Of a stretch of 64,000 bases of DNA, positions 1 through 64,000 are shown piece after piece (positions within the stretch are counted from its first letter, which is position 1; every line of letters begins with the position of its first letter). A model generated the notes under the pieces. The model did not search any database, had not been told where the DNA came from, and saw only the letters and a list, made by a program, of their open reading frames with translations. Position numbers and translations under genes: made by a program. This stretch comes from Armatimonadota bacterium (GTDB taxonomy: Bacteria; Armatimonadota; Zipacnadia; Zipacnadales; JABUFB01): contig JABUFB010000008.1 of NCBI GenBank assembly GCA_013314775.1, positions 124,001 to 188,000 of the forward strand. Reading direction: 5' to 3'.

Positions 1-555
1 AGTGCCCGGGCAGACACCGACAACGCGAACCTTGCCCGCGTGGTCCGTGGCAAGCGCGCGGATCATCGACTCCAGAGCCCCTTTGGATGCGCAGTACAGA
101 GCGTGTTCCGGGAAACCAACGAACGCGGCCACTGAGGTGGTGATGACGAGAACGCCCTTGCCCTGGGCCTCCATCACGGGGATCACGTGCTTGGCGAGCC
201 AGAAGTTGCCCATCACGTTGACACCCATGACCAGGTTCCAGTCGTTGAGGTTGAAGTCGGTGGCACGGCCTTTGCGCCAGACGCCCGCATTGCTGTGCAC
301 GGCGTCGATCCGGCCGTGAAACGATACGGCCTGCTCCACCATGGCACGAACACTGTCTCCATCCGCCATGTCCACCTCGATGAACCGCGCGCAGAGGCCC
401 TGGCTGGTGAGTTCTCTCTCCAGTTCAGCGCCGCGTTCGGGCTGGTTGGAGGCCATGATGACTCTGGCGCCGGACTGGGCGAAGTACCGCGCGCAGCCCT
501 CGCCAATTCCCGAGGTCGCCCCTGTGATGAGAATGACTTTGCCTTCGATGGACAT
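1..555 (-). CDS. SDR-family NAD(P)-dependent oxidoreductase, C-terminus cut by window edge
   Basis: Short-chain dehydrogenase/reductase, probably a cytosolic sugar or polyol dehydrogenase. Only the first 185 residues are in the window. The Rossmann motif TGATSGIG is at residues 11-18, NAG at 89-91, catalytic Ser141, and Tyr154-x3-Lys158, followed by the CPG motif at 182-184, so the visible part looks fully functional. The ATG at 555 has a GGAGG site (CCTCC on the plus strand at 563-567) seven bases upstream, which fixes the start. It lies 172 bp downstream of a Gfo/Idh/MocA gene on the same strand, with a strong hairpin between them. The substrate cannot be told from sequence. Confidence 0.9.
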   Translation of the reverse strand, partial: MSIEGKVILITGATSGIGEGCARYFAQSGARVIMASNQPERGAELERELTSQGLCARFIEVDMADGDSVRAMVEQAVSFHGRIDAVHSNAGVWRKGRATDFNLNDWNLVMGVNVMGNFWLAKHVIPVMEAQGKGVLVITTSVAAFVGFPEHALYCASKGALESMIRALATDHAGKVRVVGVCPGT

Positions 556-645
556 GGTATTGCCTCCAGCTCCGACTGTGAACGATTACGCCGCCTGATG
601 CCGATGCGTGCACTCCGCCGCGGCTCGCCGGGTGTGTTCGATCGC

Positions 646-688
646 GGGGCAGTACCGGCAAGCCCGTGGTGGGACCCGGTACTGCCCC
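646..688 (-). terminator. 13-bp perfect inverted repeat between Gfo/Idh/MocA and SDR genes
   Basis: GGGGCAGTACCGG at 646-658 is exactly complementary to CCGGTACTGCCCC at 676-688, with a 17-base loop. It lies between two minus-strand genes about 40 bases after the upstream stop. No U-tract follows on the minus strand, so it may be a processing or attenuation hairpin rather than a full intrinsic terminator. Confidence 0.5.
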
Positions 689-727
689 TCTCATCGGTGC
701 TGGATGGCTCGGCGAGTTGAGCCTCGC

Positions 728-1735
728 TCAGCCTTCCAGCGGAAGTTCGATGCGCTTCTTGAGCTTGCTGGATTCCAGGATCGCCAGGGCCAGCTCGATG
801 TTCGCCATGCCCTCTTCGCCCGGAATCGTGCACGGTCCGTCTGTCTGGATCGCCTCGATCCACTCGCGAATCTCGCGCCGGTTGCCGTTCTCCACGCCCT
901 CGGCGAGTTCGGAACTCGGGACCGTGAAGCTTGTGTCGGCGGTCAGGGACTTGAATGTGAACTCCTTGCCCCAACTGAAGCGGATCGAGCCACCGCTGCC
1001 GGAGAGCTCCACCTCAGTGCGCCCGAGGGCGTTGAAATTGCCCTCGGTCAAGATGCAGATGCCGCCGTTCTCGAACTCAATCACGCCGGTGGTAGCATTG
1101 GCCCAGAGTGGGCTCTTCGGGTCGAAGGAGATATCCCAGCCGCTGACAGCAACAGGCTTGCCGAAGATGCAGCGTGCGAAGTCGATTTCGTGCACGGAGA
1201 CCTCGAACAGATTGTGGCCGACCACAGAGACGTCATCGCGCCAGTGGTTGTCCGCCCAGCGCGCCTTGGGCGGGCCATAGCGGCAGATATGACCGTGCAG
1301 GGGCACGCCGATTTCGCCGCCGACCACCAGGTCGATAGCCTTCTTGAAATCCGGCAGATAGCGCAGCACCTGGCCGATCTGCAGCTTCACGCCTGCGTCT
1401 TTGCAGGCATCGATCATCGCGCGGCAGTCGGCGAGTGTCAGCGCCATGGGCTTTTCACAGAACACGTGCTTGCCCGCCTGAGCGGACTCGATGGTGCCCG
1501 GCGCGTGGAAGCTGTTGGGCACGGCGATGATGGTGGCGTCTAGCTCCACGCCATTGAGCATGTCTGTGAGGCTCGCGAATACCGGCACGCCGTACTCCCG
1601 AGCGAAGGCCTCGCGCGACGCCTCGGCAACATCCGCCCCGGCGACCAGGACCGCGTCGTCGAGGGTCTTCAGCTGATTGACCAGCGCCTTGCCCATGCCC
1701 CCGCATCCGAACAGACCGACTCTGACCTGTGACAT
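728..1735 (-). CDS. Gfo/Idh/MocA family oxidoreductase
   Basis: NAD(P)-dependent sugar or inositol-type dehydrogenase of 335 residues, cytosolic. The N-terminal dinucleotide fold shows GCGGMG at residues 10-15 and the family EKP motif at 94-96. The C-terminal half has the usual alpha/beta substrate domain with an HEIDFARC segment. The ATG at 1735 is chosen over an in-frame ATG at 1792 because GGAGG lies five bases upstream. It sits 61 bp downstream of a CBM9-like/TIM-barrel gene and upstream of an SDR, suggesting a sugar-oxidation operon. The exact substrate is unknown; the window carries two further paralogues. Confidence 0.92.
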   Translation of the reverse strand: MSQVRVGLFGCGGMGKALVNQLKTLDDAVLVAGADVAEASREAFAREYGVPVFASLTDMLNGVELDATIIAVPNSFHAPGTIESAQAGKHVFCEKPMALTLADCRAMIDACKDAGVKLQIGQVLRYLPDFKKAIDLVVGGEIGVPLHGHICRYGPPKARWADNHWRDDVSVVGHNLFEVSVHEIDFARCIFGKPVAVSGWDISFDPKSPLWANATTGVIEFENGGICILTEGNFNALGRTEVELSGSGGSIRFSWGKEFTFKSLTADTSFTVPSSELAEGVENGNRREIREWIEAIQTDGPCTIPGEEGMANIELALAILESSKLKKRIELPLEG

Positions 1736-1796
1736 TGTGTCCTCCGTGTGATCGACCGATTCGTACGTCATGGCGGCCCGAGACAGAGCCATCGAG

Positions 1797-4304
1797 CTAC
1801 CAGGTGGTCTCCATGGCGGCTTCGTCGTTTTCTATGCGCCGCTGGATCTGATCCAACGCGATGCCCGTGGGCACTCGCGCATCCGTGTAAATGCGGGCGG
1901 CCCAGGCGGGCAGCTTGTCTTCGATGATTCCACCGGCAGCCTGGATTCGCCTCTCAGCGGACAATACCTTCACCCAACCATCACCCAGCCCCGGAACCAG
2001 GATTCGCGCGGGTATCTCCTTGTCGGTGGCGTTCACGACGGCGACGTACACCGCGCCGTTGTAGCGCCAGGCCATGATCTGCGCCTCATCGGGACGCACG
2101 CCGAGAATGCGGGCATGCTGCAGCGGCTCGCCGCCAAGCATGACCGGCATCAGGAGCGCCATCTCCGGCCCGATGTTGGACAGATAAGTGTTCAGCAGGC
2201 TGGGGTGCTTCTGTGTGTAGGCCCATGCAAAGGGGATGATCCCATCAGCACCGTTGAGCAGGGCCATGTAGTGCATGGCGCGGATCTCGGTGAGGTTCGG
2301 AGCGCGCTCCGAGGCTTCCTTGGCCTTGTCCCACTCGCTGTAGCTGAACGCCTGCGGCGCGACCCAGACCGGCTTGTTACCGCGCACGCCGGCCTTCACA
2401 TCCAGGAGCGCCTGCCGGACCATGCTCAGCGGTTCCTTCGGGCCTCCACCGCGCGCGAACCCGGGGTAGGGGTCGATCCAGAGGATGTCTGCGGCTTCCT
2501 GAAGCTTCAGCAGCGTGGAAGCGTGGTTGTCCAGCACCACGCACGGGTGGTACGGGTCGGCATCAGCAACAGTCTGGTAAACGCGCTTGATGTTCGCGCG
2601 CCAGACTGCCCCGCGCGGTTCGTCGCACAGGTACCACGCCAGCAGCGCCGGGTGATCCTTGTAGGTGTTCACATACTGGCGGATATCCGCGAGGTCCTGT
2701 TCGGTCAGCTCCGCTCGGTCGCGGAACCCGAAAAAGCTCACCGCCCCCGGGTACGGTTCCATGATCACATGCAGACCCATGCTCTGCGCCCGGTCCAGCC
2801 AGGCCTTGAGATCCGCGTCGCGGTGAGTGTACCAGGCGGTGTAGGTGTGGATCGTGTTGAAGCCCGCTTCGGCAAGGCGCGCGTCAGGACCGGCGCCCAT
2901 GAAGCCGTGGGGGAAAAACAGGCGGCCATCTACGCGAAGCCGGCCGCTATCGTCGATAATGACCTCGTGCGGGGCAGGCTTGAGTTTGCGAAGTGGAGCG
3001 GTTCCCTCGGCGATCACCTTCCCGGCCGAGATGGCCCGGGCACGCACGGTGTACTCACCCGCGGGCAGCATAGCGCTGGAGAAGGCCACTTCCAGCGACC
3101 CAGTCAGAGGGATGCGCGCCACGTTACGGGTGGCCAGTTCCGTTTCGCCCAGGCAGAGGGAGGCTTGGAGTTCCGCTCCGACCAGTTGCTTCCGTGGCAC
3201 GTTCACCTGAAGGGCACAAACTACTTCGTTCGATGGCAGACTTGCGTAAATGGTTCCCCGATACGCGGGCTTCAGGAAGGTTATGTCGACGGGCTGGTGG
3301 TCGAGCATGACCACATGCTCGGAGCGGTTGAGGAGGTCGCCATTGGCGCGCCGGGTGATCTCGACATTGACGCGCGCATAGTCGGCCGGCTGCACGCTCA
3401 CGGGAATGCGAAGCTGTCCGGAGCCCGTGGCGAGCACCGAGACGGCATCGCTCTCCGAGCGCCCCCCTTCGCTGGTGATTAGGGTGACCAGCGCCCTCAC
3501 ACCCACCGGGCGCCCGGTCTGGTTTGAGAACGGCACGACCAGGTCGCCATTGAGCCGGCCGTTCTCGAAAAACGGATTCTCCAGCACAGGCGCCGAAACG
3601 GTCACCATATGCGCCCGGAAGTTGGCGTCTAGGCCCTGAAGGAGCCCGAAAGCCTCCGGATGGTGGAAGCCGTCTGTCATGGGCGGCGACCAGCAGGACA
3701 GCTCGGCCGGCGGTGTCTTCTTCTCGCGGCAGACGTTGATCCCCCACTGCGATCCGGCGTCGCTCTCCATGCGCAGGCCGACGTACGGGATACTCAGCTC
3801 CACCTGCCACGAGTCCGGGTTCTTCTGGGTCGCGGCTATCGCTCCGGTCTCGAAATCAGTGTCGATGCTCGCGCCGGCGTTTGTCATCCAGGCGTCATAG
3901 ATCGCGCCCAGAGGGTTCACGATGATGTGGGCGTAGCTCTGCCGGGCGCGCCCGGTATCGATGAGCAGTTCCACGCAGTCGTCCGTCCAGAGCGTGTCGT
4001 CGTGCCCACTGAACCTGGCCACCAGGGCATCCATCGTCGGGTCCATGCAGACGATTGCGAAGTACACCGCACGGTCATCATAGGCCACGCGGAACAGCGT
4101 CGCAGCCTGTGCGGGAGCGCCGTCTCTCGGTGTCCGGAAGTCGCCGACCAGCGGGGCATCCTGCCAGCAGGCGTCATCCAGGGCTCCGTCAATGACCGGG
4201 GCTGACTTCGCGCGAACAGCCGTGGTCGCTGGTGGATCGGCGAAAACGCTCAGGGCCGACACCAGCAGCACGCCGGTGGCAAGCAGGGGTCCAATTCGTC
4301 TCAT
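1797..4304 (-). CDS. Secreted protein with CBM9-like N-terminal domain and glycoside-hydrolase-like TIM barrel
   Basis: About 835 residues with a hydrophobic signal peptide (residues 1-22). The first ~200 residues after it resemble the CBM9-like domain of bacterial surface glycoside-binding proteins (VIDGALDDACW, WTDDCVELLID). A beta-rich linker leads to a TIM-barrel region containing GFNTIHTYTAWYTH and WYLCDEPRG; the Glu in CDEP is placed like a clan GH-A acid/base. A small C-terminal beta domain follows. The start at 4304 is chosen because the hydrophobic segment follows at once; an ATG at 4340 would add an unlikely leader. It lies 61 bp after pgl on the same strand. Probable role: binding or cleavage of a plant or microbial glycan. 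No family number can be assigned by eye. Confidence 0.75.
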   Translation of the reverse strand: MRRIGPLLATGVLLVSALSVFADPPATTAVRAKSAPVIDGALDDACWQDAPLVGDFRTPRDGAPAQAATLFRVAYDDRAVYFAIVCMDPTMDALVARFSGHDDTLWTDDCVELLIDTGRARQSYAHIIVNPLGAIYDAWMTNAGASIDTDFETGAIAATQKNPDSWQVELSIPYVGLRMESDAGSQWGINVCREKKTPPAELSCWSPPMTDGFHHPEAFGLLQGLDANFRAHMVTVSAPVLENPFFENGRLNGDLVVPFSNQTGRPVGVRALVTLITSEGGRSESDAVSVLATGSGQLRIPVSVQPADYARVNVEITRRANGDLLNRSEHVVMLDHQPVDITFLKPAYRGTIYASLPSNEVVCALQVNVPRKQLVGAELQASLCLGETELATRNVARIPLTGSLEVAFSSAMLPAGEYTVRARAISAGKVIAEGTAPLRKLKPAPHEVIIDDSGRLRVDGRLFFPHGFMGAGPDARLAEAGFNTIHTYTAWYTHRDADLKAWLDRAQSMGLHVIMEPYPGAVSFFGFRDRAELTEQDLADIRQYVNTYKDHPALLAWYLCDEPRGAVWRANIKRVYQTVADADPYHPCVVLDNHASTLLKLQEAADILWIDPYPGFARGGGPKEPLSMVRQALLDVKAGVRGNKPVWVAPQAFSYSEWDKAKEASERAPNLTEIRAMHYMALLNGADGIIPFAWAYTQKHPSLLNTYLSNIGPEMALLMPVMLGGEPLQHARILGVRPDEAQIMAWRYNGAVYVAVVNATDKEIPARILVPGLGDGWVKVLSAERRIQAAGGIIEDKLPAWAARIYTDARVPTGIALDQIQRRIENDEAAMETTW

Positions 4305-4365
4305 GATGAACCACGTCCTTCCATGCAAACAGGGCACCATACCCGTTGTGAAACTTGGTTTGGAC

Positions 4366-5100
4366 TCATTTCGTCACGATGGCCCGGGCGGCCTTGCTGT
4401 CCAGGAGCCAGATTGCGCCCTTTACCAGCGCCGCTGGAGGAACGTCGCCGCAGCCATCAACCGCATCTCCGAGGTGCGCGATCTCCGCCACCTTCTCGGC
4501 TTTGTCCGCGCCCGCCACGAGAAAGACAGCCTGGCGCGCAGAGTTAATCGCAGGCAGTGTCAGGGTCAACCGCCAGGCGTCCAGCCGGGGCACGAAGTTC
4601 GCGACCACCGACCGCCCGAACTCGCGTAGGGCTTCGGTGCCTGGAAACAGCGATGCCGTATGTCCGTCCGCGCCCATGCCCAGCAGCACCAGGTCCAGAA
4701 CCGGAGGGCTGCCCAGGGCCGCGTGCAAAGCGGCCTCGTAATGATCTGCGGCGAGATGGGGCTCGATCTCACCCTCCATTCTGTGTACTCCAGCCGGCGG
4801 AGGAACCAGCCGCGAGATCAGGAGCGCATGCGCCATTCGATAGTTGCTGTCCAGGTGATCGGGCGGCACGCAGCGCTCGTCGGCCCAGAAGACATGGGTG
4901 GACTGCCAGGGTACACGTTCGCACCATTCGGGCTGCGCCAGCAGCTGGAAGAGTTTCGCGGGAGTAGATCCTCCGGACAGCGCAATGCTGAACCAGCCGC
5001 GCTCTGAAGCTGCCTGCCGGGCAGCGTTGGCGACAAGCAGCGCCGCGCGCTGGGAGAGACTGTGGATGTCGTCGAAGATCTCATACCGCATATCGGACAC
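4366..5100 (-). CDS. pgl: 6-phosphogluconolactonase
   Basis: Hydrolyses 6-phosphogluconolactone to 6-phosphogluconate, the second step of the oxidative pentose phosphate pathway. The 244-residue length is normal for the Pgl/DevB family. GGSTP is at residues 43-47, DERCVPPDHLDSNY at 74-87, and a GMGADGHTASLFPG phosphate-binding loop follows. It directly follows zwf (gap 21 bp), and gnd lies upstream of zwf, so all three steps of the branch are encoded in one run. No unusual residues are seen. Confidence 0.95.
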   Translation of the reverse strand: MSDMRYEIFDDIHSLSQRAALLVANAARQAASERGWFSIALSGGSTPAKLFQLLAQPEWCERVPWQSTHVFWADERCVPPDHLDSNYRMAHALLISRLVPPPAGVHRMEGEIEPHLAADHYEAALHAALGSPPVLDLVLLGMGADGHTASLFPGTEALREFGRSVVANFVPRLDAWRLTLTLPAINSARQAVFLVAGADKAEKVAEIAHLGDAVDGCGDVPPAALVKGAIWLLDSKAARAIVTK

Positions 5101-5121
5101 TCATAACTGGAGGGCACTCGC

Positions 5122-6723
5122 TCAATCCGTAGGGCACCTTTGCGATGAGATGAGGGGAACCTGCCACGTGTCGCCGGTTTCGTCCATCAGCCGGTCTGCC
5201 TCCACCGGACCCCAGGAGCCCGCGTTGTACTGCACCGGTGGCGAAGCCCCCTCCTGCCAGGCCTCGAGGATCGGGGTCATCAGGCTCCAGGACTCCTCGA
5301 TACCATCCGCGCGTGCGAAGAGCGTGCTGTCGCCCAGCAGAGAGTCGAGTATCAATCGCTCGTAAGCTTCGGGCGGCTCGTTCTTGAATGCGCTTGCGTA
5401 TAGGAAGTCCATGGGAACCCTCTGGATGCTCAGGCCCGGCCCAGGCTCCTTCGTGGAGAAACACAGGTGGATTCCCTCGTTCGGCTGGATGCGCAGGATG
5501 AGCGTGTTCGGCTCAATCTGGGTTCGTTGCCCTTCGAAGACTATGTGGGGGGCCTGTTTGAAGCGGATCGCGATCTGGGTGATCCGGTTCTTCAGGCGCT
5601 TGCCCGCCCGGATGAAGAAAGGCACCGAGCCCCATCGCCAGTTGTCCACTGATAAGCGTATCGCCGCGTAGGTCTCGGTCTGGGATCCTTCGGCGACTCC
5701 GGGCTCCTGCAGGTATCCCGGGACCTCGCTCCCATCCACTCGTCCACCCACATACTGAGCGCGCACTGTCCAGCGCTCAACGTCTTCGCGCGAGTAGGGT
5801 CTCACAGCGCGCAGCAGCTTGCTTTTCTCGTCGCGTACAGCGTCAGGGTCCATGCTGACCGGAGGCTCCATCGCCACAAGTGAAAGGATTTCGAGTAGGT
5901 GGTTCTGCACAACGTCGCGCAGCATACCGCTCCGATCAAAGTACTGGCCGCGCCCTTCGAGCCCCACCGTCTCTGCCATGGTGATCTGCACATTGGCCAC
6001 GTACTTCTGGTTCCACAGGGGCTCGAAGATGCTATTGGCGAAGCGCAGAACGAGAAGATTCTGCACCGTCTCCTTGCCCAGGTAATGGTCCATCCGGTAG
6101 ATCTGGTTCTCGTCGAATAGCCTGCGCAGACGCCTGTTGAGGTGCCGGGCGGACTCCAGATCGTGCCCGAAAGGTTTCTCCACCACAATGCGTGGCCAAC
6201 CGCTGCGGCCTTCGATGGGACGAGACAGACCACTGGCTTCGAGATTGTCTATGGTGTCCTCGAAGTAGTGGGGCGGTATCGCAAGATAGAAGAGGTAGTT
6301 GAGCGGCCTGTGAGCCTGTTCGCCGATCTCTGCAAGGATCTCCTTGACCGATTGGTATGTGGCCGGATCATCGAGATTGCCGCGAACATAGTGGATGCCG
6401 GCGGCCATCCGTTCCCAAAGGTCCGTCCGGAATGGTTTGCGGGCATGGCTCTCGGCGGCTTCTCGGAATTCAGCCAGCAGCTGGTGCCGGTCTTCCGCGC
6501 GTCTGCCGATGCTGATAATCGGCAGCCCGCAGGGCAGCAGGCCGTCGGCGGTGAGTGAGTAGATGGCCGGGATGAGCTTGCGTTTGGTCAGGTCGCCCGT
6601 GGCTCCGAACAGCACCAGGGCCGTCACTTCAGCGTAGCGCGGGCACGAAGCCCCCGGCGTCCAGGGACCGTCTTCTGCAAGGTCGGAAATCTCAATGTCG
6701 GGCGAACCGCTGTCCGGTATCAT
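5122..6723 (-). CDS. zwf: Glucose-6-phosphate 1-dehydrogenase
   Basis: Oxidises glucose 6-phosphate to 6-phosphogluconolactone with NAD(P). 533 residues. The nucleotide motif GATGDLTKRK is at 40-49, EKPFG at 182-186, and the substrate motif RMDHYLGKE at 210-218. About 30 residues precede the Rossmann strand, longer than in most homologues, so translation might begin later; the ATG at 6723 is the first possible start. The gene lies between gnd and pgl with short gaps (47 and 21 bp), consistent with one transcript from the promoter upstream of gnd. Confidence 0.96.
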   Translation of the reverse strand: MIPDSGSPDIEISDLAEDGPWTPGASCPRYAEVTALVLFGATGDLTKRKLIPAIYSLTADGLLPCGLPIISIGRRAEDRHQLLAEFREAAESHARKPFRTDLWERMAAGIHYVRGNLDDPATYQSVKEILAEIGEQAHRPLNYLFYLAIPPHYFEDTIDNLEASGLSRPIEGRSGWPRIVVEKPFGHDLESARHLNRRLRRLFDENQIYRMDHYLGKETVQNLLVLRFANSIFEPLWNQKYVANVQITMAETVGLEGRGQYFDRSGMLRDVVQNHLLEILSLVAMEPPVSMDPDAVRDEKSKLLRAVRPYSREDVERWTVRAQYVGGRVDGSEVPGYLQEPGVAEGSQTETYAAIRLSVDNWRWGSVPFFIRAGKRLKNRITQIAIRFKQAPHIVFEGQRTQIEPNTLILRIQPNEGIHLCFSTKEPGPGLSIQRVPMDFLYASAFKNEPPEAYERLILDSLLGDSTLFARADGIEESWSLMTPILEAWQEGASPPVQYNAGSWGPVEADRLMDETGDTWQVPLISSQRCPTD

Positions 6724-6770
6724 GCCTCGGGGTCACCGTCCCTGTTGGTAACCAGTCTCTTCCGGAGACG

Positions 6771-7670
6771 TCATTCATCGGCCTTCTGCACTGCATGGCC
6801 GCCAAACTCCCGGCGCAGCACCGCCAGCATGCGGTTGCCGAAGGAGTTGTCATCGCGAGAGGCAAACCTGGCAAAGAGTGAAGCGGCGATTACGCTGGCC
6901 GGCACGCCCAGGTCCACCGCCTCATGCACAGTCCAGCGGCCTTCGCCGGAATCCTGCACATATCCGCGCACCGTCTCCAGGTTCGGGTCCTTCGCGAGGG
7001 CGGATGCGCCCAGTTCCAGAAGCCAGCTCCGTATCACGCTGCCCTGGTTCCACAGGTTCGCGATGGCGGGCAGGTCCAGGTCATACCGGGACTTCTCCAG
7101 CAGTTCGAAGCCTTCGGCGTAAGCCTGCATAATCCCGTACTCGATGCCATTGTGAACCATCTTCACGAAGTGCCCCGCGCCACTGGGGCCGCAGTGGAGG
7201 TAGCCGTTCTCGGGGGCCAGTGCCTTGAAGATCGGCTCCATGTGGTCGAATGCCGATCGCTCGCCGCCGACCATCATGCAGTAGCCGATCTGCAGGCCCC
7301 AGATACCACCGCTGGTTCCCGCGTCCATGAAGCGCAGGCCGAGTTCCGCGGCGGCTTTCGCGCGGTTGATCGTGTCTGTGTAGCGGCAATTGCCTCCGTC
7401 GACCACGATATCGCCTGCCTCAAGGAGTGGATACACCTGGGAAAGCATGTCGTCGACCGCGTCTTCGGGCACCATAATCCAGACTGCTCGCGGGGGCTGA
7501 AGTGCGGCTGCAAGCTCTTCCAGCGTCTCGGCCCATTCGGCGCCCGTAGCCAGCAGCTCGTCTTTCTTGGACTTGCTGCGGTTCCACGCGATCACATTGT
7601 GGCCGCCCTGTTGGATGCGCGCCACCATGTTCATTCCCATTCGTCCGAGGCCGCAGAAGCCGATTTCCAT
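6771..7670 (-). CDS. gnd: 6-phosphogluconate dehydrogenase, decarboxylating, short (YqeC-like) type
   Basis: Converts 6-phosphogluconate to ribulose 5-phosphate and CO2. At 299 residues it matches the short, NAD-preferring bacterial class rather than the ~470-residue enzyme. GLGRMGMNM is at 7-15, then DGGNCRYTD, the catalytic GAGHFVKMVHNGIEYG and a C-terminal FASR...FGGH segment typical of the short class. The ATG at 7670 has GGAGG eight bases upstream; upstream in-frame starts to 7820 would cross the promoter region. First gene of the gnd-zwf-pgl run, divergent from a Gfo/Idh/MocA gene. Confidence 0.94.
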   Translation of the reverse strand: MEIGFCGLGRMGMNMVARIQQGGHNVIAWNRSKSKKDELLATGAEWAETLEELAAALQPPRAVWIMVPEDAVDDMLSQVYPLLEAGDIVVDGGNCRYTDTINRAKAAAELGLRFMDAGTSGGIWGLQIGYCMMVGGERSAFDHMEPIFKALAPENGYLHCGPSGAGHFVKMVHNGIEYGIMQAYAEGFELLEKSRYDLDLPAIANLWNQGSVIRSWLLELGASALAKDPNLETVRGYVQDSGEGRWTVHEAVDLGVPASVIAASLFARFASRDDNSFGNRMLAVLRREFGGHAVQKADE

Positions 7671-7728
7671 CGCTAATCCCTCCGGGTTGCGCTGACGGCG
7701 CAGCCTTGCTGTTTTCAGGTGCGCTACA

Positions 7729-7758
7729 ATGATACCACAGGCCGCAGATGACGTGGAA
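7729..7758 (-). promoter_or_regulatory. gnd: Possible sigma70-type promoter of gnd-zwf-pgl
   Basis: On the minus strand a TATCAT -10 box (7729-7734) is preceded, after 18 bases, by a weak TTCCAC -35 (7753-7758). It lies about 60 bases upstream of the gnd start in the 167-bp divergent region. The -35 match is poor. Confidence 0.3.
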
Positions 7759-7765
7759 AAAAGCA

Positions 7766-7794
7766 TGGAAAAGCCGGCGTCCGCGGGATAGAAT
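7766..7794 (+). promoter_or_regulatory. Possible sigma70-type promoter of the Gfo/Idh/MocA gene at 7838
   Basis: TGGAAA (7766-7771), 17 bases, TAGAAT (7789-7794), about 44 bases upstream of the ATG at 7838. It partly faces the minus-strand candidate, so the two may compete or share control. Confidence 0.4.
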
Positions 7795-7837
7795 TGTGCC
7801 TCGCTGCTCATGCAAAACACGATTCGGAGGACATGGC

Positions 7838-8818
7838 ATGTCTGTCAGGATGGGCTTCATCGGGACCGGCGGGATCGCGCAAGGACACATGGACCGCATT
7901 TCGGCCATCGAGGGCGTTGAGTTGGCTGCGTTCTGTGACGTACAGATAGACCGAGCGAAGGCTGCGGCGGAAAAGTTTGGGGGCGCCGCCTACGACAGCT
8001 TTGAGAAGATGCTCGATAGCGAAGACCTCACGGCCGTTTTCGTGGGCACTCCTCCCTTCGCCCACGGCGATATCGAGTTGGCCTGCTGCGAGAAAGGCCT
8101 GCATATGCTCATCGAGAAGCCTATCGCGCTGAATTGCGATATGGCTCGTCCGATACTCAAAGCCGTCGAGGACAGCGGCATCATCACTGTGGTAGCCTAC
8201 AAGTACCGCTGGGACGACCATGTCATCAAAGCGCGCGAGATGCTGAAGGGGCGGAAGATTGGCCTGGTCTTCGGCAACTTCTGGGGCGGTCTGCCGGGGG
8301 TTCCCTGGTGGCGGGTTCAGGCCCAGTCCGGCGGGCAGATGGTTGAGCAGACCACCCACATCGTGGACATGGCCCGGTATCTCGCCGGTGACGTGGTGAA
8401 GGTGCAGGCTTTCGATACTCATCAGGTGATGCATGAGAAGGTGGAAAACTGCGACGTTGCTGACGCTGCCACCGCCAACCTCGTGTTCGAGAATGGCGCC
8501 GTTGGAAACATCAGTAACACCTGCATGCTCGAGGGCTGGGGACAGAGCTCGTGCCGCGTGATGGCCGAGGCATTCACGCTCAACATCCTGTGGGGCACGC
8601 TCACCTGGAACTCCCCGGAGGACAGTGGCGAGTACCAGATGCAGCAGGACGGCTATACCGGTGAGGACGTGGCCTTCATCAATGCGGTAAAAACCGGAGA
8701 TCGCAGCGGAATCTATTCGGACTACGCGGATGCCTACAAGACACTCGCAGTCACCGACGCTGTGAACAAGTCCGCGGCGGCCGGCGGCACGGTCATTGAC
8801 GTTGCGGACGTGATGTAA
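7838..8818 (+). CDS. Gfo/Idh/MocA family oxidoreductase
   Basis: NAD(P)-dependent sugar-type dehydrogenase of 326 residues, second paralogue in the window. GTGGIAQG is at 9-16 and EKP at 93-95; a QTTHIVD segment lies where the family active-site His-Asp region is expected. The ATG at 7838 has CGGAGG (7825-7830) seven bases upstream. It is transcribed alone, divergent from gnd, and ends at a bidirectional hairpin terminator. The substrate is unknown. Confidence 0.92.
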   Translation: MSVRMGFIGTGGIAQGHMDRISAIEGVELAAFCDVQIDRAKAAAEKFGGAAYDSFEKMLDSEDLTAVFVGTPPFAHGDIELACCEKGLHMLIEKPIALNCDMARPILKAVEDSGIITVVAYKYRWDDHVIKAREMLKGRKIGLVFGNFWGGLPGVPWWRVQAQSGGQMVEQTTHIVDMARYLAGDVVKVQAFDTHQVMHEKVENCDVADAATANLVFENGAVGNISNTCMLEGWGQSSCRVMAEAFTLNILWGTLTWNSPEDSGEYQMQQDGYTGEDVAFINAVKTGDRSGIYSDYADAYKTLAVTDAVNKSAAAGGTVIDVADVM

Positions 8819-8844
8819 ACCACCATACGACACCGGCAACGCAA

Positions 8845-8875
8845 ACGGGCCGGGAGCAGCGAAGCCCCGGCCCGT
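8845..8875. terminator. Bidirectional hairpin between convergent genes
   Basis: ACGGGCCGGG (8845-8854) pairs perfectly with CCCGGCCCGT (8866-8875) around an 11-base loop. It lies between the stop at 8818 (plus) and the stop at 8901 (minus) and can serve both. U-tracts are short on both sides. Confidence 0.7.
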
Positions 8876-8900
8876 CGGTACCTTTGAGAAAGAGGGGAGA

Positions 8901-9560
8901 CTACCAGCCCGGCGGGTAGCTTGTGCGGTTCATCCAGGGCAGATAACTGACCACCAGGGCCTGTGGCGCATGGGCTCGTGAACTCTTCTCCCACTTGGCA
9001 TGGCCGTCGGCGAAAGCGATATTGATACCGTCATTGTGGATGGTTGACACGCCGGTGTCGCAACCAGTCTTGTCGTTGGCAGGGCGCCAGTAGTTGGTGC
9101 CCACGGTATCGCCCCACATGTAGAGTTCAGCCGGCTTCTGAATTTTCGCCAGCTCGAGAGCGCCGTCGCGCGCGAAGCCGCATCCCAGCGCATAGCCTGC
9201 ACGCGGCAATGCAGCCAGCGCCTCGGCCGAGCAATTCCCGCAGAAGCCGGGGGGAGTCTTGTTACTGGGGCAGAGGAAAACCTGTTGGTTCTTCACGTAG
9301 GGGAGGATCGCGTGTTGGGCCAGGCCGCCGGTTCGAGCTGATGCGTTGCAGTTGGCACCGCACCGCACCGCACAGAACGTCTCGTCATAGTCTTGGGCAT
9401 ACGCAATTGTCGCAAGGCCGATTTGCTTCAGGTTGCTGAGACACGACGCTTGCCTGGCCTTCTCACGAGCCCTCGCGAAAACGGGGAAGAGGATGGCAGC
9501 GAGGATCGCGATGATGGCAATGACGACCAGCAACTCAATCAGGGTGAAACCTTTCCTCAA
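8901..9560 (-). CDS. Type II secretion/pilin-like prepilin with H-X9-DG C-terminal motif (DUF1559-type)
   Basis: A 219-residue prepilin-like protein, exported and probably processed by a prepilin peptidase. The N-terminus from the TTG start reads (M)[15 protein letters not shown], a canonical class III leader and helix, then [13 protein letters not shown]. The C-terminal [12 protein letters not shown] fits the H-X9-DG motif of prepilin-type processing-associated proteins. The TTG at 9560 is preferred: GGAGGTGA ends five bases upstream and it gives a leader of normal length; a start at 9611 would add 17 residues before the leader. Monocistronic, with a good promoter. No prepilin peptidase or secretion ATPase is in the window. 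Confidence 0.9.
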
Positions 9561-9601
9561 CGTCGTCACCTCCAAATGGCGCGAGTTGTTACAGCACCAA
9601 A

Positions 9602-9630
9602 ATGTTAGCATCTTGAGAAGCTAAGGTCAA
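9602..9630 (-). promoter_or_regulatory. Sigma70-type promoter of the prepilin gene
   Basis: On the minus strand TTGACC (9625-9630), a 17-base spacer and TAACAT (9602-9607), about 42 bases upstream of the TTG start at 9560. This is among the best promoter matches in the window. Confidence 0.6.
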
Positions 9631-9669
9631 ACCAGTTCTGATCTTGTCGAGATCTCTTGGAGAGGTACT

Positions 9670-10473
9670 GTGAAGATGGCCCTGCCAGACGACGTACGAT
9701 GCGCCTTCGCACCCGTGCTCACCTGGACTGCGCCAACCGCAGGCGCGAGAGAATATGCAGCCCGCGTGACCGCCCTGGTCGAGGCCCACGGCGGCACAAT
9801 TTCCCTGATGGTGTCGGCCCAGGTCGCAATCGCGAGCGCCGACCTCCTGCACCGTCTGTCCGAGCAAGGGCACGAGATCGATCTGTCCATCGACTCGCCT
9901 TTGCCGTTGGGTGAGATGAGCCCATTCGAACTCGAAGGAGAGCTGGACCGTGCCGCGGCGGCCTTCACCGACGCCGGGCTTGCAGCCTTCGTTGGGCTTC
10001 GACCTGCGGTCATGCAGCGCATCGGCATCCAAAAACACGAGGAAATCCAGACAGTCCTGCAGGGGCACGGGTTACGATTCGTGAGCACGGATTACTCCAC
10101 AAAGCTGCCCGATAACCCCGCGAGTCCTGGTTTTGCAGACAAGAACGCGGCTATGCTTATCAAGCATTCACAGCCGCGTAGATACCCGTCCGGTCTGATG
10201 GAGGTGCCCGCCGCAGGGTATTCGGCCCGGGACTTTCTGGAAGTTCAGCAGCGTCCCGTGGATGCCTGGGGCGAGCACCTGAAGGCCTGCGTGGACTTCG
10301 CTTACGACCTTGGAGGGCTCATGGTCGCGCCTTGCCTGGACTTGGGCGTACTTGCGGAGAGAGACCCTGATTGCCTCGGCATCCGCGCTGTCCTGCAGCA
10401 CGCCGCGGGCAAGCGCCTGGGCAAGGTCCTCATCTGCGGGCTGCGCGAGATCGCTCGGGCGCACGGGGCGTAG
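9670..10473 (+). CDS. Polysaccharide-deacetylase-like (NodB fold) protein, catalytic residues degenerate
   Basis: 267 residues, cytosolic by sequence. The layout recalls NodB-type polysaccharide deacetylases: an early beta strand (FAPVLTWT), a conserved-looking segment ending RLSEQGHEIDLSIDSP, and later strands with LMVAPCLDLGV. However the family Asp-Asp pair and the His-x3-4-His metal motif after GHEI are absent (GHEIDLSIDS), so it is probably not an active deacetylase. The start is GTG at 9670, with ATG at 9676 an alternative; GGAGAGG lies just upstream. It is followed 120 bp later by gatB, which has its own promoter. The function is unknown. Confidence 0.6.
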   Translation: MKMALPDDVRCAFAPVLTWTAPTAGAREYAARVTALVEAHGGTISLMVSAQVAIASADLLHRLSEQGHEIDLSIDSPLPLGEMSPFELEGELDRAAAAFTDAGLAAFVGLRPAVMQRIGIQKHEEIQTVLQGHGLRFVSTDYSTKLPDNPASPGFADKNAAMLIKHSQPRRYPSGLMEVPAAGYSARDFLEVQQRPVDAWGEHLKACVDFAYDLGGLMVAPCLDLGVLAERDPDCLGIRAVLQHAAGKRLGKVLICGLREIARAHGA

Positions 10474-10493
10474 CCGCCGACGTACCCGTTGCC

Positions 10494-10522
10494 TTGCGAA
10501 CACTCGCCTGCATTGCTACAAT
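10494..10522 (+). promoter_or_regulatory. gatB: Sigma70-type promoter of gatB
   Basis: TTGCGA (10494-10499), 17-base spacer, TACAAT (10517-10522), 71 bases upstream of the gatB ATG. It may also drive the HEPN cassette downstream, which has no promoter of its own that I can see. Confidence 0.6.
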
Positions 10523-10593
10523 CCTCTTGTTGGCCGTCTTCACAGCGGGCGACGTCTCTTGGCCTGTCCCGCTCGATCCTGCGGAGTGATCCT

Positions 10594-12024
10594 ATGGCCC
10601 TAACCCCCGTCATCGGCGTCGAAGTGCACGTCGAGCTCCTCACCGATTCCAAGATGTTCTGCGGCTGCCGCAACGAGTTCGGCGGCGAAGCTAACAGCCG
10701 CTGTTGCCCGGTTTGCATCGGCCTCCCGGGCTCCCTTCCGGTCGCCAACCGCGAAGCCGTCAGGCTCACAATCCTCGCGGGCCTCGCGCTCAACTGCAAG
10801 GTCCTGGATCTTGCCCGGTTCTACCGCAAGAATTACTTCTATCCGGACCTGTGCAAGAACTACCAGATCAGCCAGTATGATGAGCCCCTGACCTACGACG
10901 GCGAGATCCATCTCAATGTGGAGGGAGAGGCGGTCACCATCGGCATCGCCCGCGCCCATCTGGAAGAGGACACGGGCAAGAACCTGCACCTGCCCGACGG
11001 AAAGACCCTTGTGGACTACAACCGCTGCGGCGTGCCGCTTATGGAAGTGGTCACCAAGCCGGACTTCCGTTCCGCGGAACAGGTCCGCGAGTATCTGCTC
11101 CAATTGCGCCGACTCCTGCGCTATCTCGGCGTCTCGACGGCGAACATGGAAGAAGGCGCCATGCGCGCCGAGGCAAATGTCAATTTCATTGACTTTGAGA
11201 CCGGACAGAAGACGCCCGTCATTGAGATCAAGAACATAGGCTCAATCACCAACTGCTACAACGCCATCCGGTATGAGATTGAGCGGCAGCGAAAGGAGCT
11301 TGCCGACGGCACTCTGCCGCCGCATCGCGAGACCCGGCGCTGGGACGAGACGCGCAATATCACTTCACCCATGCGCCAGAAGGAATCCGCGGACGACTAC
11401 ATGTACTTCCCGGAGCCCGACCTGGTTCCCATGGCGCCGCCAGTCGAATGGGTCGAAGAGATCCGGGCGTCCATGCCCGAGCTGCCCTGGGACCGGGAGC
11501 GCCGGTTCGTCGAGGTCCTCGGTCTGCCCCAGTACGACGCCGGGGTGCTCTGCGAGACCCGGGCCATCGCCGACTATTTCGAAGCGGTCGCCGGGGCCTG
11601 TTCCGACGCAAAACTCGCGAGCAACTGGGTCATGGGCAACATCATGGCGACTCTGAATGAGCGGGGCATCGGCATCGAGGACTTCCCGATCCCCGCAGGA
11701 CATATCGGCGCGCTCATCGGCGCCGTCTGCGACGGAACGATCTCCAACAGCATCGCCAAGGATGTCTACGCGAAGATGCTGGACACCGGCGACGACCCGG
11801 CGACAATCATCGAGCGCGAGGGCCTGCGGCAGATTAGCGACACGGGCGAGCTTGAGGCCATTATTCAGGCGGGCATCGAGGCCAATCCCCGCGCGGTGGA
11901 GGACTTCCGGGCCGGCAAGGGTAAGGCCCTGGGGGCGATCGTGGGCTTCGTCATGCGCGAGACCAAGGGCCAGGCCAACCCGCAGCTCGTGAACGACCTG
12001 CTGCTCAAGGCGCTGGGGGAGTAG
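10594..12024 (+). CDS. gatB: Aspartyl/glutamyl-tRNA(Asn/Gln) amidotransferase subunit B
   Basis: Subunit of GatCAB, which amidates Glu-tRNA(Gln) and Asp-tRNA(Asn). 476 residues, normal length. IGVEVHVEL at 7-15, the zinc cysteines C23-x-C25 and C38-x2-C41, the FYRKNYFYPDLCKNYQISQYD segment, and the C-terminal YqeY-like tail domain are all present. The ATG at 10594 has GGAG seven bases upstream. gatA and gatC are not in the window. The last 51 bases of the gene plus four bases beyond the stop are repeated exactly 1000 bp downstream, enclosing a HEPN cassette; gatB itself looks intact. Confidence 0.97.
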   Translation: MALTPVIGVEVHVELLTDSKMFCGCRNEFGGEANSRCCPVCIGLPGSLPVANREAVRLTILAGLALNCKVLDLARFYRKNYFYPDLCKNYQISQYDEPLTYDGEIHLNVEGEAVTIGIARAHLEEDTGKNLHLPDGKTLVDYNRCGVPLMEVVTKPDFRSAEQVREYLLQLRRLLRYLGVSTANMEEGAMRAEANVNFIDFETGQKTPVIEIKNIGSITNCYNAIRYEIERQRKELADGTLPPHRETRRWDETRNITSPMRQKESADDYMYFPEPDLVPMAPPVEWVEEIRASMPELPWDRERRFVEVLGLPQYDAGVLCETRAIADYFEAVAGACSDAKLASNWVMGNIMATLNERGIGIEDFPIPAGHIGALIGAVCDGTISNSIAKDVYAKMLDTGDDPATIIEREGLRQISDTGELEAIIQAGIEANPRAVEDFRAGKGKALGAIVGFVMRETKGQANPQLVNDLLLKALGE

Positions 12025-12028
12025 GGGA
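11974..12028 (+). repeat. 55-bp direct repeat, left copy (3' end of gatB)
   Basis: Begins GCCAACCCGCAGCTCG and ends TAGGGGA, covering the last 16 sense codons and stop of gatB plus four bases. It is identical base for base to 12974-13028. The bases outside both ends differ. Confidence 0.97.
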
Positions 12029-12067
12029 AAAAGCTGGCTTGCTCGAGATAGCCGAGGGGGGACGACC

Positions 12068-12607
12068 ATGTCGGAACCGAGCCGCGAGTTGCTGATTGCG
12101 TGTTCGCTGACCACCGGCTCTGAGAGGGAGAGGTTTGGAGGCGCGATCGAGATCGACCTGGCCGTCAAACAGGCGGCCGTCGACAGACTGCTGCTAGCAG
12201 AAGAGTTCCTCGCGTCCGCGGGAGAGATGCTCTCCTCGGGCCGACGCGATGTTGATTACCGCAATAGCATTTCGCGCGCCTATTACGCTTGTCACCACGC
12301 CATCAGAGCTCTGTCGCTGCACAAAGATCGCCAGGACAGGTACGGGCACGATGCGGCCATCGAGTACCTCGCAGAAGTCGCGAAGAGCAAGTCGCGGCTG
12401 CGAGCCAGGGTCGGCGAGGCCCAGAGCGTCATGAACGAGCTTACAGGGCTGATGGATGCGCGGCACTTGGCCGACTACCACCCTTACGGCACTGATAAGC
12501 CACGCAAGAAGCCGTGTGATTTCGCGGCGGAGGCAAGCTCGGCCATTGCGACGGCCCGGAAGGTCGTCGGCGCCATCAAAGCGTACATCGCGGAGGAGGA
12601 CAGTTGA
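12068..12607 (+). CDS. HEPN-domain protein (UPF0332-like), possible RNase toxin
   Basis: 179 residues. The central four-helix HEPN core carries ISRAYYACHHAIRAL: Arg70 with His76/His77 forms the R-x4-6-H motif of HEPN ribonucleases. A later RHLADYHP segment (132-139) resembles the conserved aDYdp region of UPF0332. HEPN proteins of this kind are usually the toxic or effector half of a two-gene module with a nucleotidyltransferase-fold partner. The start at 12068 follows a G-rich site (GAGGGGGGA). The next gene begins three bases after its stop. About 37 residues precede the core and are unmatched by anything I recognise. RNase activity is inferred from the motif only. Confidence 0.8.
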   Translation: MSEPSRELLIACSLTTGSERERFGGAIEIDLAVKQAAVDRLLLAEEFLASAGEMLSSGRRDVDYRNSISRAYYACHHAIRALSLHKDRQDRYGHDAAIEYLAEVAKSKSRLRARVGEAQSVMNELTGLMDARHLADYHPYGTDKPRKKPCDFAAEASSAIATARKVVGAIKAYIAEEDS

Positions 12608-12610
12608 GCC

Positions 12611-12964
12611 ATGGCGCTTCCCATCCCGACCAATCCCATGCAGATGATGCCTGCGTACGTTGAGGCGATAAGATCCCATGTCGAACGAGAGCTAGCCAAG
12701 CGTTTTGGTCAGGGAAACGTGCTCCACGGGGTGCATGTCAGCGCCGATCAGCGTGACTCCTACGTGTTGGTGACGGTGTATGGAGTGCCGTCTGTCCTGT
12801 CTGTGGGCGGCGATGCTCCCGACCCCGACCTTCTCGAGAAGCGCACCGCGGAACTGCGCGCACTGCTCCAGAAGATCCTGGACAGCGGTGCCGCATACGA
12901 GTTGACCGAGCGCCTCAGGGAAGAAGGGCACAGGGTCCTTATCCATATCGACGCCGAAGTGTAG
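12611..12964 (+). CDS. Small protein of unknown function, partner of the HEPN gene
   Basis: 117 residues, not recognised. Predicted by eye as helix (AYVEAIRSHVERELAKRFG), two strands (HGVHVSADQRDSYVLVTVYG), two helices (LLEKRTAELRALLQKIL; AYELTERLREEGH) and a final strand (RVLIHIDA). The GSxxxG...DxD motif of MNT antitoxins is missing, so it is not a standard HEPN partner. The ATG is three bases after the HEPN stop and uses the GGAGGAGG at that gene's end, so translation is probably coupled. Its frame continues, past its own TAG, into the repeated gatB tail. Antitoxin function is a guess from position. Confidence 0.7.
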   Translation: MALPIPTNPMQMMPAYVEAIRSHVERELAKRFGQGNVLHGVHVSADQRDSYVLVTVYGVPSVLSVGGDAPDPDLLEKRTAELRALLQKILDSGAAYELTERLREEGHRVLIHIDAEV

Positions 12965-12973
12965 GGCCGGAGT

Positions 12974-13028
12974 GCCAACCCGCAGCTCGTGAACGACCTG
13001 CTGCTCAAGGCGCTGGGGGAGTAGGGGA
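12974..13028 (+). repeat. 55-bp direct repeat, right copy of gatB 3' end
   Basis: Exact duplicate of 11974-12028 lying nine bases after the stop of the HEPN partner gene. It encodes the same 16 residues and stop as the end of GatB but has no gene body before it. Confidence 0.97.
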
Positions 13029-13102
13029 GAGACGTGACCGCCCTTCGAACCGCTGAACGGTGAAGGCTCTAGTCGAACCGAACGACACGGAGATGCCCAC
13101 TG

Positions 13103-14395
13103 ATGACCAGCCCTCTTGATGTCGCCGCTCTGCCCGTTGCGCTCAAAGCGGATGTCGTGGTCTGCGGATCGGGCCCCGGTGGTTTCGCCGCAGCGGTCGC
13201 TGCCGCCGAATCCGGCGCGGATACTCTCCTGATCGAACACTACGGGTTCCTTGGCGGGATGATGACCGCCGGCCTCGTGAACCCCTTCATGAACTACCAC
13301 GCGGGCGGCGAGCGGATCAATGCCGGTTTGTTCCAGCGGTTCACCGACACAATGACCGAGCGCGGAGCCTACGGCCTGCACCCTCACGGCAAGACCGCCT
13401 TCGACCCGGAAGTGGCGAAGCTGGTGCTGGATGAGATGGTCCTCGCTGCCGGCGTGCGCCTGCGCCTGCACAGCACGGTCTGCGGCGCGCTGGTGGAAGA
13501 CGGTGTGGTGCAGCGCGTGGCGATCTGCGGAAAGTCGGGCATTGAAGCGGTCGAAGGCGGGCTCTTCGTGGATGCCACCGGCGATGCCGATCTGTCCTGG
13601 TACGCCGGGGCGACCATCGAGAAGGGGCGCCCCGAGGACGGTTTCGCCCAGCCGATGACCACGAAGTTCCGCATGGCTGGGGTGGACGAGTCACGAATGC
13701 CTGACCGTGCCGCCATCAACGAACTCTACGTGGCCGCCAAGAACGCGGGGGAAATCGACAATCCCCGCGAGAACTGTCTGTGGTTCTTCACCACTCGGTC
13801 CGGCGAAATCCACTTCAACACTACGCGCGTCGTCAAGCACGACTCCACCAATGCCGCGGACTTGACTGCAGCCGAGATTGAGGGCAGGCGGCAGGTGGGA
13901 CAGATGGTGTCCTGGCTGCGTGCGAAGGTGCCGGGCTTTGAGAACGCCTGGCTATCCACCGTGGCCACCCAGATCGGCATTCGCGAGTCACGCCGCGTCA
14001 TGGGTGACTACGTGCTCACGGAAGACGACGTCTTGCAGGCGCGGAAGTTCGAGGACGGCATTGCCCGTGGATCGTACCCGGTGGACATCCACAATCCAGC
14101 CGGAACCGGCACTGTCATCAAGCATCTGCCACCGGGCGAAGCGTACGACATTCCTTACCGCTGCCTGTGTCCCCTGGGCTTCAGCAATATGCTCGTCGCG
14201 GGCAGGCCGATTTCCTCCGACCATGCCGCCCACTCATCACACCGCGTCATGCCCATCGCCTTCTGCAACGGTGAAGCAGCCGGTGTGGCCGCAGGTCTCG
14301 CCGTGCGCGACAGAGCGGATATCCGAGGTATCAGTGTCGACGAATTGCGCCAGACCCTCGCGAACCGGGGCGCGAGCGTTCACGGGCTCTCTTGA
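13103..14395 (+). CDS. FAD-dependent oxidoreductase (FAD_oxidored family)
   Basis: 430 residues, no signal peptide. The N-terminal FAD motif GSGPGG is at residues 22-27, with the ribose-binding Glu at the end of strand two (LLIEHYGFLGGMM). The C-terminal FAD closure reads NMLVAGRPISSDHAAHSS with NGEAAGVAAGLA. This family (PF12831-like) is common in polysaccharide-degrading bacteria; substrates are mostly unknown. It is a paralogue of the secreted enzyme at 30231. The start follows CGGAG ten bases upstream. It lies just right of the HEPN cassette and upstream of a lipoprotein gene. Confidence 0.88.
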   Translation: MTSPLDVAALPVALKADVVVCGSGPGGFAAAVAAAESGADTLLIEHYGFLGGMMTAGLVNPFMNYHAGGERINAGLFQRFTDTMTERGAYGLHPHGKTAFDPEVAKLVLDEMVLAAGVRLRLHSTVCGALVEDGVVQRVAICGKSGIEAVEGGLFVDATGDADLSWYAGATIEKGRPEDGFAQPMTTKFRMAGVDESRMPDRAAINELYVAAKNAGEIDNPRENCLWFFTTRSGEIHFNTTRVVKHDSTNAADLTAAEIEGRRQVGQMVSWLRAKVPGFENAWLSTVATQIGIRESRRVMGDYVLTEDDVLQARKFEDGIARGSYPVDIHNPAGTGTVIKHLPPGEAYDIPYRCLCPLGFSNMLVAGRPISSDHAAHSSHRVMPIAFCNGEAAGVAAGLAVRDRADIRGISVDELRQTLANRGASVHGLS

Positions 14396-14428
14396 GCCGT
14401 GCCGCTACTCGGAACAGGGAGGTGCGCA

Positions 14429-15262
14429 ATGGAGCGGAAAGCATTGCCGCTGGTTATGTGCTTTGTGCTGGCTATCTGTGGCTGCCCTCCGGATGTGCCG
14501 CAGACGGAGGGTCGAACCGTGGGAGCGCCCGGGGTGCCTGCCGGGCCTACGGCCTCTTCCCAGCCCGATGGTGACGAGACCGTCTACCAGCTTGATGCCG
14601 TCGATTCGGCCGGTGATCTGCCCCCTTGCACCGCCGAGGATTTCGGCACGGAGGGGACCACTGCGGTCTTCACGAAATACGCGGACCTTGACGGCGATGG
14701 AGTCCTGGACGCGATCATGGGCTACCGGGCTTCCCAGACCGACGAACTGGACGAGCCGGTCTCCCCGGCATTCGTTGAGCTGGCTCGCTGGACCGGGCAG
14801 GAATGGGAGGAGTGGTTCGGCATCCCTGCCCCTGGGGGCGAGACAATGCTCGATGCCGACAGCCTGGTGGTTGCCGGAGATATGAACGACGACGGGATTC
14901 CCGAACTCGGCATTCAGTTCTACGGTTTTGGTGTGTCCAGCCGGCCGGAGACCCTCTATTTGTGGCAGGTTGTCGATGATGGGCTCGAACCCGGGATCGA
15001 GGGGGAAGCCCTGGACACCACCAGCGATGCGGGCATGCTCATCCAGGATGTCGTTGACTACTATCCCGGCGTCGAACTGGTCCTGGCCGAACCGATCATG
15101 GGCAACGAGGCACACGCGGCGCCGCACAAGTACTCGATCCGCTTGTTCGGGTCGGAGGACGGGATCTACCGGCAGCTGCAGGAGTTCAGGGCGGATGGGC
15201 TCTTCGGCAGCCCCTTCGACGCCATTCAGCACCACATCGATGACCTGAGTTCGGGCCGCTGA
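14429..15262 (+). CDS. Putative lipoprotein with Asp-rich calcium-loop-like repeats
   Basis: 277 residues, unknown function. The signal peptide ends in AICGC, so Cys19 is a likely lipidation site. The mature part is acidic and has two loops, DLDGDGVLD and DMNDDGIPE, resembling FG-GAP/dockerin-type calcium loops, each followed by a beta strand. ATG at 14429 has AGGGAGG upstream; a GTG at 14399 overlapping the previous gene is less likely. Probably anchored outside the cytoplasm. Confidence 0.75.
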   Translation: MERKALPLVMCFVLAICGCPPDVPQTEGRTVGAPGVPAGPTASSQPDGDETVYQLDAVDSAGDLPPCTAEDFGTEGTTAVFTKYADLDGDGVLDAIMGYRASQTDELDEPVSPAFVELARWTGQEWEEWFGIPAPGGETMLDADSLVVAGDMNDDGIPELGIQFYGFGVSSRPETLYLWQVVDDGLEPGIEGEALDTTSDAGMLIQDVVDYYPGVELVLAEPIMGNEAHAAPHKYSIRLFGSEDGIYRQLQEFRADGLFGSPFDAIQHHIDDLSSGR

Positions 15263-15300
15263 CAGACGCCGGGAATGGCGCAAATACTCGAGGTGACGCG

Positions 15301-16119
15301 ATGGACTTGCAGAAACTGGTAGCGCATGCTGTGACGATCGAGACTATCGTTGAGAAGCCCGGCTGGCGGCTGGACGAGACCATCGACGAGTTGGTGGCGT
15401 CAGGAGACTGGGACCTTGCCGGGCGTCTTCTCGTATCGGCCAGCGAAATCCCGGCGCGGCAGCTCGCGAAGAAACTGCTGGATGCGCGCGCCTTCGAGCC
15501 CCTTGTGGTCGCCGCTTGTCTGCGCAGGCAGCCGCGCAGGCCGGGCGAAGGAGCCTCGGGCGGCGGTGGTGTGGTGGCCAGCCGTGTGTTCCGAGACATC
15601 GATGCCGACAACGACGCCGCAGGTATTCCTGACTATATCCGAACCGATATTGAGGAAATGGCCAAGAGCGCAGCGGCCACGCGCGCCACGGCCCTGTCCA
15701 AGGATGCGGCCGTGGACCGCGACCCGATCCGCCAGTACATCATCGAGCAGTTGGCACCCCTCATGGCCACCAATGAAGAAGCCATGAATGCAGTGGTTGT
15801 CATCGCCCGGGCCTCTGCATGGGAGGAGACCCGGCGCACTGCGGCGCTCAAGGTGGCCAATGATGAAATATCCGTGACGCGTCTGTGCCGACAGCTGCGC
15901 ACCGATGACATCCTGGACGTCGCCCGTATGGCGCTGCTCGAGGCCGTCTCAGTGACTTTCGCGAAGGAGATGGGAAAGTTCTTCAAGGGATTCTCGGATC
16001 AGCGCGACATCAAGGCGCTGGAGTTCATCGCGAAGCATCACCCGGCAGAGCAGTACAGGGACACAGCGAATCAGTGGGTGGAAGCGCTGAAGAAGCAGGG
16101 CGCCAGCGGGGAATCATAG
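15301..16119 (+). CDS. Hypothetical helical-repeat protein
   Basis: 272 residues, cytosolic, not recognised. It is almost all alpha-helical by eye, with paired helices spaced like HEAT or armadillo repeats (RQYIIEQLAPLM, AMNAVVVIARAS, ETRRTAALKVAN, DVARMALLEAVS) and a glycine-rich break near residue 85. The ATG at 15301 has GAGGTGA five bases upstream. It follows the lipoprotein gene by 38 bp and ends before a strong bidirectional terminator. Confidence 0.65.
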   Translation: MDLQKLVAHAVTIETIVEKPGWRLDETIDELVASGDWDLAGRLLVSASEIPARQLAKKLLDARAFEPLVVAACLRRQPRRPGEGASGGGGVVASRVFRDIDADNDAAGIPDYIRTDIEEMAKSAAATRATALSKDAAVDRDPIRQYIIEQLAPLMATNEEAMNAVVVIARASAWEETRRTAALKVANDEISVTRLCRQLRTDDILDVARMALLEAVSVTFAKEMGKFFKGFSDQRDIKALEFIAKHHPAEQYRDTANQWVEALKKQGASGES

Positions 16120-16177
16120 CAGGCACCCGGCCAAGGCCCAGCTCGGGTCTGTGCCGGGGGCGGTGTGGTGTACGACT

Positions 16178-16211
16178 GAGGGAGCCCGGGCGCAATGCTC
16201 CGGGCTCCCTC
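16178..16211. terminator. Bidirectional hairpin between convergent genes
   Basis: GAGGGAGCCCGG (16178-16189) pairs perfectly with CCGGGCTCCCTC (16200-16211) around a 10-base loop. It lies between stops at 16119 (plus) and 16220 (minus). Confidence 0.75.
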
Positions 16212-16219
16212 ACGCGTTA

Positions 16220-16471
16220 TCAGTGGTCGTCGATGGCCACATCGAACACGACCTCGTTGACGCCCTTCAAGAGCAGGAGCGCGTTCTCCAGCTTCCGCAG
16301 TTCGTCGCGGATGTCCACGTTACGTCCCGCGCCGCCCTGCAGGGGCCTGACGCGTCCTTTGAAGGTCGCCACCTTGTTGAGGACAGTGACAGTCATGAGG
16401 TTCGCGTCGATGGGGTGTTTGGCAACTTCCCGCTCAACCATTCGTCTCGTCGCCTTGTCTTCGAGAGGCAC
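16220..16471 (-). CDS. Small BON-like domain protein
   Basis: 83 residues from a GTG at 16471, which has GAGGTGA five bases upstream; a GTG at 16525 would give 101 residues. The sequence runs helix, then VTVLNKVATFKGRV, then a helix and LLLKGVNEVVFDVAI, matching the alpha-beta-alpha-beta pattern and GVxxVxxxV ending of BON domains. BON domains usually bind phospholipid or surfaces at the envelope, but no signal peptide is seen here. Follows the metallophosphoesterase gene on the same strand. Confidence 0.6.
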   Translation of the reverse strand: MPLEDKATRRMVEREVAKHPIDANLMTVTVLNKVATFKGRVRPLQGGAGRNVDIRDELRKLENALLLLKGVNEVVFDVAIDDH

Positions 16472-16585
16472 GTGATTCACCTCGGCTGCGGGTGGTGGGC
16501 ATTCACCTGGCCAGCGTTTGCCCACCTATGTGCGTCAGCGGAACGCTGCCGCAACGCGGCAGGCGTGCCGTCATCCCCGTCCATA

Positions 16586-17320
16586 CTATACCCCGATATT
16601 CAGCCGCTCGGCCATGTTCCAAGGCAGGCCAGCCTGCTCCATCTTCTCCTGGGCTGCGCGGATGTTGTAGGGGACGCGACACAATATGATCTCATGTGTC
16701 ACGTCGTCCCAGATTGCGTATCCCGCCTGTGAGTTGCCATCTCGTGGCTGCCCCACAGCACCCGGGTTGACCATGTACTTCGCCCCGTCTTCAAGCCTGA
16801 GTGTGGCGCCATCCGGGGCTGCGAATTGGTCCGGCCGCTCCTGCCCGGCACGGGATGAAAACCATTCGGCGTAGTGGGTGTGACCGAAGAAACACAGCTG
16901 CTGTGTCATGACACGCAGCGATGCGGCGGCTTCGAATGGAGTCGTCGTGTAGTAGTCCGCATCGAATAGGGAGCCGTGACACAGGTGGGCCCCCGGAATG
17001 TCCACAAAGGGCTTCAGGGATCCGAGAAAGTCCCGATTCACATCGGTCAATTGGTCGCGGGTCCACAGGATGCACGCCCTGGCCGCCGGGGTGAACCACC
17101 GCTCTCCGCCAGGCTGAACGGCGGCGTAGTCGTGGTTGCCGCGGACGATTGAGGGTTCGAGCGCGCGCACGATATCGCAGCACTCGTTGGGTGAAGCGCC
17201 GTACCCGACCAGATCGCCAAGGCAGATGTAGTGGTCAATCCCCTCCCGGTTCAGGCGCGCGAGAACCGATTCCAGGGCGGGTAGATTGCTGTGAATGTCA
17301 GAGATTATTGCGTGTCTCAC
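16586..17320 (-). CDS. Metallophosphoesterase (YfcE-like)
   Basis: Calcineurin-like phosphoesterase of 244 residues, cytosolic. All family motifs are present in order: SDIHSN, GDLVGYG, GNHD, CHGS and GHTHY, giving a dinuclear metal site. These are typical of small bacterial phosphodiesterases with broad substrates. The GTG at 17320 is chosen because GGAG lies four bases upstream and the first motif follows at once; a longer start at 17395 adds unrelated residues. Lies 93 bp downstream of a MerR gene. Confidence 0.9.
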   Translation of the reverse strand: MRHAIISDIHSNLPALESVLARLNREGIDHYICLGDLVGYGASPNECCDIVRALEPSIVRGNHDYAAVQPGGERWFTPAARACILWTRDQLTDVNRDFLGSLKPFVDIPGAHLCHGSLFDADYYTTTPFEAAASLRVMTQQLCFFGHTHYAEWFSSRAGQERPDQFAAPDGATLRLEDGAKYMVNPGAVGQPRDGNSQAGYAIWDDVTHEIILCRVPYNIRAAQEKMEQAGLPWNMAERLNIGV

Positions 17321-17413
17321 GGAACTCCAGAGGACCCCGCTGGTATCACTCGCCGCCCGACAATGGACGGCTGCCTGATTTGCTTCACCAACCAATCATT
17401 CGACGGACGGCTG

Positions 17414-17815
17414 CTATTCCCCTGCCTTCGGTGTCTGATTGGGTTCTCTCAGCCCCTCTGTCCTGAGGAAGACGGGACAGTCATTGCAGGACTTGCCTCC
17501 GAGCCGGCAGGTGAGGCGGGCGATCTGCCAGCAAGGGAGACGCCGGTCCGTCGCTGCCTGACAGCTGATGCGCACTTCCTCCGGGCAATCCTTGAGCTCC
17601 CAGCAGGGCGCGAAGTCGAGAAGTTTGATGATCGCGTCAATGCTGTAGCCGTGCTCATGGATCAGACTGCGCACGCAGTTCAGCCAACGTACATCAGCGG
17701 CGGTATAGCGCCTTTGGCCCCTGACGCGTTCGGGAAGGACAAGTCCGCGCTCTTCATACAGGCGTAGCGTGCGCGGGTGCACGCCCAGCAGCCTCGCCAC
17801 CGCGCCGATGCGCAT
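17414..17815 (-). CDS. MerR-family transcriptional regulator with cysteine-rich (two-CW-like) C-terminus
   Basis: 133 residues. The winged helix-turn-helix (MRIGAVARLLGVHPRTLRLYEERGL) and the R-RRY-DV wing are clear. The rest is short and cysteine-rich: Cys 71, 77, 85, 95, 103, 110 and 113, with CW pairs at 71-72 and 95-96, like the two-CW cysteine domain of small bacterial proteins. This suggests metal or redox sensing in place of a ligand domain. Start at 17815 (AGGAAA upstream) is preferred to 17851. Regulated genes are unknown; neighbours are a metallophosphoesterase and a sulfatase. Confidence 0.85.
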   Translation of the reverse strand: MRIGAVARLLGVHPRTLRLYEERGLVLPERVRGQRRYTAADVRWLNCVRSLIHEHGYSIDAIIKLLDFAPCWELKDCPEEVRISCQAATDRRLPCWQIARLTCRLGGKSCNDCPVFLRTEGLREPNQTPKAGE

Positions 17816-17829
17816 GTAGGTTTCCTGTT

Positions 17830-17843
17830 CACCCCCTGGGGTG
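17830..17843. promoter_or_regulatory. Possible operator upstream of the MerR gene
   Basis: CACCCC-CT-GGGGTG inverted repeat, 15 to 28 bases before the MerR start. MerR proteins commonly bind such dyads at their own promoters, but no -35/-10 pair around it is convincing. Confidence 0.25.
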
Positions 17844-17962
17844 TGACCCATGAGCGGCTAACCTCGTGGTCCTGCTGATCACCGGGGAGCACATCCCGGA
17901 GAAGACACAAATGGCGTCTGTGTCCGAACTGTATCGATGGTAGCAGGTTGAGGGCGGCTGCG

Positions 17963-19873
17963 TCAACGCTTGGGGGGCGTCTGTTCGAAGTCCCAGCGCT
18001 TCAGTACCGTACCCGCTTCGTCAGCAATCTCGACCCAGTCCAGCTCCAGGTTTCCCGGCGCGGTGCAGGGATCAATCCGGATCTTTCGCAGGGCTCCGGT
18101 TGTCGTGAAAGGCACCTCGTACTCGTGCCAGTCACCGTCATGGACGGGGTGAAAATCCAGGCGTACGGCGGGCCCGAATTCCGGTGTCTTCGCGTCCGCA
18201 TAGAAGAACTGCCCGAGGCCACTACTGTCTGACTTCAGGCGGAAGCGCGCCTTCAGAGTGCCTTGCGCAGGCGGCACGTCTTCGCACATCACAAAGGGGT
18301 CGCCGCCGATGGACTTCATCCCCAGTGTGCCCGCACCCGCGAAGATTACGGTCTGCCCTGACGGACGCCAACCGTCCAGCGCGCGTATGGCCCTGGGGTC
18401 ATACGCCGGGTTGGGCACGGGGACGATGGCGCCAGTGTCCGTCAGGAACTGGTCGATGAGCGCATTGAGCTCACGGACCTTATCCGGCATCTCTGCAGCA
18501 AGGTTCCGCGTCTCGCCCATATCCTCGCGCACATTGTAGAGCTCAAGCTCGTTGGGGAACTCCTCGCTGGTATCGTAGAACCGCATCAGCTTGTAGTCGC
18601 CCTTGCGCACCCAGGTACACGGCTGGGAGAGCATGCCGGTTTTCGGCGCTACCAGGTGCGGATAGTGACAGAAGATGGCTTCCCGGTCCAGGGTCCGGGA
18701 GCCGCGCAGGAGTGAGGCGATGCTGACGCCGTCGAGTATCTGGTCCTCACGTAGCTGGAGGCCGAGCATTTCCGCCAGGGTGGGGTAGAAGTCCACGCTG
18801 GAGACGACCTCGCTGCATACGGAACCGGGGCGCGTAACTCCGGGCCAGGAGACGAACATCGGAACGCGCACACCGCCCTCATACGGAGATCCTTTCCCCA
18901 GGCGCAGGGGCGCGTTGTCTGTGGGCGGGATCTGTTCACCGCCAACCCGGTCGTACTCGTTGCCGCCGTTGTCCGAAAAGAAGATGATGATGGTGTCATC
19001 GAAGAGGTCCAGTTCATCGAGCTTGTCCAGCAGTCGCCCGATGCTGTCGTCCATGCTCTTGATCATCGCGGCCATGACCGGATTGCCCTGCTCCGCGCGG
19101 GGGTCTATGCGGCCGCGGTACGACTCGATAAGCTCTTCCTTGGCTTGGTATGGGGCATGGACCGAGTAGTGCCACAGGCACATGAAGAATGGTTCGGATT
19201 TGTGCTGCTCGATGTAGCCGATGGCCTCGTCGGTCAGACGATCGGTGATATACTCCCCCGGTGGACCGTCGGGCAGAGGCTTGATGCGGTATGGGGAAAA
19301 GTAACTGGGTGGCCCCGGGTACCCGCCGCCGCCGATGTTCACCTCGAAGCCCTGCCTGTCCGGCCAGAAGTTCTCCGACTGGCCCAGGTGCCACTTGCCG
19401 ATGAACGCGGTGCGGTAACCGATGTCGCGAAAGGCCTCGCCGAGCGTGTATTCGTTCAGCGGCAAGTGGCGCCGGCTTTCGGGCATAAGCACTCTCTGCC
19501 AGGGCGGGCCCTGTGCGGGCATGATCGGGTGATCGTCGGCCAGCGGCGGAAGATGCCCGGCAGGAAGCGTAATCCCTAGCCGCGCTGGGTACTTCCCCGT
19601 CAGAATGCTGGCGCGCGTGGGTGAACACAGGGGGCTGGCGGCGTAAGCATCGGTGAACCGAACGCTGCGGGCGGCAAGGCGTTCGATGCCGGGCGTCTCG
19701 TAATAGCGGCCGCCGTAGGGTGTGGTGTCCATGTACCCGAGGTCATCGATGAGAATGAAAATGACATTGGGGCGCCTGCGGGGTTCCTGGGCAGATCCCT
19801 GACCGACAGTGAGCAGCGCTGTTGCTCCCAGGCCGATGGCCCCCAAGAAGCGGCGGCGGTCACAGGTGGCCAT
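17963..19873 (-). CDS. Arylsulfatase-type sulfatase, Tat-exported, with C-terminal beta domain
   Basis: 636 residues. A twin-arginine leader (DRRRFLG) starts the protein, so it is probably exported folded. The sulfatase core has the metal-binding IDDLG (42-46), the formylglycine motif C83-S-P-T-R, and FFSDNGGNE. After residue ~480 an extra region with alternating strands ends in LELDWVEIADEAGTVLKRWDF, resembling a carbohydrate-binding beta sandwich. Likely removes sulfate esters from glycans outside the cytoplasm. GGAGGAGAAGG precedes the ATG. Divergent from a second sulfatase. No formylglycine-generating enzyme is in the window. Confidence 0.92.
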   Translation of the reverse strand: MATCDRRRFLGAIGLGATALLTVGQGSAQEPRRRPNVIFILIDDLGYMDTTPYGGRYYETPGIERLAARSVRFTDAYAASPLCSPTRASILTGKYPARLGITLPAGHLPPLADDHPIMPAQGPPWQRVLMPESRRHLPLNEYTLGEAFRDIGYRTAFIGKWHLGQSENFWPDRQGFEVNIGGGGYPGPPSYFSPYRIKPLPDGPPGEYITDRLTDEAIGYIEQHKSEPFFMCLWHYSVHAPYQAKEELIESYRGRIDPRAEQGNPVMAAMIKSMDDSIGRLLDKLDELDLFDDTIIIFFSDNGGNEYDRVGGEQIPPTDNAPLRLGKGSPYEGGVRVPMFVSWPGVTRPGSVCSEVVSSVDFYPTLAEMLGLQLREDQILDGVSIASLLRGSRTLDREAIFCHYPHLVAPKTGMLSQPCTWVRKGDYKLMRFYDTSEEFPNELELYNVREDMGETRNLAAEMPDKVRELNALIDQFLTDTGAIVPVPNPAYDPRAIRALDGWRPSGQTVIFAGAGTLGMKSIGGDPFVMCEDVPPAQGTLKARFRLKSDSSGLGQFFYADAKTPEFGPAVRLDFHPVHDGDWHEYEVPFTTTGALRKIRIDPCTAPGNLELDWVEIADEAGTVLKRWDFEQTPPKR

Positions 19874-20034
19874 TGCCTTCTCCTCCCGTTTATTCGCACA
19901 CTACATCGCCCGGTGAAATTTCCCTTCCTCGCGGGTCTGGACCTTCACAGCCTCGAGGCGGCCGTGGAGGTCGCGCCCAGCTGTACGTGGAAACAGAGAA
20001 TCAAAGCCGCGAATACTGAAAGGCAGGTTAGCCC

Positions 20035-21489
20035 ATGCGAGTGCTGTTTCTCGACATCGACACGCTTCGCCCCGACCATCTCGGCTGCTACGGATATAAC
20101 CGCGAGACCAGCCCGAATATCGACTGGATCGCCGGCCAGGGCACACGCTTCGAGAATTACTACTGTTCGGATGCCCCGTGCCTGCCCTCTCGCGGGGCTC
20201 TGGTGACAGGACAGTTCGGCATCCGATCGGGCATCGTTGGCCATGGTGGAACTGCTGCCGACATGCGCCTCGAAGGCCGCGACCGCGGTTTTCGCAGCGC
20301 TTTTGCGAGTACCAGCCTCTGGCAGTGCTTCCGCAACCAGGGACTGCGCACCGTATCGATCTCGCCCTTCGCTGAGCGTCATTCAGCCTGGTGGTTCAAT
20401 GCTGGGTTCCTGGAGATGGTGAACACCGGCAAGGGCGGCATGGAGTCAGCGGAGGAGATTACGCCTTTCGTCCTGGACTGGATGGACCGCAACGCGGCAA
20501 GCGACAACTGGATGCTGCATGTAAACTACTGGGACCCGCACACACCGTACCGGGCTCCCGAGCAGTTTGGCAATCCGTTCTCTGAGGATCCCCTGCCCTC
20601 TTGGCTCACAGAAGAACTGCTCCAGGAGCATCGTGCTCAACCGGGGGGGCACAGTGCGCGCGAGGTGAACATGTGGGACGATCGCACCCCATCCCAATAC
20701 CCACGGCACATGGGGGAGATCGCGTCAATGCGCGACTGGCGCCGCATGATAGACGGCTATGACTGCGGGATTCGCTACGTAGACGGCCACGTTGGTCAAC
20801 TGCTAAGCCGCCTGGATGATCTCGGGGTGCTTGAGGAAACCGCTATCATTGTCACGTCAGATCACGGCGAGAACCTGGGCGAACTCAACTGTTACGGCGA
20901 ACACGGTACCTCGGACCAGATCACCCACCGCATCCCCATGATCGTGCGCTGGCCCGGCTGCAGAGCCGGGCATGTTGACCGCGGCCTGCACTACAACCTG
21001 GACCTGGCGCCAACCCTGGCCGACCTGTACGGATCCCAGGCGCCTGCAGGCTGGCAGGGCGCAAGCTACGCCGCTGCACTGCGCGACGGCATCGACTGCG
21101 GACGGGATCACCTGGTGCTGAGCCAATGTTGCCACGGCGCCATGCGCAGCGTCCGGTTCGGCCCATGGATCTACATCCGTGTCATTCATGACTTCATGCA
21201 CTTGTACCCGCGGGAGATGCTGTTCAACATCGAGGATGACCCGCACGAGGTCAACGATCTCGCGCAGAAGCGGCCTGACGTCTGCGATCAGGCCGCGCGC
21301 ATCATGCTCAACTGGCATGAGGACATGATGATGCAGATGCCTGATGCCATCGACCCGCTCTGGACCGTGATGCGCGAGGGTGGGCCGCTGCACTCGCGGG
21401 GCCACCTCGATGCTTACTGTGAGCGCCTCGCGGCCACCGGCCGCGGGCAGCATGTGGCGGAACTCAGACGCAGGCACCCCGGTGGCTGA
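20035..21489 (+). CDS. Sulfatase, apparently cytoplasmic
   Basis: 484 residues of the sulfatase family without a signal peptide; the first strand begins at residue 1 (MRVLFLDIDTLRPDHLG). The formylglycine motif is C49-L-P-S-R and the late metal motif TSDHGENLGE is present. It belongs to a different subgroup from the divergent Tat-exported sulfatase, so the two may act on different sides of the membrane or on different sulfate esters. The start at 20035 is the only one compatible with the fold. Followed 20 bp later by a secreted protein gene on the same strand. Confidence 0.9.
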   Translation: MRVLFLDIDTLRPDHLGCYGYNRETSPNIDWIAGQGTRFENYYCSDAPCLPSRGALVTGQFGIRSGIVGHGGTAADMRLEGRDRGFRSAFASTSLWQCFRNQGLRTVSISPFAERHSAWWFNAGFLEMVNTGKGGMESAEEITPFVLDWMDRNAASDNWMLHVNYWDPHTPYRAPEQFGNPFSEDPLPSWLTEELLQEHRAQPGGHSAREVNMWDDRTPSQYPRHMGEIASMRDWRRMIDGYDCGIRYVDGHVGQLLSRLDDLGVLEETAIIVTSDHGENLGELNCYGEHGTSDQITHRIPMIVRWPGCRAGHVDRGLHYNLDLAPTLADLYGSQAPAGWQGASYAAALRDGIDCGRDHLVLSQCCHGAMRSVRFGPWIYIRVIHDFMHLYPREMLFNIEDDPHEVNDLAQKRPDVCDQAARIMLNWHEDMMMQMPDAIDPLWTVMREGGPLHSRGHLDAYCERLAATGRGQHVAELRRRHPGG

Positions 21490-21509
21490 TTGGACTGGAG
21501 GGCTGAGAT

Positions 21510-22526
21510 TTGAAGACCACGCTCCTGGTGGTTGCGCTGCTTAGTTTGGCACCGTCCGCGTGTCTGTCCCAGGGCGAACTGACGTTCAGGGGCATTGGAC
21601 TTGCGAGCGGGTTCGTTGTGCGCACGGCGGGGGGCCCGGATCAGACCGTGTCCTTCAGCAAGGGCACCCCCGAGCGCCGCATGCTCGCGCTTGCGTTCCA
21701 GGTGCAGAGCCATCCGGAGCCTGTGAAGGCATTCGAAGCGCAGTGCCGTCTCAGCGCTGACGCGGGACTGACCTGCCGATGGGCACTCGTGTTCTTCGGG
21801 GAAGATGGGGGTGAATGGGTGAAGATCGGGTCAGACGCGGTGGCGGATGGCGCCCTGCAGCCTGTTCGGATTTCCGTCGCGGCACCGAGGCGCGTCGAGT
21901 ACGCGCTGGCAGGAGGCGATACGCTGGACTGGGCGGGGGTCAGAAAGCTCTGGTTCGGGCTGGTCGTTGACGGCATGGGCGAAGGGACGCTCGAAGTGGC
22001 GAACCCACACCTGACCAGCGAGCCCGCTCGGCCAACAGAACCGGTCAAGATCGGGCTATCACCTGGAGACTGGACCCAGCACAAGGACGCCGCTGCCCAG
22101 GGCTCGCTGGGAGTGGGGGAGGGGCCCGCGGGAAGCACGCTGCGCATCGACTTCACCTTCCCTGGCGGGCGCCACATGTTCTGTACCAACAGCCGCGCCC
22201 TTCCTCCTGAGGACCTGGAAGGTTACGGCGAACTTCGCATGACCTACCGGGCCGCGCTGCCGTTGGGGCTTTCGGGGCTCCTGGTCCTGCTCTCAACCGT
22301 GGACGGGACTTGCTACCGCGCGGACCCAATGCCCGCTCCGGCGGCCGACTGGACCACGCTCGAACTCCCACTGAAGCGTTTTGTGCGTGCCGAATGGACC
22401 CCGCGCGGTGCCGAGAGCCTGAACCTGGCCGAAGCGGTGACGATCTGGGTGGGAACGCATGGAACCCCGAGCGGCGACGGCGGCCCGGGGTTCATTGAAC
22501 TTGCGGAGCTGGCGTTGGTGCCCTAA
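21510..22526 (+). CDS. Secreted protein of unknown function with beta-sandwich-like regions
   Basis: 338 residues from a TTG start, with GGAGGG at 21497-21502 seven bases upstream. A signal peptide (residues 1-21) is followed by two beta-rich regions of similar plan, each alternating strands and ending FGLVVDGMGEGTLEVANPHL or IWVGTHGT...FIELAELALVP. The pattern resembles CBM-like jelly rolls found next to glycoside hydrolases. Co-directional with the sulfatase and convergent with a GH50-like hydrolase. No catalytic motif is visible. Confidence 0.7.
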   Translation: MKTTLLVVALLSLAPSACLSQGELTFRGIGLASGFVVRTAGGPDQTVSFSKGTPERRMLALAFQVQSHPEPVKAFEAQCRLSADAGLTCRWALVFFGEDGGEWVKIGSDAVADGALQPVRISVAAPRRVEYALAGGDTLDWAGVRKLWFGLVVDGMGEGTLEVANPHLTSEPARPTEPVKIGLSPGDWTQHKDAAAQGSLGVGEGPAGSTLRIDFTFPGGRHMFCTNSRALPPEDLEGYGELRMTYRAALPLGLSGLLVLLSTVDGTCYRADPMPAPAADWTTLELPLKRFVRAEWTPRGAESLNLAEAVTIWVGTHGTPSGDGGPGFIELAELALVP

Positions 22527-22563
22527 CGCAAGCGCCGCCAACGCCCATGCAGACGTGCTATTC

Positions 22564-24630
22564 CTACTCTACTTGCCCGGAGCGGATCTTGTACGCCGCG
22601 AAGTTGATTCGCGTGGCCGCGCTGGTCAGCTCCGGGTACGGCGTGTCGGTGCCGCTGACCATCCCGATGTTGTAGTTCTCTCCGTCGAACCGCCCCGTCA
22701 GCGATTGGTCTGCATAGATGAACCAGTGCGCGCCCACACACCAGGGCTGCTCAAGCGCGGTGCGGATGTATTCCGAATACTGCTCGCCGCGCTCCTCCTG
22801 GCTGGCCACCGGTCCGAGCCCAGTGTGGAACATGCCCCGGTCCAGCGCACCGAAGTGGAACTCCCCGATGACCACGGGCTTGCCCAGCTGCTCGATCTGC
22901 CTGCTCCGGGAGATGATTGACGGCGCCCGACCGTAAATATTGTAGGAAACCACGTCGCAGTAATCCTTCGCGACCATTACCACGTCATCGGGTGCGATGG
23001 CAAATCGTGGTCCGAGGTAGAGCTGGTGCGGCATGTGTCGCTTCATCAGATCGCGGACAACCGTGAAGTACCGTGTTGCGAAATCGCGTAACAGGTAAGC
23101 CAGGTCTTGCTTCAGTGCGTCCGTGACAGGGATCTTGATCTCGACCGGTTCTGCCTCAAATTGCTCCCACGAACCAATCTCCATTTTCCAGGCCGCGTTG
23201 AGCGCGTCGATGGTTGCGTACTTCTCCCGAAGCAGCGCGGTGAACCGCTGTTTGACCTGCCAGTCGCCTCTCAGCGCCAGGGCATTGATGGCGAGCTGGA
23301 ACTGCCCTGTCTCCCCCCACGCGCCCCAGGAAAGCTCATTGTCCACGAAATACCCGATGCAGTACGGGTCCTGCGCCCAGAGCTCCGCCGTTTTCTCAAT
23401 CGCTCCGGCTACGGCCTCGGCCCACTGGTCAGTGTAGACGTCAGGGATGTCTTTCCAGCCTCCGGGGAACTGTCGGTTGGCTCCATAGTGGATCGGTACA
23501 GTGAAGGGCAGGCGCAGCTTGGCGTAAGCCCGATTGTCCGACCAGTTTGCCACCGTGTTGAACCCCCAGGCGAGCATTCGCTTGCGGGTCATATCCAGCC
23601 AGGGCTCCAACCAGTCTGGACCGTACTTACGATAGAGGTTCATCCCGTAGAAGTTCGCCCAACCCTTGTCTCGGCCGCCGAAGGCATAGAGTGGATCATC
23701 CTTATCGGGCAACCAGGTGAACATGAACTCGCGGTTCTTGATGGGCCCATTGTTGTCGGGGCGCACGCAATCGAGCCCCACAGACCAGAAGAGGCTGCCG
23801 TCGGGGGTGACCAGCCACCACTTTCCGTCGACTTGTTCGACGCGGAACCACCCGGTAGCCTCCAGCTTCGGACCGTCTGCCCAGCCACCCCACTTGTCCC
23901 GATCGGGCGGCAGTGGCGCCTCGGCCAGAGCTCGGGCCTCCTCTTCGCGCCGGTCCGTCAGGTCCTTCTCGTCATACACTTTCCCGGGCCAGTCCGCTCC
24001 GACGTACTGGCCGAAGCGATCGACGATTCCTTCGAGTGATGAGCCCTTGTTCAGGCGCACATTATCGATATAGACAGTCCGGGCCTCAGTGGGGCGTGCC
24101 AGGAAGAACTGGAATGCAATGATATTGCCCAGGTCCAGTTCCCGAGACCCGAGGTCCCCATTCACGTCCCCCAGTTTCGAAGGCGGCCCGCCACGCATGC
24201 CGATGTCTCCCATCTGGATAGCAAGAGCAACAGTAACGGGCTTGCCCGGGGGCAGATCAACGCCCACCTGCCTGCAGTGGACCGCGCCATTGGCCTGGGG
24301 CGAATCGTCGATCCGTACATTGATCCGCAGTGGAGTGGCGTCCGGGTTGTAGGCGTCGAAAAGGAAAGCGCCATACCCGCGCCAGTCGGTCAACTCATAG
24401 GCCCGCGGCGCGGCGAAAAAGACGTTGGGCCAGTCGGTAACTCGGAAGTCAATTCTCAGCGCCTTACCCCCCTCGGTGGCGTGTTCCGGCACCAGCGCGA
24501 CCTGGGTGTTGTTGGCACGGAGATTCGTGGTGCAATCGGGGTCCTCGAAGCTGTGCAGAAGGACGGTCTCAGCCGAGGAGGGGAGGCATATCAGCGCAAC
24601 GAGAGGCAGCAGAAAAACGGAGAAGATCAC
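22564..24630 (-). CDS. Secreted GH50/agarase-like glycoside hydrolase
   Basis: 688 residues with a signal peptide. Residues 22-195 form a beta-sandwich, carbohydrate-binding-like domain; a clan GH-A TIM barrel follows from about 255. The candidate acid/base is Glu432 in GYFVDNELSWG and the nucleophile Glu590 in VVIGEFHFG, both in the positions seen in beta-agarase-type GH50 enzymes. The GTG at 24630 has GAGGTGG upstream. It may cleave agar-like or other galactan chains; nearby sulfatases fit a sulfated polysaccharide. Convergent with the previous gene (37-bp gap). Confidence 0.78.
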   Translation of the reverse strand: MIFSVFLLPLVALICLPSSAETVLLHSFEDPDCTTNLRANNTQVALVPEHATEGGKALRIDFRVTDWPNVFFAAPRAYELTDWRGYGAFLFDAYNPDATPLRINVRIDDSPQANGAVHCRQVGVDLPPGKPVTVALAIQMGDIGMRGGPPSKLGDVNGDLGSRELDLGNIIAFQFFLARPTEARTVYIDNVRLNKGSSLEGIVDRFGQYVGADWPGKVYDEKDLTDRREEEARALAEAPLPPDRDKWGGWADGPKLEATGWFRVEQVDGKWWLVTPDGSLFWSVGLDCVRPDNNGPIKNREFMFTWLPDKDDPLYAFGGRDKGWANFYGMNLYRKYGPDWLEPWLDMTRKRMLAWGFNTVANWSDNRAYAKLRLPFTVPIHYGANRQFPGGWKDIPDVYTDQWAEAVAGAIEKTAELWAQDPYCIGYFVDNELSWGAWGETGQFQLAINALALRGDWQVKQRFTALLREKYATIDALNAAWKMEIGSWEQFEAEPVEIKIPVTDALKQDLAYLLRDFATRYFTVVRDLMKRHMPHQLYLGPRFAIAPDDVVMVAKDYCDVVSYNIYGRAPSIISRSRQIEQLGKPVVIGEFHFGALDRGMFHTGLGPVASQEERGEQYSEYIRTALEQPWCVGAHWFIYADQSLTGRFDGENYNIGMVSGTDTPYPELTSAATRINFAAYKIRSGQVE

Positions 24631-24686
24631 GAGACCACCTCTTCTGTGTCTGTGGCCGGCGATGCGGAAAACAACAGACTCTGCAC

Positions 24687-25727
24687 TCAGTCGCCCGTGG
24701 GCCCATCATCCGCGACGGCGGTACCCACCATGATCCGCTCCGGCACCGCTTCCTTGATAATCGTCTCGTCCACTTTGACCCGCTTGACTTCCTTGCCATT
24801 GTGGTACGTGACCTTCTCAGTGATCCTGCGGATCCCCGGAGAACCGGTGTTCGGGATATTGCGGGTCTCGCCCTTGGGAAGTGTGTTTGTCTCGATCCTC
24901 TGTGGCGGCTTGCGGTACTCTTCCTCGTGTTTCTCTTCTTTGATTGTCACTACTGTGAGGGGTGGGCTGGGCACCGAGACTGTCAGGCTCACGCCAACTT
25001 GCAGTGGGTCCTTGACCTTCGGGTTCATGGCGCGAAGCTCTTTGATGGTCATCTTGTAGATGTCCGAGATGCGCCGCCATGAATCGCCGCGCCGCACCAC
25101 GTATCGCTCGATCCCCTCGCCGGGGGTCTTCAGCTTCTCTACGGCGGCGTGGATGTCGGTCAGGATTTCTTTGGGTTGGGCTTTCGTATCGGCGATCTTC
25201 ACGCCCTCGGGCAGAATGCTGGCTTCGATGAGCTTTCCAGGGCCCTCGGAGAACTCCTTCTTCAGCATGGTGAGGGCCATGTCGGCCAGCTCCTTGTCAG
25301 CGAGGACGACCAGCTCCTTGCCTTTGAGGGTGATCGCCGCGGCTGCGACCTTCACCGTTAGTTTCGGCCGCAGCAGTTTGACCGCCTCGGCGATGGTGAG
25401 GACCTTGTCGTCCTTGTCCATCGGCCAGTTGAGGTCTTCCCAACGCTGGTCCAGGACAGCCGCGCCGGGAAGGTTGCCTTTCTCCTCGGCGATGATGCGA
25501 GAACGCACTTCCTCCGCAGCTTTCTCGCTTCGGACGAAGCAAACGATCTTGTCATTCACCCGGATCGCCCGGGCGAACCGGGCGCTGTTCGCCTGCCAGA
25601 TGATGACGCCCGTTTCCACGGCGACAATAACCAGCAGGATGAAGGTGGTGGCGCGGTAGAAAACGGCGGCTGCATAGAGTTTTTCAAGCCGGGCGTCGCG
25701 GCGGTTGCGTGCGCGTGCTTCGTTCAT
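24687..25727 (-). CDS. Membrane-anchored LysM-G5 protein
   Basis: 346 residues. One membrane helix at about 27-45 leaves a large outer part. LysM at about 207-252 (YVVRRGDSWRRISDIY...NPKVKDPLQVG) would bind peptidoglycan glycan; a G5 domain at about 258-336 (LPKGETRN, PGIRRITEKVTYHNGKEV, VPERIMVGT) follows, as in YabE/Rpf-like wall proteins. No catalytic domain is present. It lies downstream of the FtsEX-peptidase-CtpA cluster, after a terminator-like hairpin, and likely acts in cell wall remodelling. Confidence 0.85.
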   Translation of the reverse strand: MNEARARNRRDARLEKLYAAAVFYRATTFILLVIVAVETGVIIWQANSARFARAIRVNDKIVCFVRSEKAAEEVRSRIIAEEKGNLPGAAVLDQRWEDLNWPMDKDDKVLTIAEAVKLLRPKLTVKVAAAAITLKGKELVVLADKELADMALTMLKKEFSEGPGKLIEASILPEGVKIADTKAQPKEILTDIHAAVEKLKTPGEGIERYVVRRGDSWRRISDIYKMTIKELRAMNPKVKDPLQVGVSLTVSVPSPPLTVVTIKEEKHEEEYRKPPQRIETNTLPKGETRNIPNTGSPGIRRITEKVTYHNGKEVKRVKVDETIIKEAVPERIMVGTAVADDGPTGD

Positions 25728-25838
25728 TGCCTTCTACCCCCGTGCGCGGCGGGGATGCGCCTGTGGCCGCGCTGATGGAAGGTACTTGAAGAGCGTTTGG
25801 GCAGCCCCGGGCATAGTCGCGTCTTCTGCCGCAACAGC

Positions 25839-25869
25839 AGCACGGCCTCGCGGGAAGCAAGGCCGTGCT
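25839..25869 (-). terminator. Hairpin after the S41 protease gene
   Basis: AGCACGGCCT (25839-25848) pairs perfectly with AGGCCGTGCT (25860-25869) around an 11-base loop, 24 bases beyond the protease stop on the minus strand. It separates the ftsEX cluster from the LysM-G5 gene. The U-tract is weak. Confidence 0.6.
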
Positions 25870-25892
25870 CGCTCTGCGGTCTACCTCCGAAG

Positions 25893-27212
25893 CTAGCCTT
25901 TGGCTGCCTTGATCTGCTCCTCAAGGACCTCCACGGCCAGCTTTATCTGTTGCTCGTGCCAGTCTTTGTACTTGATCCGCTCGCCGTCCACCAGCTCGGG
26001 TTCCGGGAAGAAACGATCCGGTTTGACCCCGCGCTTGCCCTCCTCGTACTCTAGACTGATATCACGGTGATTCGGCGTCAGGTACACGGCGGTTGAGAGC
26101 ACCAGCGCGGAGCCGTCATTGAGTTCCGCCACCGTCTGAACCTTGGACTTGCCGAAAGTGTTCTGCCCGACGACAAGCGCCCGTTTGCGGTCCTGCAGGC
26201 ATGCGGCGACGATCTCCGAGGCTGAAGCGCTGCCGCGGTCTACGAGGACAACCATGGGAAGCGAGGGATCCACCAGCGTGCCGGGGCGCGCATTGAGCGG
26301 CTGAGGCTCGCGACCGCGCTCCTTCACATAGACCACCGGTCCGCCGTCCATGAACATGCTAGCCACCGAGACGGCGACGTCCAGCAGTCCTCCCCCGTCA
26401 ATGGACAGGTCGAACACCAGTCCGCGCATGCCCTGGGCTTTGAGGTCGTTCAGGGCGTCGCGCAAGGCGGGTTCGGACTGCTTGTTGAAGCTCCTGAGCC
26501 AGACGTAGCCGATCTGATTCTCCAACATGCGGTGCTCCACCACGGGCACCTTGATCTCAGCGCGGGTCAGGGTGACCTCCAGCAGCTTGTCCACCCCGTT
26601 GCGGCGCAGGCCCAGCTTGACTTCGGTCCCACGCTTGCCCCGAATCCGGTTTACCACCGCCTGCAGCGACATGCCTTTGGTGGGAACGCCATCGACAGTC
26701 AGGATAACGTCTTCGGGATGCAGATCGGCCTTGGATGCCGGGCCTTCGGGTAAGATGGAGCTGATGAAGACCTCCGTGGCTCCTTCTTCACCCACGGTGC
26801 GGCTCTCGAGTACTGCCCCGATGCCGTCGAAATGCCCGGAAGTCTCCTCCTGGAATTCTTGGTACTCCTCGGGAGTATAGAAGCGGGTATACGGGTCATC
26901 CAGAGAGCCAAGCATGCCCCGGATTGCGCCGTAGGTCAGCTTCTTGTCGTCCTCCACCTCGTACACGAACTGCTTCTTGACCCGCTCACGGACCTCCCAG
27001 AATGTCTGGAGTGGGCGCAGGTCGGAAGCCGCGGGCACCAGGGAGGCGTCCTCGATCTGCAACACTCCCGGAATTGCTTGAACGATCCGCGCCGCGACCG
27101 TCAATACACCGTCCACTCCCATGGCGTGACGGACCAGCATCCCGCCTGCGAAAGAGAGGAGCGCTATCAGGAAAACGATGCCGATTTGATACTTGCCTGA
27201 TGCTTTCAGCAC
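25893..27212 (-). CDS. ctpA: S41-family carboxy-terminal processing protease
   Basis: 439 residues from a GTG at 27212 (AGGA seven bases upstream). An N-terminal membrane helix anchors the enzyme outside the cytoplasm. A PDZ domain (about 110-200) precedes the S41 core; the catalytic pair is Ser330 in RGSASASE and Lys355 in GQNTFGK, 25 residues apart as in Prc/CtpA. It likely trims envelope proteins, perhaps the peptidase encoded upstream. Order ftsE-ftsX-M23 peptidase-ctp is a recurrent cluster in bacteria. Confidence 0.93.
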   Translation of the reverse strand: MLKASGKYQIGIVFLIALLSFAGGMLVRHAMGVDGVLTVAARIVQAIPGVLQIEDASLVPAASDLRPLQTFWEVRERVKKQFVYEVEDDKKLTYGAIRGMLGSLDDPYTRFYTPEEYQEFQEETSGHFDGIGAVLESRTVGEEGATEVFISSILPEGPASKADLHPEDVILTVDGVPTKGMSLQAVVNRIRGKRGTEVKLGLRRNGVDKLLEVTLTRAEIKVPVVEHRMLENQIGYVWLRSFNKQSEPALRDALNDLKAQGMRGLVFDLSIDGGGLLDVAVSVASMFMDGGPVVYVKERGREPQPLNARPGTLVDPSLPMVVLVDRGSASASEIVAACLQDRKRALVVGQNTFGKSKVQTVAELNDGSALVLSTAVYLTPNHRDISLEYEEGKRGVKPDRFFPEPELVDGERIKYKDWHEQQIKLAVEVLEEQIKAAKG

Positions 27213-27346
27213 GTTGCTGTCCTGCCTTTGTAGTAGTCTGCACCGGCGACCGGCGCAGGTAACTGTGATCTCACAAAATGATTGCACGCCAAACTCTGCG
27301 CTGCTTTTCAGACGGCATCCAACCCGCGTTAGTTCGCCGCAGAAGG

Positions 27347-28525
27347 TCAGAAACCCACGGGGTTGACCGCACTGCCGTTCCTGTAGACGGTCCAGTGCAG
27401 GTGGTTGCCGGTGCTCCAGCCAGTGCTGTCCACGGCGGCGATGGGCTGGCCGCGTGACACGCGCTGACCCGGTGAGACCTGGATGCTGCCCCGCTGGCAG
27501 TGGGCGTACATGGTGGAAACGCCGCTGCCGTGGTCGATGACCACCGTGAGACCGTAGGCCGGCTGCCAGCCTGCCGAAATCACGGTCCCGCTGTCAGCGG
27601 CCCGGATCGTTGAGCCCCCGGGCGCACTGATGTCTATGCCATTGTGGAACCTGCGCGTTCGCAGGATCGGGTGGATGCGGTATCCGAAGGAGCTCGTGAT
27701 CGGTCCCGCAACTGGCTTGAGCAGACTTCCGCTCCAGGCGCCTTCGTGGCGGTAGCGACCAACCCCGCGTGCAATGGCGGCCAGCTGCGCCTCGATGGCC
27801 CTGGAAGCAGCCACCTGGGCCTGGTACTGGCGCTCTGCCTCGGCAAGGTCATTCAGCGCGCGGTCCCGCAGCACCTTGGCCTCGGCCGCCTTGGCCGCCA
27901 CCAGTTTCCTCTCGCGCGCCACCTTGGCCTCCAGTTCCTTCTGCTCCGCCTCTTTCTTCTCCAGGAGCGCCTGTTGCCGCTCGATTTTCGCCCGGTCGGA
28001 AGCGAACACCGTCAGGGTCTGCTCATCCCAGGCACACAGTTGTTTGGTGAATTCTGTGCGGCTGGCGAAGTCCTCGAAGCTCGTGGACCGCAGGACGACC
28101 TCCAGATAGCACGGTTCCTGCTGCCGGAACAGGGACAGAATGCGTTCGGACATGGCTTTCTGATGCTTGGCGAGCCGCGCACGCGCCTCGGCAAGCTCCC
28201 GGCGCACGACGATGAGTTCCTCGCGAGTCTGTTCGAGGCGTCGCCGTGCCCGGCTGAGGCGGGACTCGGCGGCAGCCAGTTCCTGCTGTGCGTCGATCAG
28301 TTCGTTCTTCGCCTCGTGTGCCGCCTCGCGCTTCCGGACAATCTCCTGCTTCGCGGCGGCGACCTTCTTCTTGGCACCCTCCAGGCGACCTTTGAGTGTG
28401 CTCCGATTGGCTGCGAAGCCATGGGATGCGGCGATCAGGCATGCGAGCACGATCGACATGAGAGCGGCCGAGATGCGCCGAATGCGGGCAGGTTGTGTGG
28501 TGTTCAAGGCAATCACCTCGGACAT
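27347..28525 (-). CDS. envC: EnvC-like M23 peptidase / amidase activator
   Basis: 392 residues. Signal peptide (to about 39), long coiled coil (45-255), then LytM/M23 domain (265-392). The zinc motif is intact: His294-x3-Asp298 and HLH (375-377), so unlike E. coli EnvC it could be a working endopeptidase. The ATG directly follows the ftsX stop codon, so the two are co-translated. FtsEX is expected to hold the coiled coil and switch the peptidase during division. Confidence 0.92.
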   Translation of the reverse strand: MSEVIALNTTQPARIRRISAALMSIVLACLIAASHGFAANRSTLKGRLEGAKKKVAAAKQEIVRKREAAHEAKNELIDAQQELAAAESRLSRARRRLEQTREELIVVRRELAEARARLAKHQKAMSERILSLFRQQEPCYLEVVLRSTSFEDFASRTEFTKQLCAWDEQTLTVFASDRAKIERQQALLEKKEAEQKELEAKVARERKLVAAKAAEAKVLRDRALNDLAEAERQYQAQVAASRAIEAQLAAIARGVGRYRHEGAWSGSLLKPVAGPITSSFGYRIHPILRTRRFHNGIDISAPGGSTIRAADSGTVISAGWQPAYGLTVVIDHGSGVSTMYAHCQRGSIQVSPGQRVSRGQPIAAVDSTGWSTGNHLHWTVYRNGSAVNPVGF

Positions 28526-29401
28526 CTAGACGGTGCGCAGGTACTGGCGAATGCCCGCCAGACTGCCCACTGCCCCGAAGACCGCTCCCGTCAACACGAC
28601 CCCTGCACCGAAGAGCACCAGGAAGTCGGTGGTGGTGTAAAGCGAAACAAACTGTAGATTCTGCTCAGCATAGGCTTCAAGATAGATATAACCAGTCATA
28701 ACGCCAATCGCGGCCACGAGGCCTCCCATGACCCCCTGGAACAGGCCTTCGAGCAGGAAGGGCAGGCGGATGAACCACCGCGTGGCGCCCACAAGCTGCA
28801 TGATCCTGATCTCACGCCGGCGAGCGTAGATCGTCAACCGGATCGTTGTGCTGATCACGGTCAGGGTGGCCAAGATGAGTATAGCGCCCACTACCAGACC
28901 GGAGATTTTCACCCCACGTGCGACGGTCAGGATTTTCTCGGTGATCTGTTCGGGATACCAGGCCTTCCCGATGCCCTCCACCTTACCCGCTGCTTCGGCA
29001 ACAGCGCCGATCTCTTCGGGGTCTGACACGTAGACCAGAATGGTGTCAGGCAGCGGATTTCCCATGGCCTTGAGCATATCAAGGTCGAAGTTCCACTTCT
29101 TCGCCAGGTTCTCCAGTGCCTCCTCACGGGTGACGAACTTTGTGTCCTTCACCCGCATATCCAGCAGGAGCGCGGCCTCCACGTCAGCCGGATCTGCGCC
29201 CTCATCCAGTTCGCAAGTGATCACGGCGGACTGGGCCTCGAGGGCCGCCATGTGATGCAGGTTTATTGCCACCAGAGCGAACGAGCCGAGGATCGCGAGC
29301 GCCACCGCCACGTTGGTAATCGCCGCCATGGTGACCAGCGGATTGCGCCGAATTGCCGATGATGCCTGGCTTGCCAGGAATTCGAAGGTATTAAGAGACA
29401 T
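28526..29401 (-). CDS. ftsX: Cell division ABC-like permease FtsX
   Basis: 291 residues with four membrane helices (one near 24-47, three in the C-terminal 125 residues) and the outer loop between helices 1 and 2 that contacts the coiled-coil peptidase partner. Motif RRREIRIMQLVGAT follows helix 2 as in the family. The start overlaps the ftsE end by 11 bases. Acts with FtsE to gate septal wall hydrolysis. Confidence 0.95.
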   Translation of the reverse strand: MSLNTFEFLASQASSAIRRNPLVTMAAITNVAVALAILGSFALVAINLHHMAALEAQSAVITCELDEGADPADVEAALLLDMRVKDTKFVTREEALENLAKKWNFDLDMLKAMGNPLPDTILVYVSDPEEIGAVAEAAGKVEGIGKAWYPEQITEKILTVARGVKISGLVVGAILILATLTVISTTIRLTIYARRREIRIMQLVGATRWFIRLPFLLEGLFQGVMGGLVAAIGVMTGYIYLEAYAEQNLQFVSLYTTTDFLVLFGAGVVLTGAVFGAVGSLAGIRQYLRTV

Positions 29402-30074
29402 CGTAAGTCCCAGTCTGATCGTCGCGGACCAGTGTGCCGCGTACCAGGTTCACAACGCGCTTGCGCAGGCGATCAACGATGTATTTGTCGTGCGTTGCCA
29501 TGAGCACTGTTGTGCCTGTCTCGGAAATATGCGACAGGAGTTCGACGATGTCCCAGGACGTGTCTGGGTCGAGATTGCCGGTGGGTTCGTCACACAGCAG
29601 AACTGGCGGGCCGTTGACGAGAGCCCGGGCGATGCAGACCCGCTGCTGTTCGCCCCCCGACAGTTCGGTTGGGAAAGATGCCGCTTTCTCTCCAAGCCCC
29701 ACAAGCTCCAGGCTTATTGGCACTTTGCGATGTTTCTCACGGCGGGTTGCACCCAGCACGTCCAGCGCAAAGCCCACGTTCTCCCACACCGTCATGTCCG
29801 GCAGAAGGCGAAAATCCTGGAAAACGATGCCGATCTTGCGGCGCAGGAAGGGGACTTTGGTAGCGGGTAGCTGCGCCACGTCCTGGCCGTCGAAGACCAC
29901 GCGGCCGGAAGTGGGTGCAAGCTCGCGGTAGATCAGCTGCAGCAGCGTCGACTTCCCGCTGCCCGAGCTCCCCACGATGAAGCAGAACTCACCTCGGCCG
30001 ACATGCAGGGTCACATCGTTCAAGGCCTGCACGCCAGACGGGTAGACGACGCTAACGCCCTCGAGGTGAATCAT
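29391..30074 (-). CDS. ftsE: Cell division ATP-binding protein FtsE
   Basis: 227 residues, ABC ATPase. Walker A GSSGSGKST is at about 36-44, signature LSGGEQQRV, Walker B VLLCDEPTGNLD, and the switch His in MATHDKYIV. The sequence HLEGVSVVYPSGVQALNDV is typical of FtsE. First gene of the four-gene cluster ftsE-ftsX-envC-ctpA, preceded by a good promoter. Confidence 0.96.
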   Translation of the reverse strand: MIHLEGVSVVYPSGVQALNDVTLHVGRGEFCFIVGSSGSGKSTLLQLIYRELAPTSGRVVFDGQDVAQLPATKVPFLRRKIGIVFQDFRLLPDMTVWENVGFALDVLGATRREKHRKVPISLELVGLGEKAASFPTELSGGEQQRVCIARALVNGPPVLLCDEPTGNLDPDTSWDIVELLSHISETGTTVLMATHDKYIVDRLRKRVVNLVRGTLVRDDQTGTYDVS

Positions 30075-30135
30075 CTGTTACGTCCTTCAGCAATTCCTGC
30101 GATGAAAGCTGCAATCATTGCGCCCACAGGGACGA

Positions 30136-30164
30136 AGTATAACAGACGTGGCATGCCCCCGCAA
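30136..30164 (-). promoter_or_regulatory. ftsE: Sigma70-type promoter of the ftsE cluster
   Basis: On the minus strand TTGCGG (30159-30164), 17-base spacer, TATACT (30136-30141), about 60 bases upstream of the ftsE ATG. Confidence 0.6.
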
Positions 30165-30230
30165 CCTTTCGCGGTCAGGATTGGCAATTATCCTATGGAA
30201 TCTTTGTTCCAATAACCGGCGCTGGGCAGA

Positions 30231-32108
30231 CTAGAACGGCCAGCCCTGGACCATTTGAGACAGCGCGAAAGCAAGGCCGGCGCGAGTGATAATCCCGTCC
30301 CGCACCAGTTCGGGAGGGCAATCGGGCAGCGCAGAACCTTCGGGCAGCGCGCGGCCGATGTACTCCCACAGCTTTTCGGCCTGAAGTGGGCCATCCGGGT
30401 TCAGGGTCTCCACATCCTCCAGCGGAATGATGCCCCGCGTGATGCACTCCTGTATGCCTGCCGACCACCACTTGCCTTTGAGACGTTCGGGCATGGTGAA
30501 CTGAACTTCCGGAGCGCCTTCAGGGGCAGGGAGAATGGCCAGTGCCCGGGCGATCACCACGGCACCTTCGGCGACGGTGGCGGTGTTGGCTGCGCCAAAC
30601 TCGGTTTCGCTGATCCCCCTGAAAATCCCCATGCGCACGAGTCCGCGCACAGCGTCATAGGCCACGTGGTCCGGGGGGACATCGTCGAAATCCCGGTTCA
30701 TGGGGAATGCTTCCAGCCGGAACTTGAGTTGCCATCGCCGCCATTCGTCGTATAGGCCCAGTTCACGCGCACGCACACCGCCGAGGTCGGCCCCCTGCTT
30801 GATGAGAGTTGCCTGAAGCTCTCGCAGCCGCGGCTGGCCCAGCGACGGGTCGTTCCCCTGGCCGACTTCCCACGGGCCCAGGGAATCTCGCACCGCGATG
30901 GCCGCTGCAGTGCCCGCGGCGTGACCCAGAGCATAGCAGGTGGGCTGGATGCGAAGTGACGAGTGGGCCACGTGGTCGGCTGAGATCGGCCTGCCGGCGA
31001 CCAACAGGTTGTCAACGCCTTGCGGCAGCAGGCACCGGTAGGGGATGTCGTACGGCTGCTTCAGCCGGATGATCGTGGCTTTCGTGCCCTTCGGATCATG
31101 GATGTCCACGTCGTAGTCGTTACGCGCGATCACGTCCACACGGCGAGCATACATGCGCCCTGGGTTGATGATCTGGTCGCCAGTGAGCACCGTCGCCCCG
31201 TGGATGCGTCGTGTCTCGCGCACCCCGATCTGTTCCGGCATGGCCACGAGATAAGCGTTCTCGAACCCCGGCACGTTCTTGCGCAGGTCAGCCACCGCCT
31301 GCAGCACCGCTTGGCGCCCGGCTATGGTGGCCGCGGTGAGGTCCTCGCCGTTGATCCCGCTGTAGCCCTGGATGCGGGTCATATTCAGCGTGACCTCGCC
31401 AGGGTTCGGGTTCCAGCAGAAGCTGGCCCAGTAGTTCTCCATCCCTGGCCACTGCATGAGCGAACCACCCTTGTAGGTGACGCCGCCCATGCGGAAGATC
31501 ATGGTCATCGGCTGGGGCTCTCCGGTCTCGTCCGAACCCACCTCGAAGGGCACACCAGACCAAGCCGCAAGATCCGCATCGCCGGTGCAGTCGATGAACA
31601 CTTTCGCATTGACGCGCTGCAGGCCTGTTTTGTTGTGGATAATAAGCCCCTCAATGCTCCGGCGCTCTTTCCCTTGCCAGGGCCGGCCCGGGCCCGTGAT
31701 GCACGCCACGCCCCGGGTATGGAAGAGCACTTTAGCGCCGGATTCCGCCACCAGTTCATCAAGCGCGACGCGCATCAGGTTCGGGTCAAAAGCCGCGCCT
31801 TTGCGGGCCGAGAGGGTATCCAATCTGTGCAGGACTTCACGGAAAATGCCGCCCGAGTAGCGGTAGGGCATGAATATATTCACGCTGGCTGCCGTGCCCA
31901 TGCCGCCGAGGTAGCCGTACTGCTCGATGAGCAGCGTGTCCGATCCATTGCGCGCGGCGGCGATGGCAGCGGCGGTCCCCGCTGGTCCTCCACCCAGCAC
32001 ACAGACATCCACCGTGTAATCAGCCGGCATGACGCTGAAGTCCGGCAGGGACGCACACTGCGATGCTGTTGGCAGGACGAGCATCAGAACCGCCCATGTG
32101 AGACGCAC
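30231..32108 (-). CDS. Secreted FAD-dependent oxidoreductase with C-terminal SLH-like repeats
   Basis: 625 residues from a GTG at 32108 (AAGGAG eight bases upstream). A signal peptide covers residues 1-20. The FAD motif GGGPAG is at 39-44 with the LLIEQYGYLGGMG continuation, and the closure VDNLLVAGRPISADHVAHSS appears later, so it is a paralogue of the enzyme at 13103. After about residue 475, FDDVPPDHVAYDAVRGLVRM with GIFRG reads as an S-layer homology repeat, and a second one (WWSAGIQECITRGIIP) follows. Probably a cell-surface oxidoreductase. Divergent from a secretin-like gene. Confidence 0.82.
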   Translation of the reverse strand: MRLTWAVLMLVLPTASQCASLPDFSVMPADYTVDVCVLGGGPAGTAAAIAAARNGSDTLLIEQYGYLGGMGTAASVNIFMPYRYSGGIFREVLHRLDTLSARKGAAFDPNLMRVALDELVAESGAKVLFHTRGVACITGPGRPWQGKERRSIEGLIIHNKTGLQRVNAKVFIDCTGDADLAAWSGVPFEVGSDETGEPQPMTMIFRMGGVTYKGGSLMQWPGMENYWASFCWNPNPGEVTLNMTRIQGYSGINGEDLTAATIAGRQAVLQAVADLRKNVPGFENAYLVAMPEQIGVRETRRIHGATVLTGDQIINPGRMYARRVDVIARNDYDVDIHDPKGTKATIIRLKQPYDIPYRCLLPQGVDNLLVAGRPISADHVAHSSLRIQPTCYALGHAAGTAAAIAVRDSLGPWEVGQGNDPSLGQPRLRELQATLIKQGADLGGVRARELGLYDEWRRWQLKFRLEAFPMNRDFDDVPPDHVAYDAVRGLVRMGIFRGISETEFGAANTATVAEGAVVIARALAILPAPEGAPEVQFTMPERLKGKWWSAGIQECITRGIIPLEDVETLNPDGPLQAEKLWEYIGRALPEGSALPDCPPELVRDGIITRAGLAFALSQMVQGWPF

Positions 32109-32204
32109 AAGCAACACTCCTTCGGACAGAACGCGTGGAACCGCACCAGCAATGGTAGCAGCCTGAAAGCAGGCGGGCAAGCTTCCGGCCGTCAGGCAGC
32201 CCGC

Positions 32205-32234
32205 TTGCGAAGCGCCTGGAACTGTGGGTATCAT
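32205..32234 (+). promoter_or_regulatory. Sigma70-type promoter of the secretin-like gene
   Basis: TTGCGA (32205-32210), 18-base spacer, TATCAT (32229-32234), 57 bases before the GTG start at 32292, within the 183-bp divergent region. Confidence 0.5.
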
Positions 32235-32291
32235 TCCAACGTCCTTGTAAACGCGGGGCATCGTTTGCGTGTTCCGCAGGAGGCTGGGCCC

Positions 32292-33404
32292 GTGAAAAGC
32301 CTGGTAGTGGCAGTCACGCTGGCACTAAGCGCCCCGATTTTCGCACAGATCGACGGGATGGTCGTCATTCCCTTGAAATGGATGGACGCCACAACACTCG
32401 CCGCGATGCTCGGCGGGGAGGCGCCCACGCAGGAGCAGCTCACCAGTAGCCGCCAGGAGTGGGTGAACCACTTCGCGCGCACCCTGGTTCGCGGTCTGCC
32501 GGAAGAGATCGACTCCATCGAGCCCCGCTGGCAATATGGGGCCACCGCATTCGTATCGGCGTCGGAGCAGGTCCGCCAGGGACAGCAGCAAGGGGTGTCC
32601 GCTTTGCTGCCTGCCGGCCTGTACGGTCCACCGGTGGCCTTGGCCGACCAGAACGCAATCCTCGCGCGAGGCACCCCTGCGGCCATCGACCAGTTGCGCG
32701 AAATCATCCACCTGCTCGATGTGAAGCCGCGAATGGTCAACATCGAAGCGCGCCTTGTGGATGCTCCCGCTTCGCGCACTGACGAGTGGGGCATCGACTT
32801 CGGCCGGCGCTTCGCGGACATGGTGATCAGCACCAGCGGGAACCTGCCCGGCGGCGGCCTTCAGGTGGTACAGCGTGACAGGGATGGCTGGACGGCCGCG
32901 GGAGTTGACCGTCGCGAGACCACCGGACAGGCCGTGACCGGCGCGTCAATCACCGCAACCAACAACATCCCGGCTATCATTACCATGGGCCGGATGCTGC
33001 CGTACTTCACGTCCGAAGTCACCTACGACGAGGCCGGCCGCCGGTTTGTACAGACGCGCGTGGACGCCATCTTCATCGGCACCGAACTTTTCGTCCAGCC
33101 GCGTATCAACAATAACGACACCGTGACCATGCTGATCCGGCCCACCTTCATCGAAGGCGCAGGGAGCATCATTGGGCCCAACGGAGTAGCGGTCCCGATA
33201 ACCCAGACCGTGGGCACGGAGACATTGGTCACCGTCCCTGACGGCGCCACGCTACAGATTGCAGGATTCGAGCGCGGACTCGACGAATACAACACTCGAT
33301 TCAGCGGCGCGCTGAAGATGATCAACGCCCGGGTTGAATCTCATCCCGCGCTGTTCGTAACGCCGCGCATCATACACGACCTCGAGGAGCCAGGCGATCG
33401 GTAA
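32292..33404 (+). CDS. Short secretin-like protein
   Basis: 370 residues from a GTG with AGGAGG eight bases upstream. A signal peptide (to about 18) is followed by a region with an NIEARLVD strand and the GIDFG segment of secretins, then the beta domain: NNIPAIITMGRMLPYF, ELFVQPRINNNDTVTMLIRP, VTVPDGATLQIAGF and ALFVTPRII. The N0/N1 ring-building domains of type II secretins are short or absent. It could form a small outer-membrane pore or be a degenerate relative. Followed 17 bp later by a TM1266-like gene. Confidence 0.75.
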   Translation: MKSLVVAVTLALSAPIFAQIDGMVVIPLKWMDATTLAAMLGGEAPTQEQLTSSRQEWVNHFARTLVRGLPEEIDSIEPRWQYGATAFVSASEQVRQGQQQGVSALLPAGLYGPPVALADQNAILARGTPAAIDQLREIIHLLDVKPRMVNIEARLVDAPASRTDEWGIDFGRRFADMVISTSGNLPGGGLQVVQRDRDGWTAAGVDRRETTGQAVTGASITATNNIPAIITMGRMLPYFTSEVTYDEAGRRFVQTRVDAIFIGTELFVQPRINNNDTVTMLIRPTFIEGAGSIIGPNGVAVPITQTVGTETLVTVPDGATLQIAGFERGLDEYNTRFSGALKMINARVESHPALFVTPRIIHDLEEPGDR

Positions 33405-33421
33405 CTAAGGGAGGAAATCGA

Positions 33422-33685
33422 ATGGCAAATGCATGCGGCTGGATCGTTGCACTGAGAGTCGACTCGCGGGTCGACAATGCGGTGAAGGTGCAAGATATCC
33501 TCACCAAGCACGGCTGCAAGATCAAGGTGCGCCTTGGACTGCACGAGACATCGCAGGACTACTGCGCCAACTACGGGCTGATCGTGCTGCACTGCTGCGG
33601 GTCTGAGGAGGAGGTCGGCGAGATCGTCAATGACCTCAACGCAGTGGACGGAGTGCGTGCAAAGTCTATGAGCATGGACATATAA
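33422..33685 (+). CDS. TM1266-like ACT-fold protein
   Basis: 87 residues with a beta-alpha-beta-beta-alpha-beta plan. The segments KIKVRLGL, GLIVLHCCGSEEEV and DGVRAKSMSM match the small ACT-like TM1266 family, first annotated as iron-only hydrogenase system regulators. No hydrogenase or maturase is in the window, so that role is unproven here. An AGGGAGG site precedes the ATG. Probably co-transcribed with the secretin-like gene. Confidence 0.65.
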   Translation: MANACGWIVALRVDSRVDNAVKVQDILTKHGCKIKVRLGLHETSQDYCANYGLIVLHCCGSEEEVGEIVNDLNAVDGVRAKSMSMDI

Positions 33686-33713
33686 GAGGACAGAGCCGGG
33701 GTTTCAGTTCACT

Positions 33714-33753
33714 CGCGGGGCACCGGTCTGTGTGGCTGAGACGGTGCCCTGCG
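33714..33753. terminator. Hairpin between convergent genes
   Basis: CGCGGGGCACCG (33714-33725) pairs with CGGTGCCCTGCG (33742-33753), twelve pairs with one G-T wobble, loop 16. It lies between stops at 33685 (plus) and 33841 (minus). No long U-tract. Confidence 0.5.
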
Positions 33754-33840
33754 GAGCCGATTGTCGGTGGCCACCGGGGGAACGGCCTTTGCGTTCGCGC
33801 TGAGACGAACTCGGCGGCTTTACCGAATGCCTGCAACCCC

Positions 33841-35955
33841 TCATTGGATCTCCAGGATCAGGTATGGCTCCGGAACCCGGTCCGGTGCGGCGGTCCTGGC
33901 GAGTCCATCTTTCCACGCCTCATGTAGAAGGCTCACCGGAGGCCCGGCCTCAGGCCCCCAGACGCCCAGCTGTGCAAGGTTCAGCAGGACATGGGTGATT
34001 CCGCGGCTGCGCAGGTGGTCGATGAGCGTTTGTGCGGTGGTCAGTCGATCATATGGAATCAGCCGGTGATGTCCGGCGTCGCCCCAAAGGTAGTCGCAGT
34101 CGATGTAGTACCCTCGTGGTTCTCCGTACAGAATCGCCCTCTTCCCTTCGGGCACAAGTTCACTGAGCACCCGCGACGCCTGGTACGGTTGACACATTGC
34201 CCGCAGGTAGGCATCCTCGGGAAACAGCCCGAGAGTGACGGAGAGCGCCGGCGCGGCGATGTAGGCGGCCATCCCCACGGCCACCGCCAGCCAGAGGGTG
34301 GGCACCGCGCGCAAGATCGCGGGGCGCAGGTTCGCCCAGGCGGCCCCGATCACCGGAGCCAGCAAAGCCACCGTCGGCAGCGCGTAACGCGAAAGCTGCA
34401 TCGACCACACCCACCACAGCCACAAGGGGAGTACCATCCACAGGATCACGGCCCCGGTTCGGCGCGTTTCGGGCGGGGGCGACTTCGCCAGCGCCAGAAG
34501 GAACCACGCGCCCAGACCCAGGAGGTACAGTGGGCCGATCCAGTACTGCAGAAAGGTGGGCAATGCCGCGCGGCTGCCCTGACGCCGGTGGACCTCGAAA
34601 GGCACCGGGTTGACGGTGAGATTTAGCGGCGCCAGCAGCATATTGAGCGGCGCGCGCGGACCCAGAAACCGGCGTTTGGACGGGCTGAGTTTGAAGTACT
34701 CCTTCGATGGCGGCAGGCTCCCCACGCCGAACTCGCGCTGGTGGTACTCATACGCCTTTGCTTCATCAGGCCCCCAGTACTTCCCCCCGAAGACACTATA
34801 GGCGAAAGGGTACACGGGATTGCCGGTGAGCACCCAGGTCTTGATGTACCACGGCGAGGCGATTGTGCCGGCGAGCAACCCGAACAGGAGCACAGGTCTG
34901 AGTGCCCGTCCGGGGCCATCCGCGCCGCGCAAGGCCAAAATGGTCACGGCGATGAGCACTATCCCGAACTGCGGGATGCCCTGCATTTTTGTAGCCATCA
35001 TCAGCCCGCAGAGCACCCCGGCCAGGACGAGTGTCCGGGTCTCGCGACTGCTCCGCCAGTCCAGGAAGGCACTCAGAGCCAGCAAGCCGAGCGCGGTGGT
35101 GCTCAGGTCTACGTATCCGACCTGCATCAGCCAGCCCACGAGCGGCGTTCCGGCGAAGGTGAGAGCCGCAAAGGGGCCTGACTCGCGGCCCAGGTGACGC
35201 CGGGCGATGAGCCACGCCGACCCGAGAGCGACGCACCCGAAGGCCCAGTGGAACAGTTTCGCGAGGCCCGGGCCCTGGAACAGCATGCCCAGGCTAAACA
35301 GCAACTGGGGCACCGCCGGGAAGTGGGAATGGTGGTCATACCAAAGCGGCGCGTAGTGCCCCGTGCGGGCGTATATCTTCGCCTGGGCCAGGTGTTCGGC
35401 AAGACCGTCCCAGTCGTTGTCCGCAGGCGGGGCCAGCGCGGCAAGGAACGTGACCAGGAGCCAGACCACCAAAAGCCACGGAATGCCCGAGCTCGGATTC
35501 ACCAGTGCAAGTCCCGCGATAGACGCCAACGCAATGGCTGCGATCCACAGCACCGAGCTGCCGCCAACCCCTGTAATGAGCAGGGAGAGGGGCAAGACAA
35601 CTGCCATGCAGGCAAGCACCGCAAGCAGCACAATCTGCCGTCCCGGTGAGGCTAAGGTGTTCGTCGCAGTGCGGACGGTGCCTCTGACGAGCTCAGCGAG
35701 GACGCGCGCTCTTCCGAGACCCATTAGAGCGGAAAAGAGAAGGATGAGCACCGCGGAGAGCACATTTAGCTTCCCGAAGATGCCCGCCAGCGCCAGCAGA
35801 TAGGCGATGAGACCGAACCCGAGAGCAAGGGAGTACAGCAGGCCGCCACGAGTGCTTGCTTCGCGCGGGAACATCCACGCGAGCAGGCGGTTTCCGGCGA
35901 GACATGCGGCGGAGGAGATCGCTGCGAAAAGCAGGGGCGCGGTCAGGAGGGTCAT
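33841..35955 (-). CDS. Polytopic GT39/ArnT-like glycosyltransferase
   Basis: 704 residues with about a dozen membrane helices. PPADNDWDGLAEHLAQAKIY in the first large outer loop carries the acidic residue expected of the catalytic site in GT-C enzymes, and HHSHFPAVPQLLFSLG follows as in PMT/ArnT-like proteins. The C-terminal outer part contains YGEPRGYYIDCDYLWGD. It likely moves a sugar from a polyprenyl phosphate donor to an outer acceptor. It starts one base after the holA stop, so the two are co-transcribed. Confidence 0.8.
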   Translation of the reverse strand: MTLLTAPLLFAAISSAACLAGNRLLAWMFPREASTRGGLLYSLALGFGLIAYLLALAGIFGKLNVLSAVLILLFSALMGLGRARVLAELVRGTVRTATNTLASPGRQIVLLAVLACMAVVLPLSLLITGVGGSSVLWIAAIALASIAGLALVNPSSGIPWLLVVWLLVTFLAALAPPADNDWDGLAEHLAQAKIYARTGHYAPLWYDHHSHFPAVPQLLFSLGMLFQGPGLAKLFHWAFGCVALGSAWLIARRHLGRESGPFAALTFAGTPLVGWLMQVGYVDLSTTALGLLALSAFLDWRSSRETRTLVLAGVLCGLMMATKMQGIPQFGIVLIAVTILALRGADGPGRALRPVLLFGLLAGTIASPWYIKTWVLTGNPVYPFAYSVFGGKYWGPDEAKAYEYHQREFGVGSLPPSKEYFKLSPSKRRFLGPRAPLNMLLAPLNLTVNPVPFEVHRRQGSRAALPTFLQYWIGPLYLLGLGAWFLLALAKSPPPETRRTGAVILWMVLPLWLWWVWSMQLSRYALPTVALLAPVIGAAWANLRPAILRAVPTLWLAVAVGMAAYIAAPALSVTLGLFPEDAYLRAMCQPYQASRVLSELVPEGKRAILYGEPRGYYIDCDYLWGDAGHHRLIPYDRLTTAQTLIDHLRSRGITHVLLNLAQLGVWGPEAGPPVSLLHEAWKDGLARTAAPDRVPEPYLILEIQ

Positions 35956-35956
35956 A

Positions 35957-37036
35957 CTACAGCCTGCAGAGGGAAATGATCAGAGTCTCCAGAGCCAGCC
36001 GGTCATCCATGCGCTGCGCGCCCTGCCCTTTGAGAGCAAGGTCGGTCTCGTGAACCTTCACGAAGGCGCGGACCAGCTGCACGTCGCTGAAATTTCGGGC
36101 CTGCTGCTGGTACTTTGCAATCAGGAATCGCCGGCCTTTGGTGGCCTCGAAGAAGTTGTGTTCCGAAGGCAGCCGGTCGGCCCACCGCTCGACGGCATCC
36201 CCAGGCCGCTCCAGGTTCACGCCGGCCGCCCCGAGAACCCGTGCCTGCCACACGAGCCGCAGTTGTCGAGCGATCATCGCCAGGATCGGCATTGCCGCTC
36301 CCTGCGCGCCGCTGGCTGGGAGGAGGTCGGGGAGAGTGGTGAGCGCAGTCTGCGCGTCCCGCCTTCCGATAGCATCAACGAGGTCGAAAACCGTGTTCTC
36401 GCGCTCGCCCACCACGATGTTCTGCACGTCTGCCAGGCTGATCCGCGCCTGGCCCGGTCCCACGTAGGTAATCAATTTGTCAATCTCGCCGAGGATCAGT
36501 TCGAGACTGCTGCCGACAGTCTCCACGAGGGCTTTCGCAGCCGGCGGCTCGATCGACTTGCCTCTTGCCGCGACCTCATCGGCGACCCACGCGGGAAGCT
36601 CGCGGTCGGCAGGAGCGCCGGCCTCGATGATCTGACCGGCTGCCTCGATGGCTTTGCGCAGATCGGCCGCAACAGGGGGGCCTTTGCGGGAATACTCGGT
36701 GCTGGACTGGGCGTCCAGAACGAGAATGGTGTCCGGCGGGATGCTGCCTACGCCTTGCGCCAGGGATTTCTGGGCCGCGTTGGTGAGCTTGTCCAGGTCG
36801 CGAACCACGATAACCCGGGTATCTGCCATGAGCGAGCCGGATCCCAGAATGCTGACAATGCCCTCCGGGCCCGCATCCGGCGCGGAAACCGCTACCAGGC
36901 CCCACTCACGCTCAGCCTCCGGCAGGTTGGCAGCCACAATCTGGTCGACGACCCGCTGGCGCAGACTGGAAGCGGTGCCATACACGAGTGTGAGGGGGCA
37001 CGTGGGATTGAAACGCGTGGCATCCTGGTTGGGCAC
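35957..37036 (-). CDS. holA: DNA polymerase III subunit delta
   Basis: 359 residues from a GTG at 37036 (GGGAG upstream). The clamp-loader delta fold is recognisable: the P-loop-like start LVYGTASSLRQRVVDQIV, the VIVVRDLDKL strand, the KSLAQGV/SIPPDTILVL region, and the C-terminal helical collar ending LALETLIISLCRL. Delta opens the beta clamp in the clamp loader. It forms a two-gene unit with the glycosyltransferase. Confidence 0.88.
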   Translation of the reverse strand: MPNQDATRFNPTCPLTLVYGTASSLRQRVVDQIVAANLPEAEREWGLVAVSAPDAGPEGIVSILGSGSLMADTRVIVVRDLDKLTNAAQKSLAQGVGSIPPDTILVLDAQSSTEYSRKGPPVAADLRKAIEAAGQIIEAGAPADRELPAWVADEVAARGKSIEPPAAKALVETVGSSLELILGEIDKLITYVGPGQARISLADVQNIVVGERENTVFDLVDAIGRRDAQTALTTLPDLLPASGAQGAAMPILAMIARQLRLVWQARVLGAAGVNLERPGDAVERWADRLPSEHNFFEATKGRRFLIAKYQQQARNFSDVQLVRAFVKVHETDLALKGQGAQRMDDRLALETLIISLCRL

Positions 37037-37124
37037 GTGAGGGACTCCCGTAGGGTGGGACAGACTCAGCCAGAAACTAGAATGCTCTGAGGTTGCAGAA
37101 GGTTCCTTGACCGACCATCGCGGC

Positions 37125-38177
37125 TCAAAACCCCGGGATCTCTCGGAGCCGCACTTCGCGTCCTTCCCGCGCCGAGAGATAAGCGGCTTTCAGCACCCGC
37201 AGCACTCTCGCCCCGTCTCGTGCTGTGATGGGCGACTCTGACCCCTCGTCCAGGGCGCGGATGAACGCGGAGATCATGGCTGGAATTGCCTCGGGCGCGA
37301 AACTCAGGTTGCGCGCACCGCCATTGTGCAGCGTGACCTGCTCTGCCGCGGAATAGCAGCTGATCGTTCCCGCCGTCCCGGTCACGTCGGCTCGGAAATA
37401 GCTTTCCGGTGGGGACTGGGTGGTTGTCCGGCCCGTGGTCATGTGCCCCACAGCGCCGCTTTCGAACCGCAGGCTCAATGAGCCCATGTCCTCTAGACCC
37501 GCGTACTGGTAGTCTGGATAGAACGCACTGCCCATGGAGGCGTAGACGGATTCCACTTCGGAGCCCGTTATCCAATGCAGGTAGTCGAGGGCGTAGTATC
37601 CGAAATTGGTGACCTCCCCGCCGCCCACGCTCTCCAAGTACCCCGGGCTTGCGATGAAACCCTCCAACGGCCCGCCACCCTGGATGAAGGTGAAGTTCGC
37701 GACCAGGATGTCGCCTACGGCGCCGCTGACAACGTGTTCGCGCATGGTCCGCAGAGTGGGGGAGAAGCGGGTGCCCAGCGTGACCAGCATCCGCACTCCG
37801 GCATCGTCGACGGCTCGCACAATGCGCCGCGCCCCGTCCATGTCCAGGCAGATCGGCTTGTCCCGAACGATATGCTTGCCTGCTGCACAGCAAGCCTCCA
37901 CCAGTTCAGGCGCGGCGGAGGGCTCGCACATAAGGCTGATGATCTGCACGTCGTCGCGGGCCAGGAGATCACGGTAGTCGGCATAGTACACAGCATCGTG
38001 CTCCCGGGCATACTGGGTCGCCTGGACCTTCGGATCCTTGCCCTCCAGCATGGCATCGGAAATTCCCGGGTACTGGCTGACCGCCCTCAGACGGCATGAA
38101 GGATGAGCCTTCAATGCAAGCTCGTACGAGTGTTGCCCGCGCACACCGACGCCGATCACGCCAATTCCGTAGTTCAT
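37125..38177 (-). CDS. Gfo/Idh/MocA family oxidoreductase
   Basis: 350 residues, third member of the family in the window. The dinucleotide motif GVGVRG is at 9-14. The catalytic-loop EKP is changed to DKP (HIVRDKPICLDM), still keeping the Lys. The C-terminal sheet domain is complete (GEVTNFGYYALDYLHWITG). The ATG at 38177 has GAGGA just upstream; a longer start at 38246 is less likely. It lies 102 bp downstream of an alpha/beta hydrolase gene, which may share its pathway. Confidence 0.9.
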   Translation of the reverse strand: MNYGIGVIGVGVRGQHSYELALKAHPSCRLRAVSQYPGISDAMLEGKDPKVQATQYAREHDAVYYADYRDLLARDDVQIISLMCEPSAAPELVEACCAAGKHIVRDKPICLDMDGARRIVRAVDDAGVRMLVTLGTRFSPTLRTMREHVVSGAVGDILVANFTFIQGGGPLEGFIASPGYLESVGGGEVTNFGYYALDYLHWITGSEVESVYASMGSAFYPDYQYAGLEDMGSLSLRFESGAVGHMTTGRTTTQSPPESYFRADVTGTAGTISCYSAAEQVTLHNGGARNLSFAPEAIPAMISAFIRALDEGSESPITARDGARVLRVLKAAYLSAREGREVRLREIPGF

Positions 38178-38279
38178 GACGTCCTCGCGCACAAAATGAG
38201 GTTTGACGGGGCACGCGGCGCGCCGTCCCAGGGCACTGGCTCTCACCGAGCAGGCCGCACCTTCAGGCTCGCATCCAGC

Positions 38280-39368
38280 CTACCATCGGTGCTCGACCAG
38301 CCATCTGCGCAGGAACCGCAGACCGGTCTCCACCCGGATCTCATGACCGCCCTCGTGCAGATCCAGCTCAATGCGTTCGGCGATGCCCAATCTCGCATAG
38401 TGATTGCGGGCGTGGGCGAACTCCTCCTGGACGAAGGGCCACCAGGCGATGCCGTCGGCTTTACCTGTCTGCGACATGAAGGCCCGGGGGCAGATGAGGG
38501 AAACGAGGTCGCTGTCAGTGAACTCCCGCAACCACCCCGGAATCCAGATGTGTTCTTCCTGCACCGACAGGAAGCAGCTGTAGCGCGGGTCGTCAAAGAC
38601 CATCTTCCGGACGCGGTGATTGAACCAGGCGCAGCATACACCGGCCTTGATGCGCATTTCCAGGGGCATCGTGAAGAGGGTGTAGGCGCCGCCAAGGCTG
38701 ATGCCCCACATGCCGACACGCTCGGCGTCCACCTCTTCGCGGGTCGCTGCGTAGTCCAGCAGGCGTCTGATTTTCGCGATCTCCAGGCCCCAGAGGGTCT
38801 TGCCAAGGAGGCTGGCAAGTCGCGTCTGGCGGGCTCTCGGGGGGCCTTCCGTGATATTGCACGGCGCGAGGACCGCGAAACCCGCCTCGACAACGCGTCG
38901 TCCGTATTCGTGGTACAGCATCGCGTCATCCAGGAACCCGAAAACGCGCTCGGGTGAACTTCCGATACCATGCTGGCAGATAACCAGAGGGACCGGTCCT
39001 TCGGCGTTCTTCGGCAGAACCAGGGTGCCGCGTCCGCGCAGACCGGGGTACAGGTCGATGGTGACCCAGTAGCCGATCATACTATCATCTTCCAGCCACG
39101 GCTCCACCAGCGGGTTCATATCCTCGACACACTCGCCGTAATCACCCACGGCTTCCAGCCACCGCCGCCGGTTGCCGTCCACCGATTGCAGAAACGCCGC
39201 TTCGGATGAGTAGTCACGATCCCAGTGAGCAGCTTGCCGGTCGGCGTAGTGTTCATGCAGGATACGGAAAAAGTCTTCAGTCTCCTTGCGCATCAGGCTC
39301 TGGCGGTCATTCTGAGCGCGCTCGATGAGTCCGCGCGGAGCCTCGAAAGCATTGTCGTAATAGGTCAC
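38280..39368 (-). CDS. Alpha/beta hydrolase, acetyl-xylan-esterase/dienelactone-hydrolase-like
   Basis: 362 residues from a GTG at 39368 with GGAGG seven bases upstream; reading the frame back to 39779 would cross the promoter of the divergent gene. The N-terminal ~95 residues are helical. The core has the oxyanion HG (133-134), nucleophile Ser224 in GISLGG, and a late HEGGHEI that supplies the His. No signal peptide. Likely an intracellular carbohydrate esterase or similar hydrolase. Confidence 0.85.
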   Translation of the reverse strand: MTYYDNAFEAPRGLIERAQNDRQSLMRKETEDFFRILHEHYADRQAAHWDRDYSSEAAFLQSVDGNRRRWLEAVGDYGECVEDMNPLVEPWLEDDSMIGYWVTIDLYPGLRGRGTLVLPKNAEGPVPLVICQHGIGSSPERVFGFLDDAMLYHEYGRRVVEAGFAVLAPCNITEGPPRARQTRLASLLGKTLWGLEIAKIRRLLDYAATREEVDAERVGMWGISLGGAYTLFTMPLEMRIKAGVCCAWFNHRVRKMVFDDPRYSCFLSVQEEHIWIPGWLREFTDSDLVSLICPRAFMSQTGKADGIAWWPFVQEEFAHARNHYARLGIAERIELDLHEGGHEIRVETGLRFLRRWLVEHRW

Positions 39369-39438
39369 TGTCTGCCTCCAGTGCTGGTCTGGTGACGACT
39401 GCACAGATACACACTTCTTCGTCCATTTGGCGGAATCC

Positions 39439-39467
39439 TTGCAGATTCCCGTGTCCCTTGGTACTAT
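39439..39467 (+). promoter_or_regulatory. Sigma70-type promoter of the isocitrate dehydrogenase gene
   Basis: TTGCAG (39439-39444), 17-base spacer, TACTAT (39462-39467), 55 bases before the ATG at 39523. Confidence 0.5.
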
Positions 39468-39522
39468 GCGGTTCTCCGAAGTCTGAGCCGGCTGAAGCCG
39501 GTCCGCGAAGGGTGGTTCGCTC

Positions 39523-40608
39523 ATGTATAAGGTTACTCTCATCCCCGGCGACGGTACTGGGCCTGAGGTTAGCGCGGCTATGAAGCAGTGCGTTGAGGCC
39601 ACGGGCGTCGCGATCGAGTGGGAAGTCGTGCATGCGGGGGTTGATGTGCTGGAGGAAAAGGGCACGCCCCTGCCCGACGATGTGATCGAGTCGATCCGGC
39701 GCACGAAAGTCGCTATCAAAGGCCCGGTCACCACTCCAGTCGCGGGGGGATTCCGCAGCGTCAACGTGGCCCTGCGCAAGAAGTTGGATCTGTACGCCTG
39801 CCTGCGCCCGTGCCGATACTACGAGGGCGTCCGTTCTCGCTACCCGGAGACCGACCTGGTCGTGGTACGCGAGAACACTGAGGACCTCTACGCCGGCATC
39901 GAGTTCGAGATGGGCTCTCTCGAAGCTGCGAAGATGATCGACACCATCGCGGACATCGAAGGAGTGCGCCTTCGCGAGGACTCCGGCATCAGCATCAAGC
40001 CCATCTCCGTCTTTGCCACAGAGCGCATCGTGCGGTTTGCCTTCGACTATGCCATCAAGAACAACCGTCGCAAGGTGACGGCCGTCCACAAGGCAAACAT
40101 TATGAAGTTCTCGGACGGGCTTTTCCTGAATGTGGCGCGGCGCGTTGCCGAAGAGGAATACGCAGACAGCGGCATCGAATTCGAAGATCGCATCGTGGAC
40201 AACATGTGCATGCAGCTGGTTCAAAAGCCGGATCTGTACGACGTGCTGGTGCTGCCTAACCTCTACGGGGACATCATCAGCGACCTTGCATCCGGGCTCG
40301 TGGGCGGTCTCGGGGTTGCTCCGGGCGCCAACATAGGAGCGGACTGCGCGGTGTTCGAGCCCACCCATGGCAGCGCGCCCAAGTACGCCGGCCAGAACAA
40401 GGTCAATCCCGTCGCCACGATTCTGTCCGGGGTTATGATGCTGAGGTATCTTGGGGAAACGGAAGCCGCCCAGCGTCTCGAGGACGCGGTTGCGGCGGTC
40501 CTCAAAGAAGGGAAGTCCGTCACCTACGACCTCAAGCCCGACCGTGACGACCCCACTGCAGTCGGCACCAGCGACATGGCCGATGCGATCTGCGCCGCCA
40601 TGGCGTAA
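39523..40608 (+). CDS. NAD-type isocitrate dehydrogenase (isocitrate/isopropylmalate family)
   Basis: 361 residues, beta-decarboxylating dehydrogenase. [10 protein letters not shown] starts the fold; [20 protein letters not shown] gives the Ser/Asn and Arg of the isocitrate-type substrate site rather than the isopropylmalate-type one; [10 protein letters not shown], the catalytic VHKANIMK and the [15 protein letters not shown] metal-binding motif follow. The C-terminal GTSDMADAI is typical of NAD-dependent isocitrate dehydrogenase. Homoisocitrate dehydrogenase is the main alternative. Converges on the PEP carboxykinase genes, so TCA and gluconeogenic steps adjoin. Confidence 0.88.
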
Positions 40609-40677
40609 ATCGGCGCCGCGTTGCATGGTGTGCGATGCCCCGCATCGTGTAGTACCTCGACAGACCGGCGCACGCCA

Positions 40678-40708
40678 AACGCCCGGCTGGGTTTTCCGGC
40701 CGGGCGTT
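40678..40708. terminator. Strong bidirectional terminator between idh and pckA
   Basis: AACGCCCGGC (40678-40687) pairs with GCCGGGCGTT (40699-40708); three further pairs (one wobble) close a loop of five, mostly T. Stops lie at 40608 (plus) and 40738 (minus). Confidence 0.8.
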
Positions 40709-40737
40709 CTTGTGTGCGTAGCTTGCCGACTGGTTAG

Positions 40738-42342
40738 CTATCCCGGCGGGGCCGCTGCGATCACTTCGGGCGAGACGCCGCTTTCGAAACTGGAGAAGTT
40801 CTTGCGGAACGCAGCGCAGAGCTTCCGCGCGGCTTCGTCGTACCCCGTTGGATCGCCCCAGGTGTTCTTGGGGTCGAGAAGCCGGGTCTCCACATCCGGG
40901 CAGTGTGTCGGGACGTCGAAGCCGAAGAACGGATCCTGGCGCATCGGCACGTCGTCGAGGTCTCCGTTGATGGCGGCGTTGAGGATCGTGCGCGTCAGCC
41001 CGATGTTGATCCGGTGGCCGACGCCATACGGGCCGCCTGTCCAGCCTGTGTTCACCAGCCAGACATTGACCTTGTGTTTGCGGATGCGCTCCCCTAGCAT
41101 ATTCGCGTAGACGCCTGGGTGCAGAGCCATGAATGGCGAGCCGAAACAGGCGCTGAAAGCGGGCTTGGGCTCGTTTATGCCGACAACAGTGCCCGCGACC
41201 TTCGCGGTATAGCCCGACAGGAAGTGGTACATGGCCTGATCAGGGTTCAGGCGAGCTACGGGCGGCATGACGCCGAATGCATCGCAGGTCAGAAAGACGA
41301 TATTCCTGGGATGCCCGGCCACACCCCCGCGGACGATGTTGTCCAGGTGGGTCAACGGGTATGCCGCCCGGGTGTTCTCGGTGAAGGAGTCATCGTCGAG
41401 GTCAACCCGCCGTGTCTCGAAATCCACCATCACGTTTTCCATGATGGTGCCGAACTTCCGGGTGCACTCGTAGATCTGCGGCTCGGCCTCGCGCGACAGG
41501 TGAATAACCTTGGCGTAGCAACCGCCCTCGAAGTTGAAGATCCCATTCTCGCTCCAGCCGTGTTCGTCGTCGCCGATGAGAGCACGGCGTGGATCGGCCG
41601 AGAGGGTTGTCTTCCCTGTGCCAGACAGACCGAAGAAGAGCGCCACGTCGCCCTGGTTCCCCACGTTCGCGGAGCAGTGCATCGACAGCACTTCGCTCTG
41701 CGGCAGCAGGTAGTTCATGATCGTGAAAACCGACTTCTTGATCTCGCCCCCGTAACGAGTGGCGCCGATGAGAACAGTGCGCTCCTTGAAGTTCACGATG
41801 ATGAATGTCTCTGACGCAACGCCGTAGTCTTCGGGGGGCTGGGCGTGCAGGCCGGGGAGGGAGATGATCCGGAACTGTGGCACGTGGTTGAGCAGTTCCT
41901 CGCGGTCCTTGATCTGAATGAACATGTTCCGGGCGAACAGGCTCTGCCACGCGTCCTCAGTAATGACCCGAATCGGAAGGCGGTACTGGGGGTCGGCGCC
42001 GACGTAGCAGTCCTGTACGAAAAGGTCTCGGCCCTGGATGTATGACAACATATGGTTGTACAGCTTCTGGTAATGCTCCTCGGAGATGGGCCGGTTGACC
42101 TCTCCGTCCCAGTTGATCTTGTCCCCGCTGACTTCTTCTTGCACGATGAACTTGTCGTTAGGCGACCTTCCTGTGGTGTGGCCGGTGCGCACAACGATGG
42201 GACCAAGGTGGGCGAGCAGACCCTCGCGGCGGCGGATGACCTGCTCATAGAGCTGGGCTGTGGGTAGAGTCCAGTAGACCCTGCCGACATTCCTTATTCC
42301 GTGGTGCTCAAGACCGTGTACTGGGCGCTGTGTATCGGGCAT
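40738..42342 (-). CDS. pckA: Phosphoenolpyruvate carboxykinase (ATP)
   Basis: 534 residues, ATP-type. RTGHTTGRSPNDKF (52-65), the metal-site YGGEIKKS (197-204) and the P-loop GLSGTGKT (238-245) are complete; the adenine-binding C-terminal part is normal. It forms PEP from oxaloacetate in gluconeogenesis. It lies 96 bp downstream of the unrelated-sequence GTP-dependent enzyme on the same strand. Both look intact. Confidence 0.97.
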   Translation of the reverse strand: MPDTQRPVHGLEHHGIRNVGRVYWTLPTAQLYEQVIRRREGLLAHLGPIVVRTGHTTGRSPNDKFIVQEEVSGDKINWDGEVNRPISEEHYQKLYNHMLSYIQGRDLFVQDCYVGADPQYRLPIRVITEDAWQSLFARNMFIQIKDREELLNHVPQFRIISLPGLHAQPPEDYGVASETFIIVNFKERTVLIGATRYGGEIKKSVFTIMNYLLPQSEVLSMHCSANVGNQGDVALFFGLSGTGKTTLSADPRRALIGDDEHGWSENGIFNFEGGCYAKVIHLSREAEPQIYECTRKFGTIMENVMVDFETRRVDLDDDSFTENTRAAYPLTHLDNIVRGGVAGHPRNIVFLTCDAFGVMPPVARLNPDQAMYHFLSGYTAKVAGTVVGINEPKPAFSACFGSPFMALHPGVYANMLGERIRKHKVNVWLVNTGWTGGPYGVGHRINIGLTRTILNAAINGDLDDVPMRQDPFFGFDVPTHCPDVETRLLDPKNTWGDPTGYDEAARKLCAAFRKNFSSFESGVSPEVIAAAPPG

Positions 42343-42438
42343 GTGGCACTCTCCTTGTCGGGTGGGTCGCAGTGGGTCCGCGAGAGCAATGCCCGACGCA
42401 GACCCCCCGGCACGACGTCGTAGGAGCGGGGTTACAGG

Positions 42439-44241
42439 CTAACTCCCGCGCAGTCTCTGTTCCAGATTCTCCAGTTGCCGGGTGAGTTCCTTCGGAAGCT
42501 TCGCGCCGAACTGTGCGTAGTGTTCGCGGATCAGATTCACCTCGTGCAGCCAGCCCTCAATGTCCACTGACAGCAACTCCAACATATCCTCTTCCGAGAC
42601 GCTCTCGGGACGCTCAATCGCCTCGAGAGTGGGCAGGATGCCGATGGGTGTTTCGATGCCCTCGGCGCGTCCTGCACAGCGGTCGAAGATCCACGCAAGG
42701 ACACGGCTGTTTTCACCGTAACCAGGCCACAGCCAGCGGCCGTCATCGCCCTTCCGGAACCAGTTCACGAAAAAGATCGCGGGCAATTTGCTGCGGTCAT
42801 GGGTCGCGCCGAGGTTCAGCCAGTGCTGGAAGTAGTCGCCCATGTGGTACCCGCAGAAGGGGAGCATCGCCATGGGGTCGCGCCGGATGGTTCCGGCCTG
42901 CAGGTCGAGAGCGGCGGCGGTCACTTCCGAGCCGACGACCGACCCCAGGAAGACGCCGTGATTCCAGTCGAATGCCTCATATGCCAGCGGGACAGTGCTT
43001 GGACGCCGGCCTCCAAACACAATGGCGCTGATCGGCACCCCTTCAGGGTTCTCCCACTCCGGGGCGATCACGGGGCATTGCGCGGCGGGGACGGTGAAAC
43101 GAGCGTTCGGGTGGGCTGCGGTGCTTTCCATGCCGGGGTGCCACGGGTTGCCCTTCCAGTCGATCAGCCGGGGCGGCGGCGCGCCGTCAATGCCCTCCCA
43201 CCAGACGTCGCCCTCTTCGGTCAGGGCCACGTTGGTGTAGATGGTGTTTCGGGCGATGGTCCTCATGGCGTTGGGATTGGAGTCCATGGAAGTACCCGGG
43301 GCGACCCCGAAGAAGCCGGCTTCAGGGCTGATCGCGTAGAGCTGACCATCCTGACCGAACTTCATCCAGGCAATGTCGTCGCCGACGGTCTCCACTTTCC
43401 AGCCGGGCAGCGTGGGGACGACCATCGCGAGGTTCGTCTTGCCGCAGGCGCTGGGGAATGCCGCAGCGAAGTACTTGCTCTCGCCCTCTGGGTTGGTGAG
43501 CTTGAGGATGAGCATGTGCTCAGCGAGCCAGCCTTCGTCCCGGGCGATCACCGATGCGATGCGCAAGGCCAGGGTTTTCTTGCCCAAGAGTGCATTGCCG
43601 CCGTAGCCAGACCCGTAACTCCAGATCAGTCGTTCCTCAGGGAAATGCGAGATGTATTTCTTCTCCATGGGCGCGCACGGCCACGCAACGTCCAGTTCAC
43701 CTTCGGCGAGAGGCTTGCCTACGGAATGCAGGGACGGGATGAACTCCCCGTCGTCGCCAAGAACTTCCAGGACCGCCCCGCCCACGCGGGTCATGATGTG
43801 CATGTTGACCACGACGTACGGGCTGTCTGTCAGTTCCACGCCGATCTTTGCGATGTCCGACCCCACCGGCCCCATGCTGAAAGGGATCACGTACATCGTG
43901 CGTCCCTTCATGCAGCCGTCATACAGCCGCCGCATGATGTCCTTGAGCTCAGTCGGGTCAACCCAATTGTTCGTGGGGCCGGCAGCCTCTTCGGTGAGTG
44001 AGCCGATGAATGTGCGGTTCTCCACTCGCGCTACGTCGCTGGGGTCTGACCGGAACAGGACTGAGTTTGGGCGCAGTTCAGGGTTGAGGGGTATCGCCGC
44101 GCCCGACTCTATCATCATCGCCATCAAGCGGTCGTATTCCTCACGGGAACCATCGCACCATACGATCCGATCCGGCTTGGTCATCGCAGCGACTTCTTCG
44201 ACCCAGGCAATCAGCCTGGCGTGACGGGTAGGAGCCGACAT
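42439..44241 (-). CDS. pckG: Phosphoenolpyruvate carboxykinase (GTP)
   Basis: 600 residues, GTP-type, with the family [14 protein letters not shown] (209-222), the P-loop FPSACGKTN (262-270, including the reactive Cys266) and [22 protein letters not shown] near the guanine site. The ATG at 44241 has AAGGAG seven bases upstream. Same reaction as PckA but GTP-linked; having both adjacent is unusual. Follows an enolase-superfamily gene by 85 bp. Confidence 0.97.
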
Positions 44242-44326
44242 CGCCCATCTCCTTAGCATTCAGGTTCTGCGGGATCCCCCCGCCAAGTCACCGCAGCCTC
44301 ATCCTGCGAAGCCGGGACCGGTCGGC

Positions 44327-45688
44327 TCAGTCATAGCCCAGCCCTGACGCGCCTATGGTCTCCGTAGACACGTTCCCGTTGATGACACTGAACAGCGGCT
44401 GGTGGCGGCTGCGGAAATCCGGCTCCGACCATGGGATGAATTGCCGCGAGTTATACTCGACACCCATCAGCGTGTCGATTCGGGCAGCGAAGCCCACCGA
44501 GTGCAGTAGAGAGCGACCGGGGTTCGTCAAGTCTTGAACGGTCAGCACCATGCCTGCTTCCAGGGCCTTGGCGACGTATAATAACGAGGATGAATGACCT
44601 TTGCAAGTCTTGATGCCAACACCAGACCACCCGAGCTCCCGGGCAAGGTCCACTTTGCTGACGTCGGTGACCCCCTCGTCCACGACCACAGGCTTGATGG
44701 AGGCCACTTCAGACATGTCGAAATGGTGCACCGCTAAATCTCGCTCGGTAGGCTGCTCCAGGTACAGAAGACTATCGAAGGCAAGCGGTGAGGCGCTCCT
44801 GAGTTTGTCGAGATACTCCAGGACGGTGGCAGGGCTCTCGTTCATCTCATTTGAGTCAGTGGACAGCGAGAAGCTTCCGTTCATGCCCAATTGCTTGTAA
44901 GTGGCCTGGATAACATCGGCGACTTCCTTCGTCCGCGCCACGTCCCAGTCGATGTCCGTGCCCCTCAACTTGACCTTGAAACAGCGAAGCCCGTCACGTG
45001 CGATCCACTGATCGAGACTCACGGGCACCCCATCATCCGGGTCATCGTCGGTAATCTCGGCTGCCGTCAGCTTGTCCATTCCGCCGACCAGGTGGAACAC
45101 CGGAAGTTGGGGTTTGTACGCGTTCAGGATATACTCACTGATATAGCGCCCGGCGAAGTCAGGGCCGCACCAGCGCGATAGATCGTACTCCATGAACTCC
45201 GGCCCGTAGGCATCGTAGCAGCACACACCGTTGGCTCTGCCGAAAGCATCGTGGATCGCCGCGTCCGCCGGGCTTGAGCAGACGAGAGAGGCCAGAGCCG
45301 GCACGGGTTCGCCGAGTTCCAGGTCAGCGCCCACCGCCTCGCCGATCTGCAGGAGCCCGGGCTTTGCCTCCATGTACAAGTCTACGGGATGGCCGAAGTG
45401 GGAATCGGTAACCAACAAGTCACAGAAGCGAATGGCAATTTCGCGCATGGCCTGATCACGGACTTCGTGAGGCAAGACTGCACTGGGGAACGCCCATATG
45501 TCGCTCAGGAGGATATTGCCGTAGCCGTCGGCAATCTTACCTGAACGGGTCTCCACCCGCGCACGTACGGTAAGCGACGTAATTGCCCGGATGACCCCGG
45601 TTCCGAATTTGAGGGGTACCCGGAACTGCTCATCAGTGAAAACCGGCTCAAGCTCGAGAACGCGTATATCAGACTGCACTCGAATCAC
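44327..45688 (-). CDS. Enolase-superfamily enzyme (mandelate racemase/muconate lactonizing type)
   Basis: 453 residues. The capping domain is followed by a barrel with the KxK pair in CFKVKLRG and metal ligands in STDSNEM, YLEQPT and VVVDEG. The sequence is longer than most members by insertions near residues 130-200. Substrate is probably an acid sugar; no function can be assigned. The GTG at 45688 has only a weak ribosome site, and the start could be the GTG three codons later. Divergent from the DUF4091-like gene. Confidence 0.82.
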   Translation of the reverse strand: MIRVQSDIRVLELEPVFTDEQFRVPLKFGTGVIRAITSLTVRARVETRSGKIADGYGNILLSDIWAFPSAVLPHEVRDQAMREIAIRFCDLLVTDSHFGHPVDLYMEAKPGLLQIGEAVGADLELGEPVPALASLVCSSPADAAIHDAFGRANGVCCYDAYGPEFMEYDLSRWCGPDFAGRYISEYILNAYKPQLPVFHLVGGMDKLTAAEITDDDPDDGVPVSLDQWIARDGLRCFKVKLRGTDIDWDVARTKEVADVIQATYKQLGMNGSFSLSTDSNEMNESPATVLEYLDKLRSASPLAFDSLLYLEQPTERDLAVHHFDMSEVASIKPVVVDEGVTDVSKVDLARELGWSGVGIKTCKGHSSSLLYVAKALEAGMVLTVQDLTNPGRSLLHSVGFAARIDTLMGVEYNSRQFIPWSEPDFRSRHQPLFSVINGNVSTETIGASGLGYD

Positions 45689-45774
45689 TCACTTCTGACC
45701 ACACGGGCCAACGGCGTGTTTTGTTTGGTCCGGTGCGCGGCGACCGACCGCCGGTCTCGTCCGGCAAGACCTAC

Positions 45775-48645
45775 ATGATACCACAATTCCGTCGCTATAC
45801 TCCGCTGAATACCGCCTGGGCCGCCGTGCTCCTGGTGGCGCTATGCCTGACTGCAGCAGCCGACGACCCGGCCGTCGATTTGCTGCCCGTGGCTGTCTGT
45901 CCTACCGTGGACTGGCCTCCGTTGCTGGATGGCGACCTGAACGAGACCGCCTGGGACGCCGCGGGCTACGTCGGTCCGTTGACAAAGGTCGGCACGTATG
46001 ACTTGCCCGCTGAAGCCACCGCTTGTCAGGTTATGCTGGCAGACAACCGGCTGTGGCTGGGCATAACCTGCTTTGAAGGGCGCATGTCCTGCGTCGCGGC
46101 GAACGCGGAAGGGCGCGACCACCCGCGCGCCTGGACCGACGACTGCGTGCACGTTTTCATCGCCACTGGTAATCCAGCTGTTGAGTACTATCACCTGGTG
46201 GTCACTGTCGGCAATTCGGTACTCGACGAACGCGTCTATGATGCGGGGCAGGAGCGCGATGTCCGCTGGAACGCGGACATCGAGACCGCCGTGCAACGCC
46301 TGAGTGATCGCTGGACGTGCGAGATCTCCGTCGCCCTGCCGCCGGCCGAAAGTGCGGGGAGGCCCTGGCGCTTCAATCTCGCGCGAACCGAGACGCCCTC
46401 CAGTGAGTGGACCAGCTGGGGACCGCTGAACGCCAGCCTCCACGAGTTCCAGCACTTTGGCCGGTTGGTTCCAGCCGGCAGCCCCGTGATCCGCACGGCC
46501 GACATCGGCAGACCCTTCCTTGGCCGCAATGACTTCCGGGTCGCCGTTACCTCTGCTAGCCCTGGACAGCACGCGGATGTCGAGGTAATACGAGACGGCC
46601 GGGCGCACACGAAAGCGCGGGTCCCTCTTCGGTCAGGCTCCGCGGCGGCGATGAGTTACGAGATCCGCGATGAAGGGCGGGCGGCGGTCAGGCTCGCGGT
46701 CCGGGATGCCGCTGACGGGAGCCTGCGGTTCGCTACCCCGCCCGTGTGGTTCGAGGTGCGTCCTGTGCGGGAGCTGGTGGAACGAGCCGTGACCACGCTG
46801 GACAACATAGCCCAGACCGTGCGCACCGCCGCCAACGACCTTCTCAGGCGTGAGATCCTGCGCGAGGTGCGATCCACCAGGCGCGACGCCTCGGCGATAA
46901 TGGACGATGCGGAAGCGCTGATCGACGCCGGCACCGTCTCGCCGACCGCATGGAACGCGCTGCATGAGAGGGCCGTGGGGCTGGGACCGCGCCTTCGGAT
47001 TGCCCAGTACAAGAGCCGGCTGGCGGCGCAGGGAAATGGGCGGTTGCCAGGCTTTGCGTTGGGGGTCGAACACGCACTGCGCAAGCTGAGGCCTGACGAC
47101 GCGTCTTATCGCATCGCGCAGAACCTCGCCCTGTCCGGCGGGCGACGAGAGCGCACATCCGGCCAGGTGGTCATCGTCTCCCTGGGACAGACCATCGACG
47201 GTCTGAAGGTCGACTGGACTGACCTGATCGGACCGAAGGGAGCCCGGATCGGTCGGGATGCAGTTCACGTAAGCCGCGTCGGGTATGTGAAGACACGGCC
47301 TCCGGTATATGAAGTGGAGTATGTCGGCGAATGGCCTGACCCGCTTCTGCCGGTCGAGCCATTGTCCGTCTCTGCCGGGCGCATCCAGCCACTGTGGGTG
47401 ACGGTGAGTATCCCGCCCGATGCACGTCCAGGGCAGTATTCGGGGGAGATCACCGTCACCACTGAGAAGGAACCCGCGCAAAGAGTCGCCCTGCAGGTCG
47501 ATGTGTGGGACCTGGAACTGCCCCTGCATGGCCGGTTCCAGACCGGTTTCGGCAATGCTTACTATGGAGACCTGGTACAGTGGTACGGCCTGCCGCGCAC
47601 CCCGCCGGAAGATTTCCGAAAGCAGTTCTACCAGCTTCTCCTGAACAATCGCGTCAACCCTGCAGGGCTGTATATCCCGGAGACCTGGCCCCTCCCGGAA
47701 GACTTTGACTGGTGCTATGAACGGGGGATGAACGCCCTTTGCCTCGGGAATCTAGACACCGCAAGCCCGGACCGCCTGCGGGAGATAGCCCGCCTGGCCC
47801 TGTGGCTGCAGGGCAAGCAAAGACTGGGGATGGGCTACGTGTACGGGTTCGGGCTTGATTCCCCCGAAGACCTGGAGCGGGCGCGCTGGGCACTGGAGCA
47901 GTTGAAGGATCTGGCGCCGGGCTTACGGCGAGCAGCGCCGGTGAAGCCCACATCGGAACTCTTCGGGCTCGCGAACATCTGGGGGACGCTGACCTCGGAG
48001 TTCAGCAGCTTCGCCGCAGGCAAGCGCATGCGCCTGGGAGATGAAGTGTGGTGGTACGTCTGCTGCGGTCCGCGGCATCCATATGGGAACTTCTTCATCG
48101 ACTATCCGGCCATCGATGCGCGCGCTCTCTTCTGGGCTGCCTACCGCTACCGGGTAACGGGCTTCTTCTACTATGAAGTCGCTATGTGGGCCTCGAACAT
48201 GCTGACCATGGACACGGGGGGAAGCTCCCTGGTGCTGCACGACGACCCGGACGCCCTCGCTGCCCTCCGGAACGGTAAGCGTTGGCCCGAGGTGCCCTGG
48301 AACACTTACACCTTCAGCCGGTACAACGGCGACGGGCAGCTCATTTACCCCGGTCCGGGTCAGAAACTATTGCCGAGCCTGCGTCTCGAGGTCATACGCG
48401 ACGGGATCGAGGACTACGAGCTCCTCGCGCTGCTGGACGATCTGGCCGCCCAGCTCAAGGCCCATCGCCAGGGGGGGCGGTATCAGTATCTTGTCGATGA
48501 GGCGCGGGTACTCACCAGTGTGCGGGAGACCGTGCTGCGCGACCTGACTGACTTCACACAGGACCCCCTGGTGCTGTTGGCAGAGCGGGAGGCGCTGGCC
48601 AGGCAGGCCCAGCGCCTCCAGAGGGTTCTGCGCGAGTTGGGTTGA
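45775..48645 (+). CDS. Large secreted protein with CBM9-like N-terminus and DUF4091-like C-terminus
   Basis: 956 residues. Signal peptide (to about 30), then a CBM9-like domain (LLDGDLNETAWD, AWTDDCVHVFI), a helical stretch near 340-440, a beta domain, and a TIM-barrel-like region ending in the DUF4091 hallmark SLRLEVIRDGIEDYELLALL. Proteins of this plan occur with glycan-degrading genes and may be glycoside hydrolases. Start chosen where the signal peptide begins; no strong ribosome site is seen. Its stop is five bases from that of the convergent isomerase gene. Confidence 0.8.
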   Translation: MIPQFRRYTPLNTAWAAVLLVALCLTAAADDPAVDLLPVAVCPTVDWPPLLDGDLNETAWDAAGYVGPLTKVGTYDLPAEATACQVMLADNRLWLGITCFEGRMSCVAANAEGRDHPRAWTDDCVHVFIATGNPAVEYYHLVVTVGNSVLDERVYDAGQERDVRWNADIETAVQRLSDRWTCEISVALPPAESAGRPWRFNLARTETPSSEWTSWGPLNASLHEFQHFGRLVPAGSPVIRTADIGRPFLGRNDFRVAVTSASPGQHADVEVIRDGRAHTKARVPLRSGSAAAMSYEIRDEGRAAVRLAVRDAADGSLRFATPPVWFEVRPVRELVERAVTTLDNIAQTVRTAANDLLRREILREVRSTRRDASAIMDDAEALIDAGTVSPTAWNALHERAVGLGPRLRIAQYKSRLAAQGNGRLPGFALGVEHALRKLRPDDASYRIAQNLALSGGRRERTSGQVVIVSLGQTIDGLKVDWTDLIGPKGARIGRDAVHVSRVGYVKTRPPVYEVEYVGEWPDPLLPVEPLSVSAGRIQPLWVTVSIPPDARPGQYSGEITVTTEKEPAQRVALQVDVWDLELPLHGRFQTGFGNAYYGDLVQWYGLPRTPPEDFRKQFYQLLLNNRVNPAGLYIPETWPLPEDFDWCYERGMNALCLGNLDTASPDRLREIARLALWLQGKQRLGMGYVYGFGLDSPEDLERARWALEQLKDLAPGLRRAAPVKPTSELFGLANIWGTLTSEFSSFAAGKRMRLGDEVWWYVCCGPRHPYGNFFIDYPAIDARALFWAAYRYRVTGFFYYEVAMWASNMLTMDTGGSSLVLHDDPDALAALRNGKRWPEVPWNTYTFSRYNGDGQLIYPGPGQKLLPSLRLEVIRDGIEDYELLALLDDLAAQLKAHRQGGRYQYLVDEARVLTSVRETVLRDLTDFTQDPLVLLAEREALARQAQRLQRVLRELG

Positions 48646-48650
48646 GTCGT

Positions 48651-49481
48651 CTACGCCGCTTCTTCCATCACCCGCGCGATCAGGTCCTTCAACGGCGGCA
48701 CGCCCTTGCGCATGGCCTCCTCGGGAGAATAGACGTTGCCCTCGTACTCGAAATCGATGAAACCGGCGTAGCCTTTGGAGGCCATGGCGCGCACCACTGG
48801 CTCCGGGTCCACAAGGCCTTCTCCGATGAGCGCAGGACGGTACAGGCGGCCATCCAGACCGGGCCGGCCATCCTCTGCAAGCTCCCAGTCCTTGAAATGC
48901 GCGTGGATGATGTTTTCCCAGGAGTTGAGGTAACCGTCCGCCGGGTTCTCCCCGCCCATGAGTACGTTTCCACTGTCCAGCGTGACCTTGAGGCCCGGAA
49001 CTTGGGCGATAGCGGCGTTGACGTCAGCCGAAACCGCGAAAGGGCTGTCGGCGCCAGGGAAATGCTCCACAGTGACTGCGAGCCCAAGGGCGGCACCCAT
49101 GGGAACGATCTGTTTGAGGTTCCCGATCGCCACCTCCCGCGCCGTATCCCGGGGTACGCCGGGAATGCCGGACACCACCACCATCACTTTGTCCACCCCA
49201 AGTTCCGCAGCGGCATCGAGCCCTTCACGTACCGCGTCCATGCCCTTCGCTTGCGCTTCCGGGTCCGGGTCCTGGATGCGCGCGCTGAAGGTGTAGCAAG
49301 CGCTCACGAGGCCGTAGTCGGCAGTGATCTTCCGAACTTCAGACGGGGAATGCCCGTATGTGGTGACCCAATCCACACCCTCGAGCCCAAGCTCATTTGC
49401 AAGTCGGCATAACACGGCAATATCCGGGTTCTTGCCCCAGTCTCCGCGGGCAAGGGTGTATGACATCATAGCGATCTTCAC
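48651..49481 (-). CDS. Sugar phosphate isomerase/epimerase family TIM-barrel protein
   Basis: 276 residues of the xylose-isomerase-like/AP endonuclease 2 fold. Metal-site candidates are Glu in TVEHFPG, Asp in LKVTLDSGN, His in NIIHAHFKDW and Glu in YAGFIDFEYEG. Likely interconverts or epimerises a keto-sugar or inositol derivative. Its ATG overlaps the stop of the ceramidase-like gene by four bases, so it is the last gene of a DegT-ceramidase-like-isomerase operon. Confidence 0.88.
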   Translation of the reverse strand: MKIAMMSYTLARGDWGKNPDIAVLCRLANELGLEGVDWVTTYGHSPSEVRKITADYGLVSACYTFSARIQDPDPEAQAKGMDAVREGLDAAAELGVDKVMVVVSGIPGVPRDTAREVAIGNLKQIVPMGAALGLAVTVEHFPGADSPFAVSADVNAAIAQVPGLKVTLDSGNVLMGGENPADGYLNSWENIIHAHFKDWELAEDGRPGLDGRLYRPALIGEGLVDPEPVVRAMASKGYAGFIDFEYEGNVYSPEEAMRKGVPPLKDLIARVMEEAA

Positions 49482-50752
49482 TGTTCAGAACCCTCCTGCC
49501 TGATGAGTTCGATTGCGGCGTCAGCCAGCATGTCTCCCGTCTCCGGGGCCATGCGCGAACTGCCCGCGAATGTGGTCTCGTATCCGCCGCGGTCGAATGC
49601 CTGGCGATGAGGGACATATCCCACCATTCCGTTGGCCCAGGCGACCACAACCGCCTTGCGCGGGTAACTCTCTTCCTTGATCCGCAGGCCCAACTGCACG
49701 AAATACTCTGCCGGAATGCTCACGAAAGTGAACTCGTCCATCGAGAGCGCCTGCACCTCCGCGGGCTGGGTCTTGCGGCTTTCGATACGACCGAGAAGCG
49801 CGGGCATGTGGCGGTCATAGATCTGCGGGTCGACGAATCTCTGTGCGCCGGGAGCCGTGCCCCTGACCTCATCCTCCGTCGCGTTACGGTAGGGGAGCTG
49901 GACCGTTGTCCGCCTGCCTGAGATTCGGCAACTGGCGCGCCACTGTCCCGTCGCGACCGCCTGCAGCACATCCTCCGCAAGCTTCCGCCCGGCCTGGTCC
50001 ATGTCCAACGAGGCTGATGGGTCCACCGGGTTCGAGGTGTGGACATTCCCGCCCGCACCGTTCAGAAACATCGCCACCGGTATCCCCTGCTGCTTCAGCG
50101 TGGCTGCCATCACTCCCGGCCATCCCGCCGAGAAGTACTCGTCGCCCCCATGGTGAGTGGGGTGGCAGGCGTAGTTCACCAGACAACCCAGCATCTGACC
50201 TGCCGTGTCGCGGGCTGCGAGGACCAGCACTTCCGGGTCGATGGGCCCCTCGAAACAAAGGGCATCGGGATTGGCGAAGCTTCCGTGCGTGCAGACCGTC
50301 CCATCGCGCATGATCAGGCGGCGGTTGTGGCCGATTTCGAAGTCCACAGTCCGTCCGAAGCAGATCTCGGCTTCAACGGCGGAATCAAGCGCTCGCCCGA
50401 ATGCCTCCACCATGCTGCCCGTCAGGAACGCCAGGTATTTCTCATCGCGTCGCACATCCCCACAGTTGGCCACTGCCGGGCCGCCGTGAGTGTGGGTCGC
50501 CGACACCATTATCCGCTCGCCGGGAAACCCGACTTGATCCGTGATGCGCCGACGCACTTCCTCAACCGTGCTCCATCGCACCGAAAGCGTGTCCAGCTGG
50601 ATGAAGCCGATGTGTTGCCCTTCGCATTCGAACACCGCCGCGCGGGCGAAGAGCCGATCCGCAACCGCAGTCGGGATGATCTCTTTCAGCCAACCGATCT
50701 TGGCCGTCCCCAGCGGTGGCGTGATGTCGACCTCGGCGAACCCGGCGCGCAT
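49478..50752 (-). CDS. Neutral/alkaline ceramidase-like N-terminal domain protein
   Basis: 424 residues, no signal peptide. It begins with the family AGFAEVDITPPLG and carries ATHTHGG and NYACHPTHHGG, which supply the zinc His residues of neutral ceramidase, and FLNGAGGNVHT near the active site. The C-terminal Ig-like domain of true ceramidases is missing. Stand-alone domains like this are frequent in glycan-degrading bacteria and may cleave amides of unknown kind. Linked by overlap or two-base gap to both neighbours. Confidence 0.82.
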   Translation of the reverse strand: MRAGFAEVDITPPLGTAKIGWLKEIIPTAVADRLFARAAVFECEGQHIGFIQLDTLSVRWSTVEEVRRRITDQVGFPGERIMVSATHTHGGPAVANCGDVRRDEKYLAFLTGSMVEAFGRALDSAVEAEICFGRTVDFEIGHNRRLIMRDGTVCTHGSFANPDALCFEGPIDPEVLVLAARDTAGQMLGCLVNYACHPTHHGGDEYFSAGWPGVMAATLKQQGIPVAMFLNGAGGNVHTSNPVDPSASLDMDQAGRKLAEDVLQAVATGQWRASCRISGRRTTVQLPYRNATEDEVRGTAPGAQRFVDPQIYDRHMPALLGRIESRKTQPAEVQALSMDEFTFVSIPAEYFVQLGLRIKEESYPRKAVVVAWANGMVGYVPHRQAFDRGGYETTFAGSSRMAPETGDMLADAAIELIRQEGSEQ

Positions 50753-50754
50753 GG

Positions 50755-52032
50755 CTACTTCGCCTCCGGAACCTGTTCGAGCTGGTCCAGGTTCGCCATG
50801 ACCTTGCGGATTCCCGCAGCCATGTATTTCACGGCCTCCGGGCCGTTTGGCGGCCGCAGCGGGTAAGTGATTCCCGTGTGGGTGTCGCAGTGCTTTTGAG
50901 CCACCGGGTAGTTATGGGGTGCGTAGTCCACCGCTTCAGCGTTCGGGCAGTCCCACGGGCAGCCGTGACCGTAGCCGTTCTTGGCCTGGAAGACCGTCAT
51001 GGCCGGGAGAATGAAGCGCTGCCACAGGCCGGTCTGCACCCCCTCCGCGTTCATCGCGGCCACGATCTTGTCGCGGAATACCGGGGCGTCCTCCGAGTGC
51101 CCGAGGGCCTCCAGATCGAACCGCAAGGTGTAGTTGTACCAGTTGTGGTCGCAGTGCGCGGGAGCGGTGGGCAGGATCAGTCCCGGCACGCCCTGGAGCT
51201 CTTCTGTGAACAGCTTGGCATGCGCGGCGATGCTTGCCAGGTTCGCGTCAAGCTTCTTCAATTGGGCGCGCCCGAAGGCGGCGGTGAGATCGTTGTTGCG
51301 GTACATCCAGCCCATGGCATACACGTGGTAGTCGCGGCTTTCGGCAGGGGAACGGGTCTCCCCGAATGACCATAGCGACTGGGCCTTAGCCAGCATCTCA
51401 TCGTCATCCGTGACGAACGCCCCGCCTTCGCCGGAACACAGGAGCTTGTTCTGGTTGAAGCTGAAGGCCGCGCAGTGGCCGATGGTGCCGACCTTGCGCC
51501 CCTTGTACCTCGCCCCGTGCGCCTGGCAGGCGTCCTCAATCACCTTGAGCCCGTGGCGGTTGGCAATGTCCATAATGGGGTCCATCTCGGCGCTCAGGCC
51601 GTGCAGGTGCACCACGATGATCGCCCGGGTCTTCGGAGTGATGGCGGCCTCGATTTTCGCCGGATCGATGTTCATGGTATCGTAGTCGATGTCCACGAAC
51701 ACCGGGATGCTATTGTGCTGCAAGACGCAGGTGACCGAACTGGACCACGAGTAGGCAGGGACGATCACCTCGTCTCCGCAGCCGCAGTCACAGGCCACCA
51801 GGCCCATGTGAAGAGCGGCGGTTCCGGAGTTCGTGGTGAGGCAGTGGCGGTTGCCATTCCACTGGGCGAACTCCTCCTGCAGGGCTTGGCAGTTGGGGCC
51901 GAAAGCATGGTTCGCCTGATCGAGGGAAGCCAGGATCATTTCGCGGTCGAGTTCGTCGACCGGCGGCCACGATTTGAGGAAACCCGCGGGAATCGCGGGT
52001 GCGCCGCCATTGATAGCGAGCAGTTCGGACAT
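50755..52032 (-). CDS. DegT/DnrJ/EryC1/StrS-family aminotransferase
   Basis: 425 residues, PLP-dependent sugar aminotransferase type. NSGTAALHMGL binds the phosphate, VIEDACQAHGARYKG holds the ring Asp, and the Schiff-base Lys is in FNQNKLLCSGEGG. It may act as an aminotransferase on keto-sugars or as a dehydratase-like relative; this longer subgroup often ends near catabolic genes. ATG at 52032 has GGAGGTG upstream. First gene of a tight three-gene operon. Confidence 0.9.
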   Translation of the reverse strand: MSELLAINGGAPAIPAGFLKSWPPVDELDREMILASLDQANHAFGPNCQALQEEFAQWNGNRHCLTTNSGTAALHMGLVACDCGCGDEVIVPAYSWSSSVTCVLQHNSIPVFVDIDYDTMNIDPAKIEAAITPKTRAIIVVHLHGLSAEMDPIMDIANRHGLKVIEDACQAHGARYKGRKVGTIGHCAAFSFNQNKLLCSGEGGAFVTDDDEMLAKAQSLWSFGETRSPAESRDYHVYAMGWMYRNNDLTAAFGRAQLKKLDANLASIAAHAKLFTEELQGVPGLILPTAPAHCDHNWYNYTLRFDLEALGHSEDAPVFRDKIVAAMNAEGVQTGLWQRFILPAMTVFQAKNGYGHGCPWDCPNAEAVDYAPHNYPVAQKHCDTHTGITYPLRPPNGPEAVKYMAAGIRKVMANLDQLEQVPEAK

Positions 52033-52197
52033 AGGTGCACCTCCGTCAGTAGTCTGGCGGTGTTCGCGCAATGCAAGCGGGGGACCTCCCTGTCCTTGAA
52101 CAGCCCGGGAGGTACCAGAGTCAAAGATGGCGAACGTGCGCGGGCAGGTGGGCCGGGACAGGCCGGCATCATATTCCGGAGACCGAAGGCAAAGCCA

Positions 52198-53337
52198 ATG
52201 TACATCCGCCCCGACTACGAAACCGCCCGGGCGAAAGCCGGGTTTAGCTGGTCCGCCGGGGGCTCGCAGGCAGCGCTGCGAGCACTTACCGGGACGCCGA
52301 TCCGAGACTTCAACCTCAACCCCGACGCCTTGATCGACTGCTACCGCCGGGGCAGGCCGATGCTGCGCGAGATGTTCGGTGAAGACGTGTCACTCCCCGG
52401 ACTGGCGACCCCTGCCATCAGCTACGGGCACGTGAACGCGCTGGGCTCCGAACTGATCTTCCCTGAAGGGGGCGAGGTGGCTCACACTCACATCTATGGC
52501 TCGCTGGAGGAAGGAATCCGGCGCCTGCAAGAGCCCGTGGACTATGCCACCGCGGGAATGGCCCCGTTCTTCCTGGACTTTCGCAGGCAAATTCAGGAAG
52601 CCTTTCCTGGCGAAAACGTGGTGTTCTCGTACGGTGCCGAGGGGCCAATCACCACTTGCTACGAACTGCGCGGCGAGGCTTTCTTCACCGACATATTCGA
52701 CGAACCGGAGCTTGCCGTGCGCTTTGTGGAACTCGTCACTGACAGCATTGTCGAGTTTCATCGGTTCATGGGTGAAGTCCACGGCAGCGGTCCCTTGCCT
52801 AATCCCTCGGGCGCCGGGATGGTGGACGACCTTGCCAGCTTCATCCTCCCGCGCCTGTTCGGCTCGCTGGTGATGCCGGCCTGGGAGAGGTACTACAGCG
52901 CGCTCACCACGGGCAAACGGACTGCACACATCGAGAACCTGAAACCTGAGCAGTTGCCCTATCTCGAGGAGATCGGCCTGAGCTTCTACGACCCATCGAT
53001 CTCGACTGCCTTGCACCCGAAGATCGTGTCAGCTGCGTGCCGGGTCCCTTACCTGTGGCGGCTGGGAAGCTTCCACTACTGGGAAATGAGTGAGCAGGAC
53101 GTGGAGGACTTCGTCTACCAGTCTTGCGCTGACGGCGCAAGTTCTGTGGTGACCTATGTCGAAGAGTCGCTTTGCACTGAGGTCGGCGTGCGGAAAGTCC
53201 ATGCCTTCATCCGCGCCGGCAAAGAAGCCGCACGGCTGGTCCATGAAGGCTGCTCGCGCGAAGAGATTGGCCAGCGCGTGTCTCCTGAGGGAAGGGCGAA
53301 GTTCTGGGAAGGTTGGGGCGGGTATAAGGGACTCTGA
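52198..53337 (+). CDS. Uroporphyrinogen decarboxylase (URO-D) family protein
   Basis: 379 residues of the URO-D superfamily fold. SYGAEGPITTCYEL, DEPELAVRFVELVTDSIVEFHR, the HIENLKPEQLPYLEEIGL segment and a SCADGASSVVTY region match the catabolic or methyltransferase-like branch more than heme-pathway HemE. It is likely a corrinoid-type methyltransferase relative or unknown lyase. ATG at 52198. The radical SAM gene begins two bases after its stop. Confidence 0.78.
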   Translation: MYIRPDYETARAKAGFSWSAGGSQAALRALTGTPIRDFNLNPDALIDCYRRGRPMLREMFGEDVSLPGLATPAISYGHVNALGSELIFPEGGEVAHTHIYGSLEEGIRRLQEPVDYATAGMAPFFLDFRRQIQEAFPGENVVFSYGAEGPITTCYELRGEAFFTDIFDEPELAVRFVELVTDSIVEFHRFMGEVHGSGPLPNPSGAGMVDDLASFILPRLFGSLVMPAWERYYSALTTGKRTAHIENLKPEQLPYLEEIGLSFYDPSISTALHPKIVSAACRVPYLWRLGSFHYWEMSEQDVEDFVYQSCADGASSVVTYVEESLCTEVGVRKVHAFIRAGKEAARLVHEGCSREEIGQRVSPEGRAKFWEGWGGYKGL

Positions 53338-53339
53338 AT

Positions 53340-54089
53340 ATGTATGCGGGCCGGAGGGGGCGAGTCTATCACATGAAAGAGAACGGGGAACTGCAGGTCG
53401 GCGGCTTTGTGCCGCTGACAACGGTTGAGTGGGAAGACCGCCTGTGCGCAGTGGTGTTCGTGCAGGGCTGTCCCTGGTGCTGCCCGTACTGCCACAACCC
53501 AGAGCTGATCCCCCGCGTCCCGGGAGCCATCTCCTGGGCAAGCCTGACTGTACTGCTGGCCGAACGCACCGGGTTCCTGGATGCAGTTGTCTTCAGCGGT
53601 GGTGAGCCAACCTGTCAGGTTGCGCTCCTCGCTGCTCTCGCGCAGGTCCGAGAGATGGGCTTCGCCACTGCAGTGCACACGAACGGATGCAATCCCGAAC
53701 TGCTCGAGGCGATTGTGGCTGAGGGGCTCGCGGATTACCTCGCAATGGACGTCAAAGCACCAGTGGAGAAGTACGCGCGAGTAACGGGGGTGGGGGAGAG
53801 TGGCTGGGCAGCAGCCCGGAGCATCGAGGTCATCGTCGAATCAGGGATCGACCACGAGTTCCGGACGACCTGGCACCCGGACCTGCTTGATGCGGGAGAT
53901 TTGCGCGCCATCGCGGAATGGTTGAAGCGCAGCGGCGCCCGGGCGTACTACATCCAGCAGTTCCGGGGCGAGGGCTGCGCGGACACGGACCTGGCTGCCT
54001 CGGACGCCCTTCCTGCTGAGATCCCCGCCGATCTGGCGCGAGAGATCCAGAACATGTTCCCCCGGTTCGGCGTTCGATCAGCGTCATAA
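53340..54089 (+). CDS. Radical SAM activase, NrdG-like
   Basis: 249 residues. The cluster motif C44-x3-C48-x2-C51 (GCPWCCPYCHNP) and SGGEPT for SAM are present, followed by LAMDVKAP. This matches anaerobic ribonucleotide reductase activating proteins and other glycyl-radical activases. No nrdD or glycyl-radical enzyme is in the window, so its partner is elsewhere, or it serves the URO-D-family protein to which it is translationally linked. Confidence 0.85.
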   Translation: MYAGRRGRVYHMKENGELQVGGFVPLTTVEWEDRLCAVVFVQGCPWCCPYCHNPELIPRVPGAISWASLTVLLAERTGFLDAVVFSGGEPTCQVALLAALAQVREMGFATAVHTNGCNPELLEAIVAEGLADYLAMDVKAPVEKYARVTGVGESGWAAARSIEVIVESGIDHEFRTTWHPDLLDAGDLRAIAEWLKRSGARAYYIQQFRGEGCADTDLAASDALPAEIPADLAREIQNMFPRFGVRSAS

Positions 54090-54103
54090 AGAGTGTCGGC
54101 GCA

Positions 54104-55201
54104 TCAGTCGAAGATCCCGGCTCCTCCCGAGGAGCTCCCAACGGATGAACGCGCTTTCAGCAGAAGAACCAGCAGCAGGATAACGAGGGCGGTCAGGATG
54201 TAGACCGCCACGTACAGGCCTGTTGGGGTGGCCGCAGCCGGACTTCCCTCGGTCCCGGGGGCGATGGTGGTCGGCGGGGAGCCGTGGAAACCGGCTTCCG
54301 CAACCGGAGCCGCCAGCGCGGCCGCGTTGAAATACCCCTGCGCCAGATAGGTGTCCGTCTTCTCTCCGCCGCTCAGGAACTTGACATAGATCACGCGGGC
54401 ACCTGATTCGCTTGCAAGTTGCCGGGCCACTTCGCCGGGCTTGGCCTCCTTCATGCTGAGTGGGCAGACGATGCCGCTGAATTTCCCGGAGCGCAGGCCG
54501 TCCACGGTCTCCTTGAGTTCCTGCCCGCTCAGTGTGCCGCCACCCTCCTGCAGAAGTATCCGCCCCACCTTCAGCCCCGTGTTCTCCACGATGTAAGCAA
54601 CACACGCCAGTGTAGCGACGACGCTCTTTCCCTCGAGCCCGGCTCTATGCACGAGCTCTTGAGAAGTCTTGTGCATAGCTTCGACTTCGAGAACGAAGCG
54701 GTCCAGATTAGCATCGATGGCCGCGGGGTCGAGGCCTGCTTCTTTGAGTCGCTTTGCAATCCCCTTCGCCATGGCGATTGCATTCTCGTGATCGAGCCAG
54801 AAGCCGTGGGGATTGCCCGGATTCCCCACAAAGTCCTTGAATCTCGCTCCAAAGGGTTCGTAGTCGGGCCAGTCCACTGATGGTTTGCTCGGCAGGGCCT
54901 GCTTGATCGTGTTCTCGAACTCCAGGAATGCCGTGCGCGCGTAGACGATGAGATCCGCTGATGCCAGGTCGGACTGAATCTGTGCGGTGATCGTGAAGCT
55001 GTGCGGATCTGCGCCCGCGGGCATGATCTCTTTGGCCTGAACCAGTGAGCCGCCGACAGCCTCCACGATGGGCAGGATATCCGAGAGCGACACTGCGACT
55101 TTCAGAGGGGCGGCAAAGGCCGGAATACATGAGGCCAGGGCCAGCATCACAATGGCGACGGTGGACGGGGCCCATCCGCGACTTCCTGCCACTCGCGACA
55201 T
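54104..55201 (-). CDS. ZnuA/TroA-like metal-binding protein with C-terminal membrane anchor
   Basis: 365 residues. Signal peptide (AFA-AP cleavage likely; a Cys in LASC makes a lipoprotein possible), then a TroA fold: His in GADPHSF, His in NPHGFWLD, and a late Asp in GGEKTDTYL. The third His ligand expected in sHdAfgY is replaced (ATLACVAY). A membrane helix at about 326-347 precedes a short tail (KARSSVGSSSGGAG), unlike usual soluble ZnuA. No ABC permease or ATPase is near; it is last in the SPFH/P-type ATPase array. Confidence 0.85.
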   Translation of the reverse strand: MSRVAGSRGWAPSTVAIVMLALASCIPAFAAPLKVAVSLSDILPIVEAVGGSLVQAKEIMPAGADPHSFTITAQIQSDLASADLIVYARTAFLEFENTIKQALPSKPSVDWPDYEPFGARFKDFVGNPGNPHGFWLDHENAIAMAKGIAKRLKEAGLDPAAIDANLDRFVLEVEAMHKTSQELVHRAGLEGKSVVATLACVAYIVENTGLKVGRILLQEGGGTLSGQELKETVDGLRSGKFSGIVCPLSMKEAKPGEVARQLASESGARVIYVKFLSGGEKTDTYLAQGYFNAAALAAPVAEAGFHGSPPTTIAPGTEGSPAAATPTGLYVAVYILTALVILLLVLLLKARSSVGSSSGGAGIFD

Positions 55202-55237
55202 AGGGTACTCTCCCGATTGGAAGCATTGACCGATGCG

Positions 55238-57295
55238 TTACTCGTCGCCAAGCTCCAGGCGAAGCAGCCGGGCGCTATTGAACACGACAGCCACGGAGCC
55301 CACATTGTGCAACAGAACCCCCACGATCGCGCCCACGTATCCGAGGGCCGCCAGGACGATCATGACAAGTGCGGTGCCGACGCCAATGCCTACGTTCGTG
55401 TTGATGGTACGGCGGGTGATGCGCGACAGGCGAATGGCCGTGGCGATACGCCGGATGTCATTGCTCATGAGGGCAATATCCGCGCTCTGAATTGCAGCGT
55501 CAGACCCCATCGCGCCCATGGCGACACCGACGTCCGCGCGTGCAAGTGCGGGAGCGTCGTTGATCCCATCTCCGACAGCCAGGACGCGCACCCCTCCGGC
55601 GCCCTCAGCCTCGACGACTTCCAGCTTCTGTGTGGGCAGCATGCCGGCGAAATACTCGTCCACCCCGAGGTGCTCTGCCAGGTGCTGAGCGACTTCCGGA
55701 CGGTCCCCTGTGAGCAGGAGCATGCGGCGTATGCCCAGGGAGCGCAAGTCGTCCAGGGCTTCGCGGGCTTCGGGTCGAGGGCGGTCCGCCAGCAGTACAG
55801 CGCCCAGAACCTCGCCGTCCCTTGATGCCCAGACTGCCGGACCCACGTGGTCGTCGAGAATCTTCTGGTCCCGCTCCTGCACTCCGAGCCACGTTGCGCT
55901 GCCAAGACGCAGAACATGACCCTCCACACGGGCTTCAACGCCCTTGCCGGGATGCTCCACGATCTGCTGCGGGTCAGTGATGGTGATCCCGCGCTGTTCG
56001 GCATCGCGGCAGATGGCTCGCGAAATCGGGTGCCGCGATCCGTGGGCGCAGTACAAGGCGGTCTCGAAAAGCAGCCGTTCGGAGTTGCCGTGCAGGGTGC
56101 GGGCGCCCACCACATCCAATTGCCCGAGGGTAACGGTGCCCGTCTTGTCGAGCACCATGGTGCGCACCTCGGAGAGCACTTCGAGGAACCGGGTGTTCTT
56201 GATGAGAATGCCCCAGCGCGAGGCGAGCGCCAGTGATGCCACCATCGCGGTGGAACTGGACAGCACCAGCGCGCACGGGCAGGCCACCACCAGCAGAGCG
56301 ACCCCACGCCCGACCTCGCGGGTCAACAAGACCACGACAACGGCAGCGACCAGCACAAGCGGCATGTAGTAGCCGCTATAGCGTTCAAGGAGCTGGGTGA
56401 TCGGCGCGCGAGACTGCTCGGCAGCCCGGAGGGTATCGAGCACCCGTCCCATCGCGGTTTCCTCTCCAAGGCTGGTCACCTGCAGCCGCAGCAGTCCAGA
56501 GACATTGACCGTGCCCGCGAACACGGGACTGCCGGGCCCCACGTCTTCAGGTACAGATTCGCCGGTCACCGCGCTCTGGTCCACAGCGGAGTGGCCCTCG
56601 ATAACCGACCCATCAGCCGGGAAGACCTCACCGGGACGAACCAGGATGGTGTCGCCCACGCGCAGTTCATCAAGCTCGATCTCTTCCTCGGTTCCGTCGG
56701 CGGCGACACGGGTGGCGCTGCGGGCGCGCAGGCGCTTGAGGCCCTCAATCGCGGCCCTGGCCCCGAGCACGCTGCGCTCCTCCAGGAAGTGTCCCAACGC
56801 CAGGAGCAGCGGGACAAGGATCGCAGTCTCATACTCCCCGGTAGCGATTGCTGCCAGGACCGCGATGCTCACAAGCTGGTCCATGATGTTGTGCGCATGG
56901 TCACCATGTCCGGCGTGTTCACGGTGCTGGGGACGCCCTGCGCAGCACGTCTCGTCGTGGTCGTGATCGTTCCCGCACGCACACGTCTCGCTCTCGGCTC
57001 CGCGGATCGCTGCCTCAAGCTGGCAGCCGCGACAGCTCAGACCCTGAATCGCTGCCCTGAAGACGGGAACGGCGGCGACGATGGATGCCGCGAAAAGAAC
57101 CACGTCGGCGACGTCCTTCTGGTCGGGGAAGAGTCGGGCATAGAGCCAGCCGACGACCAGCAAGCCCGTAGCCAGAAGGGCGCTGCCGATGCGCCGGTTG
57201 ATGTTCCGCTGTTCCTCCTCGGTCAAGACCGGCTCCAGCGCACTGCGAAGCCTGTCTGCCGCGGGGTTGGAGCTTATTCCGAATGTTTCAGCCAT
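55238..57295 (-). CDS. P1B-type heavy-metal ATPase with Cys/His-rich loop
   Basis: 685 residues. TGES (244-247), the membrane CPC, DKTGT and GDGINDAPAL mark an active P1B pump. There is no HMA domain; instead residues 88-135 between helices 2 and 3 form an insert with six Cys and several His (CRGC, CACGNDHDHDETCC, HGDHAH). The last helix has LLHNVGSVAVV where Zn/Cd pumps carry ADxGAT, so the subtype is unclear. Exports a soft or transition metal. 36 bp upstream of the ZnuA-like gene. Confidence 0.93.
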   Translation of the reverse strand: MAETFGISSNPAADRLRSALEPVLTEEEQRNINRRIGSALLATGLLVVGWLYARLFPDQKDVADVVLFAASIVAAVPVFRAAIQGLSCRGCQLEAAIRGAESETCACGNDHDHDETCCAGRPQHREHAGHGDHAHNIMDQLVSIAVLAAIATGEYETAILVPLLLALGHFLEERSVLGARAAIEGLKRLRARSATRVAADGTEEEIELDELRVGDTILVRPGEVFPADGSVIEGHSAVDQSAVTGESVPEDVGPGSPVFAGTVNVSGLLRLQVTSLGEETAMGRVLDTLRAAEQSRAPITQLLERYSGYYMPLVLVAAVVVVLLTREVGRGVALLVVACPCALVLSSSTAMVASLALASRWGILIKNTRFLEVLSEVRTMVLDKTGTVTLGQLDVVGARTLHGNSERLLFETALYCAHGSRHPISRAICRDAEQRGITITDPQQIVEHPGKGVEARVEGHVLRLGSATWLGVQERDQKILDDHVGPAVWASRDGEVLGAVLLADRPRPEAREALDDLRSLGIRRMLLLTGDRPEVAQHLAEHLGVDEYFAGMLPTQKLEVVEAEGAGGVRVLAVGDGINDAPALARADVGVAMGAMGSDAAIQSADIALMSNDIRRIATAIRLSRITRRTINTNVGIGVGTALVMIVLAALGYVGAIVGVLLHNVGSVAVVFNSARLLRLELGDE

Positions 57296-57349
57296 GAGCC
57301 GCTAGTCCTCGATGGGAGATACCGCGCGACGCAGTCGGTAATGTTGCGC

Positions 57350-58402
57350 TTACTGCTTGGGTTCGGAGCCCTTCTTCTCGTCTTCTTTCGCGGCGGGCTC
57401 AACGGGCAGGAGCACCCGGGTCCCGCTGCCTGCATCCGCCGGCACGAGAACCCGCGACCCCACCTTCTCCAGCATGCGTTCCACCGATTCCCGGTACAAC
57501 CGCTCGCGCACTACCTTGGGATTCGCCTTGTACTCGGCCACCACGTTGCGGAAGGAAGAGACCTCACCGCGCGCGCGGCCCAGTCGGTCTGCCGCGAAGG
57601 CCTCAGCATCGCTGATCATCCGCTCGCGCTCCGCCTGAGCCTTCGGGATCTCTTTTTCGCGGTACGTATTGGCCTTCTGAATTCGCGTTTCGCGCTCCAC
57701 GTAAGCGCTCACGACCGCCTCGAAATCCGGCGCCACGGCTTTTGGCGGCACGATCTCCCGGAACTCCACGGCGATCACGCCTACTCCCGCACCGGCCTCG
57801 TCCAGGCGTTTCTGGGTGCGTCGCTGCACCGCCGCAGCCAGGTTCTTCTTGCCCTCGGCGAGCACGGCATCAACTGACCGTTCCCCCACGGCCTGGCAGA
57901 GTGCCTCGCTGGCCACATTGCGGATCAGCGCCTGTGGGTCGTCCACGTACAGGGCATACTTGATCGGGTCGGTGATCTCGTACTTCAGGAGGGCGTCAAC
58001 ATGAACGATGTTCTGGTCACCGGTGAGACAGTAACCCACCTCGCGCGGGTCCAGCGTGTTCTCCACCAGGACCGCGTCTTCGCCGCGTTCAGACTCCTGT
58101 TCGCTTAGCTTCTTGCCGCTGAACTGAGTTATTGCCACTTCCTGCACTCGTCTCACCGGCACGCGAATAACCTGGTCAATCAAGTAGGGCCACGCAATGA
58201 GAATCCCGGGACCGTGAACCTGGTCCGCTGGGGTCGCCCCGGAGAGCTTCCCGAAGCGCAGGACCAATGCGGCTTCGTCGGACTTGACGAAAGTGATCCC
58301 CGAGCCCGCGATGAGCACGAGCGCCGCGATGGCGGCCCACCGGAGGAACCGGAAGGCCGAATCGAGGCTGTCAGCCACGGCCTTGCGCCTGTCTTCGGTC
58401 AT
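57350..58402 (-). CDS. SPFH/HflK-like protein
   Basis: 350 residues: one N-terminal membrane helix (about 23-41), then an SPFH domain (VKSDEAALVLRFGKL, GPGILIAWPYLIDQV) and a coiled coil (IQKANTYREKEIPKAQAERE) ending in a short tail. HflK-like proteins build membrane cages with HflC. The ATG at 58402 has GGAGGTGA five bases upstream. Second partner of the array; the P-type ATPase follows 54 bp downstream. Confidence 0.87.
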   Translation of the reverse strand: MTEDRRKAVADSLDSAFRFLRWAAIAALVLIAGSGITFVKSDEAALVLRFGKLSGATPADQVHGPGILIAWPYLIDQVIRVPVRRVQEVAITQFSGKKLSEQESERGEDAVLVENTLDPREVGYCLTGDQNIVHVDALLKYEITDPIKYALYVDDPQALIRNVASEALCQAVGERSVDAVLAEGKKNLAAAVQRRTQKRLDEAGAGVGVIAVEFREIVPPKAVAPDFEAVVSAYVERETRIQKANTYREKEIPKAQAERERMISDAEAFAADRLGRARGEVSSFRNVVAEYKANPKVVRERLYRESVERMLEKVGSRVLVPADAGSGTRVLLPVEPAAKEDEKKGSEPKQ

Positions 58403-58420
58403 CTGGGTCACCTCCAATGG

Positions 58421-59329
58421 CTACTGCGCAGGTGCGCTGCCGCCGGGCTTCTTGAGCACGTCAAACGGCGGTGTTTCCGTGTCCAGCACGACGGTGGCAT
58501 TCTTGCCGAGGATCTTTTCCATGGAGTCCAGTGACCGCAGGAACTTGTAGAATGCCGGGTCGATCTGGTGGGCTGCAGCGTAAATCTTCGCCGCCTGGGC
58601 TTCGGCATTCCCGCGGATCCGCTCCGCCTTCTCTTCGCCCTCGGCACGAAGTTTGGCTGCCTCAAGATCGGTCTCGGCGCGTATTCTCGCTGCTTCCTTT
58701 TCGCCCTCGGCGCGGAACCTGGCCGCGTACTGTGCGCGCTCGGCCTTCATCTGGTCGAACACATAGCGGATGTTCTCCTCGGGCAGGGCCAGACGCTGGA
58801 TGCCTATCTGCACCACATCCACACCATAGCGCTGCCTGGCCTCTTCTTTCACATCCGACAGCATATCTGCCTCGATCTTGTCGAGTTGTTGCTCGTCCGG
58901 CTCCTTGGAAACCAGCGCCGAGAAGTCGTAGCGCCCGAGCACTGCGTTCTTCGCATTTGTCACCACACCGTCGAGTTTGGATTCGGCGCCTTCAATACTC
59001 CAGACGGCCTCCACGAACCGAACCGGATCCGCGACTTTCCAGACAGTATAGGTGACGAGGATCACGTTCTTCTTATCACGAGTCAGCGTCTCGGTGAGTC
59101 GCGTTTCATGCAGCCGACTGCGCGCGTCCAGAATGATGGCGCGCTCGAAGGGCACAGGCAATTTGACCTTCAGACCCGCGGTGGTGTACGTCCGCACCGG
59201 CTTGCCGAACAGGGTTATGACAGCCATACGCCCCTCGGGGACACTGAAGAGCATGCTGGACAGAATGATCACGGCCGCCACGGAAATGGCGACGATCCAG
59301 CGGTTCCGGCTGGTGGGATCCATGAGCAC
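58421..59329 (-). CDS. SPFH/HflC-like protein
   Basis: 302 residues from a GTG at 59329 (GGAGG five bases upstream; an ATG at 59323 is also possible). One membrane helix, then an SPFH domain (PEGRMAVITLFGKPV, LPEENIRYVF) and an Ala/Arg/Glu-rich coiled coil (EGEKEAARIRAETDLEAAKL), as in HflC. Located between two other SPFH genes with short gaps. Confidence 0.88.
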   Translation of the reverse strand: MLMDPTSRNRWIVAISVAAVIILSSMLFSVPEGRMAVITLFGKPVRTYTTAGLKVKLPVPFERAIILDARSRLHETRLTETLTRDKKNVILVTYTVWKVADPVRFVEAVWSIEGAESKLDGVVTNAKNAVLGRYDFSALVSKEPDEQQLDKIEADMLSDVKEEARQRYGVDVVQIGIQRLALPEENIRYVFDQMKAERAQYAARFRAEGEKEAARIRAETDLEAAKLRAEGEEKAERIRGNAEAQAAKIYAAAHQIDPAFYKFLRSLDSMEKILGKNATVVLDTETPPFDVLKKPGGSAPAQ

Positions 59330-59379
59330 TGCAACCTCCTGGAACTATTGTCCGGCGAAACGCGCGGGCGCGTATCTGG

Positions 59380-61260
59380 TTACGGTATGTCAGCGGCGCC
59401 TGACGGGCGCAGGTCCAGCCAGTAGTCACGTGGCGTCGTGGTCTTGCCCTCAACAAGATAGACTTGCTTTCCCGCCACGGACTTCTCCAGCTTTTCGAGC
59501 CACAGCCGCTCTTTGTACAGCCCCGGTGCGGCGTTGTACGCGTTGACGATGCTCTCAAACTGAACGGCCTCGCCTTTCGCCGCGCCAAGACGTTCGGCGG
59601 CGTGGGCTTCAGCACCCTTGATCGCGGTGTCCTTTGCCGCTTGGGCGGCAGGGATAGCTTCGGCCTTTTTCGCGCGAGCAAGGGTCTCGAGCGTCACTCG
59701 CTCAACCTGTGCGCTCACCACGCTCTGGTAGCTCTCGGCCACGTCGATAGGGGGATGAATGCCACGGACCGGCACACTCACCACGGTGATGCCCAGGTCC
59801 TGGGCGTTCACTTCGGCCTGCAGGCCCCAACGGAGACGCTGCGAGAACTTGTCGCGGCTCTGAGACAAGAGAGTGTCCAGGTTGGTCGTAACCGTCTCGC
59901 GCATAAGGACACGGTAGGCCAGGGACTTCAGCATCTCTCGGGGATTCTGGCATTTGAACACATATTTGACCGGGTCGTGGATGAAGTAGAACACTTCCGC
60001 TTCGAGTGAGACCAGTTCCCGTCCTTCACCGAGGACCAGCTTGTACTCATCCTTGGCATGCTCGCGGGACCACAGGAGGTAGGGAGACTGCTGCTCCTCC
60101 TCGTGGCCGATGATGAATGACTGAATCCTGGTCGCCGGGATCGCGGTCACCCGGTCGATAGGCCAGGGCCACTTGACCCGCAGTCCCGGCGACATCCAGC
60201 AACGGTCGGGAAGGCTACCGAAAGTCGTCCGTATGCCCACTTCGTCCGGCTTGATCACTACGAGGCAGCTCATCAGCCAGAACGCCGCCAGCATGCCAAG
60301 GAGCATGAGCGGAACGGTCTGGCGGATGTAACGAAGCACGTATGAAGACCGCACGCTGACGCCGAAGCGCTTTTCGAGAACTTCGAGAGTGCCGATAATG
60401 GGGTTGCCGCCGGCAAACAGGCTCTCGGCGATGACGAGTCCAATGGGTGCTCGGATTTCCCGCCAGTCCAGGCGGCGGCCAACAAAACTGAGGGTGGCGC
60501 GCGCAACTTGCTCGCCCGCCAGCGCCAAAGCGATCAGCAGCAGGAGGCGCCCCACCCACAGGTCGACGGCGAACAGCTGGAAACCGTGAGCCAGCAGGAC
60601 CAGTCCGCCCAGGAGGCTGTACCACTGCACCGCGCGCAGGATGCTGGAGACCTCCGCGGCTTCGGGCAGGGCCTCGGGCTCGTACTCCCCGAACCACCGG
60701 GCGCCGACCATCGCAGCGAACGCCGCCACGAGATTGATGACTCCCAGGACGTAGATAATCGTGGACATCCCCCCGGCCCCTGACTTCCAGAGAGCAAGCA
60801 CCGGGATCGCGCCCGCGAGCAGCGCATAGCAGATGAGAACAAGCGGCTGGACCGTGCGCCCGTAGTGCTCAAGCCGGGTGGTGGAGATCGGCTCCGTGTC
60901 GATCTGGATGTCCGAAACGAACATGGACCGGCTGGCTTCTTCCTGGCGGCGCAGGCGCTCACGCTGAAGCTCGGCGATATGCAGGGCCTCGGCGATCACG
61001 CGCCTACGGTACTCTGTGGTCACGGCGGCGGCGCCGAGAAGCACCGCCGCAAGCGCCTGCATGGCGATAATTGCGCACAGAGTAACAGAATCGCGCACGG
61101 GACCGAGGAGAGCGTTCAACCCGGCGAAGGCCGCTGCACCCAGCGTTGCGAGACCAAGAGGCATCAAGAGATCGGGCGCCTGTCGGATGTGCGGCGGGTA
61201 CTGGAGACGAACCTCGCCCTCGGAAAGCGGCGCGTCGTGCGGGGGACGGTCTTCGGGCAA
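59380..61260 (-). CDS. SPFH/HflK-like protein fused to an N-terminal multi-helix membrane domain
   Basis: 626 residues from a TTG at 61260. The first ~340 residues hold about seven membrane helices with a charged cytosolic stretch (about 85-130); the rest is an SPFH domain (VVIKPDEVGIRTTFGSLPD, GLRVKWPWPIDRV) with an Ala-rich coiled coil (AIPAAQAAKDTAIKGAEAHA). The membrane part is not one I recognise as a separate family. First gene of the five-gene array. A shorter start is possible. Confidence 0.82.
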   Translation of the reverse strand: MPEDRPPHDAPLSEGEVRLQYPPHIRQAPDLLMPLGLATLGAAAFAGLNALLGPVRDSVTLCAIIAMQALAAVLLGAAAVTTEYRRRVIAEALHIAELQRERLRRQEEASRSMFVSDIQIDTEPISTTRLEHYGRTVQPLVLICYALLAGAIPVLALWKSGAGGMSTIIYVLGVINLVAAFAAMVGARWFGEYEPEALPEAAEVSSILRAVQWYSLLGGLVLLAHGFQLFAVDLWVGRLLLLIALALAGEQVARATLSFVGRRLDWREIRAPIGLVIAESLFAGGNPIIGTLEVLEKRFGVSVRSSYVLRYIRQTVPLMLLGMLAAFWLMSCLVVIKPDEVGIRTTFGSLPDRCWMSPGLRVKWPWPIDRVTAIPATRIQSFIIGHEEEQQSPYLLWSREHAKDEYKLVLGEGRELVSLEAEVFYFIHDPVKYVFKCQNPREMLKSLAYRVLMRETVTTNLDTLLSQSRDKFSQRLRWGLQAEVNAQDLGITVVSVPVRGIHPPIDVAESYQSVVSAQVERVTLETLARAKKAEAIPAAQAAKDTAIKGAEAHAAERLGAAKGEAVQFESIVNAYNAAPGLYKERLWLEKLEKSVAGKQVYLVEGKTTTPRDYWLDLRPSGAADIP

Positions 61261-61432
61261 GCGCCATCATCCTCTCGTCTGGCGGTCGTACAGGGAGAAC
61301 AGTCCGGTTCACCACCCAGGGGCGGGCGTGACTCGGACATTACCGGAGGGTGTAACAAGCGGAAAGTGCGAAGGGGTTCCCTGCAAAGACGAATGTTCGC
61401 GTCTCAACTGCAAGATGCCGGCAGGATGGCCG

Positions 61433-62068
61433 CTATTTGCGCCCCGTTGTGGTGCCCTGAACGTACATCTTGCCCCCTCTGATCTGGAGGTCGCTGAGCC
61501 AGACCGACTGTCCGAGCATGGGGTCTTTGGCGATCGCCTCGTCAATCTCCTCCTGAACCTTCTGGCGCAAGCTGTTGGGCATCGGGACTGTGCCGATCGT
61601 GGCCTCAACCACTTCGAAGCGCGCCTTCCCGTTCGCTACAGACGGCTTGACTCGCAGCGTCGTCCATAGTTTCCGTCCCGACAGCTCTGCCCTGCCCTGA
61701 GCCACCGCCGTACCGTCGCCCAGGTATATCTGAATATCCTCGAGGCCCTGCCGCTGGAGCACCGGGCCCAGGTTCGCGTTGATGTCCGCCGATGACAGCT
61801 CCAACTGAAAGGGCACGGCCTGGCCGGAGGAGGCACGCCTGCTGATGTCCTGCACCTGCTGGCCGAGGGACACTCCCTGCGACGGCAGCGAGGCTCCGGC
61901 GACTTCCGCCTCTTTCGGCTGCGGCGGCTTCGCAGTGAGCTTCGCATAGCCGACCAGGGCCACAAGCAGCAAGAGGCCGGCCGTCCCTCCACAGCCTGCG
62001 GCGATGCTCAGGATCACAGCTCGACGCCGGGCTTGCGGATCCACCGGTCTTGCGATTCTGCGTGCCAT
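61433..62068 (-). CDS. Membrane-anchored YpmS/DUF2140-like protein
   Basis: 211 residues. An Arg-rich N-terminus and one membrane helix (about 17-41) lead to an outer alpha/beta part: VPFQLELSSADINANLG, IYLGDGTAVAQGRAEL, and a final VWLSDLQIRGGKMYVQG. This resembles DUF2140/YpmS or related lipid-binding proteins, but the match is by eye only. It starts 14 bp after the GlcD-like stop and probably shares its transcript. Confidence 0.65.
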   Translation of the reverse strand: MARRIARPVDPQARRRAVILSIAAGCGGTAGLLLLVALVGYAKLTAKPPQPKEAEVAGASLPSQGVSLGQQVQDISRRASSGQAVPFQLELSSADINANLGPVLQRQGLEDIQIYLGDGTAVAQGRAELSGRKLWTTLRVKPSVANGKARFEVVEATIGTVPMPNSLRQKVQEEIDEAIAKDPMLGQSVWLSDLQIRGGKMYVQGTTTGRK

Positions 62069-62082
62069 GCCGTGGTGACCTC

Positions 62083-63657
62083 TCAGGTATGGTGCCGGGC
62101 GCTACTGCTCGACACTTCGGCCAGATAATCGGCCGGGACCATGTTGCCGACGTCGAGCACGAGCGCCGGGTCCAGGACTTTCTTGACCCGCGCGATCTCG
62201 AGCAGCCCCTCGCGACCGAACATCACTTCGAGATACGGAATGCGCCTGCCACCCACGAGGATCGTCTTCTTGCCCACTCCGTGCTCCCCGGATATGGTTC
62301 CCCCGAAGCTGACTGCCTTCTGCGCAAGCTCTCCGTAAAGCTCCTCGGCGTGTTGAAGCTCTTCCGGTGAGTGTGTGATAAAGTTGACGTGCAGGTGGTC
62401 ATTGCCGATGTGTCCGAACATCAGGACGTGGCTGCCGTCCCGCGCGAATTCACGGGCCATTTGCTCCCCGGCCTCACGGTACAGGGAAAGCATCTCCCTG
62501 AACCGATCGGAAGGCACCACCATGTCCGTGCCCAGCTTGTGGCTCCCGTGCTGGCGAAGGTAGCTGTTGACGCCTTCGGGCAGCGAATGCCGGAACTCCT
62601 TCTGCTCCTTGGCGTCGCGCTCGGTTTCCGTGAACCAGTCATGGACGCAGTTGTGTTCTTCCAGCGCCACGAGTAGCGGCTCCAGATCGTCCAGCGAGCC
62701 GGCAATCTCCACGTATACGGCGCAGTAGCCTTTGCCCGCCGTGGGCTCATACTGCATGAACTCGATGGAGTTGGCGTCAAAGTATTCGATGGAAAGCACC
62801 GGGGTGCCGGCACTGGCGGCTTCGCGCATGTCCTCCACGAATCCGAGGGCATCGTCTTCGGTCTCGAAGAACGCGATCTGTCCCACGAGCTCAGCGGGTT
62901 TCTCGGCAAGTCGCACATGGACTTCGGTGATGACGCCGAGAATCCCCTCGCTACCGATGAACAAGTCCACAAGGTCCATGTCTGGCACGGCATAAAGGCC
63001 CGCGGCGTTCTTCACGGAGGGCATCGTGTAGGTGGGAAGGGCGACCTCATATTCCGTGCCCGACTGGCTGGCGAACTTCAGAGTAAGGCCATCCGCCTTG
63101 ACCTGATCCCTTTCAGCGACCACGAGGTCGCCGTTGGGGAGCACTACGCGCAAGCCGAGGACCCAGTCGCGCGTGGGCCCGTAGCGGAAAGTGCGGGCGC
63201 CGGAGGCGTTGGTCGCCACGGTGCTGCCGGCCAGCGCGGTCTTTTCGGTGGGGTCGGGGGGGTAGAAGAGAGGTGCGGGGAGCAGGTCATCCAGGACCTC
63301 CAGGGGAATGCCCGCCGGTACCCAGGCTTCCTTGAGCTCCCGGTCAATATAGACGGCATACGTGGTGCCGAAGCGCTCGACTTCGAGCCTTTCGGCGTCC
63401 CTGGGTAGTGGTTCGCACATGTCTCGGGTGGACAGGACGACGCCACCGTGCACTGCCACTCTGCCGCCTGTAATCCCGGTTCCGCCACCGGATGTGGTTA
63501 CGAGGACGCCCTTCTCATTGGCTTGGCGCAGCGCGTCGATCACATCCGCCTCGGTCTCGGGGCACCAGATAGCCTCCACGCCGGAGGCCTGGAAGATGCC
63601 GCTTTCGTCGGTATTGAACTCCTGAATGAACTCCGGCTCGGTGCGGACCTTCAGCAA
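62083..63657 (-). CDS. FAD-linked oxidase, GlcD/D-lactate dehydrogenase-like
   Basis: 524 residues from a TTG at 63657 (GGGGTGA upstream). PCMH-type FAD domain with SGGGTGITGGRVAV, the ALAGSTVATNASGARTFRYG loop and the C-terminal SGEHGVGKKT that binds flavin and substrate carboxylate. Oxidises a 2-hydroxy acid such as D-lactate or glycolate. No GlcE/GlcF partners or iron-sulfur gene are adjacent, so it may be a one-subunit type. Confidence 0.9.
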   Translation of the reverse strand: MLKVRTEPEFIQEFNTDESGIFQASGVEAIWCPETEADVIDALRQANEKGVLVTTSGGGTGITGGRVAVHGGVVLSTRDMCEPLPRDAERLEVERFGTTYAVYIDRELKEAWVPAGIPLEVLDDLLPAPLFYPPDPTEKTALAGSTVATNASGARTFRYGPTRDWVLGLRVVLPNGDLVVAERDQVKADGLTLKFASQSGTEYEVALPTYTMPSVKNAAGLYAVPDMDLVDLFIGSEGILGVITEVHVRLAEKPAELVGQIAFFETEDDALGFVEDMREAASAGTPVLSIEYFDANSIEFMQYEPTAGKGYCAVYVEIAGSLDDLEPLLVALEEHNCVHDWFTETERDAKEQKEFRHSLPEGVNSYLRQHGSHKLGTDMVVPSDRFREMLSLYREAGEQMAREFARDGSHVLMFGHIGNDHLHVNFITHSPEELQHAEELYGELAQKAVSFGGTISGEHGVGKKTILVGGRRIPYLEVMFGREGLLEIARVKKVLDPALVLDVGNMVPADYLAEVSSSSARHHT

Positions 63658-63754
63658 TCAACTCACCCCGGCGTGATCGGCGGAACATGGCGGCCCACTG
63701 GACAGCGAACTTTCTGCAGAGGGTACCACAAGGTCTGAGAATTGGCTACCGGCC

Positions 63755-63774
63755 CTTGCTCGGATCTGAGCAAG
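63755..63774. promoter_or_regulatory. 20-bp near-perfect palindrome upstream of the GlcD-like gene
   Basis: CTTGCTC-N6-GAGCAAG, about 100 bases upstream of the TTG start and 85 bases after the stop of the preceding minus-strand gene. It could be an operator (GntR or similar) or a small hairpin ending the upstream transcript. The rest of the 202-bp gap shows no clear promoter. Confidence 0.3.
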
Positions 63775-63859
63775 CGAGATGCACGGGCTCTATTGGGCAC
63801 GAAAGTTGACCGTACCCCTCGCGCGGACCGGTGGGAGGATGTCGCCGTCGCGCCCAAGA

Positions 63860-64000
63860 TCAGGCACCCGCGTGGTTTGTGAGCCTGACCGACCGCAACC
63901 GCGCCCCGTCCTCTCTTGTCCGAACCCGGATGGTATGTGCTCCAGCCGTCAGTGTGTATTTCGGCCCGGTCACTCGTATCCATTCTCGCAGGTTCCCGGT
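63860..64000 (-). CDS. C-terminal fragment of a secreted carbohydrate-binding-type protein
   Basis: Only the last 46 residues are in the window; the start lies beyond its edge. The tail reads ...KYTLTAGAHTIRVRTREDG ARLRSVRLT..., matching the final strands of galactose-binding-like/CBM domains (aGxHTxxxRxREDGxxLDxxxLT) common in secreted glycan-active enzymes. The TGA is at 63860-63862. Function of the whole protein cannot be known. Confidence 0.7.
   Translation of the reverse strand, partial: TGNLREWIRVTGPKYTLTAGAHTIRVRTREDGARLRSVRLTNHAGA

Follow-up and report, generated by a model that had tools for sequence, protein, structure and literature searches.

To our knowledge, what most bacterial SPFH assemblies do is an open question. 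In E. coli, 24 alternating HflK and HflC subunits build an assembly that has a periplasmic chamber inside and encloses FtsH (PMC12048511). The SPFH1, SPFH2, and SPFH5 operons of prokaryotes have NfeD as their partner, and the text of the 2009 survey that covers them mentions no ATPase, metal, or transporter (PMC2636767). Here we describe a five-gene array in a window of 64,000 nucleotides (the whole stretch of DNA that we analysed, C8:124001-188000 of an Armatimonadota bacterium) that we read, with a probability of roughly 60%, as encoding a complex for metal export that sits within an SPFH assembly of the HflK/HflC type.

The array is transcribed from the minus strand. Its first gene, K1 (59380..61260), encodes a protein of 626 aa that joins a six-helix domain of predicted CDF fold to an HflK-like SPFH part, with a TTG start at the identical position in sister genome G001. 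It is followed by C, encoding an HflC-like SPFH protein (58421..59329; 302 aa), K2, encoding an HflK-like SPFH protein (57350..58417; 355 aa from the TTG at 58417, with an ATG at 58402), a P1B heavy-metal ATPase gene (55238..57295; 685 aa), and a gene for a ZnuA-like metal-binding protein (54104..55201; 365 aa). The initial annotation had described five same-strand genes with gaps of 18 to 54 bp, and we find all five reading frames in place with successive gaps of 50, 18, 54, and 36 bp, the second of these assuming the ATG start of K2. Its reading of the products as three SPFH proteins, a metal ATPase, and a tethered ZnuA-like protein is borne out by domain matches, NCBIfam models, and hydropathy, which agree. 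The three SPFH proteins match Band_7/SPFH at E = 1.4e-15, 1.3e-21, and 3e-26, the ATPase matches the E1-E2 ATPase domain at E = 1e-47, and the product of the last gene matches the ZnuA domain at E = 9.4e-30. C passes the NCBIfam HflC model TIGR01932 (166.1 bits, cut-off 134.4) and K2 the HflK model TIGR01933 (187.1 bits, cut-off 159.4); K1 stays under the latter cut-off with 136.6 bits, its SPFH domain being significant in itself. The nearest relatives are Armatimonadetes MAGs, including loci L083 (K1 92-94% identical) and L084, and the gene order is kept in the sister genome (G001/L083).

How regularly such SPFH trios occur with metal exporters was surveyed at loci from three sources, namely a scan with the K1 SPFH profile, 40 loci from Planctomycetota and Verrucomicrobiota matches with long K1 frames, and 20 more matches picked mostly for unusual frame length. 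Selection thus followed K1 SPFH similarity and partly frame length, and metal genes were not a criterion. The 121 sorted loci comprise 49 with a 6TM::K1 gene and, no more than 9 kb away on that strand, a P1B gene, 41 with a P1B::K1 fusion, 13 each with an SO_0444::K1 or a CDF::K1 fusion, and 5 with 6TM::K1 and no P1B; three places were taken twice (L040/L083, L041/L084, and L045/L112), leaving 118 distinct loci. Three further loci (L106, L365, and L374) are without a clear class, and at three frameshift-split loci (L251, L262, and L283) a P1B gene adjoins each. The initial annotation had suggested that an SPFH assembly is tied to metal export and that a survey of gene neighbourhoods would speak against this if most trios stood without metal genes. 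The survey upholds the suggestion: a metal exporter is fused to K1 or lies near it on the same strand at 113 of the 118 distinct loci, a fraction that describes samples drawn near the top of the ranking with a profile built from metal-linked K1 proteins, so that SPFH trios with very different partners could be missed. Among the five loci with no exporter, L087, L277, and L280 stop at contig ends, and L095 and L266 have none. The combination of trio and exporter recurs in many phyla, and the link between them is strong. A scan of viral contigs for K1 gave no match.

Chance adjacency of unrelated genes is extremely improbable as an explanation of this link. Nothing beyond the usual clustering of genes speaks for it, while the gene order is conserved over many phyla, fusions occur repeatedly, and at 19 loci with ordinary HflK/HflC genes no P1B gene lies within 9 kb.

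The neighbourhoods also hold other recurrent genes. A conserved single-helix protein, mostly of about 165 aa and with no Pfam match, is encoded directly after K2, mostly at P1B::K1 loci (L046 6571-7077; also L050, L052, L094, L103, L105, L120, L136, L138, L140, L146, L151, and L157), and might be a fourth subunit. An ABC ATPase gene, often with genes for ABC-2-type membrane proteins, adjoins many trios of Phycisphaerae and Verrucomicrobiota (L139, L141, L249, L250, L274-L276, L284, and L285). At L145 and L122 (Deltaproteobacteria, Syntrophaceae), ordinary HflK/HflC genes lie near a P-type ATPase of 880-893 aa that belongs to another class and scores weakly as P1B.

The fusions bear directly on a metal-export complex. 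Searching relatives with K1 returned frames of about 1000 aa that contain a complete P1B ATPase in frame with an HflK-like SPFH domain, with HflC and another HflK encoded after it. This P1B::K1/C/K2 arrangement is common in Acidobacteriota and also found in some Planctomycetota and Verrucomicrobiota. The CDF domain of CDF::K1 matches TIGR01297 above its cut-off in all four proteins scanned from the 13 loci (E = 3.3e-25 to 5.7e-28), and its hosts are Chloroflexi, Alphaproteobacteria, Thermodesulfobacteriota, Verrucomicrobiota, the Rokubacteria phylum, and an Altiarchaeota MAG, where the gene is possibly a contamination. SO_0444::K1 matches NF033936 above cut-off in five of five proteins scanned from its 13 loci (E = 5e-105 to 4e-119), which come from Rokubacteria and Planctomycetota. 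The window's own type, 6TM::K1 with a separate P1B gene, is found in Armatimonadota, Planctomycetota, Verrucomicrobiota/Lentisphaerae, Clostridia, and one genome of the Rokubacteria phylum. In relatives, the predicted proteins thus show the N-terminal part of K1 to be an exporter of the P1B, CDF, or SO_0444 type. With three unrelated exporter families fused to a cage protein, metal pumping and the caging of a membrane patch look like one job. Support for the deep branches of the SPFH tree is poor (0.16-0.65) and does not allow the fusion events to be counted. Among the genes near these fusions, one for a PpiC-type peptidyl-prolyl isomerase-domain protein of 650-760 aa, recognised by profile, lies beside CDF::K1 at 10 of the 13 loci (for example, L098 6224-8422, L126 12956-15118, L358, L359, L376, and L377). 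At L159 (3064-3756), a regulator of the MerR family that is similar to CueR and ZntR is encoded divergently from an SO_0444::K1 trio, which fits metal control.

That the third SPFH protein of the array is fused to a membrane domain, as the initial annotation had noted, can be seen directly, and the identity of that domain can now be refined. Hydropathy places six helices in K1 besides the SPFH anchor, and the six-helix domain (aa 22-266; 60463..61197, minus strand) is related to CDF transporters by a chain of profiles and by a structure model. In profile comparisons, the window type matches the Planctomycetota/Verrucomicrobiota type (E = 1.3e-14 over 261 columns) and this intermediate type matches the CDF type (E = 1.3e-11 over 204 columns), with unrelated membrane families as controls at E = 0.03-0.6. 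The membrane part of a full-length K1 model was too uncertain, and the domain was modelled on its own, using an alignment that left out the CDF cluster, giving helices mostly at pLDDT 71-88. The top structural match of this model is YiiP (Z 17.9, rmsd 2.7 Å over 183 residues), and its best 27 matches are all CDF transporters, the next and unrelated one scoring Z 7.9; Foldseek alone gave no match below E = 0.04, with CDF proteins as its top three. Having no NCBIfam match and only a weak direct profile match to CDF, the domain had been read as an unknown fold, which the intermediate cluster and the model overturned. For the N-terminal domains of Clostridia K1 proteins, profile comparison detected no relation to CDF.

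Helices 2 and 5 of the window domain have no Asp, Glu, or His in their core, so that the CDF metal site is absent. This site is kept almost completely in CDF::K1 (mostly H/D, D, H, D) and mostly lost in the intermediate type. Judging from the model and these residues, we take the membrane domain of the window K1 to be a CDF zinc-transporter fold that has lost its metal site. Loss of the site in the P1B-partnered domains indicates that, at loci with a separate P1B gene, the CDF-fold part has ceased to be a CDF pump, and the separate P1B ATPase is accordingly the likely pump of the window array.

This ATPase passes the heavy-metal P-type model TIGR01525 with 543 bits (cut-off 346) and has the motifs DKTGT and TGES, CPC in helix 6, and HNVGS in helix 8. 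Between its first helix pair and the ATPase core lies a Cys/His-rich stretch (CRGCQ...HGDHAH; 56891..57037, minus strand) that is present in G001 and His-rich in G002. A tree was built from the P1Bs of trios, 49 unfused and 39 fused, together with 23 references. All 49 unfused proteins, the window's among them, group in a single clade (support 0.998). The fused proteins cluster weakly (0.32), and sampled non-trio P1Bs of the same genomes as well as E. coli CopA and ZntA fall outside both groups. Two lone Armatimonadota P1Bs (L306 and L316) are sisters of the fused clade (0.949) with the same helix-8 motif and are possible ancestors of the fusion.

The known groups of P1B ATPases are marked by helix-8 motifs, with MxxSS for P1B-1 (Cu), DxG for P1B-2 (Zn/Cd), and HEGST for P1B-4 (Co). 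Trio P1Bs have H[NQ]xxS at this position, and we know of no P1B group that it fits. Compared with E. coli CopA (MxxSS) and ZntA (DTG), CoaT-type proteins (HEGST), and P1Bs of the same genomes, the window ATPase fits none of P1B-1, P1B-2, and P1B-4 by its motif, so that no metal can be named from the motif. The motif could also mean that many trio P1Bs carry a substrate other than a transition metal or are regulatory pseudo-pumps, all the more as CPC, present in all 39 fused proteins and in 36 of the 49 unfused ones, is replaced by CPG, CPS, TPC, IPC, or VPA in the remaining 13. However, the window ATPase itself combines CPC, DKTGT, and TGES with the Cys/His-rich stretch, and the families swapped in for it elsewhere are metal exporters, which makes this alternative improbable.

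The last gene of the array appears less central to the export complex. Its ZnuA-like product has a C-terminal membrane anchor helix by hydropathy (about aa 329-347; 54161..54217, minus strand) and keeps three of four metal ligands (His, His, and Asp), the third position (Glu/His) being Leu. The array holds no ZnuB or ZnuC gene, and the only ABC-3 permease of the genome is encoded on another contig with a ZnuC-like neighbour. An anchored ZnuA-like protein with no ABC transporter, as proposed earlier, therefore holds for the array and does not generalise: the relative G022 has ZnuC and ZnuB genes after its ZnuA-like gene, G002 has a ZnuC-like gene there, and most other trios are without a ZnuA-like gene. 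Since G022 keeps them, the missing ABC genes of the array look like a local loss, and the absence of the ZnuA-like gene from most trios argues that this protein is a local remnant or add-on outside the core. Its position next to the P1B gene, the ABC genes of G022 and G002, and the isomerase gene beside CDF::K1 could instead be taken to mean that the caged exporter delivers metal to periplasmic or membrane enzymes rather than detoxifying, with the ZnuA-like protein or an ABC importer recycling the metal. We regard this as rather unlikely, because nearly all other trios lack such ABC and substrate-binding protein genes and no dedicated enzyme partner was seen at the trios.

In K1, a membrane anchor helix (aa 307-330; 60271..60342, minus strand) precedes the SPFH/Band_7 domain (aa 335-532; 59665..60258, minus strand), which carries W397-x3-H401 and H502-P-P. 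These W-x3-H and H(PP) residues are 93-100% conserved in K1 proteins with a P1B partner, fused or not, and reach at most 15% in CDF::K1, ordinary HflK, and K2; H502 is invariant also in SO_0444::K1. Being confined largely to P1B-linked K1 proteins, these residues suggest joint evolution of K1 with its pump.

The likeness of the trio to HflK/HflC could mean ordinary quality control by FtsH, with the trio as the HflK/HflC of the organism holding FtsH and the pump as a client or co-regulated neighbour. FtsH is encoded in the window genome (6.1 Mb in 37 contigs; C6:6540-8279, 811 bits), the trio provides the only HflK/HflC-like genes among seven Band_7 proteins (by size and score, we do not take the other four for HflK/HflC), and E. 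coli HflK/HflC encloses FtsH (PMC12048511). But ftsH is absent from the array and encoded on another contig, genomes G292, G297, and G299 hold a second, shorter HflK-like gene on a contig apart from their trio, and SPFH proteins are fused directly to three exporter families, so that we consider this explanation unlikely. Elsewhere in the window genome, a 645 aa SPFH gene has as its neighbour a gene for a membrane protein of 265 aa that contains DHDVD repeats (L038 8741-9538).

For the favoured metal-export complex, we propose a joint assembly of K1, C, and K2 that forms a dome resembling the E. coli HflK/HflC cage on the outer side of the inner membrane. The P1B ATPase would lie inside or against this dome and pump a heavy-metal ion from the cytoplasm into the enclosed space. 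The CDF-fold domain of the window K1 would probably be a structural docking part (the role is proposed, the fold and residues are those given above), and the anchored ZnuA-like protein probably a periplasmic metal binder beside the exit. P1B and CDF exporters have cytoplasmic C-termini, and the even helix count of SO_0444 suggests the same for this family. From a cytoplasmic exporter C-terminus, the next helix would carry the SPFH domain to the outer face, which is the side of metal exit. As two of the proteins are HflK-type and one is HflC-type, several exporters would come to lie beneath a single dome if the assembly is mixed. Tentatively, and with somewhat less than an even chance in our estimate, this may be a general bacterial device in which SPFH cages have a built-in, exchangeable exporter (P1B, CDF, or SO_0444) that pumps metal into a compartment walled by protein at the outer membrane face, to be held, handed on, or let go in a controlled way.

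The gene set is widespread in bacteria and apparently undescribed. In line with the initial annotation, which knew of no such system, open PMC full texts, a body that mostly leaves subscription papers and preprints outside, yielded no account of either an exporter fused to SPFH or this set of genes. Three unrelated exporters on one kind of SPFH protein provide a defined client and clearly predict a cage over the side where the pump lets metal out. The fused P1B::K1 protein is a practical structural target, because pump and cage subunit are present in one chain whose structure is directly solvable.

Among described systems, the ZnuABC zinc importer shares with the array the ZnuA-like domain family, but the array is without ZnuB and ZnuC and its ZnuA-like protein has a C-terminal membrane helix and one ligand lost. 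The SO_0444 family Cu/Zn efflux permease (NF033936) is absent from the window array; the same family is fused to K1 in Rokubacteria and Planctomycetota, for which we found no published account. CDF proteins (YiiP/FieF and ZnT) share the fold of the window K1 membrane domain and are represented by true CDF domains in CDF::K1 elsewhere, whereas the window domain is without the metal site and is followed by an SPFH domain after its six helices. Prokaryotic SPFH operons with NfeD (PMC2636767) likewise place SPFH genes in conserved operons, yet their partner is NfeD and that of the array is a metal exporter. The cage part is clearly HflK/HflC-like: the HflK/HflC-FtsH system of E. coli (PMC12048511; PDB 7WI3 and 9CZ2) shares adjacent hflK- and hflC-type genes with the array, and HflK/HflC structures are the best structural matches of the SPFH part of the K1 model. 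Unlike that system, the array has three SPFH genes instead of two, no ftsH, a fused or adjacent exporter, and W-x3-H and HPP in K1, and what is new is the coupling to metal exporters. Finally, the P1B ATPases CopA, ZntA, and CoaT share with the window ATPase the P1B core, CPC, DKTGT, TGES, and a score above the TIGR01525 cut-off, whereas the unfused trio P1Bs form their own clade, and trio P1Bs carry H[NQ]xxS in helix 8 and are linked or fused to SPFH proteins.
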